Below are positions 1-64,000 of a stretch of DNA of 64,000 nucleotides, in pieces; within the stretch, counting starts at the first letter, position 1; each line of letters starts with the position of its first letter. Origin of the DNA: Alphaproteobacteria bacterium (lineage in GTDB: Bacteria > Pseudomonadota > Alphaproteobacteria > UBA8366 > Aestuariispiraceae); assembly GCA_024743195.1 (NCBI GenBank), contig JANSXE010000003.1, positions 310,001 to 374,000 on the forward strand. The letters run 5' to 3'. The notes below the pieces were generated by a model, which was not told the origin of the DNA, searched no databases, and saw only the letters and a program-made list of their open reading frames with translations. A program made the translations under genes and the position numbers.

Positions 1-465
1 CAGCGCTCTTTTCTCGACTATCGGCCGGCGGACTACCCCCTGCACGCGCTGAATTGTCGGCTCGATCTGCCGGACGCCTTCGCCTTCCTGCGCGGGCGCT
101 TCGCCTATCAGGGCGAGCTCTGGATGCGTCCGGGCAGGGGCGGTCGGCAGGGCATCGGCCTTGCCCGCAAGCTGACCAACTTCGCCATGATGCACGCCCT
201 GCGGCGCTGGGACTACGACGTGATCTGGGCGGTCGTGTCGGAGAAGAAGATCCGCACGAAGTTCCCGCAGCGCTCCGGCTATGCGCATCATAACGGTCCG
301 GCCTTCCGCTGGAGCGCAGGCGACAAGTCGTTGGAGGAGTTCGTCGTCTGGTCGCTGGCCGAAGAGGCGCCGGACTATTCGAACGATATCCGCTGCGAGG
401 GCGTCGGGTCGGTGAACACCGCCAATTTGCCCAGCGAGAGCAGCGGCACGGTGATGCGCTTGTAA
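1..465 (+). CDS. GNAT-like acyltransferase, 5' end outside window
   Basis: Frame 1 is open from the first base to the TAA at 463-465, so the start lies upstream; the ORF track only lists an internal ATG at 124. The visible 154 residues contain RQGIGLARKL, which resembles the acetyl-CoA-binding R/Q-x-x-G-x-G/A motif A of GNAT N-acyltransferases, followed by a helix and a strand (YDVIWAVVSEKK). I therefore infer a GNAT-fold enzyme of unknown substrate. The last ~30 codons overlap the convergent minus-strand gene by 91 bp, which is long, and the tail sequence is not typical of the fold. The family call is tentative. Confidence 0.5.
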   Translation, partial: QRSFLDYRPADYPLHALNCRLDLPDAFAFLRGRFAYQGELWMRPGRGGRQGIGLARKLTNFAMMHALRRWDYDVIWAVVSEKKIRTKFPQRSGYAHHNGPAFRWSAGDKSLEEFVVWSLAEEAPDYSNDIRCEGVGSVNTANLPSESSGTVMRL

Positions 466-1172
466 TGCAGCCAGCGCCGCTCCCGTCCGCCGATCCGCAC
501 CGGCGCGGTCACGAGGTCCACCACCGGCCGATTGCTTTCGATCGCCGCGCGGTAGGCCTGCGTGACCGCGTCGCCGAAGCCGTTGTCGGCCGGATCGATC
601 GAATCTTCCTTGCCGACGGTCTCGCGCACCTCTTCCGGCGTGCAGACATTGGCGAAGAGGGTGCGCCCGCCGATATGGGCGTAGCGCAGGCGGCCCGGCT
701 CCAGCACGTCGTAGAGGATGATGTCCTCAAGCGCGTTCTGGCGCACCTTGCTCTCGATGTCGCGGGCGGCGCGCTCCTCATCGTCCGAGGGGGAGAGCGC
801 CCGGATCCGGGGCGTCATGTTGATCGGGCGTCGGGCGATCTCTTCGATGTAGTCGAGACGTTCGAAGATCTCGGCCGCGTCGAGCGTCTCTTCCGCCCAG
901 CCGGAGACGTAGTAGCGCAGGCTGATGCGCGCGCTCTCGAAATCGCTGCGCGCGACGTTGCTCGCCGCATTGAGCGCGGGCCAGTCGGTCGCGTCCGGAA
1001 CCCAGGTCATCAGAGGCGGCGCGCTGCGCGCATCGTCCGCCAGCAGAATAACGCCGCCGGCGTAGCGCATGCAGGCGCCGAGGGCCGGATCGTCGATCAA
1101 TCGCGGGGGCGGGCGCCGATGGGCGCGACCCTCATTGTCGAACCAGGCGCACCAGGTTTCGCTCTCGCTCAT
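375..1172 (-). CDS. hypothetical protein with PAS-like region
   Basis: 265 residues. The N-terminal half is not recognised. The C-terminal ~130 residues (LEDIILYDVLEPGRLRYAHIGGR onward, ending near WLHYKRITVPLLSLG) have the strand pattern of the PAS-like domains found in small alphaproteobacterial proteins that describe a sensor module without an output domain. No kinase, GGDEF or HTH domain is present. It begins 20 bp after the stop of the XRE regulator on the same strand, so the two are probably co-transcribed. This suggests the XRE gene regulates or cooperates with it. The 3' end overlaps the convergent GNAT-like ORF by 91 bp. Function unknown. Confidence 0.6.
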   Translation of the reverse strand: MSESETWCAWFDNEGRAHRRPPPRLIDDPALGACMRYAGGVILLADDARSAPPLMTWVPDATDWPALNAASNVARSDFESARISLRYYVSGWAEETLDAAEIFERLDYIEEIARRPINMTPRIRALSPSDDEERAARDIESKVRQNALEDIILYDVLEPGRLRYAHIGGRTLFANVCTPEEVRETVGKEDSIDPADNGFGDAVTQAYRAAIESNRPVVDLVTAPVRIGGRERRWLHYKRITVPLLSLGKLAVFTDPTPSQRISFE

Positions 1173-1192
1173 CGGCCGATCCAGCCTTTCTC

Positions 1193-1495
1193 TTACCGCC
1201 GCCTCCCTTTCGGGGTGGGCGGCGTCGCGTCGCCAGGCCCCGGCGCGCCGGGGGCGAGGGCGGGTTCGATGGTCAGGCCGTCGAAAATCCGCTCTACGCT
1301 AACATTCAACGCGTCTGCGAGCCGGAGTAAAGTTGTATAATCGGGCATCTGCTCGCCCTTTTCGAAAGATTCAAGGGCGGCTTCGCAGGTCGGGGCCCGC
1401 CTGGCGACCTCCGCGCGACTCATCGAGCGTCGTGCGCGCAGGCGCGCCAGATTCCGACCGACGATCGCGATCACTTGCGCTTCTTGACGGACCAT
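1193..1495 (-). CDS. XRE-family helix-turn-helix regulator
   Basis: 100 residues. Residues ~8-68 form a Cro/CI-type helix-turn-helix: IVGRNLARLRARR, then SRAEVARRA and a recognition segment, then DYTTLLRLADALNVSVERIF, which is the usual last helix of the family. The remaining ~30 residues are Ala/Pro/Gly-rich and look disordered. The start is an ATG with no competing upstream start. It lies directly upstream of, and on the same strand as, the PAS-like hypothetical gene. A DNA-binding transcriptional regulator is well supported; its targets are unknown, although autoregulation of this two-gene unit is plausible. Confidence 0.8.
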   Translation of the reverse strand: MVRQEAQVIAIVGRNLARLRARRSMSRAEVARRAPTCEAALESFEKGEQMPDYTTLLRLADALNVSVERIFDGLTIEPALAPGAPGPGDATPPTPKGRRR

Positions 1496-1645
1496 GACCC
1501 TACCGTGACGGTTGAAACGCCGCTCGGTAAGAGTGTGCGCCGTCCTGGGATATACGGCAAGTCGTTTGCGCTCGGATCACCGGGAAAAGCGCAGAGGGGG
1601 TTGGCTGGGGACCCGGTGCGCCGGGTGCGCCGCCCCCCTCGGCCG

Positions 1646-2308
1646 TCAGCCGCTCGGGTCGGCGACGTAGCGCAGATACGGCTTCTCCGCCCGCCAACCG
1701 TTCGGAAACTTCTCCTTCGCGGCCTCGTCGTTGAGCGCCGGCACGATGATGACCTCGTCGCCGCGGGTCCAGTTCACCGGCGTGGCGACCTGGTGCTTGG
1801 CCGTCAGCTGCAGGGAATCGACGACGCGCAGGATCTCGTCGAAGTTCCGGCCCGTGCTCATCGGATAGGTCAGGATCAGCTTGATCTTCTTGTCGGGGCC
1901 GATGACGAAGACGCTGCGCACGGTCATGTTGTCCGCCGCGGTGCGGCCTTCCGAGCTGTCGCCGGCGCCCGCCGGCAGCATGTTGTAAAGCTTCGAGACC
2001 GTCAGGTCGGTGTCGCCGATCATCGGATAGTTCGGGGCGGTTCCTTGGGTCTCGGCGATGTCGGCGGCCCAGGCGGCGTGATTTTCGACCGGGTCGACGC
2101 TGAGGCCGATCACCTTCACGTTGCGCTTCTCGAACTCGGGCTTGAGCTTCGCCATGTAGCCGAGCTCGGTCGTGCAGACCGGCGTGAAGTCCTTCGGATG
2201 CGAGAACAGGATCGCCCAGCTCTCGCCGATCCATTGATGGAAGTCGATCTCGCCCTCGGTCGTCTGGGCGGTGAAATTCGGAGCGTCCGATCCGATTTGC
2301 AGGCTCAT
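1646..2308 (-). CDS. 1-Cys peroxiredoxin (Prx6/AhpC-TSA family)
   Basis: 220 residues starting at MSLQIGSDAPNF. The ORF track extends 25 codons further, but an AGGAG lies just upstream of this ATG. The peroxidatic cysteine is Cys45 in PVCTTE, the Prx6-type signature, and the Prx6 C-terminal domain (GDEVIIVPALNDEAAKEKFP) is present. Such enzymes reduce H2O2 and alkyl hydroperoxides in the cytosol with an external thiol. No second resolving cysteine is evident, in keeping with the 1-Cys mechanism. It is transcribed divergently from the deacetylase gene across a 188 bp gap. A 6-bp perfect hairpin (ACCCGG/CCGGGT, 1611-1626) follows the stop but lacks a T-tract. Confidence 0.93.
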   Translation of the reverse strand: MSLQIGSDAPNFTAQTTEGEIDFHQWIGESWAILFSHPKDFTPVCTTELGYMAKLKPEFEKRNVKVIGLSVDPVENHAAWAADIAETQGTAPNYPMIGDTDLTVSKLYNMLPAGAGDSSEGRTAADNMTVRSVFVIGPDKKIKLILTYPMSTGRNFDEILRVVDSLQLTAKHQVATPVNWTRGDEVIIVPALNDEAAKEKFPNGWRAEKPYLRYVADPSG

Positions 2309-2496
2309 GGTCAGGGTCTCCTGGGGAATGGGGCGGCGCCGGGGGGCGCCGGCTTCTCCGCCTATGTGAGGCGGTTCACTCAATATACAATGGGATGCTG
2401 GGAATAAAACGAATTACAGCTGTTCTTGTGAAATATGGCCGCCGCGCGCCGTCGCCAGCCGCGAGGGGCCTTGGCCGGGTCCGTACGGCGGGCTAA

Positions 2497-3657
2497 GTGA
2501 TCCGCATGCCCGCGACGTCGTCTCTCACCCCGCGGTCCGCCGCGCCGCATTTCATCGCGTCGGAAATCTACCGCGCCTCGCGCTATGGCGCGAAACACCC
2601 GCTCTCGATCCCGCGGGTCTCGCTGGTCGCGGACCTCGTCCGCGCGCTGGGCTGGCTGGACGAGACGGTCTATCGCGACGGACCGATCGCGACGCCCGAA
2701 CAGCTCGCCCGCTTCCACGATCCCGCCTACATCGCCGCCCTGCAGCGCGCCGAGCGCGATCAAACCCTGCCGGAGGCCGAGCGGCGGCGATGGAACATCG
2801 GGGCGGGCGGCAATCCGATCTATGGCGAGGTCTTCCGGCGCCCGGCGACGGCGGCGGGCTCCTCGCTCCTGGCCGCGGACCTGCTGGCGGACGGCGTGGC
2901 GGCGGTGCACAGCCCGGCTGGGGGCACCCATCACGGCCGTCCCGACCGGGCCAGCGGCTTCTGCTATCTGAACGATCCGGTGCTGGGGATCCTGCGGCTG
3001 CTCGACCGGGGGGTGACGCCGATCGTCTACATCGACCTCGACGCCCATCACGGCGACGGGGTGGAGGCCGCCTTCGCGGACGATCCCCGCGTGCTGACGA
3101 TCTCGCTGCATCAGGAGGATCTGTGGCCCCGCACCGGCGGGATCGAGCGCGCGCAGGCATTGACGGCGGCGGTCAATCTGCCGGTCCCCTCAGGCTTCAA
3201 CGACGACGAGTTCGCCTATGTGCTGGAGGCGGCGATCCTGCCGCTGGCGGCGGAGCACGCGCCGGCGGCGCTGGTGCTGCAATGCGGCGTCGACGGCTTG
3301 GCGGAAGATCCGTTGAGCGGGCTCGCGCTCTCCAACGGGGCCTATTGGCGCGCGCTCGACCTGCTGCGCGGGTTGGCGCCGCGGCTGCTGCTGCTCGGCG
3401 GCGGCGGCTACAACCCCTATGCGGTCGCGCGCGCCTGGACGGGGCTGTGGGCGCGCCTCAACCATCTGGACATCCCCGGGCGTCTGCCGCCGGCGGGGGA
3501 GGCGGTGCTGCGCGCGATCGCCTGGCGCCACCGGCTGGGCCGCAATCCGCCGGAAGCCTGGATGACAACGCTGGCCGACCCGCCGCGCGGCGGCCCGATC
3601 CGCGAGCCGGTGCGCGCCATGGTGCGCGCGGCGCTGGCCGGACGCGCGGCCGCGTGA
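2497..3657 (+). CDS. histone deacetylase superfamily protein, AcuC type
   Basis: 386 residues; ATG at 2506 is an alternative start. Zn-hydrolase motifs of the arginase/deacetylase fold appear in order: THHGRP near residue 145, the metal-binding DLDAHHGDG near 182, CGVDGL near 264 and GGGGYNP near 301. Length and motif spacing match AcuC-like bacterial deacetylases rather than the acetylpolyamine amidohydrolases found later in this window. The expected activity is cytosolic hydrolysis of an acetyl-lysine or acetylated small-molecule amide; no acuA/acs gene lies nearby to indicate the substrate. A DUF192 gene follows 32 bp downstream on the same strand. Confidence 0.88.
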   Translation: MIRMPATSSLTPRSAAPHFIASEIYRASRYGAKHPLSIPRVSLVADLVRALGWLDETVYRDGPIATPEQLARFHDPAYIAALQRAERDQTLPEAERRRWNIGAGGNPIYGEVFRRPATAAGSSLLAADLLADGVAAVHSPAGGTHHGRPDRASGFCYLNDPVLGILRLLDRGVTPIVYIDLDAHHGDGVEAAFADDPRVLTISLHQEDLWPRTGGIERAQALTAAVNLPVPSGFNDDEFAYVLEAAILPLAAEHAPAALVLQCGVDGLAEDPLSGLALSNGAYWRALDLLRGLAPRLLLLGGGGYNPYAVARAWTGLWARLNHLDIPGRLPPAGEAVLRAIAWRHRLGRNPPEAWMTTLADPPRGGPIREPVRAMVRAALAGRAAA

Positions 3658-3689
3658 CGTCGGCCCCGAACATGGGCTAGAAGGACGCC

Positions 3690-4166
3690 ATGCGACGGTT
3701 TCTCCCAGCCCTGGCCCTGCTGCTGCTCGCGCTCGCCGCGCCGATCTCGCCCGCGACCGCCCAGCAACCGGAAGAGCGCCCGGATTTCGCGATCGAACCG
3801 CTCGCGATTCACACCGCAGACGGCGCCCGCCACGCCTTCGCGGTGGAGATTGCCGACACCCGGGCCAAGCGCGCTTTCGGCCTCATGTTCGTGCGCGACC
3901 TGGCCCCGGACCGCGGCATGCTGTTCGACTACAAACGCCCCCAGCGCGTCTCGATGTGGATGAAGAACACCTACATCCCGCTCGACATGCTGTTCATCGA
4001 GGCGGACGGGACCATCGAATCGATCATCGAGCGCACGACGCCCCATTCGCTCAGCCCCCGCGCGTCGAAGGGACGGGTGCGCGCCGTGCTGGAACTGCCC
4101 GGCGGGACCGTCGAGCGGTTAGGGATCGCGCCCGGCGATCGGATCGACCACCCGCTTTTTCAATAG
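3690..4166 (+). CDS. secreted DUF192 family protein
   Basis: 158 residues. Residues 1-24 form a Sec signal peptide (MRRFLPALALLLLALAAP, cleavage near ATA-QQ), so the product is periplasmic. The rest is a DUF192 domain with its hallmark segments FGLMFVRDLAPDRGMLF and MWMKNTYIPLDMLFI. The family is widespread in proteobacteria and has no established biochemical role. The gene may be co-transcribed with the upstream deacetylase gene (32 bp gap). It is convergent with the O-methyltransferase gene, 14 bp away. Confidence 0.88.
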   Translation: MRRFLPALALLLLALAAPISPATAQQPEERPDFAIEPLAIHTADGARHAFAVEIADTRAKRAFGLMFVRDLAPDRGMLFDYKRPQRVSMWMKNTYIPLDMLFIEADGTIESIIERTTPHSLSPRASKGRVRAVLELPGGTVERLGIAPGDRIDHPLFQ

Positions 4167-4180
4167 GTTGCCGGCGTTTC

Positions 4181-4843
4181 CTAACGCACCCGGCAAAGCG
4201 TCAGCCCGTCGCCGATGGGGACCAGGCTGAGGCTCACGCGGTCGTCCTCCAGAAGCGCGGCGTTGAGCGCGCGGATCGCCTCCGTGTCCGCGTCGCGCTT
4301 CGCCGGATCGATCACCGAGCCGCCCCAGAGCACGTTGTCGATGAGGATCAGGCCGCCCGGCCGCACGAGCTCCAGGCACGCCTCGTAGTAGCCGCGGTAG
4401 GTCTCCTTGTCCGCGTCGATGAAGGCCATGTCGAAGCCGTCGCGCCGACCAGCGGCCAGCAGGGCCTGCAACGTCTCCAGCGCGGGCGCGATGCGCAGAT
4501 CGATCTTTTCGGCGACCCCGACCTCCGCCCAATAGCGCCGGCCGACCGCCGTCCAGTCCTCGCTGACGTCGCAGGCGACGAGGCGCCCGTCGGCCGGCAG
4601 CGCCTGGGCGATGCAGAGCGCGCTGTAGCCGGTGAAGGTTCCGACCTCCAGCGCCGTCCGCGCGCCGATCAGTTCGGCCAGCAACGCCATGAACTGACCC
4701 TGCTCGGGTGCGATCTGCATCGCGCTCTCCGCCAGCTCGGCGGTTTCCGCGCGCAGTCGGCGCATCGCATCGCTCTCGCGCAGGCTGACGGAGAGGAGGT
4801 AATCGTAGAGCGGGCGATCGAGGCCGATGCTCGTCTTTGTCAT
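4181..4843 (-). CDS. class I SAM-dependent O-methyltransferase, CCoAOMT-like
   Basis: 220 residues starting at MTKTSIGLDRPLYDYL, with AGGGAG 8 nt upstream; the ORF track extends this frame without support. SAM-binding motif I is ALEVGTFTGYSALCIAQ and the acidic metal/SAM motif is DMAFIDADKETY, followed by GGLILIDNVLWGG. This combination is typical of divalent-cation-dependent caffeoyl-CoA O-methyltransferase-like enzymes (OMT family 3). The bacterial substrates of these proteins are mostly unknown small catechol-like molecules. The gene is divergent from the lipoprotein gene at 5046. Confidence 0.88.
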   Translation of the reverse strand: MTKTSIGLDRPLYDYLLSVSLRESDAMRRLRAETAELAESAMQIAPEQGQFMALLAELIGARTALEVGTFTGYSALCIAQALPADGRLVACDVSEDWTAVGRRYWAEVGVAEKIDLRIAPALETLQALLAAGRRDGFDMAFIDADKETYRGYYEACLELVRPGGLILIDNVLWGGSVIDPAKRDADTEAIRALNAALLEDDRVSLSLVPIGDGLTLCRVR

Positions 4844-5045
4844 GGGGCTCCCTTTCGGCGCGTGCAGTCTGTCCGGCGCCACTGTGGCGCGGCGCGGGGC
4901 CATCCGCAACGGGCGCGGCGGGCCCCGCAAGGGATGGCGCAGCGCTGGCGCGGACCCGCGACATATGGTATGCGACAGACGGTTTTCAGCCGTCGGGTTG
5001 ACCGACGGCTCGACTGGAAAGTCGGGGGCGCGAAGGAGGCGGCGC

Positions 5046-5786
5046 GTGCGGTTGGCGAAGTGGGGGACGCGACGGGTCGGCGACGCGCGCGCAGGGCGCG
5101 CTGTCCGTCGGCGCGCGCTCGCAGCGTTTGCGTTGGCGGCGCCGCTGGTCCTGGCGGGGTGTCTGGAACATGGCCTGGATCCGACGCTCAGCGTGCGCGA
5201 GGCCCCGATGATCGCCGGCAACACCTACGACCGCCAGAACGCTCTCGCGATCATCTTCCCGGCGGCGGAGCGCATCAACGTCTCCTACGAGTACCTGTAC
5301 GAGGACGAACTGGAGATTCGCGCCGACGGGCTTTTCGGCGGCCCGGCCTGGCTGTTCGTCGAGCGGCAGCCGGCCGAACCGGAGCGCTTCCTCTTCCTGC
5401 ATCTCAATAAGGGCGAGGAGGGGTACGAAGCGCCGCGCGGCGAAAGCCTGCGTCTGGGCCAGCGCCGCTTCTACGCCATCGACTACTGCCTCAGCGACTG
5501 GCGCACCGACGAGAGCGCCGAGGCGGCGGAGCTGACGCCCTATCTGGCGGCGCTGGAGGCGCGCGGCTTCGCGGTGTCGCGCGACGTCTATCTGCGCCGC
5601 TTCATTCCGCGCGACATCGACAGCGACGGGCGGCGGACGAGCATCGTGGTGATCCGCGACGTGATGCGCAGCGGCTACGATTGCGAGCGCCTGGGCGACC
5701 TGATCGCGCCCGAGACGGAGGCGCAGACGGAGACCCTCGACCGGCTCCAGCAGGACGCCTCCGGCAGCTTCGAAGTGATGGGCTGA
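5046..5786 (+). CDS. lipoprotein of unknown function
   Basis: 246 residues from a GTG start preceded by AAGGAGG with 6 nt spacing; the ORF track start at 4827 overlaps the divergent methyltransferase and is rejected. The N-terminus is basic, then hydrophobic (ALAAFALAAPLVLAGC), with a lipobox ending at Cys39. The product is therefore predicted to be lipidated and anchored in the inner or outer membrane. The mature part (PMIAGNTYDRQNALAIIFPAAERINVSYEY onward) contains a few cysteines and many charged residues but no domain I recognise. It is followed by the palindrome and leader of hpd. Confidence 0.72.
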   Translation: MRLAKWGTRRVGDARAGRAVRRRALAAFALAAPLVLAGCLEHGLDPTLSVREAPMIAGNTYDRQNALAIIFPAAERINVSYEYLYEDELEIRADGLFGGPAWLFVERQPAEPERFLFLHLNKGEEGYEAPRGESLRLGQRRFYAIDYCLSDWRTDESAEAAELTPYLAALEARGFAVSRDVYLRRFIPRDIDSDGRRTSIVVIRDVMRSGYDCERLGDLIAPETEAQTETLDRLQQDASGSFEVMG

Positions 5787-5833
5787 AGGGGACCGGCGGC
5801 GGCGCGCAACGCCTTGTTTCACGCCGGAAACCG

Positions 5834-5850
5834 TTTCATTTGAAATGAAA
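5834..5850. promoter_or_regulatory. 17-bp inverted repeat upstream of hpd, candidate operator
   Basis: TTTCATTT-G-AAATGAAA is an 8-1-8 inverted repeat with perfect arms, AT-rich in an otherwise very GC-rich stretch. It stands 331 bp upstream of the hpd start in the 394-bp gap 5787-6180. The symmetry and length fit a dimeric HTH regulator such as a MarR- or GntR-type protein. Control of tyrosine catabolism by such regulators is known in proteobacteria, but the identity of the regulator here is inference. Apart from this palindrome I see only GC-rich sequence and an implausible 58-codon ORF in the gap. Confidence 0.5.
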
Positions 5851-6180
5851 TTGTGGTAGTCTGCGGCCCATGATGACCGGTCGGCCGATTCTATATCATG
5901 CGTCGCGCCCGCGGCGCCTGGGCGCGGGCGCTTTCGAGCGCTTGGGCGGATCGCCGGCGCAGTTCCTCACCGTCGGGACCGTCGGGCGGTGCCTCGCGAA
6001 AAGCGGGCGCGGCCGCCCGCGCGGCTCGCCCGCGGCGGGCGCCTGATCCGTCCCGTTCCGCCGCCGCCAAGGCAGGCGGAGCCGTTTTCCGGTACAAACA
6101 CTCGATGATCCGGCCAGCGGCGGCCCATTGGGGGTCCGGCCGCGCCCGATCCGACCATCCGACGCCAGGAGGCGACCGAC

Positions 6181-7296
<1,116 letters not shown>

Positions 7297-7407
7297 AGAG
7301 ATCATGACGGAGTTGGCGCGACTGGGTCTGCAACGCACGCTAGTCCTCTAGCATTTTAGGAAAATTGTTGCATACTGCGGCATGTTCCCGGCCAGTGGTG
7401 AGGGGTC

Positions 7408-8799
7408 GTGCTCAAATTGCTGGCGGTCGTAGGCGACGTGCCCGCGGGCCTTTCGGCCCCGGATGACTGGCGGATCGTGGTCGAGCCGGAGCCGGACGAT
7501 CCGGATTTCGCGCGCGCCGGCCCGGGCGAGCGCGCCTTGCTCGCCGCGCCGGGGGCGGGCGTGGCCGACGTGGCGCGGATGCTCGACGGGCCGCTCGGGC
7601 TGGCCGCGCCGCTGCTCGACTTCTCGGCGGAGTGTCCGCGCCGGGCGGACGTGTCGGGCGAGCGGCTCACGTCGGAGAGCCTCGCCCAGGCGCTCTACGA
7701 TGCGGCCCCGATCCTGCGGGCGCTCACGCATTGGCCGGACGCGCGCGATCGCGTCGACGCGCACGCGCTCGGCGCGCTCGCCTTCGCCCAATCGCGCGAT
7801 CGGCGGATCGAGCCGGCCTGGGCGCCCGATCGCCGCCAGGGCATGCGGTATCCCGCCCTGTTCGGGGTCGCCGGATCGCGTCGGCTGCTCGACGCGCTGG
7901 CCGACGAGGGGTTGTTGGAGCGGCGCCATGCGGCGCGGCTCCATCGCTGCGGAACCTGCTCCTCCAGCAGATTGAACGCGGCGGAGCACTGCCCGGAGTG
8001 CGATTCGAGCTTTCTCCACGACGAACGCCTGATCCATCACTACGCCTGCGGCCATCAGGGCCCGCAGAGCGAGTTCGGAGCGCGCGGCGCCATGATTTGT
8101 CCGAAATGCGGCAAGCGGCCGCGGCACTTCGGCGTCGACTACGACTCGCCCGGCGTCGTCGTGATGTGCGGGGCGTGCGGTCGTCCTGCGGACCCGCCGG
8201 TGGTGAAATTCACCTGCGCCGATTGCGCCAATCAGACGCCGTCGGACGGGGCGGAGGTGGTGGACTGGTTCTCCTTCGGCCTGACGGAGGACGGGGTGGC
8301 GGCGCTGCGCTCGGGCAAGCGGCCGCGCGTCCAGGTCGCCGACGCGTTCGAGCCGATCGCCCAAAGCCGCAGCCTGAAAGAGTTCGGACGTATGCTGCTG
8401 CACGACCTGGATGTCGCCGGGCGCTACGATCGTCCGATCACGATCGTGCGCGGCAAACTGGAGAGCGCCGAGGCCCTGGTGCGTCAGTACGGGCGCGAGC
8501 AGGTCGCGGAGGCGTTCCGATTGCTGGCGGAACTGACCGGCGAGGCGCTGCGGGAAAGCGATCTGCTGGCGGTCAGCGAGAACGCCGTGCTCATCGCGAT
8601 GCCGGAGACGACGTCGGAGAACGCCCGGCACGTCCTGGAGCGCCTGAACGAAAGCGTGCTGCAGAACATCGCCATCGATCTCAGCTTCACGACGACCTTC
8701 ATGGACCGGGCCGAGGCGGAACACTTCCTGGCCGAGCGCGGGCTGCGGGCGGAGCCTGTGCACGGGGCCGACGCGGCCGCCGAGCGCAGGGCCGAATGA
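7408..8799 (+). CDS. TackOD1 zinc-domain protein with degenerate GGDEF-like C-terminus
   Basis: 463 residues from GTG, preceded by TGAGGGG. Residues ~176-280 carry four zinc-ribbon-like pairs (CGTC, CPEC, CPKC, CGAC, then CADC) with an IHHYACGH core, as in the TackOD1 output domain. Residues ~310-455 follow the diguanylate-cyclase fold (RSLKEFGRMLLHDLDVAGRYDRPITIVRG). The place where GGDEF should lie reads SENAVLIAMPETT, so cyclase activity is very unlikely. The N-terminal ~170 residues look like a divergent receiver or sensor region. The stop overlaps the next start (ATGA), which ties this putative regulatory protein to the glycosyltransferase and HlyD-like genes. Confidence 0.75.
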   Translation: MLKLLAVVGDVPAGLSAPDDWRIVVEPEPDDPDFARAGPGERALLAAPGAGVADVARMLDGPLGLAAPLLDFSAECPRRADVSGERLTSESLAQALYDAAPILRALTHWPDARDRVDAHALGALAFAQSRDRRIEPAWAPDRRQGMRYPALFGVAGSRRLLDALADEGLLERRHAARLHRCGTCSSSRLNAAEHCPECDSSFLHDERLIHHYACGHQGPQSEFGARGAMICPKCGKRPRHFGVDYDSPGVVVMCGACGRPADPPVVKFTCADCANQTPSDGAEVVDWFSFGLTEDGVAALRSGKRPRVQVADAFEPIAQSRSLKEFGRMLLHDLDVAGRYDRPITIVRGKLESAEALVRQYGREQVAEAFRLLAELTGEALRESDLLAVSENAVLIAMPETTSENARHVLERLNESVLQNIAIDLSFTTTFMDRAEAEHFLAERGLRAEPVHGADAAAERRAE

Positions 8800-10064
8800 T
8801 TGACGAACCGCTAAACTATCTCTTGTCGCTCAACGCGCAAGAGTTCGTGCGCATGTTCTGGCACACGCTGTTCATCGAGATTCCGCGCTATCTGCTGCCC
8901 GGGGCCCTGATCGCGTTGGGCCATGCGTCGCACCGGCCGCGGCGGACCGTCGCGGGCGGCCCGACGGCGCCCCGAGTGAGCGTGCTCTTGCCGGGACACA
9001 ACGAATCGGCGCGCCTTGAGCTCGCGGTCCAGTCGATGCGGCTGCAAAGCCGACCGCCGGACCAGATCATCGTGATCGACGACGGATCGACCGACGGCAT
9101 GGGGGCGCTGGCCCGCCGACTGAAGCGGGAGGGCGCGATCGACTTGGCGCTCTCCACCCGACTGCGCGGCGGCAAGAGCGCGGCGGCCAATCTGGGACTG
9201 GGCTATGCGACCGGGGAGGTCGTGGTGATCGCCGACGTCGACACCACCTATGACGACGACGCGTTCGAGCGGCTGGTGGCGCCGTTCGACGACCCGGCAT
9301 GCGGTGCGGTGTCGGGCAATCTGGGCGTTCGCAACTGGAACGAGGGTCTGATCGCACGCTGGCAGACCATCCAATATCTGCTCAGCATCTCGCTCGGCCG
9401 CCGCGTGACCGACATGCTCGGCATCCTTTACATCGTCTCCGGCGCGTTCGGCGCCTTCCGGCGCACCGCGCTGGAGCAGGTAGGCGGCTGGGACGTCGGC
9501 CCGGGCGAGGACGCCGACATCACCGTAAAGCTCCGCCAGGCCGGCTGGCGCGTGCAATTCGCGCCGGAAGCGTGGGCTCTGACCGACGCGCCCGAGACGC
9601 TGACGGCCTTGGTCCGGCAGCGCCTGCGCTGGAACCGCAGCCTGGTGCGCATTCGTCTGCGCAAGTTCGGACGGATCCTGAACCCGCGCCGGGACGCCTT
9701 CCTGTTGCGCAACGCGATGGGCGTGCTGGACGTGCTGTTCTTCCAGGTGGTGCTTGCGGCGTCGTTCCTGAGCTATCTGATCTGGCTTTTCTGGACCTAT
9801 GGAAGCTTCGCCTGGATCGCGGTTGCGGCGGTGTCGATGTTCTATGTCGGGCTGGGAACGATCGGCTTCCTGGCCGCTTGCGCCGTTTCGGGGGATTACG
9901 GCCGCCTGCGGCTCCTGCCGGAGGCCATGACCTACGGGCTCTTCAACAGCTATTTCCTGCGCTTCGTGCGCCTCTACGCGGCGTTGGACGAATTGATCTA
10001 CCGGCACAGCTACGACGACGACTACGTGCCGCAGAAGGTGCGCGAACGCACCGAGGTCTATTGA
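8796..10064 (+). CDS. membrane-bound family 2 glycosyltransferase, processive type
   Basis: 422 residues starting at the ATG that overlaps the preceding stop by 4 nt; the long upstream extension in the ORF track is antisense to logic and rejected. GT2 motifs are present in order: VIDDGSTDG, ADVDTTYD (DxD), GEDADITVKL (acidic base region) and RQRLRWNRS (Q/RxxRW), the set found in cellulose, hyaluronan and poly-GlcNAc synthases. A hydrophobic segment lies near residues 28-48, and two or three more follow the catalytic domain (VLDVLFFQVVLAASFLSYLIW, WIAVAAVSMFYVGLG). It likely polymerises and extrudes an exopolysaccharide across the inner membrane. The polymer is unknown. Confidence 0.85.
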   Translation: MIDEPLNYLLSLNAQEFVRMFWHTLFIEIPRYLLPGALIALGHASHRPRRTVAGGPTAPRVSVLLPGHNESARLELAVQSMRLQSRPPDQIIVIDDGSTDGMGALARRLKREGAIDLALSTRLRGGKSAAANLGLGYATGEVVVIADVDTTYDDDAFERLVAPFDDPACGAVSGNLGVRNWNEGLIARWQTIQYLLSISLGRRVTDMLGILYIVSGAFGAFRRTALEQVGGWDVGPGEDADITVKLRQAGWRVQFAPEAWALTDAPETLTALVRQRLRWNRSLVRIRLRKFGRILNPRRDAFLLRNAMGVLDVLFFQVVLAASFLSYLIWLFWTYGSFAWIAVAAVSMFYVGLGTIGFLAACAVSGDYGRLRLLPEAMTYGLFNSYFLRFVRLYAALDELIYRHSYDDDYVPQKVRERTEVY

Positions 10065-10065
10065 G

Positions 10066-11145
10066 GTGCGCCGGCTCAAGTCGCGACCGGCGCGGGACGC
10101 GCTCGCCACCCAACCGCGCAGCCGGGGCGGGCGCCTTGGGCGCTTCGTCTATCTGTCGCTGCTGCTGGGGCTTGCGCTCTGGCTGATCAACGCCTTCTTC
10201 GGCCATCTGATCTATCTGCGCGCCCAGGGCCTGGTCGTGGCCGACGCGGCGGAGCTGTCCTCGGAATACACGGCCACCGTGACCGAGGTGCTGGTCGAGC
10301 GCGGGGATCGCGTCAGCGCGGGACAGGTGGTCGCGCGGCTGCGCTCGCAGACGGTGTCGGAGCGCATCGCGCGAATCGCGACCGACATCGCCGACATCCA
10401 GGGGCGCCTGACGGAGGCGGAGGCCGAGCTGGCGGCCCGGCGCCGCCTGGTGGGGGAGGCCGAGTTGCGCAGGCAGGACGCCCAGCGCGTGCTGAAGCAG
10501 TTCGAAGACGCCGAACGTCAGGGGCTGGTCAGCAAGCGCGAGCGCGTCAGCGTCGCCAACGAGCTGTATCGGGCGCTCAGCGAGGTGGAGAGCCTGCGCA
10601 GCGCCATCGACGGCCTGGCGGCGGAGCGCCAGTCGCTGCAAAGGCGGCTCGCCTCGGCCGAGGAGGCTTTGGCGGATTTACGGCGCGACTTCGATTCCGG
10701 CGCGCTGAAGGCGGCTTTTTCGGGCCTCGTAACAGACGTCATGGTGCTCGAGGGGGCGGTCGTCACGCCGGGGCAGGCGATCGCGCGGATCGCCGATTCG
10801 GGGCGTTATGTGCTCGCCTATCGGGCGACCGGGACGCTTTATCAGGTCGCGGTCGGCGAACCGGTCGTCGTCAGCGACGGGGTCGAGCGGTACGCGGGCC
10901 AGATCGGCGCCGTCCTGCCGCTGACCGCGCAGCTTCCCGAGGAGTTCCGCGAGACCTTCCGTCCGGCGGCCCGCGAACAGGTGCTGCGGATCGATTTCCT
11001 GGGCCGCGAGAACGGCGCGGTCGCTGCGCCGCCGCTCTACGCGACCGTGGAGGTGCGCCGGCCCAACATCTGGTTTCTGGCGCGCCTGTCCCACCTTGTG
11101 CGGGCGTGGGCGGCGAGTTTCGCGGCGGACGGGCCGTCGTCCTAG
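10066..11145 (+). CDS. HlyD-family/Alg44-like membrane fusion protein
   Basis: 359 residues from GTG one base after the upstream stop. There is one N-terminal transmembrane helix (YLSLLLGLALWLINAFF) followed by a biotinyl-lipoyl-like half-hairpin (TVTEVLVERGDRVSAGQVVARL). A long alpha-helical coiled coil spans roughly residues 105-210, and a second lipoyl half follows (SGLVTDVMVLEGAVVTPGQAIARIAD). HlyD-like proteins paired with GT2 synthases (Alg44 in alginate, for example) form the periplasmic part of the secretion complex and can bind c-di-GMP; no PilZ domain is visible here. It overlaps the convergent Nudix gene by 4 bp. Confidence 0.83.
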   Translation: MRRLKSRPARDALATQPRSRGGRLGRFVYLSLLLGLALWLINAFFGHLIYLRAQGLVVADAAELSSEYTATVTEVLVERGDRVSAGQVVARLRSQTVSERIARIATDIADIQGRLTEAEAELAARRRLVGEAELRRQDAQRVLKQFEDAERQGLVSKRERVSVANELYRALSEVESLRSAIDGLAAERQSLQRRLASAEEALADLRRDFDSGALKAAFSGLVTDVMVLEGAVVTPGQAIARIADSGRYVLAYRATGTLYQVAVGEPVVVSDGVERYAGQIGAVLPLTAQLPEEFRETFRPAAREQVLRIDFLGRENGAVAAPPLYATVEVRRPNIWFLARLSHLVRAWAASFAADGPSS

Positions 11146-11609
11146 CCGAAGCGCACGACCCAGTGCTGCCAGAGGACAAAGGCGTCGTAGGGAATAACGC
11201 GCCGTTCCCGAAGCAGCACATCGCCCGGGACGAGTTCACACCGCACGCCCTCACTGAGGCGGACTTGCGCCGGTTCGTGCACCGACAATTCCCCTTCGAA
11301 ACAGGCGCGCGTTACGAATCCGCGCCCGAACGGCCGGAAATCAAGCGTCAGTTCGGAAAAGCAACTCAGGCGTCCCGACAGGTCTAGGGACGTCTCTTCG
11401 CGCAGTTCGCGGACGGCGCACTCGGCGAGGCTCTCGCCTTCCTCGACGGCGCCGCCGAAGAAGCCGACATGACCCGGATAGAAGATGCCGGGCGCATCGT
11501 CCCGCAGTTGCATGAGATATCGGCCGTCCGCCGTCCACAGGATCGCGCCTGCAGCGCTTGCGGGAATCAGTTTTCCGGTGTCCGGGAAATGTCGCGGCGC
11601 TGGGTCCAT
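11142..11609 (-). CDS. Nudix hydrolase
   Basis: 155 residues from the ATG at 11609 (MDPAPRHFPDTGK), with GAGG 5 nt upstream; the ORF track start is a TTG eight codons earlier. The Nudix box is GAVEEGES...RELREET, matching G-x5-E-x7-R-E-U-x-E-E except that the glycine after EE is a serine. The context VGFFGGAVEEGES is typical. The family hydrolyses nucleoside diphosphates linked to another moiety. The flanking polysaccharide genes suggest, but do not prove, an NDP-sugar substrate. It converges with the HlyD-like gene. Confidence 0.85.
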   Translation of the reverse strand: MDPAPRHFPDTGKLIPASAAGAILWTADGRYLMQLRDDAPGIFYPGHVGFFGGAVEEGESLAECAVRELREETSLDLSGRLSCFSELTLDFRPFGRGFVTRACFEGELSVHEPAQVRLSEGVRCELVPGDVLLRERRVIPYDAFVLWQHWVVRFG

Positions 11610-11654
11610 CGGTCCTCGCGGGGCGCGGCGCAATCGCCTGAAGGTTCCGCGGGC

Positions 11655-12719
11655 TTAACCCTTCGTCGCGTTGGCCTCAAGGCTCTTGATGAAATCGAGC
11701 CCGGGCAGGACCTCGCTGAAGCAGAATTCGATGCGCTGTTGCGGACCGCCCGAGTCGTTCTCCGGGAACCGCTCGCGCCAGAGATCCATCTTCAAGGTGA
11801 GGCCGCAGAGCACGCCGCCGACCGTCATGTGGTGCGCGGTCACGAGGTCGCGGACCTGTTTGAAGCGTTCGGCCGAGATGTCGTCCCAGAAGTCCTTGGT
11901 CTTGCGCTCGAAGCTCTCGAATCGCCCGGTGATCGAGCCGGAGATGTCCGACAGATCCGCGATGATCCGCTTCAGCACGCGCTCGCGCGCCCGGTCGTTG
12001 CGGATCTGCCACGAGGTGCGCAACTCATCCGTCCACCCCAGGAATTCGTTCAGCGTCGGCACCAGCGCGTCGAGCTTCTCCTGGAAATAGGCGAGCGAGA
12101 GGAAGACGTCGCCGTAGTCCTCCACGAACCGCGGAATCTCCTCCAAGGGCACGGTGAGTTGCTCGGCCAGCATGGTCAGCCGGCGCAGCGCCTCTTCCTT
12201 GTCCGGATTGCGCAGCATACCCGTCAGATCGCCTGCGTCTGCCGAAGCGTCGGCCTCCTGGCCATAGACGTTGCGGATCAACGGGCCGATGAACTGCTTC
12301 ATGCGCTCGCTCAGCTCCGCCTTCTTGGCGTCGGAGAGCTGCAGATGCTCCTGCTTGTCGACCTCGATCCCGAGGCCGCGCAATTGGATGCGGGCCGAAT
12401 ACACGTCGAAGCTCGGCGTCCGCTGAAGCTGGTCGATGGTCCGAAGGTCGTTCTTGAACGGCTCCGGGTCCGCCGAGGGGAAGAAGCCGGGCAGGTCGGG
12501 CAGCGTGATCTGACCGCTGCCGGATTCCGCGTCCTTGAACAGCTCGACCATCGTTTCGATGCGGTTGTTCTTCACCAGCCGCGCGCGGCGCAGCCCCGGT
12601 GTTCCCAACGGGATGATGCACAGCGGCAAGATGTGCAGGCTGTCGCGCTCGCGATCGGTCGGGTTTGGCGGCGCGGTTTCGGTGGTCATGGAGTCCGGGT
12701 CCGTCTCGCAGGTTGCCAT
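11655..12719 (-). CDS. conserved hypothetical cytosolic protein
   Basis: 354 residues with no signal peptide or membrane segment. It is rich in charged helices (LSDAKKAELSERMKQFI, RARERVLKRIIADLSDISGSITGRFESFERKTKDFWDDI), consistent with a helical-bundle protein. Two starts are possible, ATG at 12719 and at 12689 (MTTETAPP); the first 30 residues are low complexity. It lies head-to-head with the cheZ-like gene across ~100 bp. I recognise no domain and assign no function; a link to chemotaxis or motility is suggested only by that neighbour. Confidence 0.6.
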   Translation of the reverse strand: MATCETDPDSMTTETAPPNPTDRERDSLHILPLCIIPLGTPGLRRARLVKNNRIETMVELFKDAESGSGQITLPDLPGFFPSADPEPFKNDLRTIDQLQRTPSFDVYSARIQLRGLGIEVDKQEHLQLSDAKKAELSERMKQFIGPLIRNVYGQEADASADAGDLTGMLRNPDKEEALRRLTMLAEQLTVPLEEIPRFVEDYGDVFLSLAYFQEKLDALVPTLNEFLGWTDELRTSWQIRNDRARERVLKRIIADLSDISGSITGRFESFERKTKDFWDDISAERFKQVRDLVTAHHMTVGGVLCGLTLKMDLWRERFPENDSGGPQQRIEFCFSEVLPGLDFIKSLEANATKG

Positions 12720-12816
12720 GTCGGGATATCAGCCGGGGCGTTAACAACCGCTTAAGGCGCGCGCGTTGGCGTCGTTCGGTTGGGCCGCGTTAACCGATGG
12801 ACAATAATTTGCGGTC

Positions 12817-13719
12817 ATGATGACGCCGCGCCGATCGGGGGAGCGCAGCCGGGGGCGGACCGTCCCCGCGCGGCGGTCCGACGTCGGTCAACCGCCGCCG
12901 CCGCGTCCACATCAACGAGCAGTCGAGCGCCAAGCGATGCCACAGAGCCCTACAGCCTCCGGACTCTCCCAGACCTCTTCCGCCCCGGCGCGCCGTCCCT
13001 TCCGGGCGGAGCGGGGCTTGCCGGCGGCGCCGGAGGCGACGCCGTCGCCCGTGTCGCCGCCGAGCCCCGCCGAAACGCCCGAAAGCGCCGAAGCTCTGGA
13101 CCTCGCGGCGCTTCGCGAAGAGATCGGCGATCTGAAGCGCATGATCGGGGCGCTGCAGTCCCCGGACGCCGCCGCCGAATCGTTCGACTCGACGGTCGAC
13201 GCGGACCTGGCGGTTCGGGTCGAGATCGCCCGCATGGTCAAGATGATCGGCCGCGCCAAGACCGAACTCGCGCAGATCAAGCATCCGAGCGCTGACACCA
13301 ACCGGATCGAAGACGCGCGCGGTGAGTTGGACGCCATCGTGCAAGACACCGGGGCGGCGACCGAGGAAATACTGGGGCAGGCCGAACGGCAGATGGATCT
13401 GCTGACCCGGCTGGCCGGCGGGCTCAACGGCGACGTGGAGCAGGAGGCGCTGGCCGCCCAGGTCGAGGAGGCGACGATCAAGATCATGGAGGCCTGCAAT
13501 TTCCAGGATCTGACCGGTCAGCGGACCTCCAAGGTGATCAGCACCTTGCGCCATATTGAGGAGCGCATCGTCGCCATGATCGCGATTTGGGGCATCGAAG
13601 CGTTCGAGGACCTTCCGATTCCCGAGGATGAAATGGAAGGCGACGCCGCCCTTTTGAACGGTCCCGCGCGCTCGGGCGAGGGGATCAGTCAGGCCGACAT
13701 CGACGCGCTCTTCGACTGA
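12817..13719 (+). CDS. cheZ: CheZ-like protein phosphatase
   Basis: 300 residues; residues 1-~90 are Pro/Ala/Arg-rich and probably disordered, so a later start such as ATG 12939 is possible. Residues ~125-255 form a long helical hairpin with the CheZ catalytic signature ACNFQDLTGQRT, in which the Asp and the Gln (D-x-x-x-Q) attack CheY-phosphate. The C-terminus ends GISQADIDALFD, which resembles the CheY-binding N-terminal peptide of FliM and the C-terminal CheY-docking helix of CheZ. It should dephosphorylate CheY or a related single-domain receiver. No other chemotaxis gene is in the window. Confidence 0.82.
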   Translation: MMTPRRSGERSRGRTVPARRSDVGQPPPPRPHQRAVERQAMPQSPTASGLSQTSSAPARRPFRAERGLPAAPEATPSPVSPPSPAETPESAEALDLAALREEIGDLKRMIGALQSPDAAAESFDSTVDADLAVRVEIARMVKMIGRAKTELAQIKHPSADTNRIEDARGELDAIVQDTGAATEEILGQAERQMDLLTRLAGGLNGDVEQEALAAQVEEATIKIMEACNFQDLTGQRTSKVISTLRHIEERIVAMIAIWGIEAFEDLPIPEDEMEGDAALLNGPARSGEGISQADIDALFD

Positions 13720-13848
13720 GGCGCGCGTCTCGCGGCCGGTTTTTCGCCTTTCCCGTTTCGCGACGGCTCGGCATCATACGGGCGCGGCCGGCGTTCGCCG
13801 GGCGCCGCTCTCATGCAGCCTCGCCTCGCGAACAAGGATCGACGCGCC

Positions 13849-14877
13849 GTGAAGACCGTCTACACCGACCGCCATCGGCTCCGCGCCTCCAAGACGGAGC
13901 TCTATGGCGGGGCCATCGTGCCGCCCTTCGAATGCCCCGAGCGGATGGATTTCGTGCTCGACCGCCTGCGCGCGGTTGAGCTGGGGACGATCCTGGAGCC
14001 CGACAGCTTCGGCCTGGATCCCGTGCGAAAGGTGCACAGCGACGATTATCTCGAGTTTCTGGAGACCTGCTGGGACGAGTGGAAGGCTGCGGGCTTCGAG
14101 GGTGAGGTGATCGCGGCCAACTGGCCCGCGCGGCGCATGACCCAGCGCCGCCCGCACCATATCGACGGCAAGGTCGGCTATCACGCGCTCGCCTCCGAGA
14201 CGGCCATCGACCAGGGAACCTGGGAGGCCGCGCAGGCCAGCGCCGACGTCGCGCTCACCGCCCAGCGCCTGGTCGCCGGCGGCGAACGCGCGGCCTTCGG
14301 CCTGTGCCGTCCGCCCGGGCATCACGCGGCGCGCGACATGTATGGCGGCTATTGTTTCCTGAACAACGCGGCGATCGCCGCGCAGGCGTTCCTGGACGGC
14401 GGCGCGCAGCGGGTCGCGGTGCTGGACGTGGATTTCCATCACGGCAACGGCACGCAGGATATCTTCTACGACCGTTCGGACGTGCTCTTCGTCTCGCTGC
14501 ACGGCGAGCCGGAGAACGCCTTTCCCTATTTCTCCGGCTATGCGGACGAGACGGGGCAGGGGGCCGGCGAGGGCTTTACGATCAATTACCCGTTGCCGGA
14601 GGCGACGCCCTATGACCGATGGGAGGAGGCCCTGGACGACGCCTGCGCGCGGATCGCGGACTACGGACCGGACGCGCTCGTCGTCTCGCTCGGCGTCGAC
14701 ACCTTCGAGGAGGACCCGATCTCCTTCTTCAAGCTGAAGACCGAAGACTATCTGCGTTACGGCCGCCGCCTGTCGGCGTTGAAAATGCCGACCCTATTCC
14801 TGATGGAGGGCGGCTACGCCGTCGCCCAGGTCGGGATCAACACGGTCAACGTGCTTCAGGGTTTCGAGGAAGGCTGA
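13849..14877 (+). CDS. acetylpolyamine amidohydrolase-like deacetylase (first tandem copy)
   Basis: 342 residues from the GTG at 13849 (VKTVYTDRHRLRASKTELYGG), where family similarity begins; the ATG at 13813 has no SD and is an alternative. Zn-deacetylase motifs are PPGHHA (~154), DVDFHHGNGTQ (~193), GVDTFEEDP (~282) and EGGY (~319), all intact. The pattern PPFECPERMDFV and the length match acetylpolyamine aminohydrolases (class II HDAC-like), which release acetate from acetylated polyamines or related amides. It is followed 9 bp later by a second homologous gene, so the two are probably one operon produced by duplication. Confidence 0.9.
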   Translation: MKTVYTDRHRLRASKTELYGGAIVPPFECPERMDFVLDRLRAVELGTILEPDSFGLDPVRKVHSDDYLEFLETCWDEWKAAGFEGEVIAANWPARRMTQRRPHHIDGKVGYHALASETAIDQGTWEAAQASADVALTAQRLVAGGERAAFGLCRPPGHHAARDMYGGYCFLNNAAIAAQAFLDGGAQRVAVLDVDFHHGNGTQDIFYDRSDVLFVSLHGEPENAFPYFSGYADETGQGAGEGFTINYPLPEATPYDRWEEALDDACARIADYGPDALVVSLGVDTFEEDPISFFKLKTEDYLRYGRRLSALKMPTLFLMEGGYAVAQVGINTVNVLQGFEEG

Positions 14878-14886
14878 GACAGGTCG

Positions 14887-15924
14887 ATGCGCATCATCTA
14901 TTCCGACGCGCACGAGGCCCACGTTCCCCGCTTCGATCTGATCGACGGCGAGCTGCGCGAGCCGGCGGAGGGTCCGTTCCGCGCCCACGCCGTGCTGCAG
15001 GGCGTGACGGAGGCCGGGATCGGGGCGGTGGAGGCGCCGCGGGATTTCGGGGTCGAGCCGCTGCTCTCCGTTCACAGCCGGGCCTATGTCGATTTTCTGG
15101 CGTCGGCCTGGGACGACTGGGCGGCGGCCTATGGCGGCGGGGCGGACGCCCTGCCGCTCGCGCGCGTGCAGCACGATATGCGCCGCGACCGCATCCCGCG
15201 GTCGATCGACGGGCGGCTCAGCTATTTCAGCTTCGACATCGGCAGCCCGATCACGCCCGGAACCTGGACCGCGGCGCTCGCCTCGGCGCATTGCGCGCTG
15301 ACGGCGGCGGAGCGGGTCGCGGATGGGGAGCGGGCCGCCTTCGCGCTCGGCCGGCCCGGCGGGCATCATGCGGGCGTCGATTACTATGCGGGCTACTGCT
15401 ATCTGGCGATCGAATCGCTGGCGGCGGAGCGTCTGATCGCGCGCGGCGCGGGCCGGGTTGCGATCCTGGACGTCGACTATCACCACGGCAATGGGCCGCA
15501 ATCGATCTTCTATCGCCGCGGCGACGTATTCTACGGCTCGATCCACGGGGACCCGGCGGACGAGTATCCCTTCTTCACCGGCTACGCCGACGAAACGGGG
15601 GAGGGCGCGGGCGAGGGCGCGACGCTCAATATCCCGCTGCCCTTCGGAACCGGGTGGGACGCCTACGAGCCGGCGTTGCGGCGTCTGCTCGCCGCCGTGC
15701 GCGCCTTCGGGCCGGACGCCCTGGTGATCGCCATGGGCGTCGACACCCACAAGGACGATCCGATCAGCCGGTTCCGCTTGGAAATCGACCATTATCCGCG
15801 GATCGGCGCGGCGATCGCGAACCTCGGCCTGCCGACGGTCTGGATCAATGGCGGCGGGTACGATCGCGAGGCGTTGCGGCGCGGCGTCCCGGCGATGCTG
15901 TCCGGCTTCGAGGGCGGCCTTTAG
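14887..15924 (+). CDS. acetylpolyamine amidohydrolase-like deacetylase (second tandem copy)
   Basis: 345 residues, homologous along its length to the preceding gene but clearly diverged. Motifs are RPGGHHAG (~155; Gly replaces the second Pro of PPGHH), YCYLAIESLAAE (where the partner has YCFLNNAAIAAQ), DVDYHHGNGPQ (~194), GVDTHKDDPIS and NGGGYD. The metal ligands and catalytic histidines are kept, so it should be active but with different substrate contacts. The stop codon touches the remnant of an fcl-like gene on the other strand (15921), which is itself interrupted by the IS630 element. Confidence 0.88.
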   Translation: MRIIYSDAHEAHVPRFDLIDGELREPAEGPFRAHAVLQGVTEAGIGAVEAPRDFGVEPLLSVHSRAYVDFLASAWDDWAAAYGGGADALPLARVQHDMRRDRIPRSIDGRLSYFSFDIGSPITPGTWTAALASAHCALTAAERVADGERAAFALGRPGGHHAGVDYYAGYCYLAIESLAAERLIARGAGRVAILDVDYHHGNGPQSIFYRRGDVFYGSIHGDPADEYPFFTGYADETGEGAGEGATLNIPLPFGTGWDAYEPALRRLLAAVRAFGPDALVIAMGVDTHKDDPISRFRLEIDHYPRIGAAIANLGLPTVWINGGGYDREALRRGVPAMLSGFEGGL

Positions 15925-16074
15925 GGCGCTTGGGCCGCGCGCTCCTCGACCGGCCAGCCGTTGATCGGCGCGCCCGCGTCCAGTTGCGCCTGCAGCCAAT
16001 TGTAGGTGCTGCGCACGCCCGCTTCGAGGGGCGTCGACGGCCGCCAGCCCATGGCCTGCAGCGGCGTGCAGTTC
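15921..16074 (-). pseudogene. C-terminal remnant of a GDP-L-fucose-synthase-like epimerase
   Basis: Read on the minus strand, this stretch gives about 50 residues ending in TAA, including MGWRPSTPLEAG and STYNWLQAQ. These match the usual C-terminal end (GW.P...LE.G...TY.WF) of GDP-L-fucose synthase and close SDR sugar epimerases. Upstream coding sequence stops abruptly at the left end of the IS630 element. The matching N-terminal piece lies on the same strand at the other side of the element (17245-17304), with some 250 codons missing. It overlaps the stop of the deacetylase gene by a few bases. The family assignment is inference from this short tail. Confidence 0.62.
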
Positions 16075-16077
16075 TAA

Positions 16078-17242
16078 TACCAACGGCCTGTGAGTTGGAC
16101 TCACGACGGGTATTCCCTTTGAGGGCGAACCGTGATTCACCATGACGAACGAGAGGAGGTTCGTCATGGCAGCACCGATCCCGCTTCGGAGGGACTACGA
16201 CGGTCCGGCGCTTCGCGCGCTGGCAAAGGCATCGAAGGACGCCAGGCAGACACGGCGGCTTCTGGCGCTGGCTGTGATCTATGACGGGGGCAGCCGCCGC
16301 AAGGCGGCGACGACAGGCGGTGTCGGGCTGCAGGTGATCCGGGACTGGGTGTTGCGCTTCAACGCGGAAGGCCCCTCTGGCCTGCTCGATCGGAAGGCTC
16401 CCGGCGCCAGCCGCCGGCTCAATGAGGAGCATCGCCGGGCGCTGGCGGCGCTCGTCGAGAGCGGCCCTATCCCCGCCATCCATGGCGTGGTGCGCTGGCG
16501 CCGGAAGGACCTCGTCCAGTGGCTCCGCGAGGCGTTCGGTCTCGTGGTCGGCGAGACCACGCTGGGCCGGGAGCTGCGGGCCATGGGCTTCCGTCGCCTG
16601 ACGGCGCGGCCGCGCCATCACGCCCAGAACGAGCACGCGCTCGAGGCCTTTAAAAAAACTTCCCCAAGGAGCTGGCAGCGCTCCGGGCGCTCCTGCCAGC
16701 CGGTACCGCGATAGAGATCTGGTGGCAAGACGAAGCCCGCGTCGGCCAGAAGAACAAGATCACCCGGCGCTGGGCGCGCCGCGGCACGAGGCCCAGTGCG
16801 CCACACGACCAGCGCACGAAGTCGGCCTACATCTTCGGCGCCATCTGTCCCGCCAAAGGCAAGGGCGCGGCTCTCGTCCTGCCCAAGTGCAACACCGCGG
16901 CCATGCAGCTCCATCTCGACGAGATCGCGCTCGCCGTTGAACCGGGCGCTCACGCCCTGGTCATGCTCGACCAGGCCGGCTGGCACATGACCGACAAGCT
17001 CGACATCCCCGACAACATCACCCTGCTGCCGCTGCCGCCCAAAGCGCCCGAGCTCAACCCGGTCGAGAACGTCTGGCAGTTCATGCGCCAGAACTGGCTC
17101 TCCAACCGCGTCTTCCGATCCAGCGACGACATCCTCGACCACTGCTGTGACGCCTGGAACAAGCTCATCGATCGGCCGTGGTGCATCATGTCATTGGGAC
17201 TGCGCCAATGGGCCCATCGGTCCTAATCAATGGCCGCTGGTA
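16078..17242 (+). mobile_element. IS630-family insertion sequence
   Basis: The element has imperfect terminal inverted repeats: the left end begins TACCAACGGCC and the right end is GGCCGCTGGTA, differing at one base over 11. The outermost TA at each end (16078-79 and 17241-42) fits the TA target of the IS630/Tc1-mariner superfamily. It carries one transposase gene in two overlapping frames and is about 1.16 kb, normal for the family. It separates two ends of an fcl-like gene. Since most of that gene is absent, an adjacent deletion followed or accompanied insertion. Confidence 0.85.
16166..17226 (+). CDS. IS630 transposase, produced by -1 translational frameshift
   Basis: The first frame starts at ATG 16166 (GAGAGGAGG upstream) and encodes the HTH half (TGGVGLQVIRDWVLRFN; residues 1-~165). 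At 16649-16659 the sequence TTTAAAAAAAC contains seven A; a -1 slip continues as FKKNFPKELAAL and reads to the TAA at 17226. The second frame supplies the DDE catalytic residues: Asp in WWQDEARVG, Asp in VMLDQAGWH and Glu in NPVENVWQF. Without slippage the product ends at 16714 and lacks the catalytic domain. A-run frameshifting is known in IS630 elements, so the transposase is probably functional rather than broken. Confidence 0.85.
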
Positions 17243-17244
17243 TA

Positions 17245-17304
17245 ACCCTCCAGTCGGCGGATGCGGACGCGCTTGCCGGCGAGGGGAAAGCGCGGCGCCG
17301 TCAC
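17245..17304 (-). pseudogene. N-terminal remnant of the same fcl-like gene
   Basis: On the minus strand a GTG at 17304-17302 overlaps the livM stop (GTGA) and gives M-TAPRFPLAGKRV, which matches the start of GDP-L-fucose synthases (LAGKRVxVAGHRG). The reading continues as RIRRLEG and then runs into the right end of the IS630 element, so the Rossmann glycine motif is missing. Its position implies that the intact gene was once translationally coupled to livM at the end of the liv operon. It is a short fragment, so the identity rests on its pairing with the C-terminal piece at 15921-16074. Confidence 0.5.
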
Positions 17305-18617
17305 GCCGCCCGGCCCGTCGAGCGCTCCGGGATCAGGCCGCGCGGGGCGAAACGCATCACCACAAGCAGGATTCCGCCCATCAGCAGATAGCGCGTGTAG
17401 GCCGCGCCCGACACCAAGTGATCGGCGAACTGCGAGCCTTCGGGAAACGGCGCCGTGACGGCCTGCATGAACCAGTTGCCCAGCGGCTCCGCCTGCACCC
17501 ACAGGAACCAGATGACGAATCCGCCAAGGACCGCGCCCCAATTGTTGCCGGAGCCGCCCAGGATCACCATCACCCAGATCAGGAAGGTGTAACGCAGCGG
17601 GATGTAGCTTGTGGGCGTGAGTTGACCGTCGAGCGTGGTCAGCATCGCGCCGGCCAGCCCGCAGACCGCGCAGCCCAGCACGAAGGTCTGCAGGTGGCGC
17701 TTCTTCACATCCTTGCCCATCGCGGCCGCCGCCTCGCGATTGTCCCGGATGGCGCGCATCATGCGGCCCCAGGGCGAGCGAAGGGCGCGCTCCGCGAACC
17801 ACATCACGACGGCGAGCACCGCGACGAACAGCAGCGCGTAGCACAGCTTCACGAACAGGCTCGCCGCCTCGGACAGGTCCGAGGCGCCGAAGAAATTCGC
17901 GAACCCGATGAACCAGTCCTGCTGGACGAGATCGACCTCATAGGGGACGGGACGCGGGATGCCGGTCACGTTCTTGACGCCGCGCGACAGCCATTCCTCG
18001 TACTTGATGATCGCGATGATGATCTCGGAGATGCCGAGCGTTGCGATCGCCAGATAGTCCGCGCGCAGACCGAGCGCGATCCGCCCGATGAACCAGCCGG
18101 CGCCGGCCGCGACCAGGGCGCCCACGGGCCACGCGACCAGCACGGGCAGGCCGAGACCGCCGAGATAGCCGGAGAGTGCGGGGTCGATGGCCTCGATCTT
18201 GTCGGTCGCGGGGCCGAAGAAGACCCCGATCACGAAATAGCCGATCAGCAGGATCAGGAAGGTAGCGGGCATCTTCAAGGGACGCGGGATCGCCCGGCGC
18301 GCTGCGACGACCGCGACAACCGTCCCGCCGAGCGCCAGGACGGACAGTGCGAGATCGCCGCCCGCGACCTGCCAGGCCGCGGCGACGGGCGGCATCGAGA
18401 TCAGCACGGCCGCGAGGCCGCCGAGCGCGGTGAAGCCCATCACCCCGACGTTGAACAGGCCCGCATAGCCCCACTGCATGTTCACGCCGAGCGCCATGAT
18501 CGCGGAGATGACGCAGAGGTTGAAGATGCCGAAGGCGACGTTCCAGCTCTGGAAGAAGCCGACGAAGAGCAGCACCAGCCCCATCAGGCCGTAGAGGAGG
18601 AGCACCCGTTGGTTCAT
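17301..18617 (-). CDS. livM: branched-chain amino acid ABC transporter permease LivM
   Basis: 438 residues with about ten hydrophobic segments. Characteristic LivM features are GVNMQWGYAGLFNVGVMGF near residue 45, the cytoplasmic EAA-like loop RSPWGRMMRAIRDNREAAAAMGKDVKKRHLQTF and the C-terminal VMVILGGSGNNWGAVLGG. It pairs with LivH to form the inner-membrane channel of a high-affinity branched-chain or hydrophobic amino-acid importer. Its start overlaps the livH stop by 4 nt. It is the last intact gene of the minus-strand operon; an fcl-like fragment starts at its stop. Confidence 0.95.
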   Translation of the reverse strand: MNQRVLLLYGLMGLVLLFVGFFQSWNVAFGIFNLCVISAIMALGVNMQWGYAGLFNVGVMGFTALGGLAAVLISMPPVAAAWQVAGGDLALSVLALGGTVVAVVAARRAIPRPLKMPATFLILLIGYFVIGVFFGPATDKIEAIDPALSGYLGGLGLPVLVAWPVGALVAAGAGWFIGRIALGLRADYLAIATLGISEIIIAIIKYEEWLSRGVKNVTGIPRPVPYEVDLVQQDWFIGFANFFGASDLSEAASLFVKLCYALLFVAVLAVVMWFAERALRSPWGRMMRAIRDNREAAAAMGKDVKKRHLQTFVLGCAVCGLAGAMLTTLDGQLTPTSYIPLRYTFLIWVMVILGGSGNNWGAVLGGFVIWFLWVQAEPLGNWFMQAVTAPFPEGSQFADHLVSGAAYTRYLLMGGILLVVMRFAPRGLIPERSTGRAA

Positions 18618-19624
18618 ATCACTTTTCCGCGAATGATTCCGGTGGGCCTGATCAGCAGCACCGCCACCAGGATGATGAAGGAGACCGCGAACTTGTAGTC
18701 GGTCGACAGCAGCTGCACCAAGCCTTCCGGCGCCCAGCCCTCGGGTCCGAGATAGGCGAGAACCTTGCGGAAGGCGTAGGTCACCATGACCTCCGAGTAG
18801 GCCACGATGAAGGCGCCCAGAATCGCGCCGACCGGCTGGCCGATGCCGCCCAGGATGGTGGCGGCGAAGATCGGCAGCAGGATCTGCATGAAGATGAAGG
18901 GCTTATAGGTCTTGTCGAGGCCGTAGAGCGTGCCCGCGATCGCCGCCAGAGCGGCCGCGATGATCCAGCAGATCGCCACCACGCGCTCCGGACTGATGCC
19001 GGAGAGGAGCGCCAGATCCTCGTCGTCCGAATAGGCGCGCATCGCCTTGCCCGACCGCGTCTTCTGCAGGAACCAGAACAGCGCCGACATCACGGCCAGC
19101 GCCACGACGAGCGTGATGACCTGGGTCTGCTTGATCGCGATCCCTTCGTCGAGGCCGAGCGCGGCGCGCGAGTCGCGCGCATTGATGATGAAGCGCTCCC
19201 CGTCGGCGAAGCTCTGGTCGTCCGGGCCGATGATGAGCCGGATGATCCCGGCGAGCACGAACATGACGCCGACCGACACGATCGCCATCACGATCGGGTT
19301 GGAGCGCTGCTTGCGGTAGAAGCGGAACACCATCCGGTCGGTGGCGAGCGCCATGCCGATCGCCGCGGCGACGCCGATGGGCAGGGCCAGGAGCGCGGTC
19401 GGGAAGGGGGCGATGCTCACGCCGGCCTCCTGCATGCCCCAGGTCGCCAGGATCGACGCCATGGCCCCGAAGGACATCATCTCCCCGTGCGAGAAGTTGG
19501 CGAAGCGCAGGATGCCGAAAATCAGCGTGACGCCGAGCGCGCCGAGCGCGAGCTGCGCGCCGTAGGCCGTCGCCGGGACGAACACGAAGTTGGCGAAGAG
19601 GGCGAGGGCGTTGAGAATTTCCAT
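18614..19624 (-). CDS. livH: branched-chain amino acid ABC transporter permease LivH
   Basis: 336 residues, about eight transmembrane segments. Family signatures are GALGVTLIFGILRFANFSHGEMM near the N-terminus, the EAA-loop RSGKAMRAYSDDEDLALLSGI, and FAATILGGIGQPVGAILGAF. It forms the channel with LivM. It starts 5 bp after the livF stop and overlaps livM by 4 nt, so translational coupling across the operon is likely. The position order livG-livF-livH-livM is common in alphaproteobacteria. Confidence 0.95.
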   Translation of the reverse strand: MEILNALALFANFVFVPATAYGAQLALGALGVTLIFGILRFANFSHGEMMSFGAMASILATWGMQEAGVSIAPFPTALLALPIGVAAAIGMALATDRMVFRFYRKQRSNPIVMAIVSVGVMFVLAGIIRLIIGPDDQSFADGERFIINARDSRAALGLDEGIAIKQTQVITLVVALAVMSALFWFLQKTRSGKAMRAYSDDEDLALLSGISPERVVAICWIIAAALAAIAGTLYGLDKTYKPFIFMQILLPIFAATILGGIGQPVGAILGAFIVAYSEVMVTYAFRKVLAYLGPEGWAPEGLVQLLSTDYKFAVSFIILVAVLLIRPTGIIRGKVI

Positions 19625-19629
19625 GCGTC

Positions 19630-20334
19630 TCAGCCCCCCAGGAAGGAGCGCCGCACTTCCTCGTTCGCGAGGAGCGCTTCGCCGGTGTCGGTGAACCGGT
19701 TGCGGCCCTGGACGAGCACGAAGCCGTGATCGGCGATTTCCAGGGCCTGTCGGGCGTTTTGCTCGACCATCAGAATGGCGACGCCGGTGTCGGCGATCTC
19801 CAGGATCTTGTCGAACAGCTCGTCCATCACGATGGGCGAGACGCCGGCGGTCGGCTCGTCCAGCATCAAGAGCTTCGGTTTGGTCATCAGGGCGCGGCCG
19901 ACGGCGACCTGCTGGCGCTGGCCGCCCGAGAGTTCGCCGGCCGGCTGGCGGCGCTTTTCGGCCAGCACGGGAAAGAGGGAGAAGACGAGGTCCTTGGTGT
20001 CGCTCAGATCGTCGTCGCGGATGAAGCCGCCCATTTCGAGATTCTCTTCGACCGAGAGCGAGACGAAGACGTTGCGGTTCTGCGGCACGAAGGCCATGCC
20101 CTTCGGCACCCGGTCCTGCGGCGGCAGCGCGGTGATGTCTTCGCCGTCGAGGGTCACCGTCCCTTCGCGCAGGTTGAGCATGCCGAACACGGCCTTCATC
20201 GCGGTCGACTTGCCGGCCCCGTTCGGGCCGACGACGACGGCGATCTCGCCCGTTTCGACGGTGAGCGTGCAGTCCGTGATGATGTCGAGGCCCCCATAGC
20301 CCCCCGTCATCCCGGTCGCCGACAGAAAACTCAT
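19630..20334 (-). CDS. livF: branched-chain amino acid ABC transporter ATPase LivF
   Basis: 234 residues, normal for LivF. Walker A is GPNGAGKST, the Q-loop is FVPQNRNVF, the ABC signature is LSGGQRQQ and Walker B is LLMLDEPTAGVSP, followed by the H-loop region in which His is replaced by Gln (MVEQNARQ), as is usual in LivF. It is the non-identical partner of LivG on the cytosolic face of LivHM. It overlaps livG by 4 nt. Confidence 0.95.
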   Translation of the reverse strand: MSFLSATGMTGGYGGLDIITDCTLTVETGEIAVVVGPNGAGKSTAMKAVFGMLNLREGTVTLDGEDITALPPQDRVPKGMAFVPQNRNVFVSLSVEENLEMGGFIRDDDLSDTKDLVFSLFPVLAEKRRQPAGELSGGQRQQVAVGRALMTKPKLLMLDEPTAGVSPIVMDELFDKILEIADTGVAILMVEQNARQALEIADHGFVLVQGRNRFTDTGEALLANEEVRRSFLGG

Positions 20335-21116
20335 GCGCGCGCCTTCTTCCGCTTGTGGGTGACGCCGGTGCCTAGATAGGCCTCGATCACCTCTTCGTTG
20401 TTCTTGACCGCGTCGACCGTCCCCTGGGTCAACAGTCTGCCCTCGGCCATGACGATCACCGGATCGCAGAGCCGGGCGATGAAGTCCATGTCGTGCTCGA
20501 TCAGGCAGAAGGTGTAGCCGCGTTCCTCGTTCAGCCGTTGGATCGAGGTGGCGATGGTGTTGAGCAGCGTGCGGTTCACGCCGGCCCCGACCTCGTCCAG
20601 GAGAACGATCTTGGCGTCCACCATCATGGTCCGGCCGAGCTCCAGTAGCTTCTTCTGACCGCCGGAGAGATTGCCCGCCAGTTCGTTCTCAAGGTGTGGG
20701 ATTTCGAGGAACTCGATCACCTCGCGGGCGCGCTCGCGGTTGCGCGCCTCGGTCTCCATCACCTTGCCGAAATTGAACCAGGTGTGGCGAAGCTGCTCGC
20801 CCTCCTGCTGGCCGGGCACCGTCATCAGGTTTTCCAGCACCGTCAGCGAGGAGAATTCATGCGCGATCTGAAAGGTGCGCAGCAGCCCCTTGTGGAAGAG
20901 CTCGTGCGGCTCAAGCTCGGTGACGTCCTCCCCGTCCAGATAGATCTGTCCGGAAGACGGCGGGAAGACGCCCGCGATGATGTTGAAGAGCGTCGTCTTG
21001 CCGGCGCCGTTCGGGCCGATCAGCCCCGTGATCGAGCCTTTCTCGATCGTCAGCGACACGCCGTCGACGGCGCGGATGCCGCCGAAATACTTGGCGACGT
21101 TCTCAACCCTGATCAT
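20331..21116 (-). CDS. livG: branched-chain amino acid ABC transporter ATPase LivG
   Basis: 261 residues. Walker A is GPNGAGKTT, the signature is LSGGQKKLLELGR, Walker B is IVLLDEVGAGVN and the switch is IEHDMDF. The position after LDE carries V where most LivG proteins have P. The C-terminal BCA_ABC_TP_C segment VIEAYLGTG is present. The gene lies 108 bp after livK, with a strong stem-loop between them, and overlaps livF by 4 nt. Confidence 0.95.
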   Translation of the reverse strand: MIRVENVAKYFGGIRAVDGVSLTIEKGSITGLIGPNGAGKTTLFNIIAGVFPPSSGQIYLDGEDVTELEPHELFHKGLLRTFQIAHEFSSLTVLENLMTVPGQQEGEQLRHTWFNFGKVMETEARNRERAREVIEFLEIPHLENELAGNLSGGQKKLLELGRTMMVDAKIVLLDEVGAGVNRTLLNTIATSIQRLNEERGYTFCLIEHDMDFIARLCDPVIVMAEGRLLTQGTVDAVKNNEEVIEAYLGTGVTHKRKKARA

Positions 21117-21170
21117 ACCCCGTAAAGGCCCCCGAAGCCCCTGAATGCGCCCTGAACGCCCCCCAAAGAA

Positions 21171-21201
21171 GGAACGGCCAGGGGAGCGCCCTGACCGTTC
21201 C
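21171..21201 (-). terminator. stem-loop between livK and livG
   Basis: GGAACGGCCAGGG and CCCTGACCGTTCC form a 13-bp stem with one mismatch around a 5-nt loop (GAGCG). Read in the direction of the operon (minus strand) it is followed by TTCTTT. It lies 24 bp after the livK stop. A partial terminator or mRNA-stabilising hairpin at this place is common in transport operons, because the binding protein is needed in excess over the membrane and ATPase parts. Confidence 0.65.
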
Positions 21202-21224
21202 TCCGTCGAACCGGAAATCGGTCC

Positions 21225-22415
21225 TTAGTGATACATGACGGTGGTGAACTGGCCGCCGTCGATGACCGTCTCGCGGAAGCTGCCCGCCGATTCGCCGGGG
21301 CCGATCAGCTCCAGCGCGGTGCCGCCGACATAGTCGATCTCACCGCCGTCGGCCAGGATCTGCAGGGCCTTCTTGAGCTCGCCCGGGAAGATCTGCTCGC
21401 CCGGCGCGTTCGCGACGTCGAAGACCTTGTCCTTGTAGACCGACGGGTCGGTCGAATTGGCGGCCTGCATGGCCAGCAGCAGGATGGCCGACGCGTCGTA
21501 GGCCTCGGGCACGTAGGGATCGTCGCCCTTGAAGCCCTTGCCTTCGCTCAGCTTCGCCATCATCGCAGCGCCCGGGCTGTCGGTGCCCGGGTTGGTGCCG
21601 ATCGAGCCGTTGATGTCGCCGCCGAAATTGTCCGTCAGCGCCTCGCCGACCATGCCGTCCGGCAGGATGAAGGTGTCGAACGCGCCGGTGTCCAGCGCGG
21701 CCTGGATCATGCCCTTGCCGCCCTGGTCGAGATAGCCGGCGACGATCAGCACCTCGCCGCCCGCGGCGGCCAGCGTGCCGACTTCGGCCGAATAGTCGGC
21801 CTTGCCGTCCTCATGCGCGGCGACGGCGGTGATCGATCCGCCCTTGGCCTCGAAGGCGGCCTGGATCGCGTCCGCGAGACCCTTGCCGTAGTCGTTGTTG
21901 GTGTAGGTCAGCGCGGCCGAGGCGATCCCGCGGCGCTCCAGAATCTGGCCGATGATCTCGCCCTGGCGCGCGTCGGACGGCGCGGTGCGGAAGAAGTAGC
22001 CGTCGTCCTCGATCGTCGACAGCGCCGGCGACGTGGCCGACGGGGAGATCATGACCATGCCGTTCGGACGGGCGACGTTGTTGAGCACGGCGGTCGAGGC
22101 GCCGGAGCAGGTGGCGCCGACGATGCCGTGCACACCCTCGGCGGTGACCAGGCGGTCGGCGGCGGCCGTCGCGGCGGCGGCGTCGATGCAGGTGCTGTCG
22201 CCACGGATCGACACGACCGTGCGCCCGCCGAGGAAGATCCCGCTGTCGGAGACTTCCTGAATCGCCATCTCGCCGCCCAGAGCCATCGGCCTGACGAGCG
22301 ATTCCGTCGGGCCGGTGAAGCCCTGCAGCATGCCGACCTTGACCGGATCGTCCTGCGCCGCCGCCGGAGCGGTCAACGCGGCCGACGCGAGCAGAATGGC
22401 TAGCATTTTCTTCAT
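21225..22415 (-). CDS. livK: branched-chain amino acid ABC transporter substrate-binding protein
   Basis: 396 residues from ATG 22415, preceded by AGGGAAAGG; the ORF track start 38 codons upstream is rejected because it would bury the signal peptide. Residues 1-~22 (MKKMLAILLASAALTAPAAA) are a Sec signal peptide. The rest is a periplasmic-binding fold type I protein (PVKVGMLQGFTGPTESL, RQGEIIGQILERRGIASAALTYTNNDYGKG). The exact ligand (Leu/Ile/Val or another amphipathic compound) cannot be read from sequence. It is the first gene of the liv operon. Confidence 0.93.
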   Translation of the reverse strand: MKKMLAILLASAALTAPAAAQDDPVKVGMLQGFTGPTESLVRPMALGGEMAIQEVSDSGIFLGGRTVVSIRGDSTCIDAAAATAAADRLVTAEGVHGIVGATCSGASTAVLNNVARPNGMVMISPSATSPALSTIEDDGYFFRTAPSDARQGEIIGQILERRGIASAALTYTNNDYGKGLADAIQAAFEAKGGSITAVAAHEDGKADYSAEVGTLAAAGGEVLIVAGYLDQGGKGMIQAALDTGAFDTFILPDGMVGEALTDNFGGDINGSIGTNPGTDSPGAAMMAKLSEGKGFKGDDPYVPEAYDASAILLLAMQAANSTDPSVYKDKVFDVANAPGEQIFPGELKKALQILADGGEIDYVGGTALELIGPGESAGSFRETVIDGGQFTTVMYH

Positions 22416-22463
22416 GATGAACCTTTCCCTGTCTTGCGAGTGTTCGTTCTTGTCCCTGCGCGC

Positions 22464-22492
22464 AGTATACAGATCGACGCTAGGGTTTCCAG
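22464..22492 (-). promoter_or_regulatory. candidate promoter of the liv operon
   Basis: On the minus strand, CTGGAA and TATACT are separated by 17 bp. The -10 box matches the sigma-70 consensus at five of six positions, the -35 box at three. It lies 49 bp upstream of the livK ATG in the only non-coding gap preceding the operon. Found by eye only. Confidence 0.38.
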
Positions 22493-22573
22493 ACGTGCTA
22501 AGAGGTGGGCGCCGCCGCCCGGCCGTCAAGGGCTTTGCGGGGCGCGGCGCGATGGCTTAGGCTTGCGCCGGAG

Positions 22574-22587
22574 CGCCCGCGCGGGCG
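22574..22587. repeat. 14-bp perfect palindrome upstream of ssb
   Basis: CGCCCGCGCGGGCG equals its own reverse complement. It lies between livK and ssb, about 95 bp before the ssb ATG and just ahead of the tandem repeats. It could be an operator or a GC-rich structural element; in this GC-rich genome such palindromes also arise by chance. Confidence 0.35.
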
Positions 22588-22605
22588 GCGTCTGCGCGCC
22601 AACCG

Positions 22606-22651
22606 CAGTCGCCACCACCGTCAGTCGCCGCACCGTCAGTCGCCACACCGT
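22606..22651 (+). repeat. three tandem 15-16 bp repeats upstream of ssb
   Basis: The units are CAGTCGCCACCACCGT, CAGTCGCCGCACCGT and CAGTCGCCACACCGT, directly abutting. They differ by one inserted base or one substitution. The array ends 30 bp before the ssb ATG, in the region expected to hold the leader or promoter. It may be an iterated protein-binding site or a slippage product. Confidence 0.7.
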
Positions 22652-22681
22652 CTCCGTTTCAGGGAAAGAAGAGGGCCCGCC

Positions 22682-23215
22682 ATGTCCGGCAGCTTCAACA
22701 AGGTCATCCTCATCGGCAATCTGGGGCGCGACCCCGAGGTCCGGACGATGCAGAACGGCGACAAGGTCGCGAACCTGAACATCGCCACTTCCGAGCGCTG
22801 GCGCGACCGGGAAGGCAACCAGCAGGAGCGCACCGAGTGGCACCGCGTCGTGATCTTCGGCCGCGTCGCCGAGATCGCCGAGCGCTATCTGAAGAAGGGC
22901 TCGAAGGTGCTGATCGAAGGCCAGTTGCAGACCCGCAAATGGCAGGACCAGTCCGGCCAGGACCGCTACACGACGGAGGTCGTCGTGCGCGGCTTCGGCG
23001 GCAACATGACGATGTTGGACAGCGCCGGCGGCGGAGGCGGGGGCGGCGGTTACGGCGGCGGCTCCGGGGGAGACGAGCCGTTCGGCGACAGCTACGGCGG
23101 CGGGAGCGGGAGCGGGGGCGGCCGCGGCGGCTCTTCCTCCTCCGGTTCGGGCGGCGGCGGTCGCTCCGGCGGCTCGGACTACAGCCAGGATCTCGACGAC
23201 GATATTCCGTTTTGA
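22682..23215 (+). CDS. ssb: single-stranded DNA-binding protein
   Basis: 177 residues starting [21 protein letters not shown]; the ORF track extension upstream is not coding. Residues 1-~112 form the OB-fold ([41 protein letters not shown]). Residues ~117-167 are a Gly/Ser-rich flexible linker. The acidic tip DLDDDIPF is the conserved peptide that docks repair and replication proteins. It acts at the replication fork and in recombination as a tetramer. It precedes gyrA by 303 bp. Confidence 0.97.
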
Positions 23216-23227
23216 GACCGAGCCCCG

Positions 23228-23266
23228 GCCGGGCGCGGCGCGTGATTCGCGAACGACGCGCCCGGC
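23228..23266 (+). other. GC-rich stem-loop downstream of ssb
   Basis: GCCGGGCGCG (23228-23237) is the exact reverse complement of CGCGCCCGGC (23257-23266), with a 19-nt loop, starting 12 bp after the ssb stop. No T-tract follows, so it is at best a weak or Rho-assisted terminator or an RNA-stabilising hairpin. Confidence 0.4.
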
Positions 23267-23400
23267 GCGGCGCGGGGGAGGCCCTCAGGGGCTGCGCGCT
23301 CTCAGGTGCATCGGCGTGAAAAGTGCGTCTCAATCCCCTGAAACTAAAGCTTTTGTTCAGAGTGATCTCTTGGCGGCCTCAGGATGCCAAGCGGGGTCTT

Positions 23401-23429
23401 TTGGGTGTTTCTTTCCCGGGCGCTATGCT
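23401..23429 (+). promoter_or_regulatory. candidate gyrA promoter
   Basis: TTGGGT and TATGCT are separated by 17 bp, and the -10 box lies 90 bp upstream of the gyrA start. This 303-bp gap (23216-23518) becomes locally AT-richer here, in contrast to the surrounding coding sequence. Eye-based match only. Confidence 0.35.
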
Positions 23430-23518
23430 AAATCCTCCACCGCCGTTCATAAGGCTTCCCAAGGCCTCTTAGCGCGCCTCCGGCGAGGCCCGCGCGCCCT
23501 GACCGTCAGAGAGTATCC

Positions 23519-26356
<2,838 letters not shown>

Positions 26357-26409
26357 CCCGACGCCGCCCTCGGCGCCATGTGCGCGCGATGCAAGCGGGG
26401 GAGTAGGGA

Positions 26410-26943
26410 ATGGCTTTGAGCGAGCGGGTCGGGATCTATCCCGGCACCTTCGATCCGATCACGAACGGCCACATGGACATCATAAGCCGGGCGGCGACGC
26501 ATCTGTGCGACCGTCTGGTCGTCTCGGTGGCCGTCAACGTCGGCAAGGGGCCGCTCTTTTCGCTGGAGGAGCGCGTTGCGCTCGTGAAGGCGGAGGTCGA
26601 GGCCCTGACCGGTCCCGGCGCGGCGGAGATCGAGGTGAAGCCCTTCAGCGGCCTGCTGATGCATTGGGCGGAGGAGTGCGGCGCCAGCATGATCGTGCGC
26701 GGCCTGCGCGCGGTCTCGGACTTCGAGTACGAGTTCCAGATGACCGGCATGAACGCGCGGCTCAACAAGGAGGTGGAGACGGTCTTCCTGATGTCCTCTG
26801 AGCGGCACCAGTTCATCTCCAGCCGGTTCGTGAAGGAGATCCGGGAGCTCGGCGGAGACATCTCGCAGTTCGTCAGCCCGCGCGTGATGCAGGCGCTGGA
26901 TCAGAAGTTCACCCACACGCGCCGGGCCGGGCATGGCGACTAG
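26410..26943 (+). CDS. coaD: phosphopantetheine adenylyltransferase
   Basis: 177 residues, with GGGGGAG upstream of the ATG. It catalyses the penultimate step of coenzyme A synthesis, joining AMP from ATP to 4'-phosphopantetheine. The nucleotidyltransferase signature is GIYPGTFDPITNGHMDII, with the T/HxGH-type motif NGHMD; the second signature is MSSERHQFISSRFVKEI. It lies 53 bp after gyrA and overlaps the next gene by 11 nt, so gyrA-coaD-lipoprotein may be co-transcribed. Confidence 0.97.
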   Translation: MALSERVGIYPGTFDPITNGHMDIISRAATHLCDRLVVSVAVNVGKGPLFSLEERVALVKAEVEALTGPGAAEIEVKPFSGLLMHWAEECGASMIVRGLRAVSDFEYEFQMTGMNARLNKEVETVFLMSSERHQFISSRFVKEIRELGGDISQFVSPRVMQALDQKFTHTRRAGHGD

Positions 26944-27265
26944 CCGGGCGCTCTGGCTCGCGCTGGCGGTCGCGCTTGCCGCCTGCGCCGACGCGCCGGA
27001 GGAGCGCGCGTCCGGCCCTGCGGAGCTGATCGGTCTCAGCGAGGCTGAAACGCTCTCTCGGTTCGGGGCGCCGGACCGGCGGCGGACGGGCGAGGGGGGC
27101 GCGATCCTGTTCTACGAGGCGGCGCGATTCGACGCCCTGCGCGGCGGCGACGCGCCGACGATACGGGGCGGCTCGCAGGGCATGGATGCGTCGCTTACCT
27201 GCTACCGCGCGCTGACGGTCCGCGACGGCGCGGTGGTCGCGGTCGACTCGGTCGGCGGCTGTTGA
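26933..27265 (+). CDS. small putative lipoprotein, BamE/SmpA-like segment
   Basis: 110 residues, overlapping coaD by 11 nt. The N-terminus MATSRALWLALAVALAAC is a signal peptide ending in a lipobox Cys18. The mature part contains GLSEAETLSRFGAPDRRRTGEGGAILFYEA, the pattern of SmpA/OmlA-type small lipoproteins in which a short helix precedes the G-x-P turn. Two further cysteines (TCYRALTV, SVGGC) might form a disulfide. The function is unknown. It is the last gene before the polysaccharide locus. Confidence 0.65.
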   Translation: MATSRALWLALAVALAACADAPEERASGPAELIGLSEAETLSRFGAPDRRRTGEGGAILFYEAARFDALRGGDAPTIRGGSQGMDASLTCYRALTVRDGAVVAVDSVGGC

Positions 27266-27358
27266 CGCGGTCCCTGACCGCGCGATGCATACTCTGAGCG
27301 GGCGTCCGCGGATCCGGTCCGGGCGACCTCGGTCATCTTCGTGATTTTCCGAGTGTCC

Positions 27359-28477
27359 ATGATGCATGTGCTTCATATTGTGATCGATCTGGAAGCAGGG
27401 GGGGCGGAGCGATCGCTCGTCAACCTGCTGGCGCAATCGACTGCGGGTTCCGTACGTCATAGCGTCTTGTGCCTCAGAAACCTCGGATTCTTTGCAGATC
27501 AGGCCCGTGCGACCGGTGCGTGCGTAAAGCGCCTCGGGGTCGGCGCGGCGACCGCGCCGTTTGACGCGCTTCGTCTACGCCGGGACGTGCGGGATGCGGC
27601 GCCTGACATCGTTCAGGGATGGATGTATTACGCAAATCTTGCGGCGTGGGCGGCTGTTGCCGGGCGTCGTGCTGGGCGGCGGCCCCGCCTGATTTGGGGC
27701 TTGCGGTGCTCTGATATGGATTTCAGCGCCTATTCCATGAAGCTGCGCGCGGCCGTCCGTCTGGGCGCGCTGTTGAGCGCCTCCCCCGACGCGATCGTCG
27801 CCAATTCACATGCCGGCGTCGTCGCCCATCGAGCCATCGGATATGGAAATCCGACGTTCGAGGTTGTCGAGAACGGCTTCGATCTAGCGCGATTCACACC
27901 TGTGGCGAGTTTCGAGGCAAGGGCGGAGGCGAAGCGGCGCTTGGGACTCTCGGGCGACGACTTCACATGCGTCACCGTGGCGCGCGCGGATCCCATGAAG
28001 GACTATGCGACCTTAATCGCGTTGGCGGCCCGCCTGCCGCACATTCGGTTCGTCGCCGTCGGCGCCGGAACGGAAGCGCTTGAGGGGCCGTCCAATTTCT
28101 TCGGTCTCGGGCGTCGTCGCGACGTACCGGATATCCTGCACGCCGCGGACCTTTTGGTGTCTGCGTCCCGCTACGGCGAAGGCATGCCGAATGCGATCGG
28201 CGAGGCGATGGCGTCGGCTGTTCCCGTGGTGGCGACGGATTGCGGGGACTCGCGGCGCATGCTGGTCGACGCCTTCGACGGCGCAGCGCCGGCCGGGGTT
28301 GTGACTCCGATCGGGGATGTCGAATCGTTGCGCGCAGCCGTCCAGTCCCTTTGGGCCGATCCCGAGAGAGGGCGCGCGTTGGGGCGGGCCGGACGGAGCA
28401 GAGCCGAGAGCCGATACAGCGTCCGAGCCAATGTCGAGGCGTGGGGACGGATCTATCAGCGCGTCATGTGGGGCTAA
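27359..28477 (+). CDS. family 4 glycosyltransferase
   Basis: About 372 residues; ATGATG at 27359-27364 is the likely start, GTG 27341 an alternative, and no clear SD is seen for either. The N-terminal donor-independent domain begins MHVLHIVIDLEAGGAERSLVNLL, the typical GT4 opening. The C-terminal domain has VTVARADPMKDYATLIALAARLP and the E-x7-E nucleotide-binding pattern GEGMPNAIGEAMASAVPVVATD. Such retaining GT-B enzymes transfer a sugar from an NDP-sugar to a lipid-linked acceptor at the inner membrane. It opens the polysaccharide locus and is convergent with asnB (9 bp apart). Confidence 0.9.
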   Translation: MMHVLHIVIDLEAGGAERSLVNLLAQSTAGSVRHSVLCLRNLGFFADQARATGACVKRLGVGAATAPFDALRLRRDVRDAAPDIVQGWMYYANLAAWAAVAGRRAGRRPRLIWGLRCSDMDFSAYSMKLRAAVRLGALLSASPDAIVANSHAGVVAHRAIGYGNPTFEVVENGFDLARFTPVASFEARAEAKRRLGLSGDDFTCVTVARADPMKDYATLIALAARLPHIRFVAVGAGTEALEGPSNFFGLGRRRDVPDILHAADLLVSASRYGEGMPNAIGEAMASAVPVVATDCGDSRRMLVDAFDGAAPAGVVTPIGDVESLRAAVQSLWADPERGRALGRAGRSRAESRYSVRANVEAWGRIYQRVMWG

Positions 28478-28486
28478 GGCGCGGAT

Positions 28487-30391
28487 CTAGGCGTCGACCC
28501 AAGTTTCGAACCATCGCTCGAGCCTAAGCAAGGCCCACAATCGATATTGGTATCGGTCCCCGCCGTCGCGCAGATCGTTCAGCATCTCGACGATATGGGC
28601 GTGATTGAATAGGCCGCGACGTTTCACCGTTTCCTCAGACAGGCTGTCCGTGAGCATGGTCCAGAGCTCCGTGCGAAGCCATTGCGCCAGCGGTACGCTC
28701 AAACCGACCTTGTCCCGCAACAGCACCTCTTCCGGGAGAAGGTTTTGCATTGAATCGATCAGAACCGCTTTGCCGTTGGTCCCGGGCAAGCGCAACGACG
28801 CCGGAAGCGAAGCGCAGAATTCCACGAGTTCATGGTCGAGGAAGGGGCATCGCACTTCCAGGCCATAGGCCATGGAGGCCCGATCCGTCTTGGTCATGAG
28901 CGCGTTGGGAAGATACGCGGTCAGGTCATAGGCGGCCGCGCGGGCGGCGATGGGCGCGTCCCCCATTCGGTCGAGCGCGCTGGCGATTTCCTCGGAGACG
29001 CTCTCATCGACATGGGCGGCCATCCCGTCCGCATAGAGTTGAGGTCTGTCCGCATCGCTGAAGAACGAGATCATGTTGGCGTAGCGCAGCCGTGTCGGGT
29101 GCGCCATTTCTGACATCAGACGCGTCACGTACCGCAGAACGCGCGGGGCGTTCGCGCCGAAATCGAGCTCCGCGCTGAGGCGGGAGAGCACAAACCGAAG
29201 CGGCTGCGGGATGACGTCGAGAAAGCCGGCCATCTTGCAGCCGGCGTAGCGCGGATAGCCGAGCAGAACCTCGTCGCCGCCGTCGCCCGACAGAGCGACG
29301 TCGACATGTTGCTTCGCCAGCCTCGACATCTGCATGGCCGGCAGAATCGCTGGATCCGCGAAAGGCTCATCCAGAAGCGAGTCGAGGGCGAACAGATCCT
29401 TGATCATCTCCGAGTGCGGGAAGAACTCATAGTGATCGCAGTCCAACTGCTCGGCCACCAATCGGGCGTAGTGGCGTTCGTCGTTGATCCTGTCCTCGAA
29501 GCCCACGGTAAAGGCCTTCAGACCCTCGCCGCCGAAGCTCCGCAGCGTGTGGGCGATCGCGCTGGAATCGACGCCGCCGGACAGAAACAACCCAAGGGGC
29601 ACGTCGCTGATCCGTTGTCGTTTGACTGCGAGGATCAAATGTTCGCGAAGCCGTTCGGCGGCTTCGATCGGGTCGGTGACGGCCGGGGTCGGCTGGTCAG
29701 GCAACCGCCAGTATGGATCCGGCTTGGGGAGCGCGGTCAGGTCCCCTCGGCGCAGCCGCAGCCGCGTGGCGGGCGGTAGGGACTGAATTCCGTCGAAGGC
29801 CGTGTGCGGGCTTGGCGTGTACTGGTAGGTGAGATAGCGGTGCAGCGCGGCGGAGTTCGCGCGCCGGCGGAAGCCGGGCCATGTCAGGAGGGCCTTTATC
29901 TCGGAAGCGAAGAGAAAGGCGCCGTTTTCAAAGGCGTAGAAAAGCGGTTTCTCCCCAAACCGGTCTCGCGCGAGGAACAGGCTTTCGTCACGCGCGTCGA
30001 ACACGGCGAAGGCGAACATCCCAATCAGTTTCTCGGGCGTTTCGTCGCCCCATTCGAGATACGCCTTGAGCAGGACCTCCGTATCGCCGGTGGATTTGAA
30101 CCGCACCCCGCGCGCCGCGAGTTCCTCTCGCAGTTCCTGGAAATTGTAGATCTCGCCGTTGAAAACGATGTGGACCTTACCGCTGTCGTCGGTCATCGGC
30201 TGCCGGGCGTTGTCGGAGAGGTCGAGTATCTTCAGGCGCCGATGGGCGAAACCGATTCCCGGTCCGCTCCACAGGCCCTCGCCCTGCGGCCCGCGATGCC
30301 GCAGACTTTGCGCCATGCGCGCCAGACGCTCGTCGCTGTCGGGGGCGCTAAGCGTCCCCTGCTTCAAAAAGTATCCGGCGATGCCGCACAT
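28487..30391 (-). CDS. asnB: asparagine synthetase-type glutamine amidotransferase
   Basis: 634 residues. Cys2 in MCGIAGYF is the glutaminase nucleophile, followed by RHRGPQGEG, FNGEIYNFQELR and RDRFGEKPLFYA of the class II glutaminase domain (1-~210). The synthetase half has the ATP PP-loop LSGGVDSSA near residue 267. In surface-polysaccharide loci, AsnB homologues often amidate uronic acids rather than make free asparagine, and a second copy begins at 63112. It is transcribed with the O-antigen-ligase-like gene, 6 bp upstream. Confidence 0.93.
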   Translation of the reverse strand: MCGIAGYFLKQGTLSAPDSDERLARMAQSLRHRGPQGEGLWSGPGIGFAHRRLKILDLSDNARQPMTDDSGKVHIVFNGEIYNFQELREELAARGVRFKSTGDTEVLLKAYLEWGDETPEKLIGMFAFAVFDARDESLFLARDRFGEKPLFYAFENGAFLFASEIKALLTWPGFRRRANSAALHRYLTYQYTPSPHTAFDGIQSLPPATRLRLRRGDLTALPKPDPYWRLPDQPTPAVTDPIEAAERLREHLILAVKRQRISDVPLGLFLSGGVDSSAIAHTLRSFGGEGLKAFTVGFEDRINDERHYARLVAEQLDCDHYEFFPHSEMIKDLFALDSLLDEPFADPAILPAMQMSRLAKQHVDVALSGDGGDEVLLGYPRYAGCKMAGFLDVIPQPLRFVLSRLSAELDFGANAPRVLRYVTRLMSEMAHPTRLRYANMISFFSDADRPQLYADGMAAHVDESVSEEIASALDRMGDAPIAARAAAYDLTAYLPNALMTKTDRASMAYGLEVRCPFLDHELVEFCASLPASLRLPGTNGKAVLIDSMQNLLPEEVLLRDKVGLSVPLAQWLRTELWTMLTDSLSEETVKRRGLFNHAHIVEMLNDLRDGGDRYQYRLWALLRLERWFETWVDA

Positions 30392-30397
30392 GAAATC

Positions 30398-31702
30398 CTA
30401 GGCCCGGGACGGGGTTTGGGGAGGGGCGCCTAGTGGCGGCCCGGCATGGTCGCGCGTGATGGCCGACGTTGATGGCGCCGGCCGCCACAGCACCGCGATC
30501 GCAATTGTCCAGATCGTAAATTGCAGACTGATCCACCAGCTCTGCCAGACCCCGAAACTGGCGTTCGAGACGACGAACATGAAGGCGAGAACAGCGAGCA
30601 GGCCCGCCTTGCGGGCCCTCGATTGCGACCGATTGGCGCCCAAGGCTATCGCCGCACCGCCGTAAAGCGCTGCGAACAGCAGGGCCCCCGGCAGTCCAAG
30701 CTCCAACCAGACCTGCAGCGGGTTGTTATGAGGGTGCAGGGGAATGAACTCGGCCGCGCCGAGCTGCATCAGCGCGTACCATTGCGGAAGCTGTTGAACG
30801 GACGCGCCGAGGTAGTTGCTCGGGACGATCGCATCGGCTCCCGGCAGCGCCCGCGCGGTATCGAGACCCCACCCGAGCCAGCGGGCTTCGTGAATTTGTT
30901 CGATGGTGAACTGCCAGATCGAAACCCGATGCAATCCGGAACTGCTCAACCGCTCAAGTACGGCGATTGGAGCCTCGGGCGACCACGGAGCGGCCAGGAC
31001 CATCGTGACAGCGACTCCGGCGATCAGCACGCCCACGACCCTCGGCGCCAGCGCCGCAGAGCACAACACGGCCAGTCCCACCATGTAAGCAAGCAGCGCC
31101 GTTGTGCTTTCCGTCGTGACGATGGCGCCGCCGGCGAGCAACGCGATAACGCCGGCGCGGTAGTATTTTCCAGAGTTGATGAAGTGAGTCGCGAGAACGA
31201 GGGTGAGGGCGGCCAGACAGGTTCCGCCCACCTTGTACAGGGTAACGTCGACTGCGGGCTGTGATTCCGATGCGATCGCGAGAACCCGCGCGCCCAGCGC
31301 CTCACCCAGATGGAGAAGAATAAGAACTCCGATGGTCCCCAGAGTGCTGACGTGCAGCGCCTGCAGGGCGGTCTGGCGGGTCAACAGGTCGGTGCGCTCG
31401 ACGGCGGCCAAGGCGAGGGCGCCCAGCGCGAACAGAACGGGCAGGCGCGATATCCTGGTAGCGGTCTCGTCCGGGGCCACGCTCCATACGATTGAGGCCG
31501 CCCCCCAAAGGACAAGGCCCAGTAGGACGCCGCCGAGACAAATCAGGAGCCTGCGATTGAGTCGCTTGCGCGCGACAATGACGAGCGGCAAGACGGTCGC
31601 AAGGAACAAGCTGGTGAGCTGCACCGGCGCGAAGGTCGCGACGATCGGCGCGGCCGCCGCCAAGAGGGCGACCAGAAACGATGCAGGCGTAACGCGCGTC
31701 AT
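30398..31702 (-). CDS. O-antigen ligase/polymerase-like membrane protein
   Basis: 434 residues with about ten transmembrane segments. A large periplasmic loop contains LHPHNNPLQVWLELGLPG near residue 325, the Wzy_C/WaaL-type signature with its conserved His. Proteins of this family either ligate finished O-antigen to lipid A-core or polymerise repeat units. Because an ABC exporter (Wzm/Wzt type) is encoded in the same locus, a ligase role is more economical, but a polymerase role cannot be excluded. Gap 31703-31995 upstream (293 bp) shows nothing recognisable. Confidence 0.83.
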   Translation of the reverse strand: MTRVTPASFLVALLAAAAPIVATFAPVQLTSLFLATVLPLVIVARKRLNRRLLICLGGVLLGLVLWGAASIVWSVAPDETATRISRLPVLFALGALALAAVERTDLLTRQTALQALHVSTLGTIGVLILLHLGEALGARVLAIASESQPAVDVTLYKVGGTCLAALTLVLATHFINSGKYYRAGVIALLAGGAIVTTESTTALLAYMVGLAVLCSAALAPRVVGVLIAGVAVTMVLAAPWSPEAPIAVLERLSSSGLHRVSIWQFTIEQIHEARWLGWGLDTARALPGADAIVPSNYLGASVQQLPQWYALMQLGAAEFIPLHPHNNPLQVWLELGLPGALLFAALYGGAAIALGANRSQSRARKAGLLAVLAFMFVVSNASFGVWQSWWISLQFTIWTIAIAVLWRPAPSTSAITRDHAGPPLGAPPQTPSRA

Positions 31703-31995
31703 CCAGGGCTACGCCTTCATCGCAAAAGCTTTCGGACACGCCAAACGAGCGCCGATCCCGCTTTGGCCGCAGTGCGAAAGGCCCGCAGATCGCGATCCGT
31801 TCGGTTTCAATCGATGGCCAAGCATTCCGGCTTTCCTCCAACGGAGCGGCGCCTTCGGATGGGAGGCGCATCCCGATATCTGGTCGGGGCGGTCCCTGAC
31901 AAGACAGGGTCGCCGACTTCACCTTATTCAGCCGGAGGCCGGCTGCAAGGTCGGCGTTAAGGCGCCATGCCGAGCCGCACAAAACGGATTGGTCG

Positions 31996-33954
31996 CTAGG
32001 GCCGTCCCGCCTTGGCTTTGACGTCGGCGCTGGATTCTTTCCGTCGGAAGACCAAAGTGGCGCTCGTGCACTGGGCGGGAAGGGTTCGCGTTCCCTGCCG
32101 CTGCGTCAAGTTCAGGAGCGCGGTCGCGACGGACAGGGCCCCGACAATAAGCACGAAGAGCACCCTGATCAGAATGCGTCTTTCCGGACCCGGATGAATG
32201 CGGCGTTTGACTTTCCTTTCAAGGCGCATCAGCCAGTGTTTCGTGCGCCCGCCGACGAACATCTTGGACTCGAGGCACCCCTCGGCCGACATCGGAAAGG
32301 CGCTCGCCAAGATGACGGCCAGCGCATTGGAATAGCCTTCGGCCAAGGAGTCGTCCGAGAGGTTCTCAAGGAAGAGAACGATGCGCCCGTTCGGCTTCAG
32401 CATAGCCATCGCGGCCTTCAGGGCCTGCCCCGTCATCGCGGGCGAGGTCGGATAGCTGTGGATGAGAATTTCAGAGTAGCACGGCGTCGGCTGCAGGCGC
32501 GCCTCGCGGATCACTTCGGCAATGGTGCAATGATCCGAGTGCGTTTTCTGGACAATAAGTCGGGTCGTGAAGGCCTGCATTTCGTGGACGAACAGACATG
32601 ACGCGTTCGTGCGGAGGACATCGCGCATCCATTGGCGCAGAGGAGCGTAATCGAGCCAATGCGCGTGTCGGATGGGCACGAACGGGGCGCTGATTTCGGC
32701 CGGAACCATCAACCGAACGAGGCGTCGCCAAATCGCTCTCAGGCCGACGCCCGTCGCATCGGGGATTTCCCTTTGCCAGTCGTGCAACCACGCCGGCGTC
32801 CGCAGTTCGGGCGGCGTCTCTTGGCTTCGAGCGCGGAGCGCCGCGCTGGTCGGCTTCGCCTTCTTCGCTTCGGCGATCCTTAGCAACCACCAGGACTGGA
32901 AGCCCAAGACCCAGTATGGATGATCCTCATGATCCCGAGGCGGTTGGTCGATCTGTTTCGTGAGGCGGTCGTGGAAGGCCGCAAAATCCGCCCGGGCTTC
33001 CGGCAGCGACGGGGGGGGATCCTCGGCGTGAAAGAAGACATCGACGTCGGCGTACTTACGATGCTCCTTCGTGGTCCACTCCTGCAGCCCGGCGGCGATT
33101 TCCGATGGAGCCGTTTTACCCCAGCGCAGGAATTCGGCTTCCTGTTCGTCCGGCTGTAATTCCAGCATGAAGAAGTCGTCCGAATCGTCGATGACCGTAA
33201 AGTCTCCGGACGGCACCAGGTCCGGCACAAATCCGTAGTCGCAATAGGAGGTGACTTTCGGCATCGGCCGCTCTGGCTTTATCGCCAGCATGAAGATCAA
33301 GAAATAGCGCCCGAGCAGCGTCGAATCGTCGACTCGCCAGTAGACCTGATTGTGCGTGATGCAGGTGATGTTCGATTGGGTCACGGTCTTGGCCGCCGCC
33401 GTTGGGTGGAGGTTGTCGAGCGTCAGGCGCACCATTTCCCTCGGCGTCATCGTCAGCACGCGCGCCTGCGGATCATACGCCTCCTCGAGCTGCTTCAGGA
33501 CTTCGTCCTGACCGCCGCGCAGCGACGGCGCCATGATGCAGGGCTCTCCGGCCTGCATGCGTGCGCCCAGATGAGCCAGGGAGCCGTTCGCCAGCACGAA
33601 GTCGGAGTTCATGAAAACGAAATAGGTTTCGGTCTGCGCGTCGCCGCTGTCCATAACCGCTCGGGCGTAGGCCAGTGTAAGCGTCACGCCGTACTGGCCG
33701 CGCGCGATCAGGTCATCGATCAATAGAAAGCGAACTGGGCAAAGGGCTTTGAGGTCTTGAAAGATCGCTTCCCGCTCGAAAAGCGGGACGCTCGCTTCAT
33801 CGGTGCAGATCAGGATCTCCAGGTCGCAAACCCGCGTCAGCGCCGGGATGTTTCCTGACGCCATGTATGATGGCAACGAGACGCGGCAGAAGTCCTCAAT
33901 GTATCGCCGTCCCCATATGGCGGAAATGAACTTCGCTTTCAAAGCGCTGGCCAT
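31996..33954 (-). CDS. large two-part glycan-locus protein of unknown function (paralogue A)
   Basis: 652 residues from ATG 33954, preceded by AGGGGGAG at 7 nt; the ORF track start 29 codons upstream is rejected. The N-terminal ~330 residues suggest a nucleotide-sugar-type alpha/beta fold: FISAIWGRRYIEDF, FVFMNSDFVLANGSL, CDYGFVPDLVPSG and DHEDHPYW. The C-terminal ~200 residues have a weak SAM-methyltransferase-like pattern without a clear glycine motif. One transmembrane helix lies near the end (LIRVLFVLIVGALSVATALL), followed by TSATLVFRRK. It is paralogous along its length with the plus-strand gene at 43711. I do not recognise the family. Confidence 0.65.
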   Translation of the reverse strand: MASALKAKFISAIWGRRYIEDFCRVSLPSYMASGNIPALTRVCDLEILICTDEASVPLFEREAIFQDLKALCPVRFLLIDDLIARGQYGVTLTLAYARAVMDSGDAQTETYFVFMNSDFVLANGSLAHLGARMQAGEPCIMAPSLRGGQDEVLKQLEEAYDPQARVLTMTPREMVRLTLDNLHPTAAAKTVTQSNITCITHNQVYWRVDDSTLLGRYFLIFMLAIKPERPMPKVTSYCDYGFVPDLVPSGDFTVIDDSDDFFMLELQPDEQEAEFLRWGKTAPSEIAAGLQEWTTKEHRKYADVDVFFHAEDPPPSLPEARADFAAFHDRLTKQIDQPPRDHEDHPYWVLGFQSWWLLRIAEAKKAKPTSAALRARSQETPPELRTPAWLHDWQREIPDATGVGLRAIWRRLVRLMVPAEISAPFVPIRHAHWLDYAPLRQWMRDVLRTNASCLFVHEMQAFTTRLIVQKTHSDHCTIAEVIREARLQPTPCYSEILIHSYPTSPAMTGQALKAAMAMLKPNGRIVLFLENLSDDSLAEGYSNALAVILASAFPMSAEGCLESKMFVGGRTKHWLMRLERKVKRRIHPGPERRILIRVLFVLIVGALSVATALLNLTQRQGTRTLPAQCTSATLVFRRKESSADVKAKAGRP

Positions 33955-34374
33955 GCGCTCGCTCCCCCTAGCGCTGGATGAATCCCCCGCAACGTGCGCC
34001 TCGTTGCGCCTTTCAGGACAGCCGCAGCCACCCGTCGCCATGCGTCAAGCTGGCCACTATCTGCGCGAGCCGACGCGACGATGCAAGGGGCGTGTCCCCC
34101 GGCGGGATTCGCAGGTGCCGCCGCTGCGCGCCGAAGGGGCCGGGACCCCGTCCACAGCGAGGATTGTTATTTCCCGGCGAAAGCTCTATTGACGGTCGGC
34201 GAAAGATCCAAGCGACGCCTCGCACGATCCGGCAAAAGCGCGCAGCGCCACAGAACCAGCTCCGGGAGCGGGTCACGCGTTGGCGCTTCCCTGTGTTCTC
34301 GGGGCGGTAGCGTCAAGTGGAGACGCAGACGGTGTCCGCCGTCTCCTCAAGGCTGAAGAATGGGGTAGGGGCTG

Positions 34375-35247
34375 ATGGGCGCCGGCGTTAAGACGATCCA
34401 AGCGATCATGAATCTGTCTGAGTCCGGGCGCTTGGCGTACGGAGCGCGGATCTGCGACATTGGCGTCACGCAGCTCTTTGGCGCGGCGATCAAGGAGGGC
34501 GTGGTTTCCATGATGGAGTACTACGCGCGGAAGGCGCCGGCGGACGCGCGGGCGACCGTTCTGGACGCCTCGGAAATCGACGAGATTCGCGACGGCGTGT
34601 TCCTTGGACACTATCTCGAGCGCGCGGGCTTCGAGTACGTGGCGCTCGATATCTTTCCCGCGCCGCGCACGATCCCGTTCGATTTGAATGTGCATTCACC
34701 GGGACCGGCGCTCAAGGGACGTTTCGACCTGGTCATGAATCTCGGAACCACTGAGCACGTCATGAACCAGTTGAACGCTTTCAGCGTTATTCACGATCTG
34801 TGCGCGGTTGGGGGCGTCATGTATCATGACTTGCCATCGGAAGGTTATTTCTCGCACGGGTTCTTCAGGTACGACGCTCTTCTTTTTCGAAATCTGGCCG
34901 GTTCCAACGCCTACGAGGTCTTCGATCAATCCTTTTGCGCAGGGCTTTCAGCGGCGCCGCCCCCTGACCTCACAAAGGCCGGCGTCTCGGCCGAGGCTCT
35001 GTACGACGTCGGCGTCGAAGCGAAGCTTGTCAAAACGACGGATCGCCCCTTTCAAATCCCGATGGAGCAGTCGACCAGCCTCTCTCTGGAGGCCGTGGCG
35101 GCCGACGCGATCGATGGCGAGTACGTTGTGAAGTCGGAGGGGGTGTCCGTTCTTCCCGCTCCAGCCCGCGCAGAAGAGACTGCGGCTCCCAACGTTCGCC
35201 TGTTCGACCGGGCGCGCGGGGCGATGCGGAGGCTTGTCGGCGCATGA
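34375..35247 (+). CDS. SAM-methyltransferase-like protein (paralogue of 38701-39579)
   Basis: 290 residues. ARICDIGVTQLFG near the N-terminus resembles SAM motif I, then VALDIFP (~85) resembles motif II and FDLVMNLGTTEHVMNQLNAF (~118) resembles motif IV with an unusual EH pair. About 45 residues are inserted between motifs I and II compared with ordinary class I enzymes. It shares LGTTEH...LNAF..IH, GG.M.H.LPS.G and HG.F with the gene at 38701. The 420-bp divergent gap 33955-34374 separates it from paralogue A. It holds GGAGACG/CGTCTCC and AGACGG/CCGTCT hairpins that exclude each other near 34319-34346, and no clear promoter. Confidence 0.7.
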   Translation: MGAGVKTIQAIMNLSESGRLAYGARICDIGVTQLFGAAIKEGVVSMMEYYARKAPADARATVLDASEIDEIRDGVFLGHYLERAGFEYVALDIFPAPRTIPFDLNVHSPGPALKGRFDLVMNLGTTEHVMNQLNAFSVIHDLCAVGGVMYHDLPSEGYFSHGFFRYDALLFRNLAGSNAYEVFDQSFCAGLSAAPPPDLTKAGVSAEALYDVGVEAKLVKTTDRPFQIPMEQSTSLSLEAVAADAIDGEYVVKSEGVSVLPAPARAEETAAPNVRLFDRARGAMRRLVGA

Positions 35248-35298
35248 CGAAGGACGATTTCATCGGCTGGACGCAGCGGTGGACCGTCGCCAAGGGCG

Positions 35299-35442
35299 AT
35301 GTCGACTGAGACGCCCGACAGTCTAAACGAAATGGGTGCGTCCATAGCGATGTGGTTAAGCCGCGGTGCAGGGGAGAGGCTGGCGGAGTTCGTGCGGCGG
35401 GAGTCTCCGAAACGCCGGGAAAGCCGAGAGGGGGTTTACTGA
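35299..35442 (+). CDS. possible 47-residue small ORF coupled to the HldE-like gene
   Basis: ATG at 35299 opens a frame that ends in TGATG, overlapping the ATG of the HldE-like gene by one base, the usual sign of translational coupling. The product starts MSTETPDSLNEMGASIAMW and is basic at the end; I recognise nothing in it. AAGGG lies close to the ATG, with short spacing. It is too short for the ORF track. A 21-codon ORF at 35244 overlaps the preceding stop (ATGA) and ends inside this one; both may be remnants of a broken gene. Confidence 0.25.
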   Translation: MSTETPDSLNEMGASIAMWLSRGAGERLAEFVRRESPKRRESREGVY

Positions 35443-36959
35443 TGCGCGAGATCGCCGAAACGGTGCGGTATCCTGGATCGGTTCCGGATTTAAGGCGTAT
35501 ATGCAACGAGATGCGCCAGGGGTTTGGTCCTGAGGAAACGGTCGGGTTCGTCTCCGGCAACTTCAACGTCCTGCACCTTGGGCATTTGCGGTTGCTGAAG
35601 TTCGCCTCCGAAAGCGCCGACCGCTTGGTTGTCGGGCTTAATCCCGACGGTCCGCGGGAGGTCACCGTGCCCTTCGAGGCCCGTCGGGAAGCCTTGGACA
35701 TGGTCTCGTTCGTCGATTGCGTTCTGCCGCTCGACCAACCCCTTACCGAGGCGCTCACGGCTCTGAAGCCGGACATCATCGTCAAGGGCGCGGAACACAA
35801 AGAGCATTTCAACGTCGAGCAGGCGATCGTCGATTCTTATGGCGGGCGGTTGATTTTCGGCTCAGGCGACGTCGCTTTTTCGGAAAGCGAGACGCCGGAC
35901 AGCGACTTCTCCCGCCAGCCTCCCGTTTCCGCCGTACCGAGCGAGTACATTGCGCGCCATTCGTTGGACCTGATCTCTGCGGGGCGCACGGTTGCGGCCT
36001 TTAGCGGCCTGCGGGTCACGGTGATCGGAGATCTGATCGTCGATTCCTACATCGCCTGCGAGCCGATCGGAATGTCGCAGGAAGATCCGACGATCGTCGT
36101 CACCCCGCAATCCGAGAAGCGATTTACGGGCGGGGCCGGCGCGGTCGCCGGGCATGCGCGAAGCCTGGGAGCGTCCGTGTCCTTTCTGACGGTTGTCGGG
36201 CGGGACGAGATCGGGGACGTGAGTCTCGATGGGCTCGAACAACTCGGCGTCCAAGTCTTCGGGTTTCGTGATCCGACCCGGCCCACGCCGTTGAAGCGCC
36301 GCTACCGCGCGCACGGCAAGACGCTGCTGCGGGTCAACGAGTTGCGTCAGCATGACGTCGACGAAACGGTCTCGCGCCGGATCGTCGAGGCGTTCGACGC
36401 CATCCTCGAGAAGACGGACCTATTGCTGTTTTCCGACTTCAATTACGGGTGCCTGCCGCAGGCGCTCGTCGATACGTTGTCCGCCGAGGCGCGCCGGCGA
36501 AACGTCATGATGGCGGCCGACAGCCAGGCTTCGTCGCAGTTCGGGGACATTTCCCGCTTCAAGGGCATGAACCTGATCACGCCGACGGAGCACGAGGCGC
36601 GACTTTCGATCCGGGATTTCAACGTGGGCCTGGCGTCCACCGCCGAGAAGTTGAAGGCGAACACGCAAGCCGGCGTCGTCGCCATAACGCTCGGGGGCAA
36701 CGGCTTGCTGGTGCGCGCCGAGTCCGACGGCGAGGCTTTTGCTGACAGGTTGCCGGCGCTCTGCCCCGTACCCGTCGATACGGCCGGCGCAGGGGATTCG
36801 CTGTTCACCAGCATGTCGATGTCTCTATGTACGGGAGCGTCGCCCTGGTTGAGCGCCCTGATCGGCTCCGTCGCCGCGAGTTGTCAGGTTTCGCGCATCG
36901 GCAACAAGCCGTTGCAGCAAACCGAGCTGATTGACGCTCTGCGCGGCGCGATGGCCTGA
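35442..36959 (+). CDS. HldE-like nucleotidyltransferase-kinase fusion with reversed domain order
   Basis: 505 residues from ATG 35442, with GAGAGGGGG upstream. Residues ~35-165 are a cytidylyltransferase-like domain: VSGNFNVLHLGHLRLL (HxGH at 45-48), DIIVKGAEH. Residues ~190-505 are a PfkB-type kinase: VIGDLIVDSY, GGAGAVAGHARSLGA, and the catalytic DTAGAGDSLF near 446. HldE uses the same two activities (kinase on heptose-7-phosphate, adenylyltransferase on heptose-1-phosphate) but has the kinase first. Here the order is inverted. With the SIS isomerase at 49706 it fits ADP-heptose-type synthesis, although the true sugar is unproven. The next gene starts one base after its stop. Confidence 0.82.
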   Translation: MREIAETVRYPGSVPDLRRICNEMRQGFGPEETVGFVSGNFNVLHLGHLRLLKFASESADRLVVGLNPDGPREVTVPFEARREALDMVSFVDCVLPLDQPLTEALTALKPDIIVKGAEHKEHFNVEQAIVDSYGGRLIFGSGDVAFSESETPDSDFSRQPPVSAVPSEYIARHSLDLISAGRTVAAFSGLRVTVIGDLIVDSYIACEPIGMSQEDPTIVVTPQSEKRFTGGAGAVAGHARSLGASVSFLTVVGRDEIGDVSLDGLEQLGVQVFGFRDPTRPTPLKRRYRAHGKTLLRVNELRQHDVDETVSRRIVEAFDAILEKTDLLLFSDFNYGCLPQALVDTLSAEARRRNVMMAADSQASSQFGDISRFKGMNLITPTEHEARLSIRDFNVGLASTAEKLKANTQAGVVAITLGGNGLLVRAESDGEAFADRLPALCPVPVDTAGAGDSLFTSMSMSLCTGASPWLSALIGSVAASCQVSRIGNKPLQQTELIDALRGAMA

Positions 36960-36960
36960 T

Positions 36961-37671
36961 ATGCGTGCGTTCTTGCTTGCGGCCGGGGTGGGCAGCCGCC
37001 TGCGTCCGATCACTGACTCGACGCCGAAGTGTCTCGTGCCCGTTCACGGCCGGCCTTTGCTCGCCTATTGGCTGGATTGTTTGCTGCGCGACGGCGCCGT
37101 CGATGAAGTCTTGATCAATACGCACTATCTGCACGAACAGGTAGAGGCCTTTGTGGCCGCCTCGCCATGGCGCTCGAAGATATCGCTCAGTTACGAGGAG
37201 AACCTGCTGGGAACCGCCGGCTCTATCAAGGCGAACGGCGCATTTCACAGGCATGAGGCTCTCCTCGTGGCGCATGCGGACAATCTGACGGAACTCGACG
37301 CACCGGCCTTTATCCTGGCGCATCGCGACCGTCCCGCGGACGCCGCCTTGACGATGTTGACGTTCCGGACCGACATGCCGAAACAGTCGGGGATCCTCGA
37401 GGTTGATGACCGAGGCTTGGTGCAGGGCTTCTTCGAGAAGGTTGAAAACCCGCCCGGGGACTTGGCGAACGCCGCGGTCTACATCCTGACCCCGGAGGTT
37501 CTGCAAACGATCGACGAAGAAGAGGGCCCCTTTATCGACCTCAGCACCGAGATCATTCCCAGATTTCTGGGGCGCATCTTCGCAACGCCTGCGGCGGGAT
37601 ATCATCGCGGCATAGAGACGGTCGAGGGGCTGGAGCGGGCGCATCGGGAGTTCACGCCGGGCGGCCCATGA
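36961..37671 (+). CDS. sugar-1-phosphate nucleotidyltransferase, HddC-like
   Basis: 236 residues from ATG 36961; the ORF track's earlier start lies inside the kinase gene. The signature LLAAGVGSRLRPITDSTPKCLVPV is the nucleotide-binding loop of the family, followed by ENLLGTAGSIKAN and VAHADNLTELD (metal-binding Asp). The short length without hexapeptide repeats matches HddC/RfbA-like guanylyl- or thymidylyltransferases rather than GlmU. It follows the HldE-like gene with 1 bp between. It may activate a heptose-1-phosphate, or a mannose- or glucose-type sugar for the SDR enzymes in the locus. Confidence 0.85.
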   Translation: MRAFLLAAGVGSRLRPITDSTPKCLVPVHGRPLLAYWLDCLLRDGAVDEVLINTHYLHEQVEAFVAASPWRSKISLSYEENLLGTAGSIKANGAFHRHEALLVAHADNLTELDAPAFILAHRDRPADAALTMLTFRTDMPKQSGILEVDDRGLVQGFFEKVENPPGDLANAAVYILTPEVLQTIDEEEGPFIDLSTEIIPRFLGRIFATPAAGYHRGIETVEGLERAHREFTPGGP

Positions 37672-37704
37672 CGGGCCCGCGGGTCATCCTAACTGAGAGG
37701 CCGT

Positions 37705-38727
37705 ATGGGCGAGATGAGCATCGGCGTCGTGATTCCTCACAGGAATCACGAAACCCTGCTTCCCAGAGCAATCGACCGCTTGCTCGTCGACGAGGCTGCG
37801 GCCCCGGATTCGGTTGTCATCGTCGATGACTGCTCCGACGCACCGGCGCGTGAGATCGTGCGCGCGTTGGCGGCGCGGTCCCCGAAGATCACGCTGATCG
37901 AGCTGTCGGAACACAAGGGCGTGGTCGGCGCCCTGAATACGGGCGTCGAGGCGGTCGGGACGGATCTTGTTCACTGTTCCGCCGCAGACGACACCGTGGA
38001 TCTCCGATTGCTGGCGTCGGCCCAGGAAGGCTTCGCCTTGCGGCCGGAAGCCGCGATTTACTCCGGGCGCACCCGCCTGATCTCCGACGTCGACGACCGT
38101 GACCTCGGGGTCATTCCAAGCCCATCGCCTTTTGCTCGCAACGGTTGGGTCTCGCCCGAGGACGCCCGCCGAACGCTGATGCGCCGTGATGGGTGGATTT
38201 TCGGAAATTCGAGCGTTTATCGTCGCGATCGGCTGTTGGAGGCGGGCGGTTTCGACCCGGCCTTGAGCAGTTTCTGCGATGGGTACGCCCAACGCTATCT
38301 GGCGGCGCGTTGGGGCGCGCTGTTCGACGAAAAGGCCTACGGAGCCTGGCGGCGAAGCGACACCGGCGTCGCGGCGCGAACCAATCTGGATCCCGTCTTC
38401 CTGCTCGACGTCGGCGAGTGCGCGGCCGAGCGGTTCCGGGCCAATGCGCCGGAGATCTTTCCGAGGGGCTACGCCGAGCGCTGGCTGCGGCGGTGGATTA
38501 GCGGCGCCTTGTGCTTCCAACTTGACCGCGGCGTGTCGGCTGGACTGCGGGATCCTGCAATACGCCGATCCGTCCCGGCGCTTCCGCTCGTCCTTGCCGA
38601 CACGGCCCGAAGGCTAGGCCCGCTCGGGACGTCTTTGGCCAAACTGCTGATCTTCGCTGGCCTTCGGCCGTGGGACGCGACAAGCGTCGCGGGAGCGCGC
38701 CTAGCCTTGCGATTCCGTCGGGGCTGA
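37705..38727 (+). CDS. family 2 glycosyltransferase
   Basis: 340 residues. MSIGVVIPHRNHETLLPRAIDRLL opens a GT-A fold; VVIVDDCSDA follows, HCSAADDTVD carries the metal-binding acidic pair (~95), and GWIFGNSSVYRRDRLLEAGGF matches the acceptor-side GG-F motif. The N-terminus is soluble and the C-terminal ~60 residues are hydrophobic or amphipathic, suggesting peripheral membrane contact. It is expected to transfer one sugar during assembly of the glycan. It overlaps the convergent gene at 38701 by 27 bp. Confidence 0.87.
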   Translation: MGEMSIGVVIPHRNHETLLPRAIDRLLVDEAAAPDSVVIVDDCSDAPAREIVRALAARSPKITLIELSEHKGVVGALNTGVEAVGTDLVHCSAADDTVDLRLLASAQEGFALRPEAAIYSGRTRLISDVDDRDLGVIPSPSPFARNGWVSPEDARRTLMRRDGWIFGNSSVYRRDRLLEAGGFDPALSSFCDGYAQRYLAARWGALFDEKAYGAWRRSDTGVAARTNLDPVFLLDVGECAAERFRANAPEIFPRGYAERWLRRWISGALCFQLDRGVSAGLRDPAIRRSVPALPLVLADTARRLGPLGTSLAKLLIFAGLRPWDATSVAGARLALRFRRG

Positions 38728-39579
38728 GACTTCGCCGTTCGCTTCCTCATCGCGCTGGGCGGAGTACCCGTCCCGAAGATCGCCCGTAAAGGCTCCGACA
38801 CTGGTGCTTGTCTCGAGCGTGCCCATAAAGGGCGTATCCTGCGTCTTGCGGAAGACGAGGCATATGGCGATCGTCGGGACCTGGATCGCGTCCTGACGCG
38901 TCTCACGCTCATCCGTCCCGATGCGGCCGATACGGTCGGTGAGAACGGGAAAATAGATCTGATATTGTCGCGCGCCCGTGAAAATATTCTCGGCCCCTTC
39001 GCCCACGCCCTCGTACCACATATCGACGACTTCGTATTGGTTGTAGCCCGCCATGTCGAAGAAGAAGCGGCTCGTGTAGGTGAAATAGCCGTGGTCGACG
39101 AAGCCGACCGAGGGCAGAACGTGCATCATCAGCCCGCCCGGTTTAGCGGCTGAGTGTATGGCGTTGAAGGTGTTGATTTGATTGAGGATATGCTCGCTGG
39201 TCCCGCAATTGATCACGGTGTCATAGCGCCCGATCATATCCTGCGGCAGCGGGCGAATGTTCAAGTCGACCTGACGGGTCTTGTACCCGGCGGCGATGTC
39301 AATCGAATCGTATGTCATGCCCGCAAGCTCGAGCAACTCCCCCAGGAAGGCCTGGTTCAGGGCCTGCCCATCCGGACCCGTTCCCGAGCCGGCCGCAAGC
39401 CGCCCGACCACATCCTCGAGATCGGCCGGCGCGGGATCGACATGGCGCTTTACGAAGCCGCTCAACTGCTCCGCGGTGGACCCGTACAGGTTGGAGCTGC
39501 CGAAGTCGAGCAGAGCGCGCCCTTCGCCAAGAAGGCCGTACTTCTCCATCAACTCAATCGTGTAGTAGGACACACCCAT
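38701..39579 (-). CDS. SAM-methyltransferase-like protein (paralogue of 34375-35247)
   Basis: 292 residues from ATG 39579, with AAGGAG about 12 nt upstream. ALLDFGSSNLYGS is the motif-I equivalent near residue 23, and DTVINCGTSEHILNQINTFNAIHSAAKPGGLMMHVLPS is the motif IV/V region. As in its paralogue, an insert separates motifs I and II. The C-terminal ~40 residues are charged and low in complexity. It is probably a sugar methyltransferase, but the atypical motifs leave that open. It overlaps the convergent GT2 gene by 27 bp. The gap 39580-39722 is empty. Confidence 0.7.
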   Translation of the reverse strand: MGVSYYTIELMEKYGLLGEGRALLDFGSSNLYGSTAEQLSGFVKRHVDPAPADLEDVVGRLAAGSGTGPDGQALNQAFLGELLELAGMTYDSIDIAAGYKTRQVDLNIRPLPQDMIGRYDTVINCGTSEHILNQINTFNAIHSAAKPGGLMMHVLPSVGFVDHGYFTYTSRFFFDMAGYNQYEVVDMWYEGVGEGAENIFTGARQYQIYFPVLTDRIGRIGTDERETRQDAIQVPTIAICLVFRKTQDTPFMGTLETSTSVGAFTGDLRDGYSAQRDEEANGEVSAPTESQG

Positions 39580-39722
39580 CGGTTTGCACGGCTCCTTGGA
39601 ACTTGCCTGGACGGCGGTTGGTCTTCGCGTTCGGGCTTCGTATGTGGGGCGTCCGCGCCCTGCTGGCCAGAGCCGCCCATTTCACGCGCAGCGAACGCGC
39701 CCCAGTAGCGATCGGGGCTCGA

Positions 39723-40928
39723 TCAGGTCGGATAGTCTGCGTCGAAGATCGAGCGCGTGCTGGCTCTGAAGATCGAGAGAAAACGGCCGCCCGCGTCGAC
39801 GAACGCCTGATTGCGCGCAATGACCTTGTCTTCGTTCGAAATCGACAGCGCCAATAGACAAACGGCAATTCCCTCCGTCAACAGGTTGGAGGACGGCGCG
39901 ATGAGCAGGTCCGAGCCCGGTAGGTAGCGCCCCTGTTTTTCCGGCGTGTCGTCCGCGACGAATTCGATCAGATCGGCGACGCCCATGAAATTGACGAAGG
40001 CGCAGGCGAGGTGGCCAGCGCCGAAAAGGGCGATCTTGCCGTGTTTTTCACGCATCGATTCGAGCTGACGCCGCAGGTCGGCGCAGGCCGGCGCGAAGCC
40101 GCGCGCGTAGTCCCCGAGAAGGCCGATTTCGGACGCGGCGGCGTCGCTTGGCGTCGGCGTCCGAGGGGCGCCGGTCTTGCGCGCGATTTGCACCAGACAA
40201 TTCTCGAAGGGCAGGGGATGCACATCAATGTACTGGCTCTCGAAACCGCCGAGCGGCGGCAACATCTCGTAGGTCGCCGGAGTCAGATAGAGCGAGTGCT
40301 CTTCCCAAATCATGCAGTAGTCGCGCAGTGTCAGATTCTTGGTGCAGTCCGGAATTTCCAGCATCAAAAGTCCGCCCGGCTTCACCAGAGCCGCCAGACC
40401 CTGCATGAAGGCGGCCGGATCTTCGGTGTGCTCGGAAATGTGTCGGACGATGAGCAGGTCGGCTTGACCGTATTTGGCGGCCACAGCCGCCATACGCTCC
40501 GGCGTGGTGCGAATCTGGACCGTTTCAATGTTGGCGGCTGGGTTGTCGATCTCAAAGTCCGACAAGTGCGCGCGCCATGTCCGCTTGACGCCCTTGCGCT
40601 CGAACCGCTCGAGCGTCGTGTCGTCTTTGTATGTGAGGCCCGCGACGATGGACTCGGGACCGAGCTCGAAGGTTTCCAGAATCTTCTCGACGACCTCGTC
40701 CAGATGCTCCTCGGGCTCGCGTGCGGCGATGAAAGCGGGCGGGACGAGTTTCTCGTACGACACCGGTTGGCGAAGTTGGATCACGCCGCAGCGACCGCAT
40801 TGGCCGAGTGCGAGCGCGACGCGCGCTTCGGGCGCCGTTGGATCATCGCGCAGAAACGAGGAAACTGGGTGCTCGCCGACGTCCAGAGTGTCGTCCAGCA
40901 GTTTGTCCTCACAGATCAAACAACGCAT
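39723..40928 (-). CDS. C-methyltransferase-type protein lacking SAM motif I
   Basis: 401 residues from ATG 40928, with GGAGAG upstream. It has the three-part layout of sugar C-methyltransferases (TcaB9/NovU type). An N-terminal zinc domain carries MRCLICEDK and QCGRCGV. The central domain has GGLLMLEIPD and IWEEHSLYLTP, the substrate-site pattern. The C-terminal domain (FGAGHLACAFVNF) is also typical. Where motif I should read like DIGSNDG, this protein has SIVAGLTYKDDTTL, so SAM binding looks impaired. Its intact homologue is at 46660. The 357-bp divergent gap 40929-41285 shows no clear feature. Confidence 0.75.
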   Translation of the reverse strand: MRCLICEDKLLDDTLDVGEHPVSSFLRDDPTAPEARVALALGQCGRCGVIQLRQPVSYEKLVPPAFIAAREPEEHLDEVVEKILETFELGPESIVAGLTYKDDTTLERFERKGVKRTWRAHLSDFEIDNPAANIETVQIRTTPERMAAVAAKYGQADLLIVRHISEHTEDPAAFMQGLAALVKPGGLLMLEIPDCTKNLTLRDYCMIWEEHSLYLTPATYEMLPPLGGFESQYIDVHPLPFENCLVQIARKTGAPRTPTPSDAAASEIGLLGDYARGFAPACADLRRQLESMREKHGKIALFGAGHLACAFVNFMGVADLIEFVADDTPEKQGRYLPGSDLLIAPSSNLLTEGIAVCLLALSISNEDKVIARNQAFVDAGGRFLSIFRASTRSIFDADYPT

Positions 40929-41285
40929 GCATCTCTCCGAAACAGACCGGTTTGGCGCCGGCAGCCCGATGGTCACCCGCCTCGCTGGCCGGGGTGCGCG
41001 GGGCTCCGATTTACGATTTGCCTGGGCGTATCAATCCGTTCGAGCACGGTCAACGCGGAGCTTCGCTACGGCATCGGATTTTCTGGCACACCGTTCAATT
41101 AGGAATCTAGATGGAAAGTCATCGCGGAGGTCATTATTCGCGAGCGCGAACCGCTTCGCGTCGCCGTTCCCGACGGCTGTAGTATGGCAAATACCCCTCT
41201 GGTCTGCTAGAGCCAAGCGTCGCTCGCCGCCGGTGTTGGACGCGCAACCCCACTGTGACAAGTGTTGGTTGAAGGAGTTAGTGCA

Positions 41286-41978
41286 ATGAGTATCGATCAA
41301 AGCGTCTCTGATGTTCAGAGCTTGATGCAACGTAAGCGGGTCGAAGGCCTGATGGAGGCGGTTTACTATTGTTATGGCTCGGCTGTCGTCGGAGATATTG
41401 CCGAGTTCGGAACAATGACCGGAGCGACCGCCTATGGCATAGGCGTCGCGATGCTCGCGGTGGAGCGCCAGTATGGCCTTCCGGCGAAGAACCTCGACTT
41501 GTATGACAGTTTCGTCGGTTTGCCAGAACCAGATCGGACGCCGGACACTGGCTCGCCGCATGTCACGCTAGGTCATTGGGCGGCCGGGGGGTGCCAGGGA
41601 ATCAGCGTCACGGAGTTGGACGCGATGATGCGCGAGGCGCTTCCGGAGGATCGCTATAGGATTGTTGAGGGCTGGTATTCAGATACCGTTCCCAGTCTGC
41701 CCGGCGACAAACGGTACGCAATGCTTCATGTGGACTGCGACCTGTACGGCTCGACGATGGATTGCATGGTCCCGCTTTTCGAGAAGGGCCTCATCTCGCG
41801 AGGCTGCGCCGTCTGTTTTGATGACTGGATGTGCAACCAAGCGGATCCGGCCTTCGGGGAGCGTAAGGCGTTCGCCGAATTGGCCGAGAGGTTCGACATC
41901 CGGTGTTCTGACTGGGGAGCCTACACGTGGAGCGGCGCCCGGTTCATTATTCATGACTATAACGGTTGCCCGAAATGA
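41286..41978 (+). CDS. TylF-like class I SAM methyltransferase (first of pair)
   Basis: 230 residues from ATG 41286, with AAGGAG upstream; the ORF track's GTG start is less likely. Motif I is GDIAEFGTMTGATAY, then LYDSFVGLPEPD as motif II, and LHVDCDLYGSTMDCM as the metal/SAM region with an acidic pair. These are features of macrocin O-methyltransferase (TylF/MycF) relatives, which methylate sugar hydroxyls with Mg2+. Its stop overlaps the start of a second TylF-like gene (ATGA), so the pair is coupled. Confidence 0.82.
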   Translation: MSIDQSVSDVQSLMQRKRVEGLMEAVYYCYGSAVVGDIAEFGTMTGATAYGIGVAMLAVERQYGLPAKNLDLYDSFVGLPEPDRTPDTGSPHVTLGHWAAGGCQGISVTELDAMMREALPEDRYRIVEGWYSDTVPSLPGDKRYAMLHVDCDLYGSTMDCMVPLFEKGLISRGCAVCFDDWMCNQADPAFGERKAFAELAERFDIRCSDWGAYTWSGARFIIHDYNGCPK

Positions 41979-43042
41979 CGGCGTCAGAAAACGACGCAGC
42001 CGGGCCAGAGGCCCAGGATGGAGGCGCGGCTGGCCAAGAGAGTCTGCGCCTCGACCCCACGGCCGTTGTGGCGCAATGCCGTGCGGGCGTGGCCTCACGG
42101 GACGTCGTCATGGCGTTGGTGGCCGAGTTGATGCAGGCCGGTGAGGCTGTTCCGTTGGAGGTCGAACGCTGCGCGCTTGAGTTCTACATCGCCGAAGACG
42201 CCAGCCGGGTGGATTTGAAGCGCCGACTGTTGAGCGTCTATCGGGAACTCGATCGGCAACCGCCGGATGGACTGGAACAGATGGTGCGCGACTCCTTCAT
42301 CACGGAGGAGCGCGAAACCGACTATCAGGAGATGATGGCCGATTACGGCCGGTCCGTCGGGCAACAGGATATGGAGCCGGCCTTCCTGGAGGACTTGGCC
42401 AAGGTGCGGCGCTTCACGATGACGTCGGTCGAACGGCTGTATGCGCTCTGGGACGCCGTGCGCTACGTGGCGCGATCGGGATTGGAGGGAGACCTTGTGG
42501 AGGCCGGCGTATGGCGCGGCGGAAGCATGATGACGGCCGCCTTGTCGCTTCAGCGGTCCGGCGACATGACGCGCACTCTCTGGCTCTTCGACACGTTCTC
42601 CGGGCTGCCGGCGCCGGATGAAGAACTCGACGTCGACATCCTTGGCAACCGGGCCATCGACGGCTGGCGTCCGCGCGCGGAAAGCGCGGAGTCGTCCCTC
42701 TGGGCCTACGCCGACGAAGCCGACGTCCGCGCGAACATGGCCACTACCGGATACCCCGAAGGCCGGTTGCGCTTCGTGAAAGGCATGGTGGAGGAGACCG
42801 TTCCGAAGGAAGCGCCGGAGCGGATTGCTTTGCTGCGCATCGACACGGATTGGTACGCGTCCTACAAGCATTTGCTGGAGCATCTTTACGATCGGGTGAC
42901 GCCCGGAGGGCTGGTCATATTCGACGATTACGGCCAGTTTCTTGGCGCGCGACAGGCGGTGGACGAGTTCCGTGAAGCGCGTGGGCTCTCCGCCCCGATG
43001 TTTCGCGTCGATTTCTCTTGTCGGATCATGCCGAAATTCTGA
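41975..43042 (+). CDS. TylF-like class I SAM methyltransferase (second of pair)
   Basis: 355 residues from ATG 41975, four bases before the end of the preceding gene. The N-terminal ~135 residues are a helical, charged extension that is not part of the enzyme fold. The core has GDLVEAGVWRGGSMM (motif I), LFDTFSGLPAPDEE and LLRIDTDWYASYKHLLEHL with the acidic metal pair, then GGLVIFDDYGQF. This is the macrocin O-methyltransferase pattern. It probably O-methylates a sugar of the exported glycan, next to the similar enzyme upstream. Confidence 0.86.
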   Translation: MTASENDAAGPEAQDGGAAGQESLRLDPTAVVAQCRAGVASRDVVMALVAELMQAGEAVPLEVERCALEFYIAEDASRVDLKRRLLSVYRELDRQPPDGLEQMVRDSFITEERETDYQEMMADYGRSVGQQDMEPAFLEDLAKVRRFTMTSVERLYALWDAVRYVARSGLEGDLVEAGVWRGGSMMTAALSLQRSGDMTRTLWLFDTFSGLPAPDEELDVDILGNRAIDGWRPRAESAESSLWAYADEADVRANMATTGYPEGRLRFVKGMVEETVPKEAPERIALLRIDTDWYASYKHLLEHLYDRVTPGGLVIFDDYGQFLGARQAVDEFREARGLSAPMFRVDFSCRIMPKF

Positions 43043-43160
43043 GACGGCGGGAATGAGGGTCGGTCCGGCGGTTTGCGCGTCGGGTCTAGGGTGCGTCGGC
43101 GGACGCGGCGGCGGGTCTTGGGCGAGATTAAGATCGCTGGCGGCGTCGGAGGTGAAGCGT

Positions 43161-43679
43161 ATGATCGAAGCGGGGCGATACCGCCAGGTCGCGGACGAGG
43201 TGTTCTACGCGACCGACCCTTTCGCGACCGCGGGGCCGGAGGCGATAGAGTTGATCAAGCAAACCGCCCTGGCCTCGCCGCGGCGGCGCGCTCGCATCTG
43301 CTTTCATCCCGACCCGCAAGCCGCGGCGCAGGAAATGCTGATCGCCATGGGCGGGGCTTCCTACGTGCGACCGCATCGGCACTTCGGAAAGAGTGAAACT
43401 CTGACGGTCCTGGAAGGCGCTGCGACGGCGCTGTTGTTTGACGAGGCCGGAAGCGTCACGCAGCGCGCGCCCATGGGCAGCTATGGTTCCGGCCGGCCTT
43501 TCTTCTATCGGATGCCCCCCGACGTTTTTCACACGCTGATCTTCGAGTGCGAGATGTTCGTTTACCTGGAAACCACGACCGGCCCCTTCGACCCCGCGAT
43601 GTCCGAAGGAGCCCAGTGGGCTCCGCCGGAGAGCGATCCGGAAGCGGGGCGGGCGTTCCTCAGCCGCCTCGACGGCTGA
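43161..43679 (+). CDS. WbuC-like cupin protein
   Basis: 172 residues from ATG 43161, with GGAGGTGAAG just upstream; an ATG about 108 bp earlier is an alternative. The core matches the WbuC cupin family of O-antigen loci: ASPRRRARICFHPDP, YVRPHRHFGKSETLTVLEG (cupin His-x-His and Glu), PDVFHTLI and YLETTTGPFDP. A metal-binding small-molecule enzyme, perhaps a sugar isomerase or epimerase, is likely, but no WbuC reaction is established to my knowledge. It lies between the TylF-like pair and paralogue B. Confidence 0.82.
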   Translation: MIEAGRYRQVADEVFYATDPFATAGPEAIELIKQTALASPRRRARICFHPDPQAAAQEMLIAMGGASYVRPHRHFGKSETLTVLEGAATALLFDEAGSVTQRAPMGSYGSGRPFFYRMPPDVFHTLIFECEMFVYLETTTGPFDPAMSEGAQWAPPESDPEAGRAFLSRLDG

Positions 43680-43710
43680 CGACCGCGTTTGGCGGCGAGG
43701 AAGGCTGGGA

Positions 43711-45672
43711 GTGAAAGTGCGGGCGCCGAATAAGGGGCGACGACCGAAGGCGCGGATGATCGCGGTTATCTGGGGGCGCCGCTACGTTGAACTGTTCGCG
43801 CGCGTCGCGCTTCCGTCTTATCTGGCGCCCGGGAACATCCCTGCGCTCGCCGACCGTTTCGACCTGGATGTTCTCATCATGACGACGGATGAGAGCGTGC
43901 CTGTCTTCGAGGCGGAACCCGGCTTCGCCGCGCTCCAGGCGCTTTGCCCCGTCGAATACTGTTCGATCGACGATCTCGTGACGAACGGCCTCTATGGCGT
44001 GACCCTGACGCTCGCGTACGCGCGGGGCGTCCGGTCCGCCGGCGCCGACCAGACCGAGACCCTCTTCCTGTTTATGAATTCGGACTTCGTCCTCGCGGAC
44101 GGATCCCTCGCATTCGTCGCCGATCGGATGATGCAGCCAGACGCCCGGTGCCTCCTGGCCCCGTCGCTGCGGGTTCGGAGCGAACTGGCGACGCCTCGCT
44201 TGATCGAGGCGATCGACGAACAGAGCGGGGCGCTCGCGATGGCGCCGCGCGACATGGCGTCTTTCGCCTTCGGTTGCCTTCACCCGACCGTCATCGCCAA
44301 AACCGTCACGCAGGATCTGCTGGCGTCCAGGACCTACAACCAGATCTACTGGCAGGTGGACGACGCGACTTTGCTGGCGCGGCATCATCTCATTTTCATG
44401 TTGGCGATCCGACCTGAACGGCCGATGCCGGCGGTTCGCTCCTATTGCGACTATGGGTTCGTCCCCGACCTGATCCCAAGCGGCAAATGGATCGTCGCGG
44501 ACGATTCGGATGATTGTCTGATGCTGGAACTTCAGCAAACGGAGCAGGAGCGCGACTTGCTGTTCGCAGGCGGCCCGGATCCGAGCGCCATCGCAGCCGG
44601 GCTCGCGGAGTGGACCACGAAAGAGCAGCGTCAGGTCGCTCAGCGCGACATCGTCTTTCACAGCCGTGCTTTGCCTTCCGAGCTTGAGAGCGGGAAGTGC
44701 GCCCTTGCCGATTTCATGTCGGTGGTCCAGGCCGCGATGAAGAGTCCGCCGATCGATCATGTGGACCATCCATACTGGACGCCCGCGATTCGGGTCTGGA
44801 GTCTCTTGCGTACGGAATCCCGCGCAGGCGCCGGATCGCCGCCTGAACCGCCGCCTGAACTGCCGCAGGAGGTTCGGGCTGGAGCCGGGCCGGCTGCATC
44901 GGCGCGGTTCGGGGATCTGTACCTGCGCGTTCTCCGACGCGCACGGGCGCTGCGCGGCCAGGGAATGCGGGTTGCGGTCTGGCATTACCTTTGGCCGGAC
45001 TGTCAGTTGATGCAGGAGGCGATCGACGCGCTCGCCGTCGTCAACGGGGCCCGGGTGCTGGCGATAGATGCGGGAGACGGGGCGTTGTCCGTCGAAGCCG
45101 GTCGAACCCTCGGCGCGCACGTCGGGTCTTTGGATCAACTCTTCGACGCGCCGGGTCGGTTCGACGACAGGTACGACGAGATTTTAGTCCGCCTGCCAGG
45201 GGAGAGGGCGGAAGACGCCGGCCGCGTCGCCGAGAGCGCCGGCCCAATGCTCGCCGCGGGCGGCGTGCTTCGGCTCTGGATCCATCATCCCGGCGCCTGG
45301 TCGGGCCCGCCCAGCCTTCGCGAGCACATCCCGTTTCAGATCGAACGTCTGATCCCCTCCGATTGGCTCGGCTGGTCTTTAGGGACCCGCTATGTGGGCG
45401 GACGACTCCGCAGGCGTCTCCGTTCCATCGAGGCGGCGTGTCTGAAGGCGCTGTGGCCGGGAAGCATGAAACGGCTCCCGGCGTCTCTCATCGCGGCGAC
45501 GTTCCTGCCCATCGTTGCGTTTGCTGTCGCGATCGACAACAGGCGCCAGGTCGCCCGACGCGTCGACGCTCCTCCCGCATTCTGCACCAGCATCCTGTTG
45601 ACGATGCGGCGGCGTGTCGACGCTCACGGAACCAGTGAGAGCGGAGGCCGCGGCCGATACCGTTCTGCGTGA
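43711..45672 (+). CDS. large two-part glycan-locus protein of unknown function (paralogue B)
   Basis: 653 residues from GTG 43711, with AGGAAGG upstream; ATG 43756 (MIAVIWGRRYVE) is an alternative. It parallels paralogue A: AVIWGRRYVELFARVALPSY, FLFMNSDFVLADGSL, a shared SYCDYGFVPDL segment, DDSDD and DHVDHPYW. The middle has a Pro/Glu-rich linker (PPEPPPELPQE). The C-terminal part contains VLAIDAGDGALSVEAGRTLG, a better preserved SAM-motif-like loop than in A, and ends with a transmembrane helix (SLIAATFLPIVAFAVAI). An unusual glycosyltransferase-methyltransferase-like architecture is possible, but the family is not recognised. Confidence 0.68.
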   Translation: MKVRAPNKGRRPKARMIAVIWGRRYVELFARVALPSYLAPGNIPALADRFDLDVLIMTTDESVPVFEAEPGFAALQALCPVEYCSIDDLVTNGLYGVTLTLAYARGVRSAGADQTETLFLFMNSDFVLADGSLAFVADRMMQPDARCLLAPSLRVRSELATPRLIEAIDEQSGALAMAPRDMASFAFGCLHPTVIAKTVTQDLLASRTYNQIYWQVDDATLLARHHLIFMLAIRPERPMPAVRSYCDYGFVPDLIPSGKWIVADDSDDCLMLELQQTEQERDLLFAGGPDPSAIAAGLAEWTTKEQRQVAQRDIVFHSRALPSELESGKCALADFMSVVQAAMKSPPIDHVDHPYWTPAIRVWSLLRTESRAGAGSPPEPPPELPQEVRAGAGPAASARFGDLYLRVLRRARALRGQGMRVAVWHYLWPDCQLMQEAIDALAVVNGARVLAIDAGDGALSVEAGRTLGAHVGSLDQLFDAPGRFDDRYDEILVRLPGERAEDAGRVAESAGPMLAAGGVLRLWIHHPGAWSGPPSLREHIPFQIERLIPSDWLGWSLGTRYVGGRLRRRLRSIEAACLKALWPGSMKRLPASLIAATFLPIVAFAVAIDNRRQVARRVDAPPAFCTSILLTMRRRVDAHGTSESGGRGRYRSA

Positions 45673-45733
45673 GCGTCGTTGACATCCAAGCGCGCACTTG
45701 CCATTAGCGGGGCGTCCAATCTGTGGGGGCACT

Positions 45734-46624
45734 ATGGCGAATGGCGGAAGTTTCCTTGTTGTCGGCGGCGACAGCTTGGTCGGGGGCTGGACGGTTCGCG
45801 CGCTCGCGGCGCGCGGCCATGACGTTTTGGCGTCGACACGCCGCCAAGAGACGCTTGGAGACGGCCGCGTGCTCGTGGATTTCGAGCGCGAGGAGACGTA
45901 CCGGGCGCCGGAAGGGGTGGACTACGCGTTCGTGATCGCTGCGGCGACCAACTATGAACGGTGTGAGACGGACCCCATGGCCAGGGTGATCAATGTCGAA
46001 TTGATCCCGCGGTTGGTTGGATCGCTGCTCGAGCAGGGCGTCTTTGTCACGTTCATCTCGACGAACTCCGTGTTCGGCGGGGAACGGCCCTGGCCCCATG
46101 AGGACGACCCGCATGCGCCCGGCATCGCCTATGCTCAGCAAAAGTCGGACGGCGAAGCCGAGATCCTTCGGCGCGCCGACGCCCTGGGCGCGCGAGAGCG
46201 GTTGAACGTCACGCGCCTGACGAAGATCATGGAGGCGGACACGCCGCCGCTGCCGACCTGGCTTTCGGCTTGGCGGAAGAATGACGTCGTCACGCCCTTC
46301 GCAGACCTGATTTTCGCGCCGATGTCCGTCCAGTTCGTCAGCGAGTCGCTGGCCACGATCGGTGAGAAGCGGGCGCCTGGCAATCTGCACCTGTCCGGGG
46401 CCGAGAATGTCAGTTATGTCCAGTTCGCCGAGGCCGTGGCGACCCACCTAGGCGTCGACCGCGCGCTGATCGAGGCGACGACCGCGACCGAGAAGGGCGT
46501 GCGCATCGCCTTCAAGCCGACCTATAGCGGGCTCGGCATGACGCGAACGACGGATGTTACCGGCCTGAAGCCTCAATCCCTGGACGATCTGGTTCGGGAC
46601 TTGTTCGGCCAACAGGGTCAGTGA
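45734..46624 (+). CDS. RmlD-like short-chain dehydrogenase/reductase
   Basis: 296 residues from ATG 45734. The NAD(P)-binding motif is FLVVGGDSLVGGWTV; the active site has STNSVFGG and the YAQQKSDGE Tyr-x-x-x-Lys pair near residue 133. The segment DYAFVIAAATNYERCE resembles dTDP-4-dehydrorhamnose reductases (RmlD) and similar extended SDRs. It probably reduces or epimerises an NDP-4-keto sugar made by the dehydratase-like SDR at 50348. It begins a run of same-strand genes reaching to 58659. Confidence 0.83.
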   Translation: MANGGSFLVVGGDSLVGGWTVRALAARGHDVLASTRRQETLGDGRVLVDFEREETYRAPEGVDYAFVIAAATNYERCETDPMARVINVELIPRLVGSLLEQGVFVTFISTNSVFGGERPWPHEDDPHAPGIAYAQQKSDGEAEILRRADALGARERLNVTRLTKIMEADTPPLPTWLSAWRKNDVVTPFADLIFAPMSVQFVSESLATIGEKRAPGNLHLSGAENVSYVQFAEAVATHLGVDRALIEATTATEKGVRIAFKPTYSGLGMTRTTDVTGLKPQSLDDLVRDLFGQQGQ

Positions 46625-46659
46625 GTCAGCCGCTTTGAATGCAAGGGGGACTTGCGACG

Positions 46660-47925
46660 ATGAATGTGACCGTGTCGCACCGTGAGACGTGCCGTCTGTG
46701 CAATTCGGCGAATGTCGAACGGGTCGTTGCGCTGAAGCCGATCCCTCTTTCCGAGGGCTACACGGACGATCCGGACAGCGCCCGCGCGGCGCCGCGCTAT
46801 CCGGTGGACGTGTATATGTGCGCGGATTGCGGACACGTACAGCACCTCGACGTCATCGACGCGAAGAATCTCTGGAACTCCTACACCTATTATTCGGGGG
46901 AAGCGAAAGGCATGCCGGAACACTTCCGGCAGATGGCCGACAAGATCCTTGCAGCCGTCTCCCCGCCTGACGGCGCGCTGGTAATCGACATCGGAAGCAA
47001 TGACGGATCGCTGCTGCTGCCGTTCAAGGAGCGGGGGTTCCGCGTGCTTGGCGTCGACCCGGCCACCGAAGTCGCACGGCGGGCCAATGAACGGGGCGTG
47101 GAGACGTTCTGCGACCTCATGTCCTACGGTCTCGCCGAGAAGATTCGCGAGGAATACGGCCCGGCGCACGCCATCTGCGCCTTCAATGTCTTCGCCCACG
47201 CGGACGACCTCGGCGAAATGGTGGATTGCGTTCGCACGATGCTGGCGCCGGATGGACTGTTTTTCTTCGAGGCGCAGTACCTCCTGGACATCATCGACGG
47301 CGTTCTTATCGCATCGATTTTCCATGAGCATATGAGCCATCATTCCGTGAAGCCTCTAATCCAATTCCTGGATCGCCACGGGCTCGAACTGATCGCGGTC
47401 GAGCGGGCGCCGATTCAACACGGCTCGCTGATCGGAACGGTGCAGTTGAAGGGCGGGGCGCGGCCGGTGGAACAGTCGGTCCATGACCTCGTGGCGCTGG
47501 AGGATCGACGGGAGCTGGACAAGCTGTCGACGTTGCGAGCGTTCGACGCGAAGGTCGCCCAACTGCGCGACGGCGCCTCCAGGTTGGTCGAGCGGTGGCG
47601 CGCCGATGGCAAGACCGTCGCCGCCTACGGGGCCGCCCGAAGCGGGCCGACGCTCCTGGCTCAGCTCGGCCTGCGCGACGCCATCGAGTTCATCGTCGAC
47701 GACCACCCGCAGAAGGTTGGAAAGTACTCGTCCGGCGACGGCATTCCGATCCTTCCGACGGCCGAGCTGCTCGAGCGCATGCCGGAGTACACCGTGATCC
47801 TCGCCTGGGTGCACTCCGCGAAGATCATTGAATCGAACCAGGAGTATCTGGAGCGGGGCGGCCATTTCGTCGTCTTGTGTCCGGAGACCCGCGTCGTCGG
47901 CAAGGACGGCGACGTCAGGATCTGA
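46660..47925 (+). CDS. sugar C-methyltransferase, TcaB9/NovU type
   Basis: 421 residues from ATG 46660, with AGGGGGA 9 nt upstream. An N-terminal zinc-binding domain carries CRLCNSAN and CADCGHVQHLD. SAM motif I is VIDIGSNDGSLL near residue 115. The catalytic-site segment is FHEHMSHHS, and the C-terminal domain has AYGAARSGPTLL and FIVDDHPQKVGKYSSG. All are intact, unlike the homologue at 39723. Such enzymes add a methyl to C3 of an NDP-4-keto sugar, giving a branched deoxysugar. The neighbouring SDRs could supply the keto-sugar. Confidence 0.88.
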   Translation: MNVTVSHRETCRLCNSANVERVVALKPIPLSEGYTDDPDSARAAPRYPVDVYMCADCGHVQHLDVIDAKNLWNSYTYYSGEAKGMPEHFRQMADKILAAVSPPDGALVIDIGSNDGSLLLPFKERGFRVLGVDPATEVARRANERGVETFCDLMSYGLAEKIREEYGPAHAICAFNVFAHADDLGEMVDCVRTMLAPDGLFFFEAQYLLDIIDGVLIASIFHEHMSHHSVKPLIQFLDRHGLELIAVERAPIQHGSLIGTVQLKGGARPVEQSVHDLVALEDRRELDKLSTLRAFDAKVAQLRDGASRLVERWRADGKTVAAYGAARSGPTLLAQLGLRDAIEFIVDDHPQKVGKYSSGDGIPILPTAELLERMPEYTVILAWVHSAKIIESNQEYLERGGHFVVLCPETRVVGKDGDVRI

Positions 47926-47963
47926 CACGGCGCCGGGCGGCGCGCAAAGGTGGGGCGAAAGCG

Positions 47964-48647
47964 ATGAACGACACCCAACGCACGAAAGAAGCGCAATATC
48001 AGGTGATCGTCGAGGCTGCGGAGCAGCGCGGCGTCGAGCGCTTCGGTCTGCGCAGCAGCGAGAGCTGGTACGAGGATCCGAAGCATCTCGTCTTTCGGCT
48101 GTCGCGCTATAAGTTCGTCGCCAAGATGCTGCAGGGGCGCCGTCACGTGCTGGAGGTCGGCTGCGGCGACGCGTTCGGCATTCGAATCGTCCAAGCCGAA
48201 GTCGAGAACCTTACCGCGATCGATTTCGACCCCGTCTTCATTGACGACGTGAACGATCGGATGGTCGAGCGCTGGCGTTTTGAGGCGAAGGTCCACGATA
48301 TGCTGGAGGGGCCCGTTCCCGGATCCTTCGACGCGGTCTACGCGCTGGACGTTTTGGAGCATATCGAGCCGTCCGACGAGCGGGTCTTCCTGGAGAACAG
48401 CTTCGCGTCTCTGGAGCCAGACGGCTGCGCCATCATTGGCGTACCCTCACTTGAAAGTCAGGTTTACGCGTCGCCGCAGTCGAAAGAAGGGCACGTGAAC
48501 TGTAAGAGCGCTCCGGAGCTGAAGGCGTTGCTCGAGGAGTACTTCTTCAACGTGTTCATCTTCAGTATGAACGATGAAGTGGTGCATACCGGCTATCACA
48601 AAATGGCGCATTACGTTTTCGCGATATGCGCCGGGCGGCGTCCTTAA
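47964..48647 (+). CDS. class I SAM-dependent methyltransferase
   Basis: 227 residues. Motif I is HVLEVGCGDAFGIRI (~63), then AIDFDPVFID (motif II) and FDAVYALDVLEHIEPSDE (motif IV). GCAIIGVPSLESQ is motif V. It is a short stand-alone Methyltransf_11/23-type enzyme. Substrate is probably a glycan sugar or its nucleotide form, given its position between C-methyltransferase and SDR genes; nothing in the sequence gives the site of methylation. Confidence 0.85.
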   Translation: MNDTQRTKEAQYQVIVEAAEQRGVERFGLRSSESWYEDPKHLVFRLSRYKFVAKMLQGRRHVLEVGCGDAFGIRIVQAEVENLTAIDFDPVFIDDVNDRMVERWRFEAKVHDMLEGPVPGSFDAVYALDVLEHIEPSDERVFLENSFASLEPDGCAIIGVPSLESQVYASPQSKEGHVNCKSAPELKALLEEYFFNVFIFSMNDEVVHTGYHKMAHYVFAICAGRRP

Positions 48648-48770
48648 CAGCCCCAGCGGACTCCTGCGGCGGTTGCCCGAGGCGGAGGTCGGAACGACGC
48701 CATGGTTGACGCGGGGGGGGCGGCCCTGCATGCGATACGCAATCGTGAACGACGAGATGGGACGACTGAG

Positions 48771-49709
48771 ATGAAGGTTTTTGTAACCGGAGCATGTGGC
48801 TACAAGGGCACCGTGCTGGTGCCCAAACTGCTGGAGCATGGCCACGAGGTCGTGGCGTTCGACATCCAGTGGTTCGGCAACCACCTGCAGCCGCACCCGG
48901 CTTTGACCGTGGTCAAAGGCGACATCCGAAACATCGACGAGGTCGATTTGGACGGCGTGGACGCCATTATCCATCTGTCGAGCGTCGCGAATGATCCGTG
49001 CGGCGACCTCGATCCGAAGCTAACGTGGGAGATCAGTTGTCTCGCCACGATGCAGCTCGCTGACCGCGCGAAGCGTCTCGGCGTGAAGCGCTTCATCTAC
49101 GCATCGTCCGGGTCGGTCTACGGCATCTCCGACGCGCCGCAAGTCACGGAAGACCTGGAGCTGTTTCCGCTCTCCGAATACAACAAGACGAAGATGTGCG
49201 GCGAGCGGATCGTGCTCTCCTATCAGGACGATATGACGGTACAGATCGTGCGGCCCGCTACGGTCTGCGGTTTTTCCCCGCGCATGCGGTTGGACGTGTC
49301 CGTCAACTTGCTGACGATGCAGGCGCTGGAGAACGGAAAGATCACCGTCTTCGGCGGCGATCAGACGAGGCCGAACATCCATATTGACGACATCACCGAT
49401 CTTTACATCTTCCTCTTGGACAACCCTCAGCACACCGGGGTCTACAACGCGGGTTTCGAGAATTTGTCGATCAAAGAGATCGCCGAGATGGTGCGCGAAA
49501 TCGCGGAAGCGGAGGTCGAGATCACTCCCTCGAACGATCCGCGGTCCTATCGGGTCAATTCGGACCGGCTGCTCGCCACCGGTTTCCGCCCCAAGAAGAC
49601 GGTGCGCGATGCGATCCAGGAACTGGCCGGCCTCTATTCGCAAGGCGTGCTGAAGAACGATCCCTCGTTCCACAATCTGAACTGGATGCAGAAAGAGGTG
49701 GTGTCATGA
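48771..49709 (+). CDS. NAD-dependent epimerase/dehydratase (extended SDR)
   Basis: 312 residues from ATG 48771. The Rossmann motif is FVTGACGYKGTVLV, the active site carries YASSGSVYG and the YNKTK Tyr-Lys pair near residues 136-140, and DDITDLYIFLLDNPQHTGVYNAG is the C-terminal substrate lobe. It belongs to the UDP-glucose 4-epimerase-like group of extended SDRs. A hexose or heptose epimerisation is the likely reaction. It overlaps the SIS gene by 4 nt (ATGA). Confidence 0.87.
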   Translation: MKVFVTGACGYKGTVLVPKLLEHGHEVVAFDIQWFGNHLQPHPALTVVKGDIRNIDEVDLDGVDAIIHLSSVANDPCGDLDPKLTWEISCLATMQLADRAKRLGVKRFIYASSGSVYGISDAPQVTEDLELFPLSEYNKTKMCGERIVLSYQDDMTVQIVRPATVCGFSPRMRLDVSVNLLTMQALENGKITVFGGDQTRPNIHIDDITDLYIFLLDNPQHTGVYNAGFENLSIKEIAEMVREIAEAEVEITPSNDPRSYRVNSDRLLATGFRPKKTVRDAIQELAGLYSQGVLKNDPSFHNLNWMQKEVVS

Positions 49710-50335
49710 GCGTCGCGAAGGTGCGGGCGGAGGTCAAGAAGCCCGGCGAGGCGGAGGCGATGTTCGCCGGCTACACGGATCGTCTCTCCGAGACGCTCGA
49801 TGGGTATGATTGGAGCGTTGTGGCTGAACTCGCGGAGGATATGCTGGACGCCTGGAAGACCGGGCGTCAGGTTTTCTTCTGCGGCAACGGCGGCAGCGCG
49901 GCGAACGCGATCCATCTCGCGAACGACTTCATCTACGCCCTCGGCAAGACCCCGGGTTCGGGCATCCGGGTGCATGCGCTGCCCGCGAACCCGGCGGTGC
50001 TGACCTGTTTGGCGAACGACGAAGGCTATGATCAGATCTACTCGATTCAACTTGGCGTCTTGGCTCGGCCCGACGACATCTTGATCTGCTTTTCGGGCAG
50101 CGGCAATTCTCCGAACATCCTGCGCGCGCTCGAAGAAGCGAAGCGCATCGGCGTCAAGAGCTACGCGGTGCTTGGCTTCTCGGGCGGAGCGGCGAAGGGC
50201 CTTGCGGACCGGCCCATCCATTTCGCCGTCGACGACATGCAGATCTCCGAGGATGCACAACTGATCATCGGGCACATGCTCATGCAGTACCTGTGGTCTA
50301 AGCGCGGCGAAGTGATCGACGCCGCCGGCGCGTAG
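49706..50335 (+). CDS. SIS-domain isomerase, GmhA-like
   Basis: 209 residues, starting on the stop of the epimerase gene (ATGA). Features of phosphoheptose isomerase are FFCGNGGSAANAIHLANDF, then DILICFSGSGNSPNILRALEEA and the HMLMQYLW helix near the end. GmhA converts sedoheptulose-7-phosphate to D-glycero-D-manno-heptose-7-phosphate. The upstream HldE-like enzyme and the split transketolase two genes downstream support this role here. Since the genome may hold another gmhA, a locus-specific isozyme is possible. Confidence 0.82.
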   Translation: MSVAKVRAEVKKPGEAEAMFAGYTDRLSETLDGYDWSVVAELAEDMLDAWKTGRQVFFCGNGGSAANAIHLANDFIYALGKTPGSGIRVHALPANPAVLTCLANDEGYDQIYSIQLGVLARPDDILICFSGSGNSPNILRALEEAKRIGVKSYAVLGFSGGAAKGLADRPIHFAVDDMQISEDAQLIIGHMLMQYLWSKRGEVIDAAGA

Positions 50336-50347
50336 GGTGCTGATCTG

Positions 50348-51346
50348 ATGGCGGGTGACACACGGTTTCTGGTTCTCGGGTCGAATTCGTTCTCGGGCGC
50401 AAGCTTCTGCGACTATCTTGCCGGCTTGGGCCACGACGTGCTGGCGACCAGCCGCTCGCCGGAGCCGCATCAGGCGATGCTGCCCTACAAGTGGCGCAAG
50501 GACGGCGGTGCGGTTCGCTTCCAGAAGATCGACATCAATCACGACCTCGACGGCTTGAGCGACTTGCTCAAGCGCGAGCGCCCGACCCATGTCGTCAACT
50601 TCGCCGCGCAAAGCATGGTCGGGCAGAGCTGGGACCACCCGGACGATTGGATGCGCACGAACGTCGTGTCGACGGTGCGGTTGCACAATCTGCTGCGCGC
50701 GTATGACGGGCTCGATCGCTACGTTCACGTGACGACGCCAGAGGTTTACGGCTCGACGGACGGGTGGGTGCGCGAAGACCATCCCTACAACCCATCCACT
50801 CCCTATGCGGTGTCGCGCGCGGCCGGGGATATGAGCCTGAAGACCTATGTGGACAATTTCGGCCTTCCGGCCGTGTCCACCCGCGCGGCGAACGTCTATG
50901 GGCCCGGGCAACAATTGTACCGGATCATTCCCCGGACGATCTACGCGGCGATGACCGGGGAAAAGCTTCGGCTCGACGGCGGCGGCAAGTCGGTCCGCGT
51001 GTTCATTCACATGGACGACGTTTCCGACGCCACCTACAAGGTCGCGCTGAATGGCGAGCCCGGATCGTGCTATCACATCTCCGGCTATGAGTTGGTCTCG
51101 ATCAGGCAACTCGTGGAAATGATCCTTGAGCAGCTCGGCGTCTCGTTCGAGGACTATGTCGAGATCGGTCCGGAGCGGCCGGGTAAGGACACCGCCTACA
51201 TGCTGGACAGCTTCAAGATCCGAACGGAACTCGGGTGGCGCGATTCGATCAGTCTTGCTGAAGGTTTGGCCGGCTGCATCGCATGGGCCAAGTCCTTTGA
51301 GTCGCAACTGGGCGAGTTGCCGTCCCAATACGTCCACAAGCCCTAA
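50348..51346 (+). CDS. NDP-sugar 4,6-dehydratase-like SDR with arginine at the Lys site
   Basis: 332 residues. The nucleotide-binding loop is LGSNSFSGASF, a variant of GxxGxxG; TTPEVYGS (~130) matches the dehydratase TD/PEVYG motif. The conserved Tyr-x-x-x-Lys reads YAVSR (~152), so Arg replaces the catalytic-site Lys. ANVYGPGQQLYRIIPR is the RmlB/GMD-type substrate loop. It is close to dTDP-glucose or GDP-mannose 4,6-dehydratases and would provide the NDP-4-keto sugar. The Arg change may be a family trait or may alter activity. Confidence 0.82.
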   Translation: MAGDTRFLVLGSNSFSGASFCDYLAGLGHDVLATSRSPEPHQAMLPYKWRKDGGAVRFQKIDINHDLDGLSDLLKRERPTHVVNFAAQSMVGQSWDHPDDWMRTNVVSTVRLHNLLRAYDGLDRYVHVTTPEVYGSTDGWVREDHPYNPSTPYAVSRAAGDMSLKTYVDNFGLPAVSTRAANVYGPGQQLYRIIPRTIYAAMTGEKLRLDGGGKSVRVFIHMDDVSDATYKVALNGEPGSCYHISGYELVSIRQLVEMILEQLGVSFEDYVEIGPERPGKDTAYMLDSFKIRTELGWRDSISLAEGLAGCIAWAKSFESQLGELPSQYVHKP

Positions 51347-51363
51347 TCACGGGGAGGGGAACG

Positions 51364-52206
51364 ATGGAAGCAGCGGCCATGGCGGATAGTCCCGACGCGG
51401 ACGTCTTGCGCGCGCAAGCCGCGCGCCTCCGTTACCGGGTGATCGAGATGTGCCACGCCTCGAAGTCGGCGCATCTTGGGTCGTCGCTGTCTTGTATCGA
51501 TGTTCTGACGGCCGCCTATTGGCGCGTCCTGAACATCGATCCGGCCAATCCGCAGGATCCGGGGCGGGATCGCTTCATCCTCTCCAAGGGGCATGCGGCG
51601 ATGGCGATCTACGCAACCTTGGCGATGCGCGGCTTCTTTCCCGAGGAAGAACTCCTCACCTACAACAAGGATGACGGGCGCCTGGCCGAGCATCCGCCGG
51701 CGAACATGCTGCCAGGAATCGAGGCGGCGACCGGCTCTTTGGGGCATGGTCTGCCTATCGGGGTGGGGATGGCCTTGTCGTCCCGCATCAAGGGAATCGA
51801 TCACCGGGTCTTTGCACTTCTTTCCGACGGCGAGAACAACGAGGGCTCTAACTGGGAAGCCGCGATGTTCGCCGCCGCGCAGAAGCTTGAGAATGTTTGC
51901 GTCATCGTCGACTACAACAAATGGCAAGCGACCGGCCGGTCGAACGAAACACTGGCGCTCGCGCCGCTGCGCGAGAAATGGGCCGCCTTCGGCTGGGACG
52001 CGCACGAGGTCGATGGGCACGACATGGACCAGTTGGTCCGGATGATGTCGGACGTGCCGAACGGGTCCGGCAAGCCGGTCGCGCTCATAGCCCACACCGT
52101 GAAGGGCAAGGGCGTCTCATTCATGGAAGACGACAACAACTGGCACTACCGCGCGCCCAACGCCGAGGAAGTCGTCCAGGCGCGCCGCGAGCTGGGATTG
52201 GCCTGA
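51364..52206 (+). CDS. transketolase, N-terminal (ThDP-binding) subunit
   Basis: 280 residues with GGGAGG upstream. It corresponds to the first third of a transketolase: GSSLSCIDVLTAAYWRVL, LSKGHAAMAIYATLA, TGSLGHGLPIGVGMAL and the ThDP/Mg motif SDGENNEG...VDYNKWQATG. The rest of the enzyme is encoded by the next gene, 1 bp away, so the active enzyme should be a two-subunit complex. It would transfer two-carbon ketol units. In this locus the product may be sedoheptulose-7-phosphate for heptose synthesis, or a two-carbon branch on a sugar. Confidence 0.92.
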   Translation: MEAAAMADSPDADVLRAQAARLRYRVIEMCHASKSAHLGSSLSCIDVLTAAYWRVLNIDPANPQDPGRDRFILSKGHAAMAIYATLAMRGFFPEEELLTYNKDDGRLAEHPPANMLPGIEAATGSLGHGLPIGVGMALSSRIKGIDHRVFALLSDGENNEGSNWEAAMFAAAQKLENVCVIVDYNKWQATGRSNETLALAPLREKWAAFGWDAHEVDGHDMDQLVRMMSDVPNGSGKPVALIAHTVKGKGVSFMEDDNNWHYRAPNAEEVVQARRELGLA

Positions 52207-52207
52207 C

Positions 52208-53128
52208 ATGAGAAACGCCTTCGCTGATGAACTGACCAAGCTGGGGCAGGAGGATGACCGCGTCGTCATGCTGTCCGGCGATATCGGCAACCGGCTGTTC
52301 GACAAGTTCAAGGACGCTCAGCCGGAGCGCTTTTTCAACTGCGGCGTCGCCGAGCAAAACATGATCGGCGTGGCCGCCGGAATGGCCATGAACGGTCTGC
52401 GCCCGGTGGCCTACACCATCACGCCGTTCGTTACGACGCGTTGCCTGGAACAGATCCGCGTCGACGCCGCCTATCATGAGGCGCCGGTGACGGTCGTTGC
52501 GGTCGGAGCCGGTCTGGCCTACGCCGGCCTTGGGCCGACGCATCACGCGTGCGAGGATATGTCCTTCTTACGCACGATCCCGAACATGGTGGTGATCGCG
52601 CCCGGCGACGCCTGGGAGGTTCGCGCCGCACTTCGAGCCATCATGCGTCAGGATCGCCCGGTCTACATGCGCATGGGCAAGAAGGGTGAACCGGTCATCC
52701 ATCCTGGTCCGATCGAGGATTTCGAGATCGGAAAGGCGATCGTCATTGAGGAGGGGGAGGACGTCTGTCTCCTGTCCACCGGCAACATCCTGCCGGAGGC
52801 AATCGAAGCCGGCAAGCTGCTCCGGGCCCAAGGGATTTCAGCCCGGGTGGTTAGCTTCCACACGGTCAAGCCCCTGGACGAGGCGTGCCTGAGCGAGGCT
52901 TTCAGCAACTTCAAGCGCGTCGTCACGGTCGAGGAGCACTCCGTCATCGGCGGGCTTGGGGGCGCGGTGGCCGAATGGGCTGTCGACTCCGGAGCGGATG
53001 CGCGCAAGCTGCTGCGCATTGGGACGCCGGACAAATTCTTCAAACTCTCGGGCGAGCAGGAGTTCGCCCGTGATCGCCTCGGCCTAAGCGGCGAGCATAT
53101 CGCCGCCCGGATCGCCGCCGCCAAGTAA
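52208..53128 (+). CDS. transketolase, C-terminal subunit
   Basis: 306 residues, ATG one base after the stop of the N-terminal subunit. It has the pyrimidine-binding domain (GDIGNRLFDKF, CGVAEQNMIGVAAGMA with the catalytic Glu) and the C-terminal domain (LEQIRVDAAYHEAPVTVVAVGAG, VTVEEHSVIGGLG). This is the standard split-transketolase partner. The pair is separate from any housekeeping tkt in the genome and is embedded in the glycan locus, implying a dedicated use. Confidence 0.92.
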   Translation: MRNAFADELTKLGQEDDRVVMLSGDIGNRLFDKFKDAQPERFFNCGVAEQNMIGVAAGMAMNGLRPVAYTITPFVTTRCLEQIRVDAAYHEAPVTVVAVGAGLAYAGLGPTHHACEDMSFLRTIPNMVVIAPGDAWEVRAALRAIMRQDRPVYMRMGKKGEPVIHPGPIEDFEIGKAIVIEEGEDVCLLSTGNILPEAIEAGKLLRAQGISARVVSFHTVKPLDEACLSEAFSNFKRVVTVEEHSVIGGLGGAVAEWAVDSGADARKLLRIGTPDKFFKLSGEQEFARDRLGLSGEHIAARIAAAK

Positions 53129-53145
53129 GGGACCGTCATCGCACC

Positions 53146-54183
53146 ATGAAGACTGAAGCCGCTATCCTCGTTGAGCAAGGCAAGCCGCTGGTTGTCGCGG
53201 AACTCGGCATTCCGGCTCTGAAGCCCGGCCAGGTATTGGTTGAGATCGCTTTTTCCGGCGCCTGCGGAACGCAAGTCATGGAATGGCGAGGCGACAAGGG
53301 CCCCGATCGCTGGCTGCCCCATTGCCTCGGACATGAGGGCACCGGCGTCGTCATAGACGTCGGCGCCGGGGTCACCAAAGTGACGGAAGGCGACTCCGTC
53401 GTCTTGTCTTGGATTCGCGGCGACGGCGCCGAGACCGGGGGCTGCAAATACGATTGGGACGGCAAGGAAGTGAACGCCGGCGGCGTCACCACCTTTCAAC
53501 GACACGCGGTGGTCAGCGAAAATCGACTGACGCCGGTTCCGTCGGGCCTGACGCCTGAGCTTGGCATTCTCTTGGGGTGTGCGGCGCCGACGGGGATGGG
53601 CGCGGTTTACAACGTGCTAAGCATTCGACCCGGCGACAGCATTGCGATCTTCGGGACCGGAGGCATCGGCCTGAACGCCTGCATGGCGGCGGCCTTCGCC
53701 GGCGCGATGCCGGTGATCGCGGTCGACCCCAACCCCGCGCGGCGCGAGCTAGCCCTGCAGTTTGGCGCAACTCACGGCGTCGATCCGTCCAGCGAGGATG
53801 TCGTCGACGCGGTGAAGGCCATCGCGCCCGGCGGCGTGGACTTGGCGGTCGAAGCGACCGGCCTGCCGTCCGTTATGGGCGGCGCCGTCGATGCGGTGCG
53901 CGCGCAGGGCGGCCGAGTCGTCGTCATCGGCAACGCGAAGGTCGGAAACGACCTGACGATCAATCCGGGCGTCTTCAATCAAGGCAAGAGCCTGATGGGC
54001 ACCTGGGGGGGAGACAGCGCGCCGGATAGCGACTACCCGCGCTTTGGAAAGCTTCTGGCGAGCGGCCGCTTCCCGGTCGCATCCCTTTTGAGCGAGCCGT
54101 ACCGACTGGATCAGGCGACCCAGGCGCTTGAGGATCTGGCGGCGGGCCGCGTGGCGCGCCCTCTGATCGACGTGTCCAAGTGA
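53146..54183 (+). CDS. zinc-type alcohol dehydrogenase family oxidoreductase
   Basis: 345 residues. The N-terminal catalytic domain has ACGTQVMEW (zinc Cys), CLGHEGTGVV (His-Glu) and LGCAAPTGMGAV. The NAD(P) Rossmann motif is IFGTGGIGLNA (~170), with DPNP after it. The structural-zinc four-cysteine lobe of horse-liver-type ADH appears reduced (GGCKYDWDGK). It probably oxidises or reduces a hydroxyl or keto group of a sugar intermediate. Its place directly after the transketolase pair suggests it acts on a ketol side chain, but this is inference. Confidence 0.85.
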   Translation: MKTEAAILVEQGKPLVVAELGIPALKPGQVLVEIAFSGACGTQVMEWRGDKGPDRWLPHCLGHEGTGVVIDVGAGVTKVTEGDSVVLSWIRGDGAETGGCKYDWDGKEVNAGGVTTFQRHAVVSENRLTPVPSGLTPELGILLGCAAPTGMGAVYNVLSIRPGDSIAIFGTGGIGLNACMAAAFAGAMPVIAVDPNPARRELALQFGATHGVDPSSEDVVDAVKAIAPGGVDLAVEATGLPSVMGGAVDAVRAQGGRVVVIGNAKVGNDLTINPGVFNQGKSLMGTWGGDSAPDSDYPRFGKLLASGRFPVASLLSEPYRLDQATQALEDLAAGRVARPLIDVSK

Positions 54184-54196
54184 CCGCGGTCACCCT

Positions 54197-54805
54197 ATGC
54201 GCATCGGCGTAGATTTCGACAACACGATCGCGAACTACGACGGGGTCTTCCACGCGGCGGCGCTGGATCTTGGGCTGATTTCGGCGGAGATCGAAACCAC
54301 CAAGAACGCTGTGCGCGATCATCTGAACGGCAGCGGACGCAAGGACGCCTTCACCGAGCTTCAGGGCTATATCTATGGCGCTCGGATGGATCTTGTCTCC
54401 CCGTATCCGGGGGTCGTCGAGTTCTTCGCCGACGCGTGCGCCCGGGGGCATTCCGTCTTCGTGGTCAGCCATAAGACCCGAACGCCCCTGATGGGCCCCG
54501 CCTACGACATGCATGAGGCGGCGCGCGGCTTCTTGGAGGCGCACGGGTTTTTCGCGGCCGGCTCGTTGCGACGGGATCAGACTTTCTTCGAGATCACGAA
54601 GGAAGAGAAGGTGGCCCGCGCCGCCGCATTGGAGGTTGACGTCTTCATCGACGACCTGCCTGAAATCCTCGCCATGGAGGGATTTCCTCCGTCTTGTCGA
54701 CGGATTCTGTTCGACCCGACGGGCTATAGCGGGGCCGGGTCGCCGGCTTTTGAGCGCCTCTCATCCTGGCGCGACATCCACGCGGAGCTCTTGGCCGGAT
54801 CGTGA
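54197..54805 (+). CDS. HAD-superfamily phosphatase-like protein
   Basis: 202 residues. The nucleophile motif is VDFDNT (Asp6-x-Asp8-x-Thr), motif II is VVSHKTRTP and motif III/IV is FIDDLPEIL near residue 150, all of the HAD phosphatase fold. The cap is small. It may remove the 7-phosphate from a heptose bisphosphate, like GmhB, or act on another sugar phosphate. It overlaps the APH-like kinase gene by 4 nt, pairing a phosphatase with a kinase. Confidence 0.8.
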   Translation: MRIGVDFDNTIANYDGVFHAAALDLGLISAEIETTKNAVRDHLNGSGRKDAFTELQGYIYGARMDLVSPYPGVVEFFADACARGHSVFVVSHKTRTPLMGPAYDMHEAARGFLEAHGFFAAGSLRRDQTFFEITKEEKVARAAALEVDVFIDDLPEILAMEGFPPSCRRILFDPTGYSGAGSPAFERLSSWRDIHAELLAGS

Positions 54806-55845
54806 GCACTCCCAGCACTTCCAAGACCGCGTCGACCTTGCCGATGGATGGGGCGCGCCAATTGTGCGCGGCTGCGGGCGTCGGCGCGCCGGTCGATCTC
54901 GTCAGGGTGCCCGGGGGCAAGAACAATCGCGTCTTTCGCGTGGACGGAGCCGACGGTCCCTTCGTTCTGAAGTGCTATTTCCGACATCCCGAAGATCCGC
55001 GCGACCGGCTTGGGGCGGAATGGAAGTTCCTGTCGCACGCCTGGGCGCGCGGCGTGCGGTGCGTGCCGGAGCCTTTGGCCTGCGATACGACCCTAGGGAT
55101 GGCCCTGTACAGTTTTGTCGAGGGCGAAAAACTGTCGGCGGACGCCGTTTCGCGGAGCCACGTCGAAGAAGCGGCGCGCTTCGTTTGCGCCCTCAACGAG
55201 GGCGCGCGCGATCTCTCTCGGCTCGATCCAGGCTCTGAGGCTTGTTTCTCCGTCTCGGATCATCTCGAGCGTATCGACGCCCGCGTGCAGCGCTTGGCGC
55301 GCTTGGACGAGGCGGCCCCCTTCGCAACCGAGGCGGAGATTTTCTTGGCCGATGGGCTGCGCCCGACCTGGGATAGGATCAAGCGGCGCACCCTGGACGT
55401 CTGCGAAACCGCAGGCATCGCGCCGGACGCCGGTATTCCGGAGTCGGAGGTTATCGCTTCGCCGTCCGACTTCGGCTTTCACAACGCGTTGTGGGCCGAG
55501 GGTCGGGGGTTGGTGTTTCTGGACTTCGAATACGCCGGGCGGGACGACCCGGCTAAGCTGGCCGGCGACTTCTTCAATTGCCCGGAGATTCCAACGCCCG
55601 CGGAACACTTCGACCTTTTTGTCGAGACGTTGGTCTATGGGTTGAGTCTGGGGAAGAGGGCGGGTACACGGATGCGCTCGATGCGCAACGCGTATCGGAT
55701 CAAATGGGCCTGCATTTTGCTCAATGACTTCCTGCCGCACGGAGACGCTCGCCGACGCTTCGCCGAACAGGGAGAAAGAAGCGAGCGGTGCGCAATGCAA
55801 CTCCGCAAAGCCCAGAAGATGATCGAGGCGGCCGCCGCCGCCTGA
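54802..55845 (+). CDS. APH-fold (aminoglycoside phosphotransferase family) kinase
   Basis: 347 residues from GTG 54802 overlapping the previous stop (GTGA). VPGGKNNRVFRV is the nucleotide loop, FVLKCYF supplies the ATP Lys, SDFGFHNALW is the catalytic loop (Asp with Asn) and FLDFEYAG the metal-binding Asp. In sugar-assembly loci these are usually sugar or sugar-alcohol kinases rather than antibiotic resistance enzymes. It may phosphorylate the anomeric position of the sugar made here. The substrate cannot be told from sequence. Confidence 0.8.
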   Translation: MSTPSTSKTASTLPMDGARQLCAAAGVGAPVDLVRVPGGKNNRVFRVDGADGPFVLKCYFRHPEDPRDRLGAEWKFLSHAWARGVRCVPEPLACDTTLGMALYSFVEGEKLSADAVSRSHVEEAARFVCALNEGARDLSRLDPGSEACFSVSDHLERIDARVQRLARLDEAAPFATEAEIFLADGLRPTWDRIKRRTLDVCETAGIAPDAGIPESEVIASPSDFGFHNALWAEGRGLVFLDFEYAGRDDPAKLAGDFFNCPEIPTPAEHFDLFVETLVYGLSLGKRAGTRMRSMRNAYRIKWACILLNDFLPHGDARRRFAEQGERSERCAMQLRKAQKMIEAAAAA

Positions 55846-55888
55846 CCGTGCGTTTGCGCGCTCAGAGTTTCAAACAAGAGGAAGAGCG

Positions 55889-56551
55889 ATGGCCTATCAG
55901 GATTTCGTCAGCTTGGTTCACAAATCCACGAAGCGGGACTACATCGCCCGCGTGAACGAGATCGACAAGGCCGAGGTCGCCGAGGTCGCCATCCAGTTCG
56001 GCTATGACTACTGGGACGGCGATCGCCTGACCGGCTACGGCGGCTACCGGTATGACGGGCGCTGGCGGAAGGTGGCGGACGCGATGGTGGCCGCGTACGG
56101 CATCGAGCCGGGCATGCGCGTTCTGGATGTCGGATCCGGCAAGGGGTTCCTTCTGCATGACTTCACCGAGGCGGTTCCCGGCGTCGAGGTCGCGGGGATC
56201 GACGTCTCCGAATACGCCGTTGAGCACACGATGGAGTCGGTCAAGCCCTTCTGTAAAGTTGGGTCCGCCAAGACGTTGCCCTGGCCTGACGACCACTTCG
56301 ATTTGGTGATTTCGATCAACACGCTGCACAATCTCTACCTGCCGGACCTTTGGTCGGCCCTTGTCGAGATCGAGCGCGTAAGCCGCGGTGCGAAATACAT
56401 CTGCGTCGAGGGCTATCGCAACGAGCGGGAGAAGGTGAACCTGATGTACTGGCAGTTGACCTGCCGCGCCTTCCACACGCCGGAGGAATGGAGCTTCCTG
56501 TTCGAGAAGACCGGGTACACCGGGGACCACGAGTTCATCTACTTTGAGTGA
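55889..56551 (+). CDS. class I SAM-dependent methyltransferase
   Basis: 220 residues with GAGGAAGAG upstream. Motif I is RVLDVGSGKGFLLHDF (~75), then GIDVSEYAVEHT and FDLVISINTLHNLYLPDL. The N-terminal ~65 residues include DYWDGDRLTGYGGYRYDGRW, a segment seen in related sugar-locus methyltransferases. It likely methylates a glycan sugar or its terminal residue; ABC-exported O-antigens are often terminated by methylation, but this one sits before the exporter genes without a kinase domain. Confidence 0.83.
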   Translation: MAYQDFVSLVHKSTKRDYIARVNEIDKAEVAEVAIQFGYDYWDGDRLTGYGGYRYDGRWRKVADAMVAAYGIEPGMRVLDVGSGKGFLLHDFTEAVPGVEVAGIDVSEYAVEHTMESVKPFCKVGSAKTLPWPDDHFDLVISINTLHNLYLPDLWSALVEIERVSRGAKYICVEGYRNEREKVNLMYWQLTCRAFHTPEEWSFLFEKTGYTGDHEFIYFE

Positions 56552-56688
56552 CGGGGATCCCGCACCTGGCGCGCGGGACCTTCGAATTTGCTGCATGACC
56601 CGGGACGCTGCAAATCGGGCAGGGCGTCGCATCTCCGGTCATCCGCGCTGTTGATGCGCCGCCAAGCGGTCTGAAGCAAGGATTGGCA

Positions 56689-57564
56689 ATGTCTTTGACC
56701 AAGGATTCCCCCTCCTGGAGCCGCGAAGCCCCCGCCCACGGCCGCAGCGCACGCTTTACCGCCCCCAGTCCAGGCAGCCCCTTCGCCATCGCCATCGCCG
56801 ACAGCATCGAGGCGGCGCGTCTCGTGAACGTGTGGGGGTACAGCGGATGGGTGGATGTCGTGTGGCGCTATCGGCGCACAAAGATCGGGCCCTTGTGGCA
56901 CACATTGAGCCTGGGCGCGTTCGTGGTGGTCATGGGGACGATTTGGAGCGTGGTGCTCGATCAGGACCCGGAGAACCACTTCCGTTTCGTCGGCACGTCG
57001 CTGATCGCATGGTCTTTGCTGTCGTACTTCGTGACCGAAGGGACCCACAGCATGCTGGGCGGCGCGCCTACGGCGTTGGCCATCCGCTACCCTTTCATCG
57101 CCTTCACGTTTCTGCATGTCTGGAAGGCGGTGCTCCTGTTCGGACACCATTTCATTCTGTACCTGCTGATCGTTGTCGGAACGCAGTTCAATCCCGGTTT
57201 GACGGCGCTCTACGCGATTCCGGGGTTCATATTGCTTGTCGCGAACGGGGTGGGGATATCGCTGCTGGTCGGCATGGTCAGCCTGCGATGGCGCGACTTT
57301 ATTCCCGCGGCCGCCTCGGCCATGCAGATTATGATGTTCGTGACGCCCGTTCTGTGGCCGAAGGACTTGCTTGGGCCGGAGTTGGCCTATGCGGTCGACT
57401 ACAATCCGCTCTACCACCTCGTTCGCATCGTCCGTGATCCTCTGCTCGGGCAATTGCCCCCGGCGGAGAGCTGGATTTGGGCCTGCGGCACTCTGGTGGT
57501 CGGGCTCATCGTCAGTTTTTGGGCCTATGGGCGGTGCCGGGATCGCATCGCCTTCTGGTACTAG
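56689..57564 (+). CDS. wzm: ABC-2 type polysaccharide export permease (Wzm-like)
   Basis: 291 residues from ATG 56689, with AAGGA upstream; the ORF track starts at a TTG two codons earlier. About six transmembrane segments follow a cytosolic helix with VWRYRRTKIGPLWHTLSLGAF, the conserved ABC-2/TagG-like entry. Other features are SLLSYFVTEGTHSMLG and FWAYGRCRDRIAFWY at the C-terminus. With Wzt it moves undecaprenyl-linked glycan from the cytosol to the periplasm. The permease and ATPase genes are 12 bp apart. Confidence 0.9.
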   Translation: MSLTKDSPSWSREAPAHGRSARFTAPSPGSPFAIAIADSIEAARLVNVWGYSGWVDVVWRYRRTKIGPLWHTLSLGAFVVVMGTIWSVVLDQDPENHFRFVGTSLIAWSLLSYFVTEGTHSMLGGAPTALAIRYPFIAFTFLHVWKAVLLFGHHFILYLLIVVGTQFNPGLTALYAIPGFILLVANGVGISLLVGMVSLRWRDFIPAAASAMQIMMFVTPVLWPKDLLGPELAYAVDYNPLYHLVRIVRDPLLGQLPPAESWIWACGTLVVGLIVSFWAYGRCRDRIAFWY

Positions 57565-57576
57565 AGGGTCGGATCA

Positions 57577-58659
57577 ATGGTTTCGGTCGTCGCCGAGCAC
57601 GCGTGGGTCGAGTTTCCCATCTCCAGCAGATCGGCTGATAAGGAGACGTTGGCGACCATCGGCGGCTCCATCAACGCGGAGGAGAATGTCGTCGCCGCCT
57701 TGCAAGACGTTTCGCTTGAACTCCGCGAAGGGGATCGGCTTGGCATTGTCGGCCACAACGGGGCGGGCAAGACGACGATGTTGCGCCTGCTTGCCGGCGT
57801 CTACAGCCCCACGCGCGGGCGGGTCGCGGCGGTCGGCCGCATCTCGACGCTGTTCAACTCGACGCCTGGAATCAATCTCGACGGCACGGGGCGCGAGAAC
57901 ATCCTGATTTGCGGGCTGCATCTTGGCCTCTCCCGCCAAGAAGTCAGGGCCAAGGCTGACGACATCATCAACTTCGCCGAGTTGGGCCCCTATATCGACT
58001 TGCCGGTGCGCACCTATTCAAGCGGCATGCTGATGCGGCTCGGCTTCGCGATCGCCACCTCGGTCGATCCGGAGATCTTGATCCTGGATGAAGGGTTGGC
58101 CACGGGCGACGCCAGCTTCACCCAGAAAGCGCAAGCGAAGATGAACGACCTGATCGACCGGTCGTCGATCCTGATCCTCGCCTCGCATTCGGAATCCTTC
58201 GTTCAGAGTGTCTGCAATCGGTGCATCGTGCTGGAGCACGGTCGCATCCTTGGGGACGGCGAGCCCGGGCAGTTGGTCGAAAACTACCGGAACCACGTCA
58301 TCGAGGGCGCGCGCAGCGGCGGCGCGGACGATCTGAAGCGGGCGTACCTGATGGCGATCGAAATGGCGAACAAGGGCGAGACGCCGCCGCTTGAACTCGA
58401 GGAGCTGGGCCTGCGCTATGCGCTCGGCGTCGCGCCGGACAGCCTGGAGATGCTGAACCGCTATAAGAAGGTGATGGAGCTGCAAGGCAAGCAGGCGCCG
58501 CTGGACCTCGAAATCAGCATCTTGGTCCGGCGTGGGGAGGTGTCCGGCAACGCCGCGACGGTTCGGGACGATCTTGAGCAGATGCTCGCCCAGATCGGCG
58601 AGGAGAGGGTTGAGGCGGACCTCATCGAAAGAGCGCACAAGCTTCTCAAGACCGGTTGA
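57577..58659 (+). CDS. wzt: polysaccharide export ABC ATPase (Wzt-like)
   Basis: 360 residues. The nucleotide-binding domain has GHNGAGKTT (Walker A), STLFNSTPGINLDGTGRENI, YSSGMLMRLGFAIAT (signature, with YSSGM in place of LSGGQ as in Wzt/TagH) and EILILDEGLATGDASF (Walker B). The C-terminal ~110 residues are helical and charged and do not resemble the beta-sandwich carbohydrate-binding domain of O9a-type Wzt, so chain-end recognition is probably absent. It energises the Wzm-like permease. Confidence 0.92.
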   Translation: MVSVVAEHAWVEFPISSRSADKETLATIGGSINAEENVVAALQDVSLELREGDRLGIVGHNGAGKTTMLRLLAGVYSPTRGRVAAVGRISTLFNSTPGINLDGTGRENILICGLHLGLSRQEVRAKADDIINFAELGPYIDLPVRTYSSGMLMRLGFAIATSVDPEILILDEGLATGDASFTQKAQAKMNDLIDRSSILILASHSESFVQSVCNRCIVLEHGRILGDGEPGQLVENYRNHVIEGARSGGADDLKRAYLMAIEMANKGETPPLELEELGLRYALGVAPDSLEMLNRYKKVMELQGKQAPLDLEISILVRRGEVSGNAATVRDDLEQMLAQIGEERVEADLIERAHKLLKTG

Positions 58660-58688
58660 GGCGTTTCCGGCCGCCCGTCCCAGAAAAC

Positions 58689-58766
58689 GCCGGCGATCAG
58701 CTTCCCGTCCGCGAGCAGGGCGGCGGCGGCGTCGTGGTAGCCCGCAGATAGTCCGAGACTTTTCAT
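58689..58766 (-). pseudogene. N-terminal remnant of a NodU/CmcH-type carbamoyltransferase
   Basis: On the minus strand an ATG at 58766 begins MKSLGLSAGYHDAAAALLADG, the characteristic first segment of NodU-family carbamoyltransferases (LGLSA.YHD.AAAL..DG). After about 26 residues similarity stops, in the 107-bp space behind the Wzt gene; the frame then continues antisense to wzt without any further family signal. The expected ~550 residues are missing. I read it as the leftover end of a lost O-carbamoyltransferase gene. The rest of the gap 58767-59001 is AT-rich leader with no clear gene. Confidence 0.55.
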
Positions 58767-59001
58767 TGCGCTCCACCGAGGTCCGCTGAGGGCTCCGAGC
58801 AGCGCCTGGTCCCCGATCCCGTTTCCCCTTGCGAAGGCCGGGCAACTCTAATAGAAGAACGCCGTTAACATTGGGGAGGAACGTTTTTCGTTATCGGTTT
58901 TTTCACAATGAAGCTGAGGAATGGTGGGGAATACTTGAAAGCATTCCAGGATAACGCTCGTTGAGTGAATGTGTAATGCTTTAATCCAGGATTGCGACCT
59001 G

Positions 59002-61260
59002 ATGGAAAACGGCGGGTTCAGTTTTTCACGACATGCGCTCTCCCCAAATTCGGCGAGCGCGAAGTCTTATGTGATCCGGGGCTGGGTTGTAGCTGTTTTT
59101 CCGCGCGAGGCCGTCGGCGTCCTGTCGCTGGTCTGCTTCTGGATCGCTGTCGCCTTCACGTGGACCCTGTTGCCGCAGGGGTTGTTTGCGGGCACGGACG
59201 GTCGTTTGCTTCAGGTTCTGACGGATCACGCACAGACGTCCGGGGAGCTCTGGAAAACCAACAACGTCAATACCCTGCAAGGCGCCTTCAATCTTGCGCT
59301 GCCGGCGAACCATCTGCTCAGCACGACCTTTCCGCTGCTGATCTGGGATGGGTGGTTGGCGTTGTTCCTCGCTTGTATGGCGACTTTGATGGCCTTCACT
59401 GGCTCGGTCTATCTTTTGGCCCGGGCGGTTGGGTTGGGCCCCGGGCTGGCGTCCGCCGCGGTTCTGCTGTCTTGCTTGCAGACGGTCTACCCGTTCCAGC
59501 ACGAGTTCAGCACGTCGGTGCAGTTTCTGATCTGGCCGACGGCTTTCTTCTCAATCGCCCAATTCAATGTGCTCCTCGCTCTCCTCGCCGCACCGGACGG
59601 GCCCAGACTTGTCTGGCGTTATGCGGCGTTCCTAGGCGTGCTGGTCTGGGCTATTGCGGCGGAGCCGCTTTGGGCTTTGGTGAACGGGTTGTTCTATGCC
59701 CCGTTCTTCGCGATTTTTCTCCTGGCCAAGGGGCGCTCATTGTTGCGCCACGGGGTCTTCTTGGTCGGTATTCTTGCGATCGTCGCGACCTCCGGGCTGC
59801 TTCAGTATCTCTACACGCTCGGGGTGGGGAACTCTCGTTCCATGGTCATGGAGGCGTGGCGCGGCGCCGGCCTCCCCGAGTATGCGTCCAGCGTGTTCTC
59901 CGGCGAGGAAACGCTTGCGCTGCAAGTCTTTGTGCTCTTCGCAATTGCTTTTGGCGCGCTCTTCGTCAAGGGCGGGCTGCGCGTTGTTTCTCTCGGGCTT
60001 TTTCTCCTGTTGGCGGGGCTCTACGCGGGGGCGATCTATTACGTTGCATTCGCCCAGACTTGGCGATACCTGATGCCTCTTTACTATGAAAGCCACGTTT
60101 ATCAGGTCTTCATCGTGGCGAGCCTAGCCGTGGTCAAGCGACTCCTCGATCAGGCGGCGTCCGGCGCGTCGGGGTTGCAGGGCGGGGCCGTCGGACGGGT
60201 TGGGACGGCCGGGCTTGCACTACTGCCCGCTCTCGCGGCGCTTTTCTACGCGGTCAACATCGCACCCGATCGGTTGGATAGGTACGTGGAGTCGCTCGAC
60301 CCCTACCGAGCGCCGGCTGAAGTCGCCGCTGCAACGCTTCGGCATGGACGCGCCGACGAGACTGAGGCGCCATTCTCCGTGGCCGTCCTGAACATCGGAC
60401 CGAAACAGACCCCGGCCTTCGATCACGTCGTCGGAAGCTTGATTCGATCTGACGTGCGTACGATGAATGAGTATGCCCAGACTGTGACTCCACCGGCTCA
60501 GTTCCTTGTGACTCGGCTCACAGAGTCGGCCGACGCAGTCGCGAGCATGCCGCCGCCGTATCGATACTACCGCGTGCGTTTCAACAAGCTTACCTTGGCG
60601 GGGTTCCAGGAGAACCTGTTTCGCGCGTTTGGCGCGAAAGCGGTCGTCTCCGGCGCCCCTCTTGCGCATCCGGCCTTGGAGGCGAGGCGGCGCGTTGACT
60701 TGTCGGACGGCGGGGTGTCGTACGTCTATCGGCTTCGCGATGCGACGTTCGTTCTCAAACCGCGCGAGGCGCTCACGGTTTCGTCCTTTCCCGACGTGAT
60801 CGACGTCATGCGGCGGCCCGACATCGACGTGCGCGAGACGCTGATCATCGAGGACCCGTCAGCGCTCGGAGCGTTCGGCCGCGCCGAATCGGCCGCTTTC
60901 CGGGTCGGGCGCAATCGTCTTCACGTCTCGGTGAAGGCCGCGGGGCCGACGGTCGTCGCCCTGCCGGTCTATTTCTCCCACTGCTGGGAGGTCGCCGCGC
61001 CGGAGACGGCGGGCGCGCGGATTTTCCGCGCGAACGGCGCCTTCACGGGGCTTGCGGTGAATGGCTCGGCGGACGTTACGCTTCGCTTCACCTATGGGCT
61101 TTTATCGGCCGGATGCCGTGTGGACGACATGGATGACTGGCGCGACGATATCACTGCCATGGCGGCCGGCCCCGGTCTTTGGAATGAGGAGGAGTTCCTC
61201 ATCTACGCTGCGACGCCGGGTGAGCGTCTGCGGGAAGCCGTGATGAAAGCCCAATGGTAG
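59002..61260 (+). CDS. large polytopic membrane protein, GT-C-like
   Basis: 752 residues from ATG 59002 (MENGGFSFSRHAL); the ORF track begins at a GTG 11 codons earlier. About eleven transmembrane segments occupy residues ~40-445, followed by a ~300-residue periplasmic-type domain without membrane helices. Long extracytoplasmic loops between early helices (GTDGRLLQVLTDHAQTSG, NTLQGAFNLALPANH) resemble the first loop of GT-C glycosyltransferases and YfhO-type proteins, but I do not see a confirmed catalytic motif. It overlaps the next gene by 7 nt. A role in modifying exported lipid-linked glycan is inferred from context. Confidence 0.68.
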   Translation: MENGGFSFSRHALSPNSASAKSYVIRGWVVAVFPREAVGVLSLVCFWIAVAFTWTLLPQGLFAGTDGRLLQVLTDHAQTSGELWKTNNVNTLQGAFNLALPANHLLSTTFPLLIWDGWLALFLACMATLMAFTGSVYLLARAVGLGPGLASAAVLLSCLQTVYPFQHEFSTSVQFLIWPTAFFSIAQFNVLLALLAAPDGPRLVWRYAAFLGVLVWAIAAEPLWALVNGLFYAPFFAIFLLAKGRSLLRHGVFLVGILAIVATSGLLQYLYTLGVGNSRSMVMEAWRGAGLPEYASSVFSGEETLALQVFVLFAIAFGALFVKGGLRVVSLGLFLLLAGLYAGAIYYVAFAQTWRYLMPLYYESHVYQVFIVASLAVVKRLLDQAASGASGLQGGAVGRVGTAGLALLPALAALFYAVNIAPDRLDRYVESLDPYRAPAEVAAATLRHGRADETEAPFSVAVLNIGPKQTPAFDHVVGSLIRSDVRTMNEYAQTVTPPAQFLVTRLTESADAVASMPPPYRYYRVRFNKLTLAGFQENLFRAFGAKAVVSGAPLAHPALEARRRVDLSDGGVSYVYRLRDATFVLKPREALTVSSFPDVIDVMRRPDIDVRETLIIEDPSALGAFGRAESAAFRVGRNRLHVSVKAAGPTVVALPVYFSHCWEVAAPETAGARIFRANGAFTGLAVNGSADVTLRFTYGLLSAGCRVDDMDDWRDDITAMAAGPGLWNEEEFLIYAATPGERLREAVMKAQW

Positions 61261-62042
61261 GGCCCGCTGCGGACAGCCGTTCCAGTGCTCTGAAGAGCAT
61301 TGGGCTTCTCGTCCTTCTGATCGTCATTCCGGTTCTTCTTGTGCAGTCGGCGAAGCAATGGCGCGCCGGGCTGTACGCCCAGATGGGATTTGCCCAGGCG
61401 GAGGAGATTGTCTCGCAATGGCGTTTGGTTTCGTCGGTCTGTGACGCTCAAGAGCTGCCACGACTTGTTGACGAGAATCCACGATGGCGCATGTCGCCTT
61501 GGGGAGGGTCGATCGCCTTGGCGTGCCAGGGAGGAGCCCGCGTTGTGAGCCTTGGCGTTTGGCGACCGATTTGCGCCAAGCTTGCGAACGAACTGAATCA
61601 GCGCGGATTGAGTTTCACCGTGTCGGGAAGGCTCGCAGAGCGGTCGCGCGATTGGTTCAACTGCGACGGGTCCGTCGCGATCATCTTCCCAGATCTCGAT
61701 TATCCCAGCGCGGCGATCTCCCGCGCCGAGGCGATCCTCCAGGAGTGGCGGGCGCTCTCGCCTGCCTGCGACCCGTCTTTGACTGCGGAGGAAGTGAAGC
61801 GACGCGAACCATGGCGCTCTTCGAGTTGGGGCGGGTCGGTGGCCTTGGCGTGCCTTGGGTCGGCGCGCGCGATAAGTTTTGAAGTCTGGCCGCCCATCTG
61901 CGAGGGTTTGGCGGAGTTGGCCGGCGCGCGCGGCTTACGCTTCACGCTGAATGGGGTTTGGAGTGACGATCTGCCCTCCTTTGAAAACTGTGCGGGCAGT
62001 CTCGCATTGGTTTATTCCGATGAAACGCGGCCGGAAGAGTGA
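61254..62042 (+). CDS. membrane-anchored protein with duplicated cysteine domain
   Basis: 262 residues from ATG 61254, overlapping the upstream stop. One N-terminal transmembrane helix (SIGLLVLLIVIPVLLVQSA) is followed by two tandem homologous repeats. Repeat 1 runs from about residue 48 (AEEIVSQWRLVSSVCD) to 146; repeat 2 from about 153 (AEAILQEWRALSPACD) to 252. Both share WGGS.ALAC, VW.PIC, RGL.FT, C.GS.A, and have matching cysteines that could form disulfides. The product is probably periplasmic. I recognise no family and can only link it by overlap to the large membrane protein upstream. Confidence 0.72.
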   Translation: MVGPAADSRSSALKSIGLLVLLIVIPVLLVQSAKQWRAGLYAQMGFAQAEEIVSQWRLVSSVCDAQELPRLVDENPRWRMSPWGGSIALACQGGARVVSLGVWRPICAKLANELNQRGLSFTVSGRLAERSRDWFNCDGSVAIIFPDLDYPSAAISRAEAILQEWRALSPACDPSLTAEEVKRREPWRSSSWGGSVALACLGSARAISFEVWPPICEGLAELAGARGLRFTLNGVWSDDLPSFENCAGSLALVYSDETRPEE

Positions 62043-62086
62043 TGAAGGCGGCGCCGCTCTGCGCAACGGTGCGGCTGCTTTGTTGA

Positions 62087-63103
62087 ATGAGGGGGGGGAT
62101 CTTGGGTTCGCGAACGAAAAGCACTGAGCCCGCGGGAAACGACGGACAGGATCGCATCGAGATTTCCGTTCTTGTCCCTTTTTACAATGAAGAGGACAAT
62201 GTCGAGCCGCTCTATCGAGAACTCGTCGAGGTCCTGGAGGCCGACGGCCGGCGCTTTGAGCTGGTTTTCGTGAATGACGGCAGCAGGGACGGGACGACGG
62301 ACGTCCTAGACCGACTCGCCGAGGCGGATTCGCGGGTCGTTGCGATTCATCTTGTCCGGAACTTCGGACAAACGGCGGCCATGTCAGCGGCGATCGACCA
62401 GGCGGCGGGCGAGCTGATGGTGGGATTGGACGGCGACCGGCACAACGATCCCAACGACATCCCCGAGATGCTTGAGAAGCTGAATGAGGGCTTCGACGTC
62501 GTGTCCGGGTGGCGCCGCGACCGGAAGGACTCGCGCTCGCGAACCCTGCCGAGCCAGATTGCCAACTGGCTCATCTCTCGCGTTTCCGGCGTCCAACTGC
62601 ACGACTACGGCTGTTCCCTGAAAGTCTACCGCAGAGACGTCATCAAGGGTGTGCGGCTCTATGGGGAGATGCACCGGTTCATTCCGATCTATACGAAATG
62701 GATGGGCGGGCGCGTCACGGAGATGGTGGTGAACCACCGTCCGCGCGTCGCAGGAAAGTCCAAATACGGTATGAAGCGTATCTTCAAAGTCGTGCTCGAT
62801 TTGCTGTTGGTGCGTTTTCTGGACCGTTACCTCACGAAGCCAATTCACTTTTTTGGCGGGGCCGGTTTGATTTCAATCGGTTTGGCTTTTCTGGCAGGGC
62901 TGTACGCCCTGTTCTTGAAGCTCTTCGAGGGGGTCTCCTACATTGAAACGCCGCTGCCGCTGCTCAGCGCCATGGGCTTCATGATCGGCGTCCTTCTTGT
63001 GCTGATGGGCATTCTGGCGGAGCTGATCGTGCGCACCTATTTCGAGGGCCAGGACAAACGCACCTATCAGGTTCGCGTCATTCGCAACGGCGAAGAGGCC
63101 TAG
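62087..63103 (+). CDS. DPM1/ArnC-like membrane glycosyltransferase (family 2)
   Basis: 338 residues from ATG 62087; a TTG at 62102 with the GAGGGGGGG run as its SD is an alternative. The catalytic domain has SVLVPFYNEEDNVEPLY, FVNDGSRDGTTDVL, RNFGQTAAMSAAID and VGLDGDRHNDPNDIPEM (DxD). Two C-terminal transmembrane helices (FFGGAGLISIGLAFLAG, LLSAMGFMIGVLLVLMGILAEL) match the undecaprenyl-phosphate sugar transferases ArnC, GtrB and YfdH. Such enzymes load a sugar on undecaprenyl phosphate for use on the periplasmic side, fitting the GT-C-like protein at 59002 as the possible acceptor-side enzyme. Confidence 0.9.
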   Translation: MRGGILGSRTKSTEPAGNDGQDRIEISVLVPFYNEEDNVEPLYRELVEVLEADGRRFELVFVNDGSRDGTTDVLDRLAEADSRVVAIHLVRNFGQTAAMSAAIDQAAGELMVGLDGDRHNDPNDIPEMLEKLNEGFDVVSGWRRDRKDSRSRTLPSQIANWLISRVSGVQLHDYGCSLKVYRRDVIKGVRLYGEMHRFIPIYTKWMGGRVTEMVVNHRPRVAGKSKYGMKRIFKVVLDLLLVRFLDRYLTKPIHFFGGAGLISIGLAFLAGLYALFLKLFEGVSYIETPLPLLSAMGFMIGVLLVLMGILAELIVRTYFEGQDKRTYQVRVIRNGEEA

Positions 63104-63111
63104 CGCGCGCC

Positions 63112-64000
63112 ATGTGCGGAATCGCAGGATTCGTGGGGAGCGGCGACCGGCGCGATCTGGAAGCAATGACCGACGCTCTTGTTCATCGCGGTCCTGATGC
63201 GTGCGGCTACCATGTTGATCCGTCGCGCCGCCTCCATTTCGGGCATCGGCGTTTGTCGATCCGCGATTTGTCCGGCGGCGGCCAACCGATGTGGAGCCGC
63301 GATGGCGCGCTTTGCGTGATCTACAACGGCGAGATTTTCAACTTCGAGGAATTGCGTGCGCAACTGGAAGCGGCGGGCCATCGCTTCGAGACGAGCCATT
63401 CCGACACCGAGGTTCTGATTCACGGCTACAGGGAGTGGGGCGAGGGGGTTGCGGAACGGCTCAACGGCCAGTTCGCGTTCGCGATCTTCGATAGGGGGCG
63501 GGAGCGGCTGTATCTGGCGCGAGACCGTTTCGGCGAAAAGCCGCTCTATTACGCCGCTCGTCCTGATCTGTTCGCTTTCGCCAGTGAATTGAGCGCGCTT
63601 GCGAAACACAGTGATGTGAAGACGGAGATGTCGCAACGCGCGCTGCAGAAATTGTTTGCCTACGGGTATCTGCCGGCTCCGAACGCGCTCTATCACGGCA
63701 CTGCGAAACTGCCCGGCGGACACTTTATGACGGTCGATCTTCGATCCCTTTCCATGGAGATCAAACGCTATTGGCGCTTTTCGCTCGAGCCGGACGAGGC
63801 GATGGCCGCGCGCGGCGAAGACGCCCTGGCGGAGGAACTGCGCGGGCTCCTCGTTCAGGCGGTCGAACGGCGGTTGGTGAGCGATGTTCCGATCGGCGTC
63901 TTCCTCAGCGGAGGGGTCGATTCCAGCGGCATTCTCGCCGCCGCGGCCACGCGTGCGCCGGCCAAGACCCTGCGAAGCTTCACCATCGGATTCCAAGAAC
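63112..64000 (+). CDS. asnB: asparagine synthetase-type amidotransferase, 3' end outside window
   Basis: The frame from ATG 63112 is open to the window edge (296 codons) and so is missing from the ORF track. Cys2 in MCGIAGFVG is the glutaminase nucleophile, followed by HRGPDACGYH, IYNGEIFNFEEL and ARDRFGEKPLYYA. The synthetase PP-loop LSGGVDSSG appears near residue 268 before the truncation. It is a second AsnB type in this locus, similar in layout to the minus-strand gene at 28487 but clearly different in sequence. It starts 8 bp after the ArnC-like gene. Confidence 0.92.
   Translation, partial: MCGIAGFVGSGDRRDLEAMTDALVHRGPDACGYHVDPSRRLHFGHRRLSIRDLSGGGQPMWSRDGALCVIYNGEIFNFEELRAQLEAAGHRFETSHSDTEVLIHGYREWGEGVAERLNGQFAFAIFDRGRERLYLARDRFGEKPLYYAARPDLFAFASELSALAKHSDVKTEMSQRALQKLFAYGYLPAPNALYHGTAKLPGGHFMTVDLRSLSMEIKRYWRFSLEPDEAMAARGEDALAEELRGLLVQAVERRLVSDVPIGVFLSGGVDSSGILAAAATRAPAKTLRSFTIGFQE

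What the first reader, a model, noticed from the sequence alone, without database searches (positions are those of the whole stretch)
7408..11145. TackOD1/degenerate-GGDEF protein coupled to a processive polysaccharide synthase and an HlyD-like exporter
Three genes with 4-nt overlap and 1-nt spacing join a zinc-ribbon TackOD1 protein, whose GGDEF site reads SENAV, to a BcsA-like GT2 and an Alg44/HlyD-like protein. No PilZ domain is visible. A catalytically dead cyclase fold with a TackOD1 domain could be the regulatory subunit replacing the usual c-di-GMP receptor. TackOD1 was described mostly from domain surveys and has no known mechanism to my knowledge.
Basis: partly seen in the sequence, partly recalled or inferred. 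Interest (0 to 1): 0.68.

Follow-up and report, generated by a model that had tools for sequence, protein, structure and literature searches.

The report
An Mxd-type c-di-GMP-controlled polysaccharide operon
Three overlapping genes encode a membrane polysaccharide synthase, its export partner and a zinc-ribbon protein with a dead cyclase fold that most likely senses the biofilm signal c-di-GMP; it is a distant relative of the Shewanella mxdABC biofilm operon, and the same gene trio occurs in about nine bacterial phyla.

Summary
In detail: 7408-8799, 8796-10064 and 10066-11145 are a tight operon encoding a TackOD1 plus degenerate-GGDEF protein, a processive GT2 synthase and an HlyD-like adaptor, with no PilZ. 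The system has a studied relative. Using published primer sequences I located the Shewanella oneidensis mxd operon. MxdA is a TackOD1/degenerate-GGDEF protein (238.7 bits to TackOD1), overlapping the GT2 gene mxdB and followed by mxdC in the same order. MxdA is reported to bind c-di-GMP and CheY3 and is needed for aggregation. The window cassette is therefore an mxdABC-type operon. The trio is conserved: the synthase gene directly follows in 31 of 35 TackOD1 genes from genome surveys and 116 of 122 loci overall. Among 61 members outside Bacteroidota/Balneolota and one Rhizobiales-rich clade, D385 and R382 are the two most conserved of 122 GGDEF-like columns. The triad is missing from 35 of 36 Bacteroidota/Balneolota hosts, which have no confident GGDEF match. 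A mini-TackOD1 beside GT2+HlyD (Sinorhizobium) and a lone TackOD1 beside GT2 (Halorussus) suggest the zinc ribbon is the constant synthase partner.

The parts
7408..8799 (+). mxdA-like gene: REC-like N-terminal part, TackOD1 zinc ribbon, degenerate GGDEF (463 aa, GTG start)
   Evidence: homologue of S. oneidensis MxdA, BLASTP E=4e-25
7465..7758 (+). N-terminal alpha/beta region (residues ~20-117), possibly a degenerate receiver domain; weak evidence
   Evidence: model strands and helices 22-106; hhalign to true REC domains of relatives P=0.0024 but probability only 12%
7774..8277 (+). TackOD1 domain (residues 123-290) with six ligand pairs C181/C184, C195/C198, H210/C214, C231/C234, C254/C257, C270/C273
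   Evidence: PF18551 141.9 bits; H210/C214 and C231/C234 kept in 118 of 118 relatives, the other pairs in 113-117
8359..8727 (+). degenerate GGDEF-like domain (residues ~318-440)
   Evidence: profile to solved GGDEF structures E=2.2e-15; Foldseek top hits are GGDEF domains
8551..8562 (+). I-site RxxD motif RESD (R382, D385)
   Evidence: rank 2 and 1 of 122 columns in 61 members
8575..8592 (+). position of the lost GGDEF signature (SENAVL, residues 390-395)
8641..8643 (+). third I-site residue R412, at the place equivalent to PleD R390 (equivalence from my knowledge of PleD)
   Evidence: rank 10 of 122 columns
8796..10064 (+). mxdB-like processive membrane GT2 synthase (422 aa): DVD 147-149, D239, QRLRW 275-279, transmembrane helices
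9909..10061 (+). C-terminal tail of the GT2 (residues 372-422), conserved in the TackOD1-linked GT2s; candidate interface
   Evidence: tail HMM hits Sinorhizobium (E=1.4e-8), weakly L149, and MxdB (E=1.8e-22), none of the nine TackOD1-less GT2 loci L174-L182 nor Halorubrum, and not Halorussus
10066..11145 (+). mxdC-like HlyD-family periplasmic adaptor (359 aa)
   Evidence: BLASTP to MxdC E=3e-8 over the N-terminal part

Best explanation
The three genes are an mxdABC-type, c-di-GMP-gated exopolysaccharide synthase operon. The GT2 protein polymerises an activated sugar and threads the chain through its own membrane channel; the HlyD-like protein guides it across the periplasm, probably with an outer-membrane partner encoded elsewhere. 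The first protein is the cytoplasmic regulatory subunit: its cyclase fold is catalytically dead and binds c-di-GMP at the old inhibitory site (R382, D385, R412), and the change is passed to the synthase through the TackOD1 zinc ribbon. Shown here: domains, motifs, gene order, conservation, homology to MxdABC. Known for the Shewanella homologue from the literature: c-di-GMP binding, contact with CheY3, need in aggregation and biofilm. Inferred: c-di-GMP binding by this protein, contact of TackOD1 with the synthase (perhaps its C-terminal tail), activation rather than inhibition, and the sugar.
For: Homology and gene order with S. oneidensis mxdABC, found through primer sequences of PMC3691769. 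MxdA reported as c-di-GMP-binding effector that interacts with CheY3 and the cyclase PdgA (PMC7666153; PMC11395469); mxdA and mxdB deletion mutants are deficient in aggregation (PMC3691769). I-site triad retained and top-ranked in conservation. The R-D-R triad is absent in 35 of 36 Bacteroidota/Balneolota hosts, none of which has a GGDEF match over cut-off, against 46 of 67 other hosts that keep R-D-[RK]. Own genome has 13 GGDEF matches. Trio conserved. OEP/TolC-like gene beside the trio in several loci. Same mechanism established for PelD (PMC7112168) and BcsE (PMC7439463).
Against: No binding was measured for this protein. The match between triad and host c-di-GMP rests on one independent contrast in the tree. 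A Rhizobiales/Rhodobacterales clade with GGDEF proteins in its hosts has lost the triad. Identity to MxdA is only 26% over 286 residues, and the window protein belongs to a different branch from the gammaproteobacterial mxdABC-order genes. The substrate sugar and the outer-membrane partner are unknown.
Confidence: 0.78

Rival explanations
1. The zinc-ribbon protein is an obligate structural or assembly subunit of the synthase. The GGDEF-like domain is only a dimerisation or protein-contact surface, so c-di-GMP is not sensed; signals arrive through receiver proteins (CheY-like) or fused REC domains.
For: The trio exists in 36 Bacteroidota/Balneolota hosts with no GGDEF match over cut-off. Sinorhizobium medicae has GT2+HlyD with a mini-TackOD1 and no GGDEF-like domain. 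Halorussus has a lone TackOD1 beside DUF2334 and GT2. Some Rhizobiales/Rhodobacterales members carry a true REC domain and lack the triad. CheY3 binds MxdA (PMC7666153).
Against: In the group to which the window protein belongs R382 and D385 are the most conserved columns of the domain, hard to explain without a ligand; MxdA is reported to bind c-di-GMP.
Confidence: 0.17
2. The protein is an active or unusual nucleotide cyclase that makes a signal for the synthase (several relatives are annotated as diguanylate cyclase).
For: GGDEF fold; database annotation in Aeromonas and Plesiomonas relatives.
Against: GG[DE]EF is lost in all 118 members aligned; positions 391-395 rank 25-82 of 122 in conservation.
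Confidence: 0.03
3. TackOD1 proteins are DNA- or RNA-binding regulators of the neighbouring genes, as a zinc ribbon might suggest.
For: Weak resemblance to other zinc ribbons, some of transcription factors, in Pfam; archaeal REC-wHTH-TackOD1 proteins exist (PMC5847659).
Against: Almost invariable pairing with a membrane GT2 gene across about nine phyla, and the effector role reported for MxdA.
Confidence: 0.02

Closest known systems
Shewanella oneidensis mxdABCD (MxdA SO4180, MxdB, MxdC)
   Same: Same gene order A-B-C, ATGA overlap of A and B, TackOD1 plus degenerate GGDEF in MxdA, GT2 MxdB with the same C-terminal tail, HlyD-like MxdC.
   Different: 26%, 32% and 26% identity over the aligned parts; MxdA has RVTD with K instead of R at the third I-site position; no mxdD was identified next to the window trio.
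PelD (Pel polysaccharide c-di-GMP receptor)
   Same: Degenerate GGDEF domain with RxxD plus a second basic residue, encoded with a synthase; streptococcal PelD lost the domain where c-di-GMP is absent (PMC7112168).
   Different: PelD has a GAF domain and a membrane part and no TackOD1; the Pel system is different in composition.
BcsE (cellulose secretion regulator)
   Same: Cytoplasmic synthase regulator with a degenerate receiver-GGDEF tandem that binds c-di-GMP at the I-site (PMC7439463).
   Different: No zinc ribbon; works beside a PilZ-bearing BcsA and with BcsF, BcsR and BcsQ.
BgsA of Sinorhizobium meliloti (mixed-linkage glucan synthase)
   Same: PilZ-free GT2 synthase activated by c-di-GMP (PMC5567048).
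   Different: c-di-GMP binds the synthase's own C-terminal domain rather than a separate regulatory protein.
TackOD1 (thaumarchaeal output domain 1)
   Different: Described in archaeal response regulators and type IV pilus loci, with function called obscure and no link to polysaccharide synthases in the passages read.

Membership tests
Mxd-type operon (mxdABC) | gene order A-B-C with tight or overlapping junctions | tested here: met
   window; MR-1 locus L189
Mxd-type operon (mxdABC) | MxdA homologue with TackOD1 and degenerate GGDEF | tested here: met
Mxd-type operon (mxdABC) | MxdB homologue, including the C-terminal tail | tested here: met
   BLASTP E=2e-52; tail HMM
Mxd-type operon (mxdABC) | MxdC homologue | tested here: met
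   BLASTP E=3e-8, N-terminal part only
Mxd-type operon (mxdABC) | mxdD as fourth gene | tested here: inconclusive
   A NUDIX gene on the other strand follows the window trio; mxdD was not resolved in L189 either, so no comparison with its sequence could be made
Mxd-type operon (mxdABC) | c-di-GMP binding and biofilm role | not testable with these tools
   known for S. oneidensis from papers only
I-site c-di-GMP receptor (PelD/BcsE type) | loss of the catalytic GGDEF motif | tested here: met
I-site c-di-GMP receptor (PelD/BcsE type) | RxxD plus second basic residue in place | tested here: met
   R382, D385, R412
I-site c-di-GMP receptor (PelD/BcsE type) | binds c-di-GMP | not testable with these tools
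   -
PelD proper | GAF domain and membrane anchor, pel operon | tested here: not met
   no GAF hit; neighbours differ
TackOD1 domain family | Pfam PF18551 over the gathering score, Cys/His pairs | tested here: met
PgaC/IcaA or NodC synthase | NCBIfam equivalog cut-off | tested here: not met
   159.3 bits against 422.3 and 90 against 550
Processive membrane GT2 (HAS/BcsA fold) | DxD, acidic catalytic motif, QxxRW, membrane helices, fold | tested here: met
PilZ-regulated synthase (BcsA, Alg44) | PilZ domain | tested here: not met
   no PilZ hit in any of the three

The most novel reading that the evidence does not exclude
TackOD1 is a general coupling module for one branch of membrane polysaccharide synthases in bacteria and some archaea: the zinc ribbon clamps the synthase, perhaps through its C-terminal tail, while the attached domain is exchangeable: an I-site c-di-GMP receptor in most lineages, a phosphorylatable REC domain in some Rhizobiales/Rhodobacterales, something unknown in c-di-GMP-free Bacteroidota, and nothing in the mini-versions of Sinorhizobium and Halorussus.
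Probability: 0.45. Interest if true: 0.68.

Novelty: new member of a known kind. Interest (0 to 1): 0.52.

Why it matters
It ties a domain described only from archaeal surveys to an experimentally studied biofilm system, and offers the Mxd machinery as a polysaccharide synthase type present in about nine phyla. It predicts a binding site that can be tested at once, warns that 'diguanylate cyclase' annotations of these proteins are very likely wrong, and shows a natural experiment: the same synthase module kept with and without c-di-GMP.

Tried and rejected
Standard c-di-GMP domains in the trio: no PilZ. Active cyclase: rejected, signature lost in all 118 members. Universal c-di-GMP receptor for the whole family: rejected, R382 drops to rank 110 of 122 in Bacteroidota/Balneolota and their hosts show no GGDEF match over cut-off. 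Phylogenetically independent test of triad against host c-di-GMP: only one contrast, no power. N-terminal region as receiver domain: only weak support. A conserved GT2 tail as TackOD1 interface: consistent in bacteria, but confounded with relatedness and absent in Halorussus. Four TackOD1 genes without a tandem GT2 (L144, L148-L150) lie in other settings; L149 still has sugar-modifying genes near. BgsA from pSymB could not be compared because that record carries no annotation. The two primary MxdA papers (Rakshe 2011, Gambari 2019) are not held, so MxdA's c-di-GMP binding is taken from later papers that cite them.
Full report
OBSERVATION. TK, 7408-8799 (463 aa, GTG start), overlaps GT, 8796-10064 (422 aa), by ATGA; MF, 10066-11145 (359 aa, GTG), begins one base after the GT stop. 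Pfam gives TackOD1 for TK residues 123-290 at 141.9 bits (cut-off 32), GT2 families for GT, and HlyD/biotinyl-lipoyl families for MF; there is no PilZ hit in any of them. The GGDEF match of TK alone is below threshold (12.7 bits), but a profile of 63 relatives matches solved GGDEF domains at E=2.2e-15 over positions 307-424. The AlphaFold model (mean pLDDT 88.9) has GGDEF domains as its best PDB matches. The GT model (mean pLDDT 93.8) matches hyaluronan synthases, an archaeal mannosyltransferase and BcsA. The DxD, acidic and QxxRW positions (D147, D149, D239, Q275, R276, R278, W279) are invariant in 58 relatives.

THE MISSED MOTIF. The catalytic signature is gone (SENAV, or ENAVL if the one-residue gap is placed earlier). 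Upstream lies RESD: R382 and D385 are the RxxD of an inhibitory site, and R412 sits where the third I-site arginine is expected (the placement of the third arginine follows my knowledge of PleD). None of 118 aligned relatives keeps GG[DE]EF.

CONSERVATION OF THE TRIO. TackOD1 was sought in evenly drawn genomes of the own class, of Pseudomonadota, of the phylum of a Bacteroidota host and of the phylum of an Acidobacteriota host. Of 35 distinct hits over the Pfam cut-off, 31 are followed in tandem by the GT2, with an HlyD-like gene near (with L021, L062, L087 and L091). Over all 122 loci examined, including a targeted scan of GTDB genomes and plasmids, the GT2 directly follows in 116, and an HlyD-like gene lies on the same strand within 6.5 kb in 115. 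These 122 are not a random sample, since most were found by similarity to a first alignment. Most of the failures are contig ends; four (L144, L148, L149, L150) are real or unresolved exceptions. Order is TK-GT-MF in Alphaproteobacteria and MF-TK-GT in Bacteroidota and many Gammaproteobacteria. An outer-membrane efflux (OEP) gene lies in the cluster in several loci, and a UDP-sugar dehydrogenase in the two flavobacterial/balneolal loci checked. Record titles cover Pseudomonadota, Bacteroidota, Balneolota, Calditrichota, Acidobacteriota, Synergistota, Caldisericota, Thermodesulfobacteriota and candidate division KSB1. The domain is rare (9 of 385 genomes in the class over cut-off) and the cassette accessory: three family relatives keep the upstream gene and HPPD without the cassette next to them.

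THE KNOWN RELATIVE. The order regulator-GT2-HlyD recalled mxdABCD of Shewanella oneidensis (memory, used as a lead). To test it I took the mxd promoter primers printed in PMC3691769 and looked for the 21-base genomic part of one in the family of a TackOD1-bearing genome with OmcA/MtrC-type decaheme cytochromes. One of 153 genomes has it, exactly, on a contig of 4,969,811 bases, which I recall as the length of the MR-1 chromosome. All five primer segments lie there in the right order, and the first ORF after them (462 aa) is therefore MxdA. It scores 238.7 bits to TackOD1 and 22.5 to GGDEF, overlaps the GT2 MxdB by ATGA, and MxdC follows. BLASTP to the window proteins gives E=4e-25, 2e-52 and 3e-8. 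In S. oneidensis, mxdA and mxdB mutants are deficient in aggregation and mxd mutants form flat biofilms. MxdA is described as a c-di-GMP-binding effector that interacts with CheY3 and the cyclase PdgA. MxdA itself reads RVTD with K at the third place (my alignment), so R-D-K as well as R-D-R should count as a possible site. No paper in the held library other than the archaeal survey uses the word TackOD1, so the link MxdA = TackOD1 appears not to have been written about there.

IS THE SITE UNDER SELECTION? In the 61 members left after taking out Bacteroidota/Balneolota and one Rhizobiales-rich clade, D385 (98%) and R382 (95%) rank 1 and 2 of 122 columns of the GGDEF-like domain and R412 ranks 10, while positions 391-395 rank 25-82. 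Leaving that clade out was a choice made after seeing that it lacks the motif; with it included the ranks are 4, 3 and 15. In the 36 Bacteroidota/Balneolota members R382 falls to rank 110. Their genomes have no GGDEF match over the Pfam cut-off (one has a marginal match), while every other whole host genome tested has at least three. The R-D-[RK] triad is kept in 46 of 67 other hosts and 1 of 36 of these. The Fisher value is small, but the tree holds one independent contrast only, so this is a consistent picture, not a statistical proof.

EXCHANGEABLE INPUT. Eight of 72 members scanned have a Pfam receiver domain. The members read here as having an N-terminal REC with the expected Asp and Lys all lack the triad, and in two loci Hpt and sensor-kinase-like genes lie beside the operon. 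With CheY3 binding MxdA, this reads as the same receiver contact in fused form (inference). Sinorhizobium medicae has GT2, HlyD and a mini-TackOD1 of about 79 residues. Halorussus has a lone 145-residue TackOD1 followed by a DUF2334 gene and a GT2. The H210/C214 and C231/C234 pairs and D244 are kept in all 118 relatives. The constant partner of the synthase is thus the zinc ribbon.

MECHANISM. Most likely the protein is a c-di-GMP-gated regulatory subunit in the manner of PelD (PMC7112168) and BcsE (PMC7439463), acting on a PilZ-free synthase. Steps shown: architecture, conserved linkage, retained and conserved I-site, homology to MxdABC. Steps known for the homologue: c-di-GMP binding, CheY3 contact, biofilm role. 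Steps inferred: binding here, contact of the zinc ribbon with the synthase, direction of control. A GT2 C-terminal tail conserved in the TackOD1-linked GT2s and in MxdB is a candidate contact, but it is also a mark of relatedness and is absent in Halorussus.

VERDICT. The finding is real and better than its first reading, but it is not a new kind of system: it is a member of the Mxd type. What is new is the breadth, the identity of MxdA as a TackOD1 protein, and the comparative evidence on which part is constant and which part is input.

Noticed in passing
12817-13719 (+): A CheZ (CheY-P phosphatase) gene lies about 1.7 kb downstream of the mxd-like trio; MxdA of Shewanella binds CheY3, so the closeness may or may not be chance.
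   Followed up: no
13813-15924 (+): Two histone-deacetylase-family genes in tandem, 9 bases apart.
   Followed up: no
11655-12719 (-): A 354-aa protein without any Pfam match over its cut-off between the NUDIX and CheZ genes.
   Followed up: partly
L107:8323-8559: Sinorhizobium medicae: stand-alone mini-TackOD1 of about 79 aa after a GT2-HlyD pair, with no GGDEF-like domain.
   Followed up: partly
L106:6227-9188: Halorussus halophilus plasmid: lone TackOD1 zinc ribbon, DUF2334 gene and GT2 in a row in an archaeon.
   Followed up: partly
L002/L143 (G012): In a family relative of the host two of the six zinc-ligand pairs of TackOD1 are lost (C195/C198 and C254/C257 equivalents) although the operon is intact.
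   Followed up: partly
L151 (G460): The one member in a Bacteroidota-survey genome without GGDEF matches that still reads R-D-R.
   Followed up: no
L007:7461-8843; L012:7470-8825: Relatives in Aeromonas caviae and Plesiomonas shigelloides plasmids are annotated as diguanylate cyclase although the catalytic motif is missing.
   Followed up: yes
L011:7509-8794: In Alisedimentitalea scapharcae the TackOD1 gene is split in two ORFs, apparently by a frameshift.
   Followed up: no
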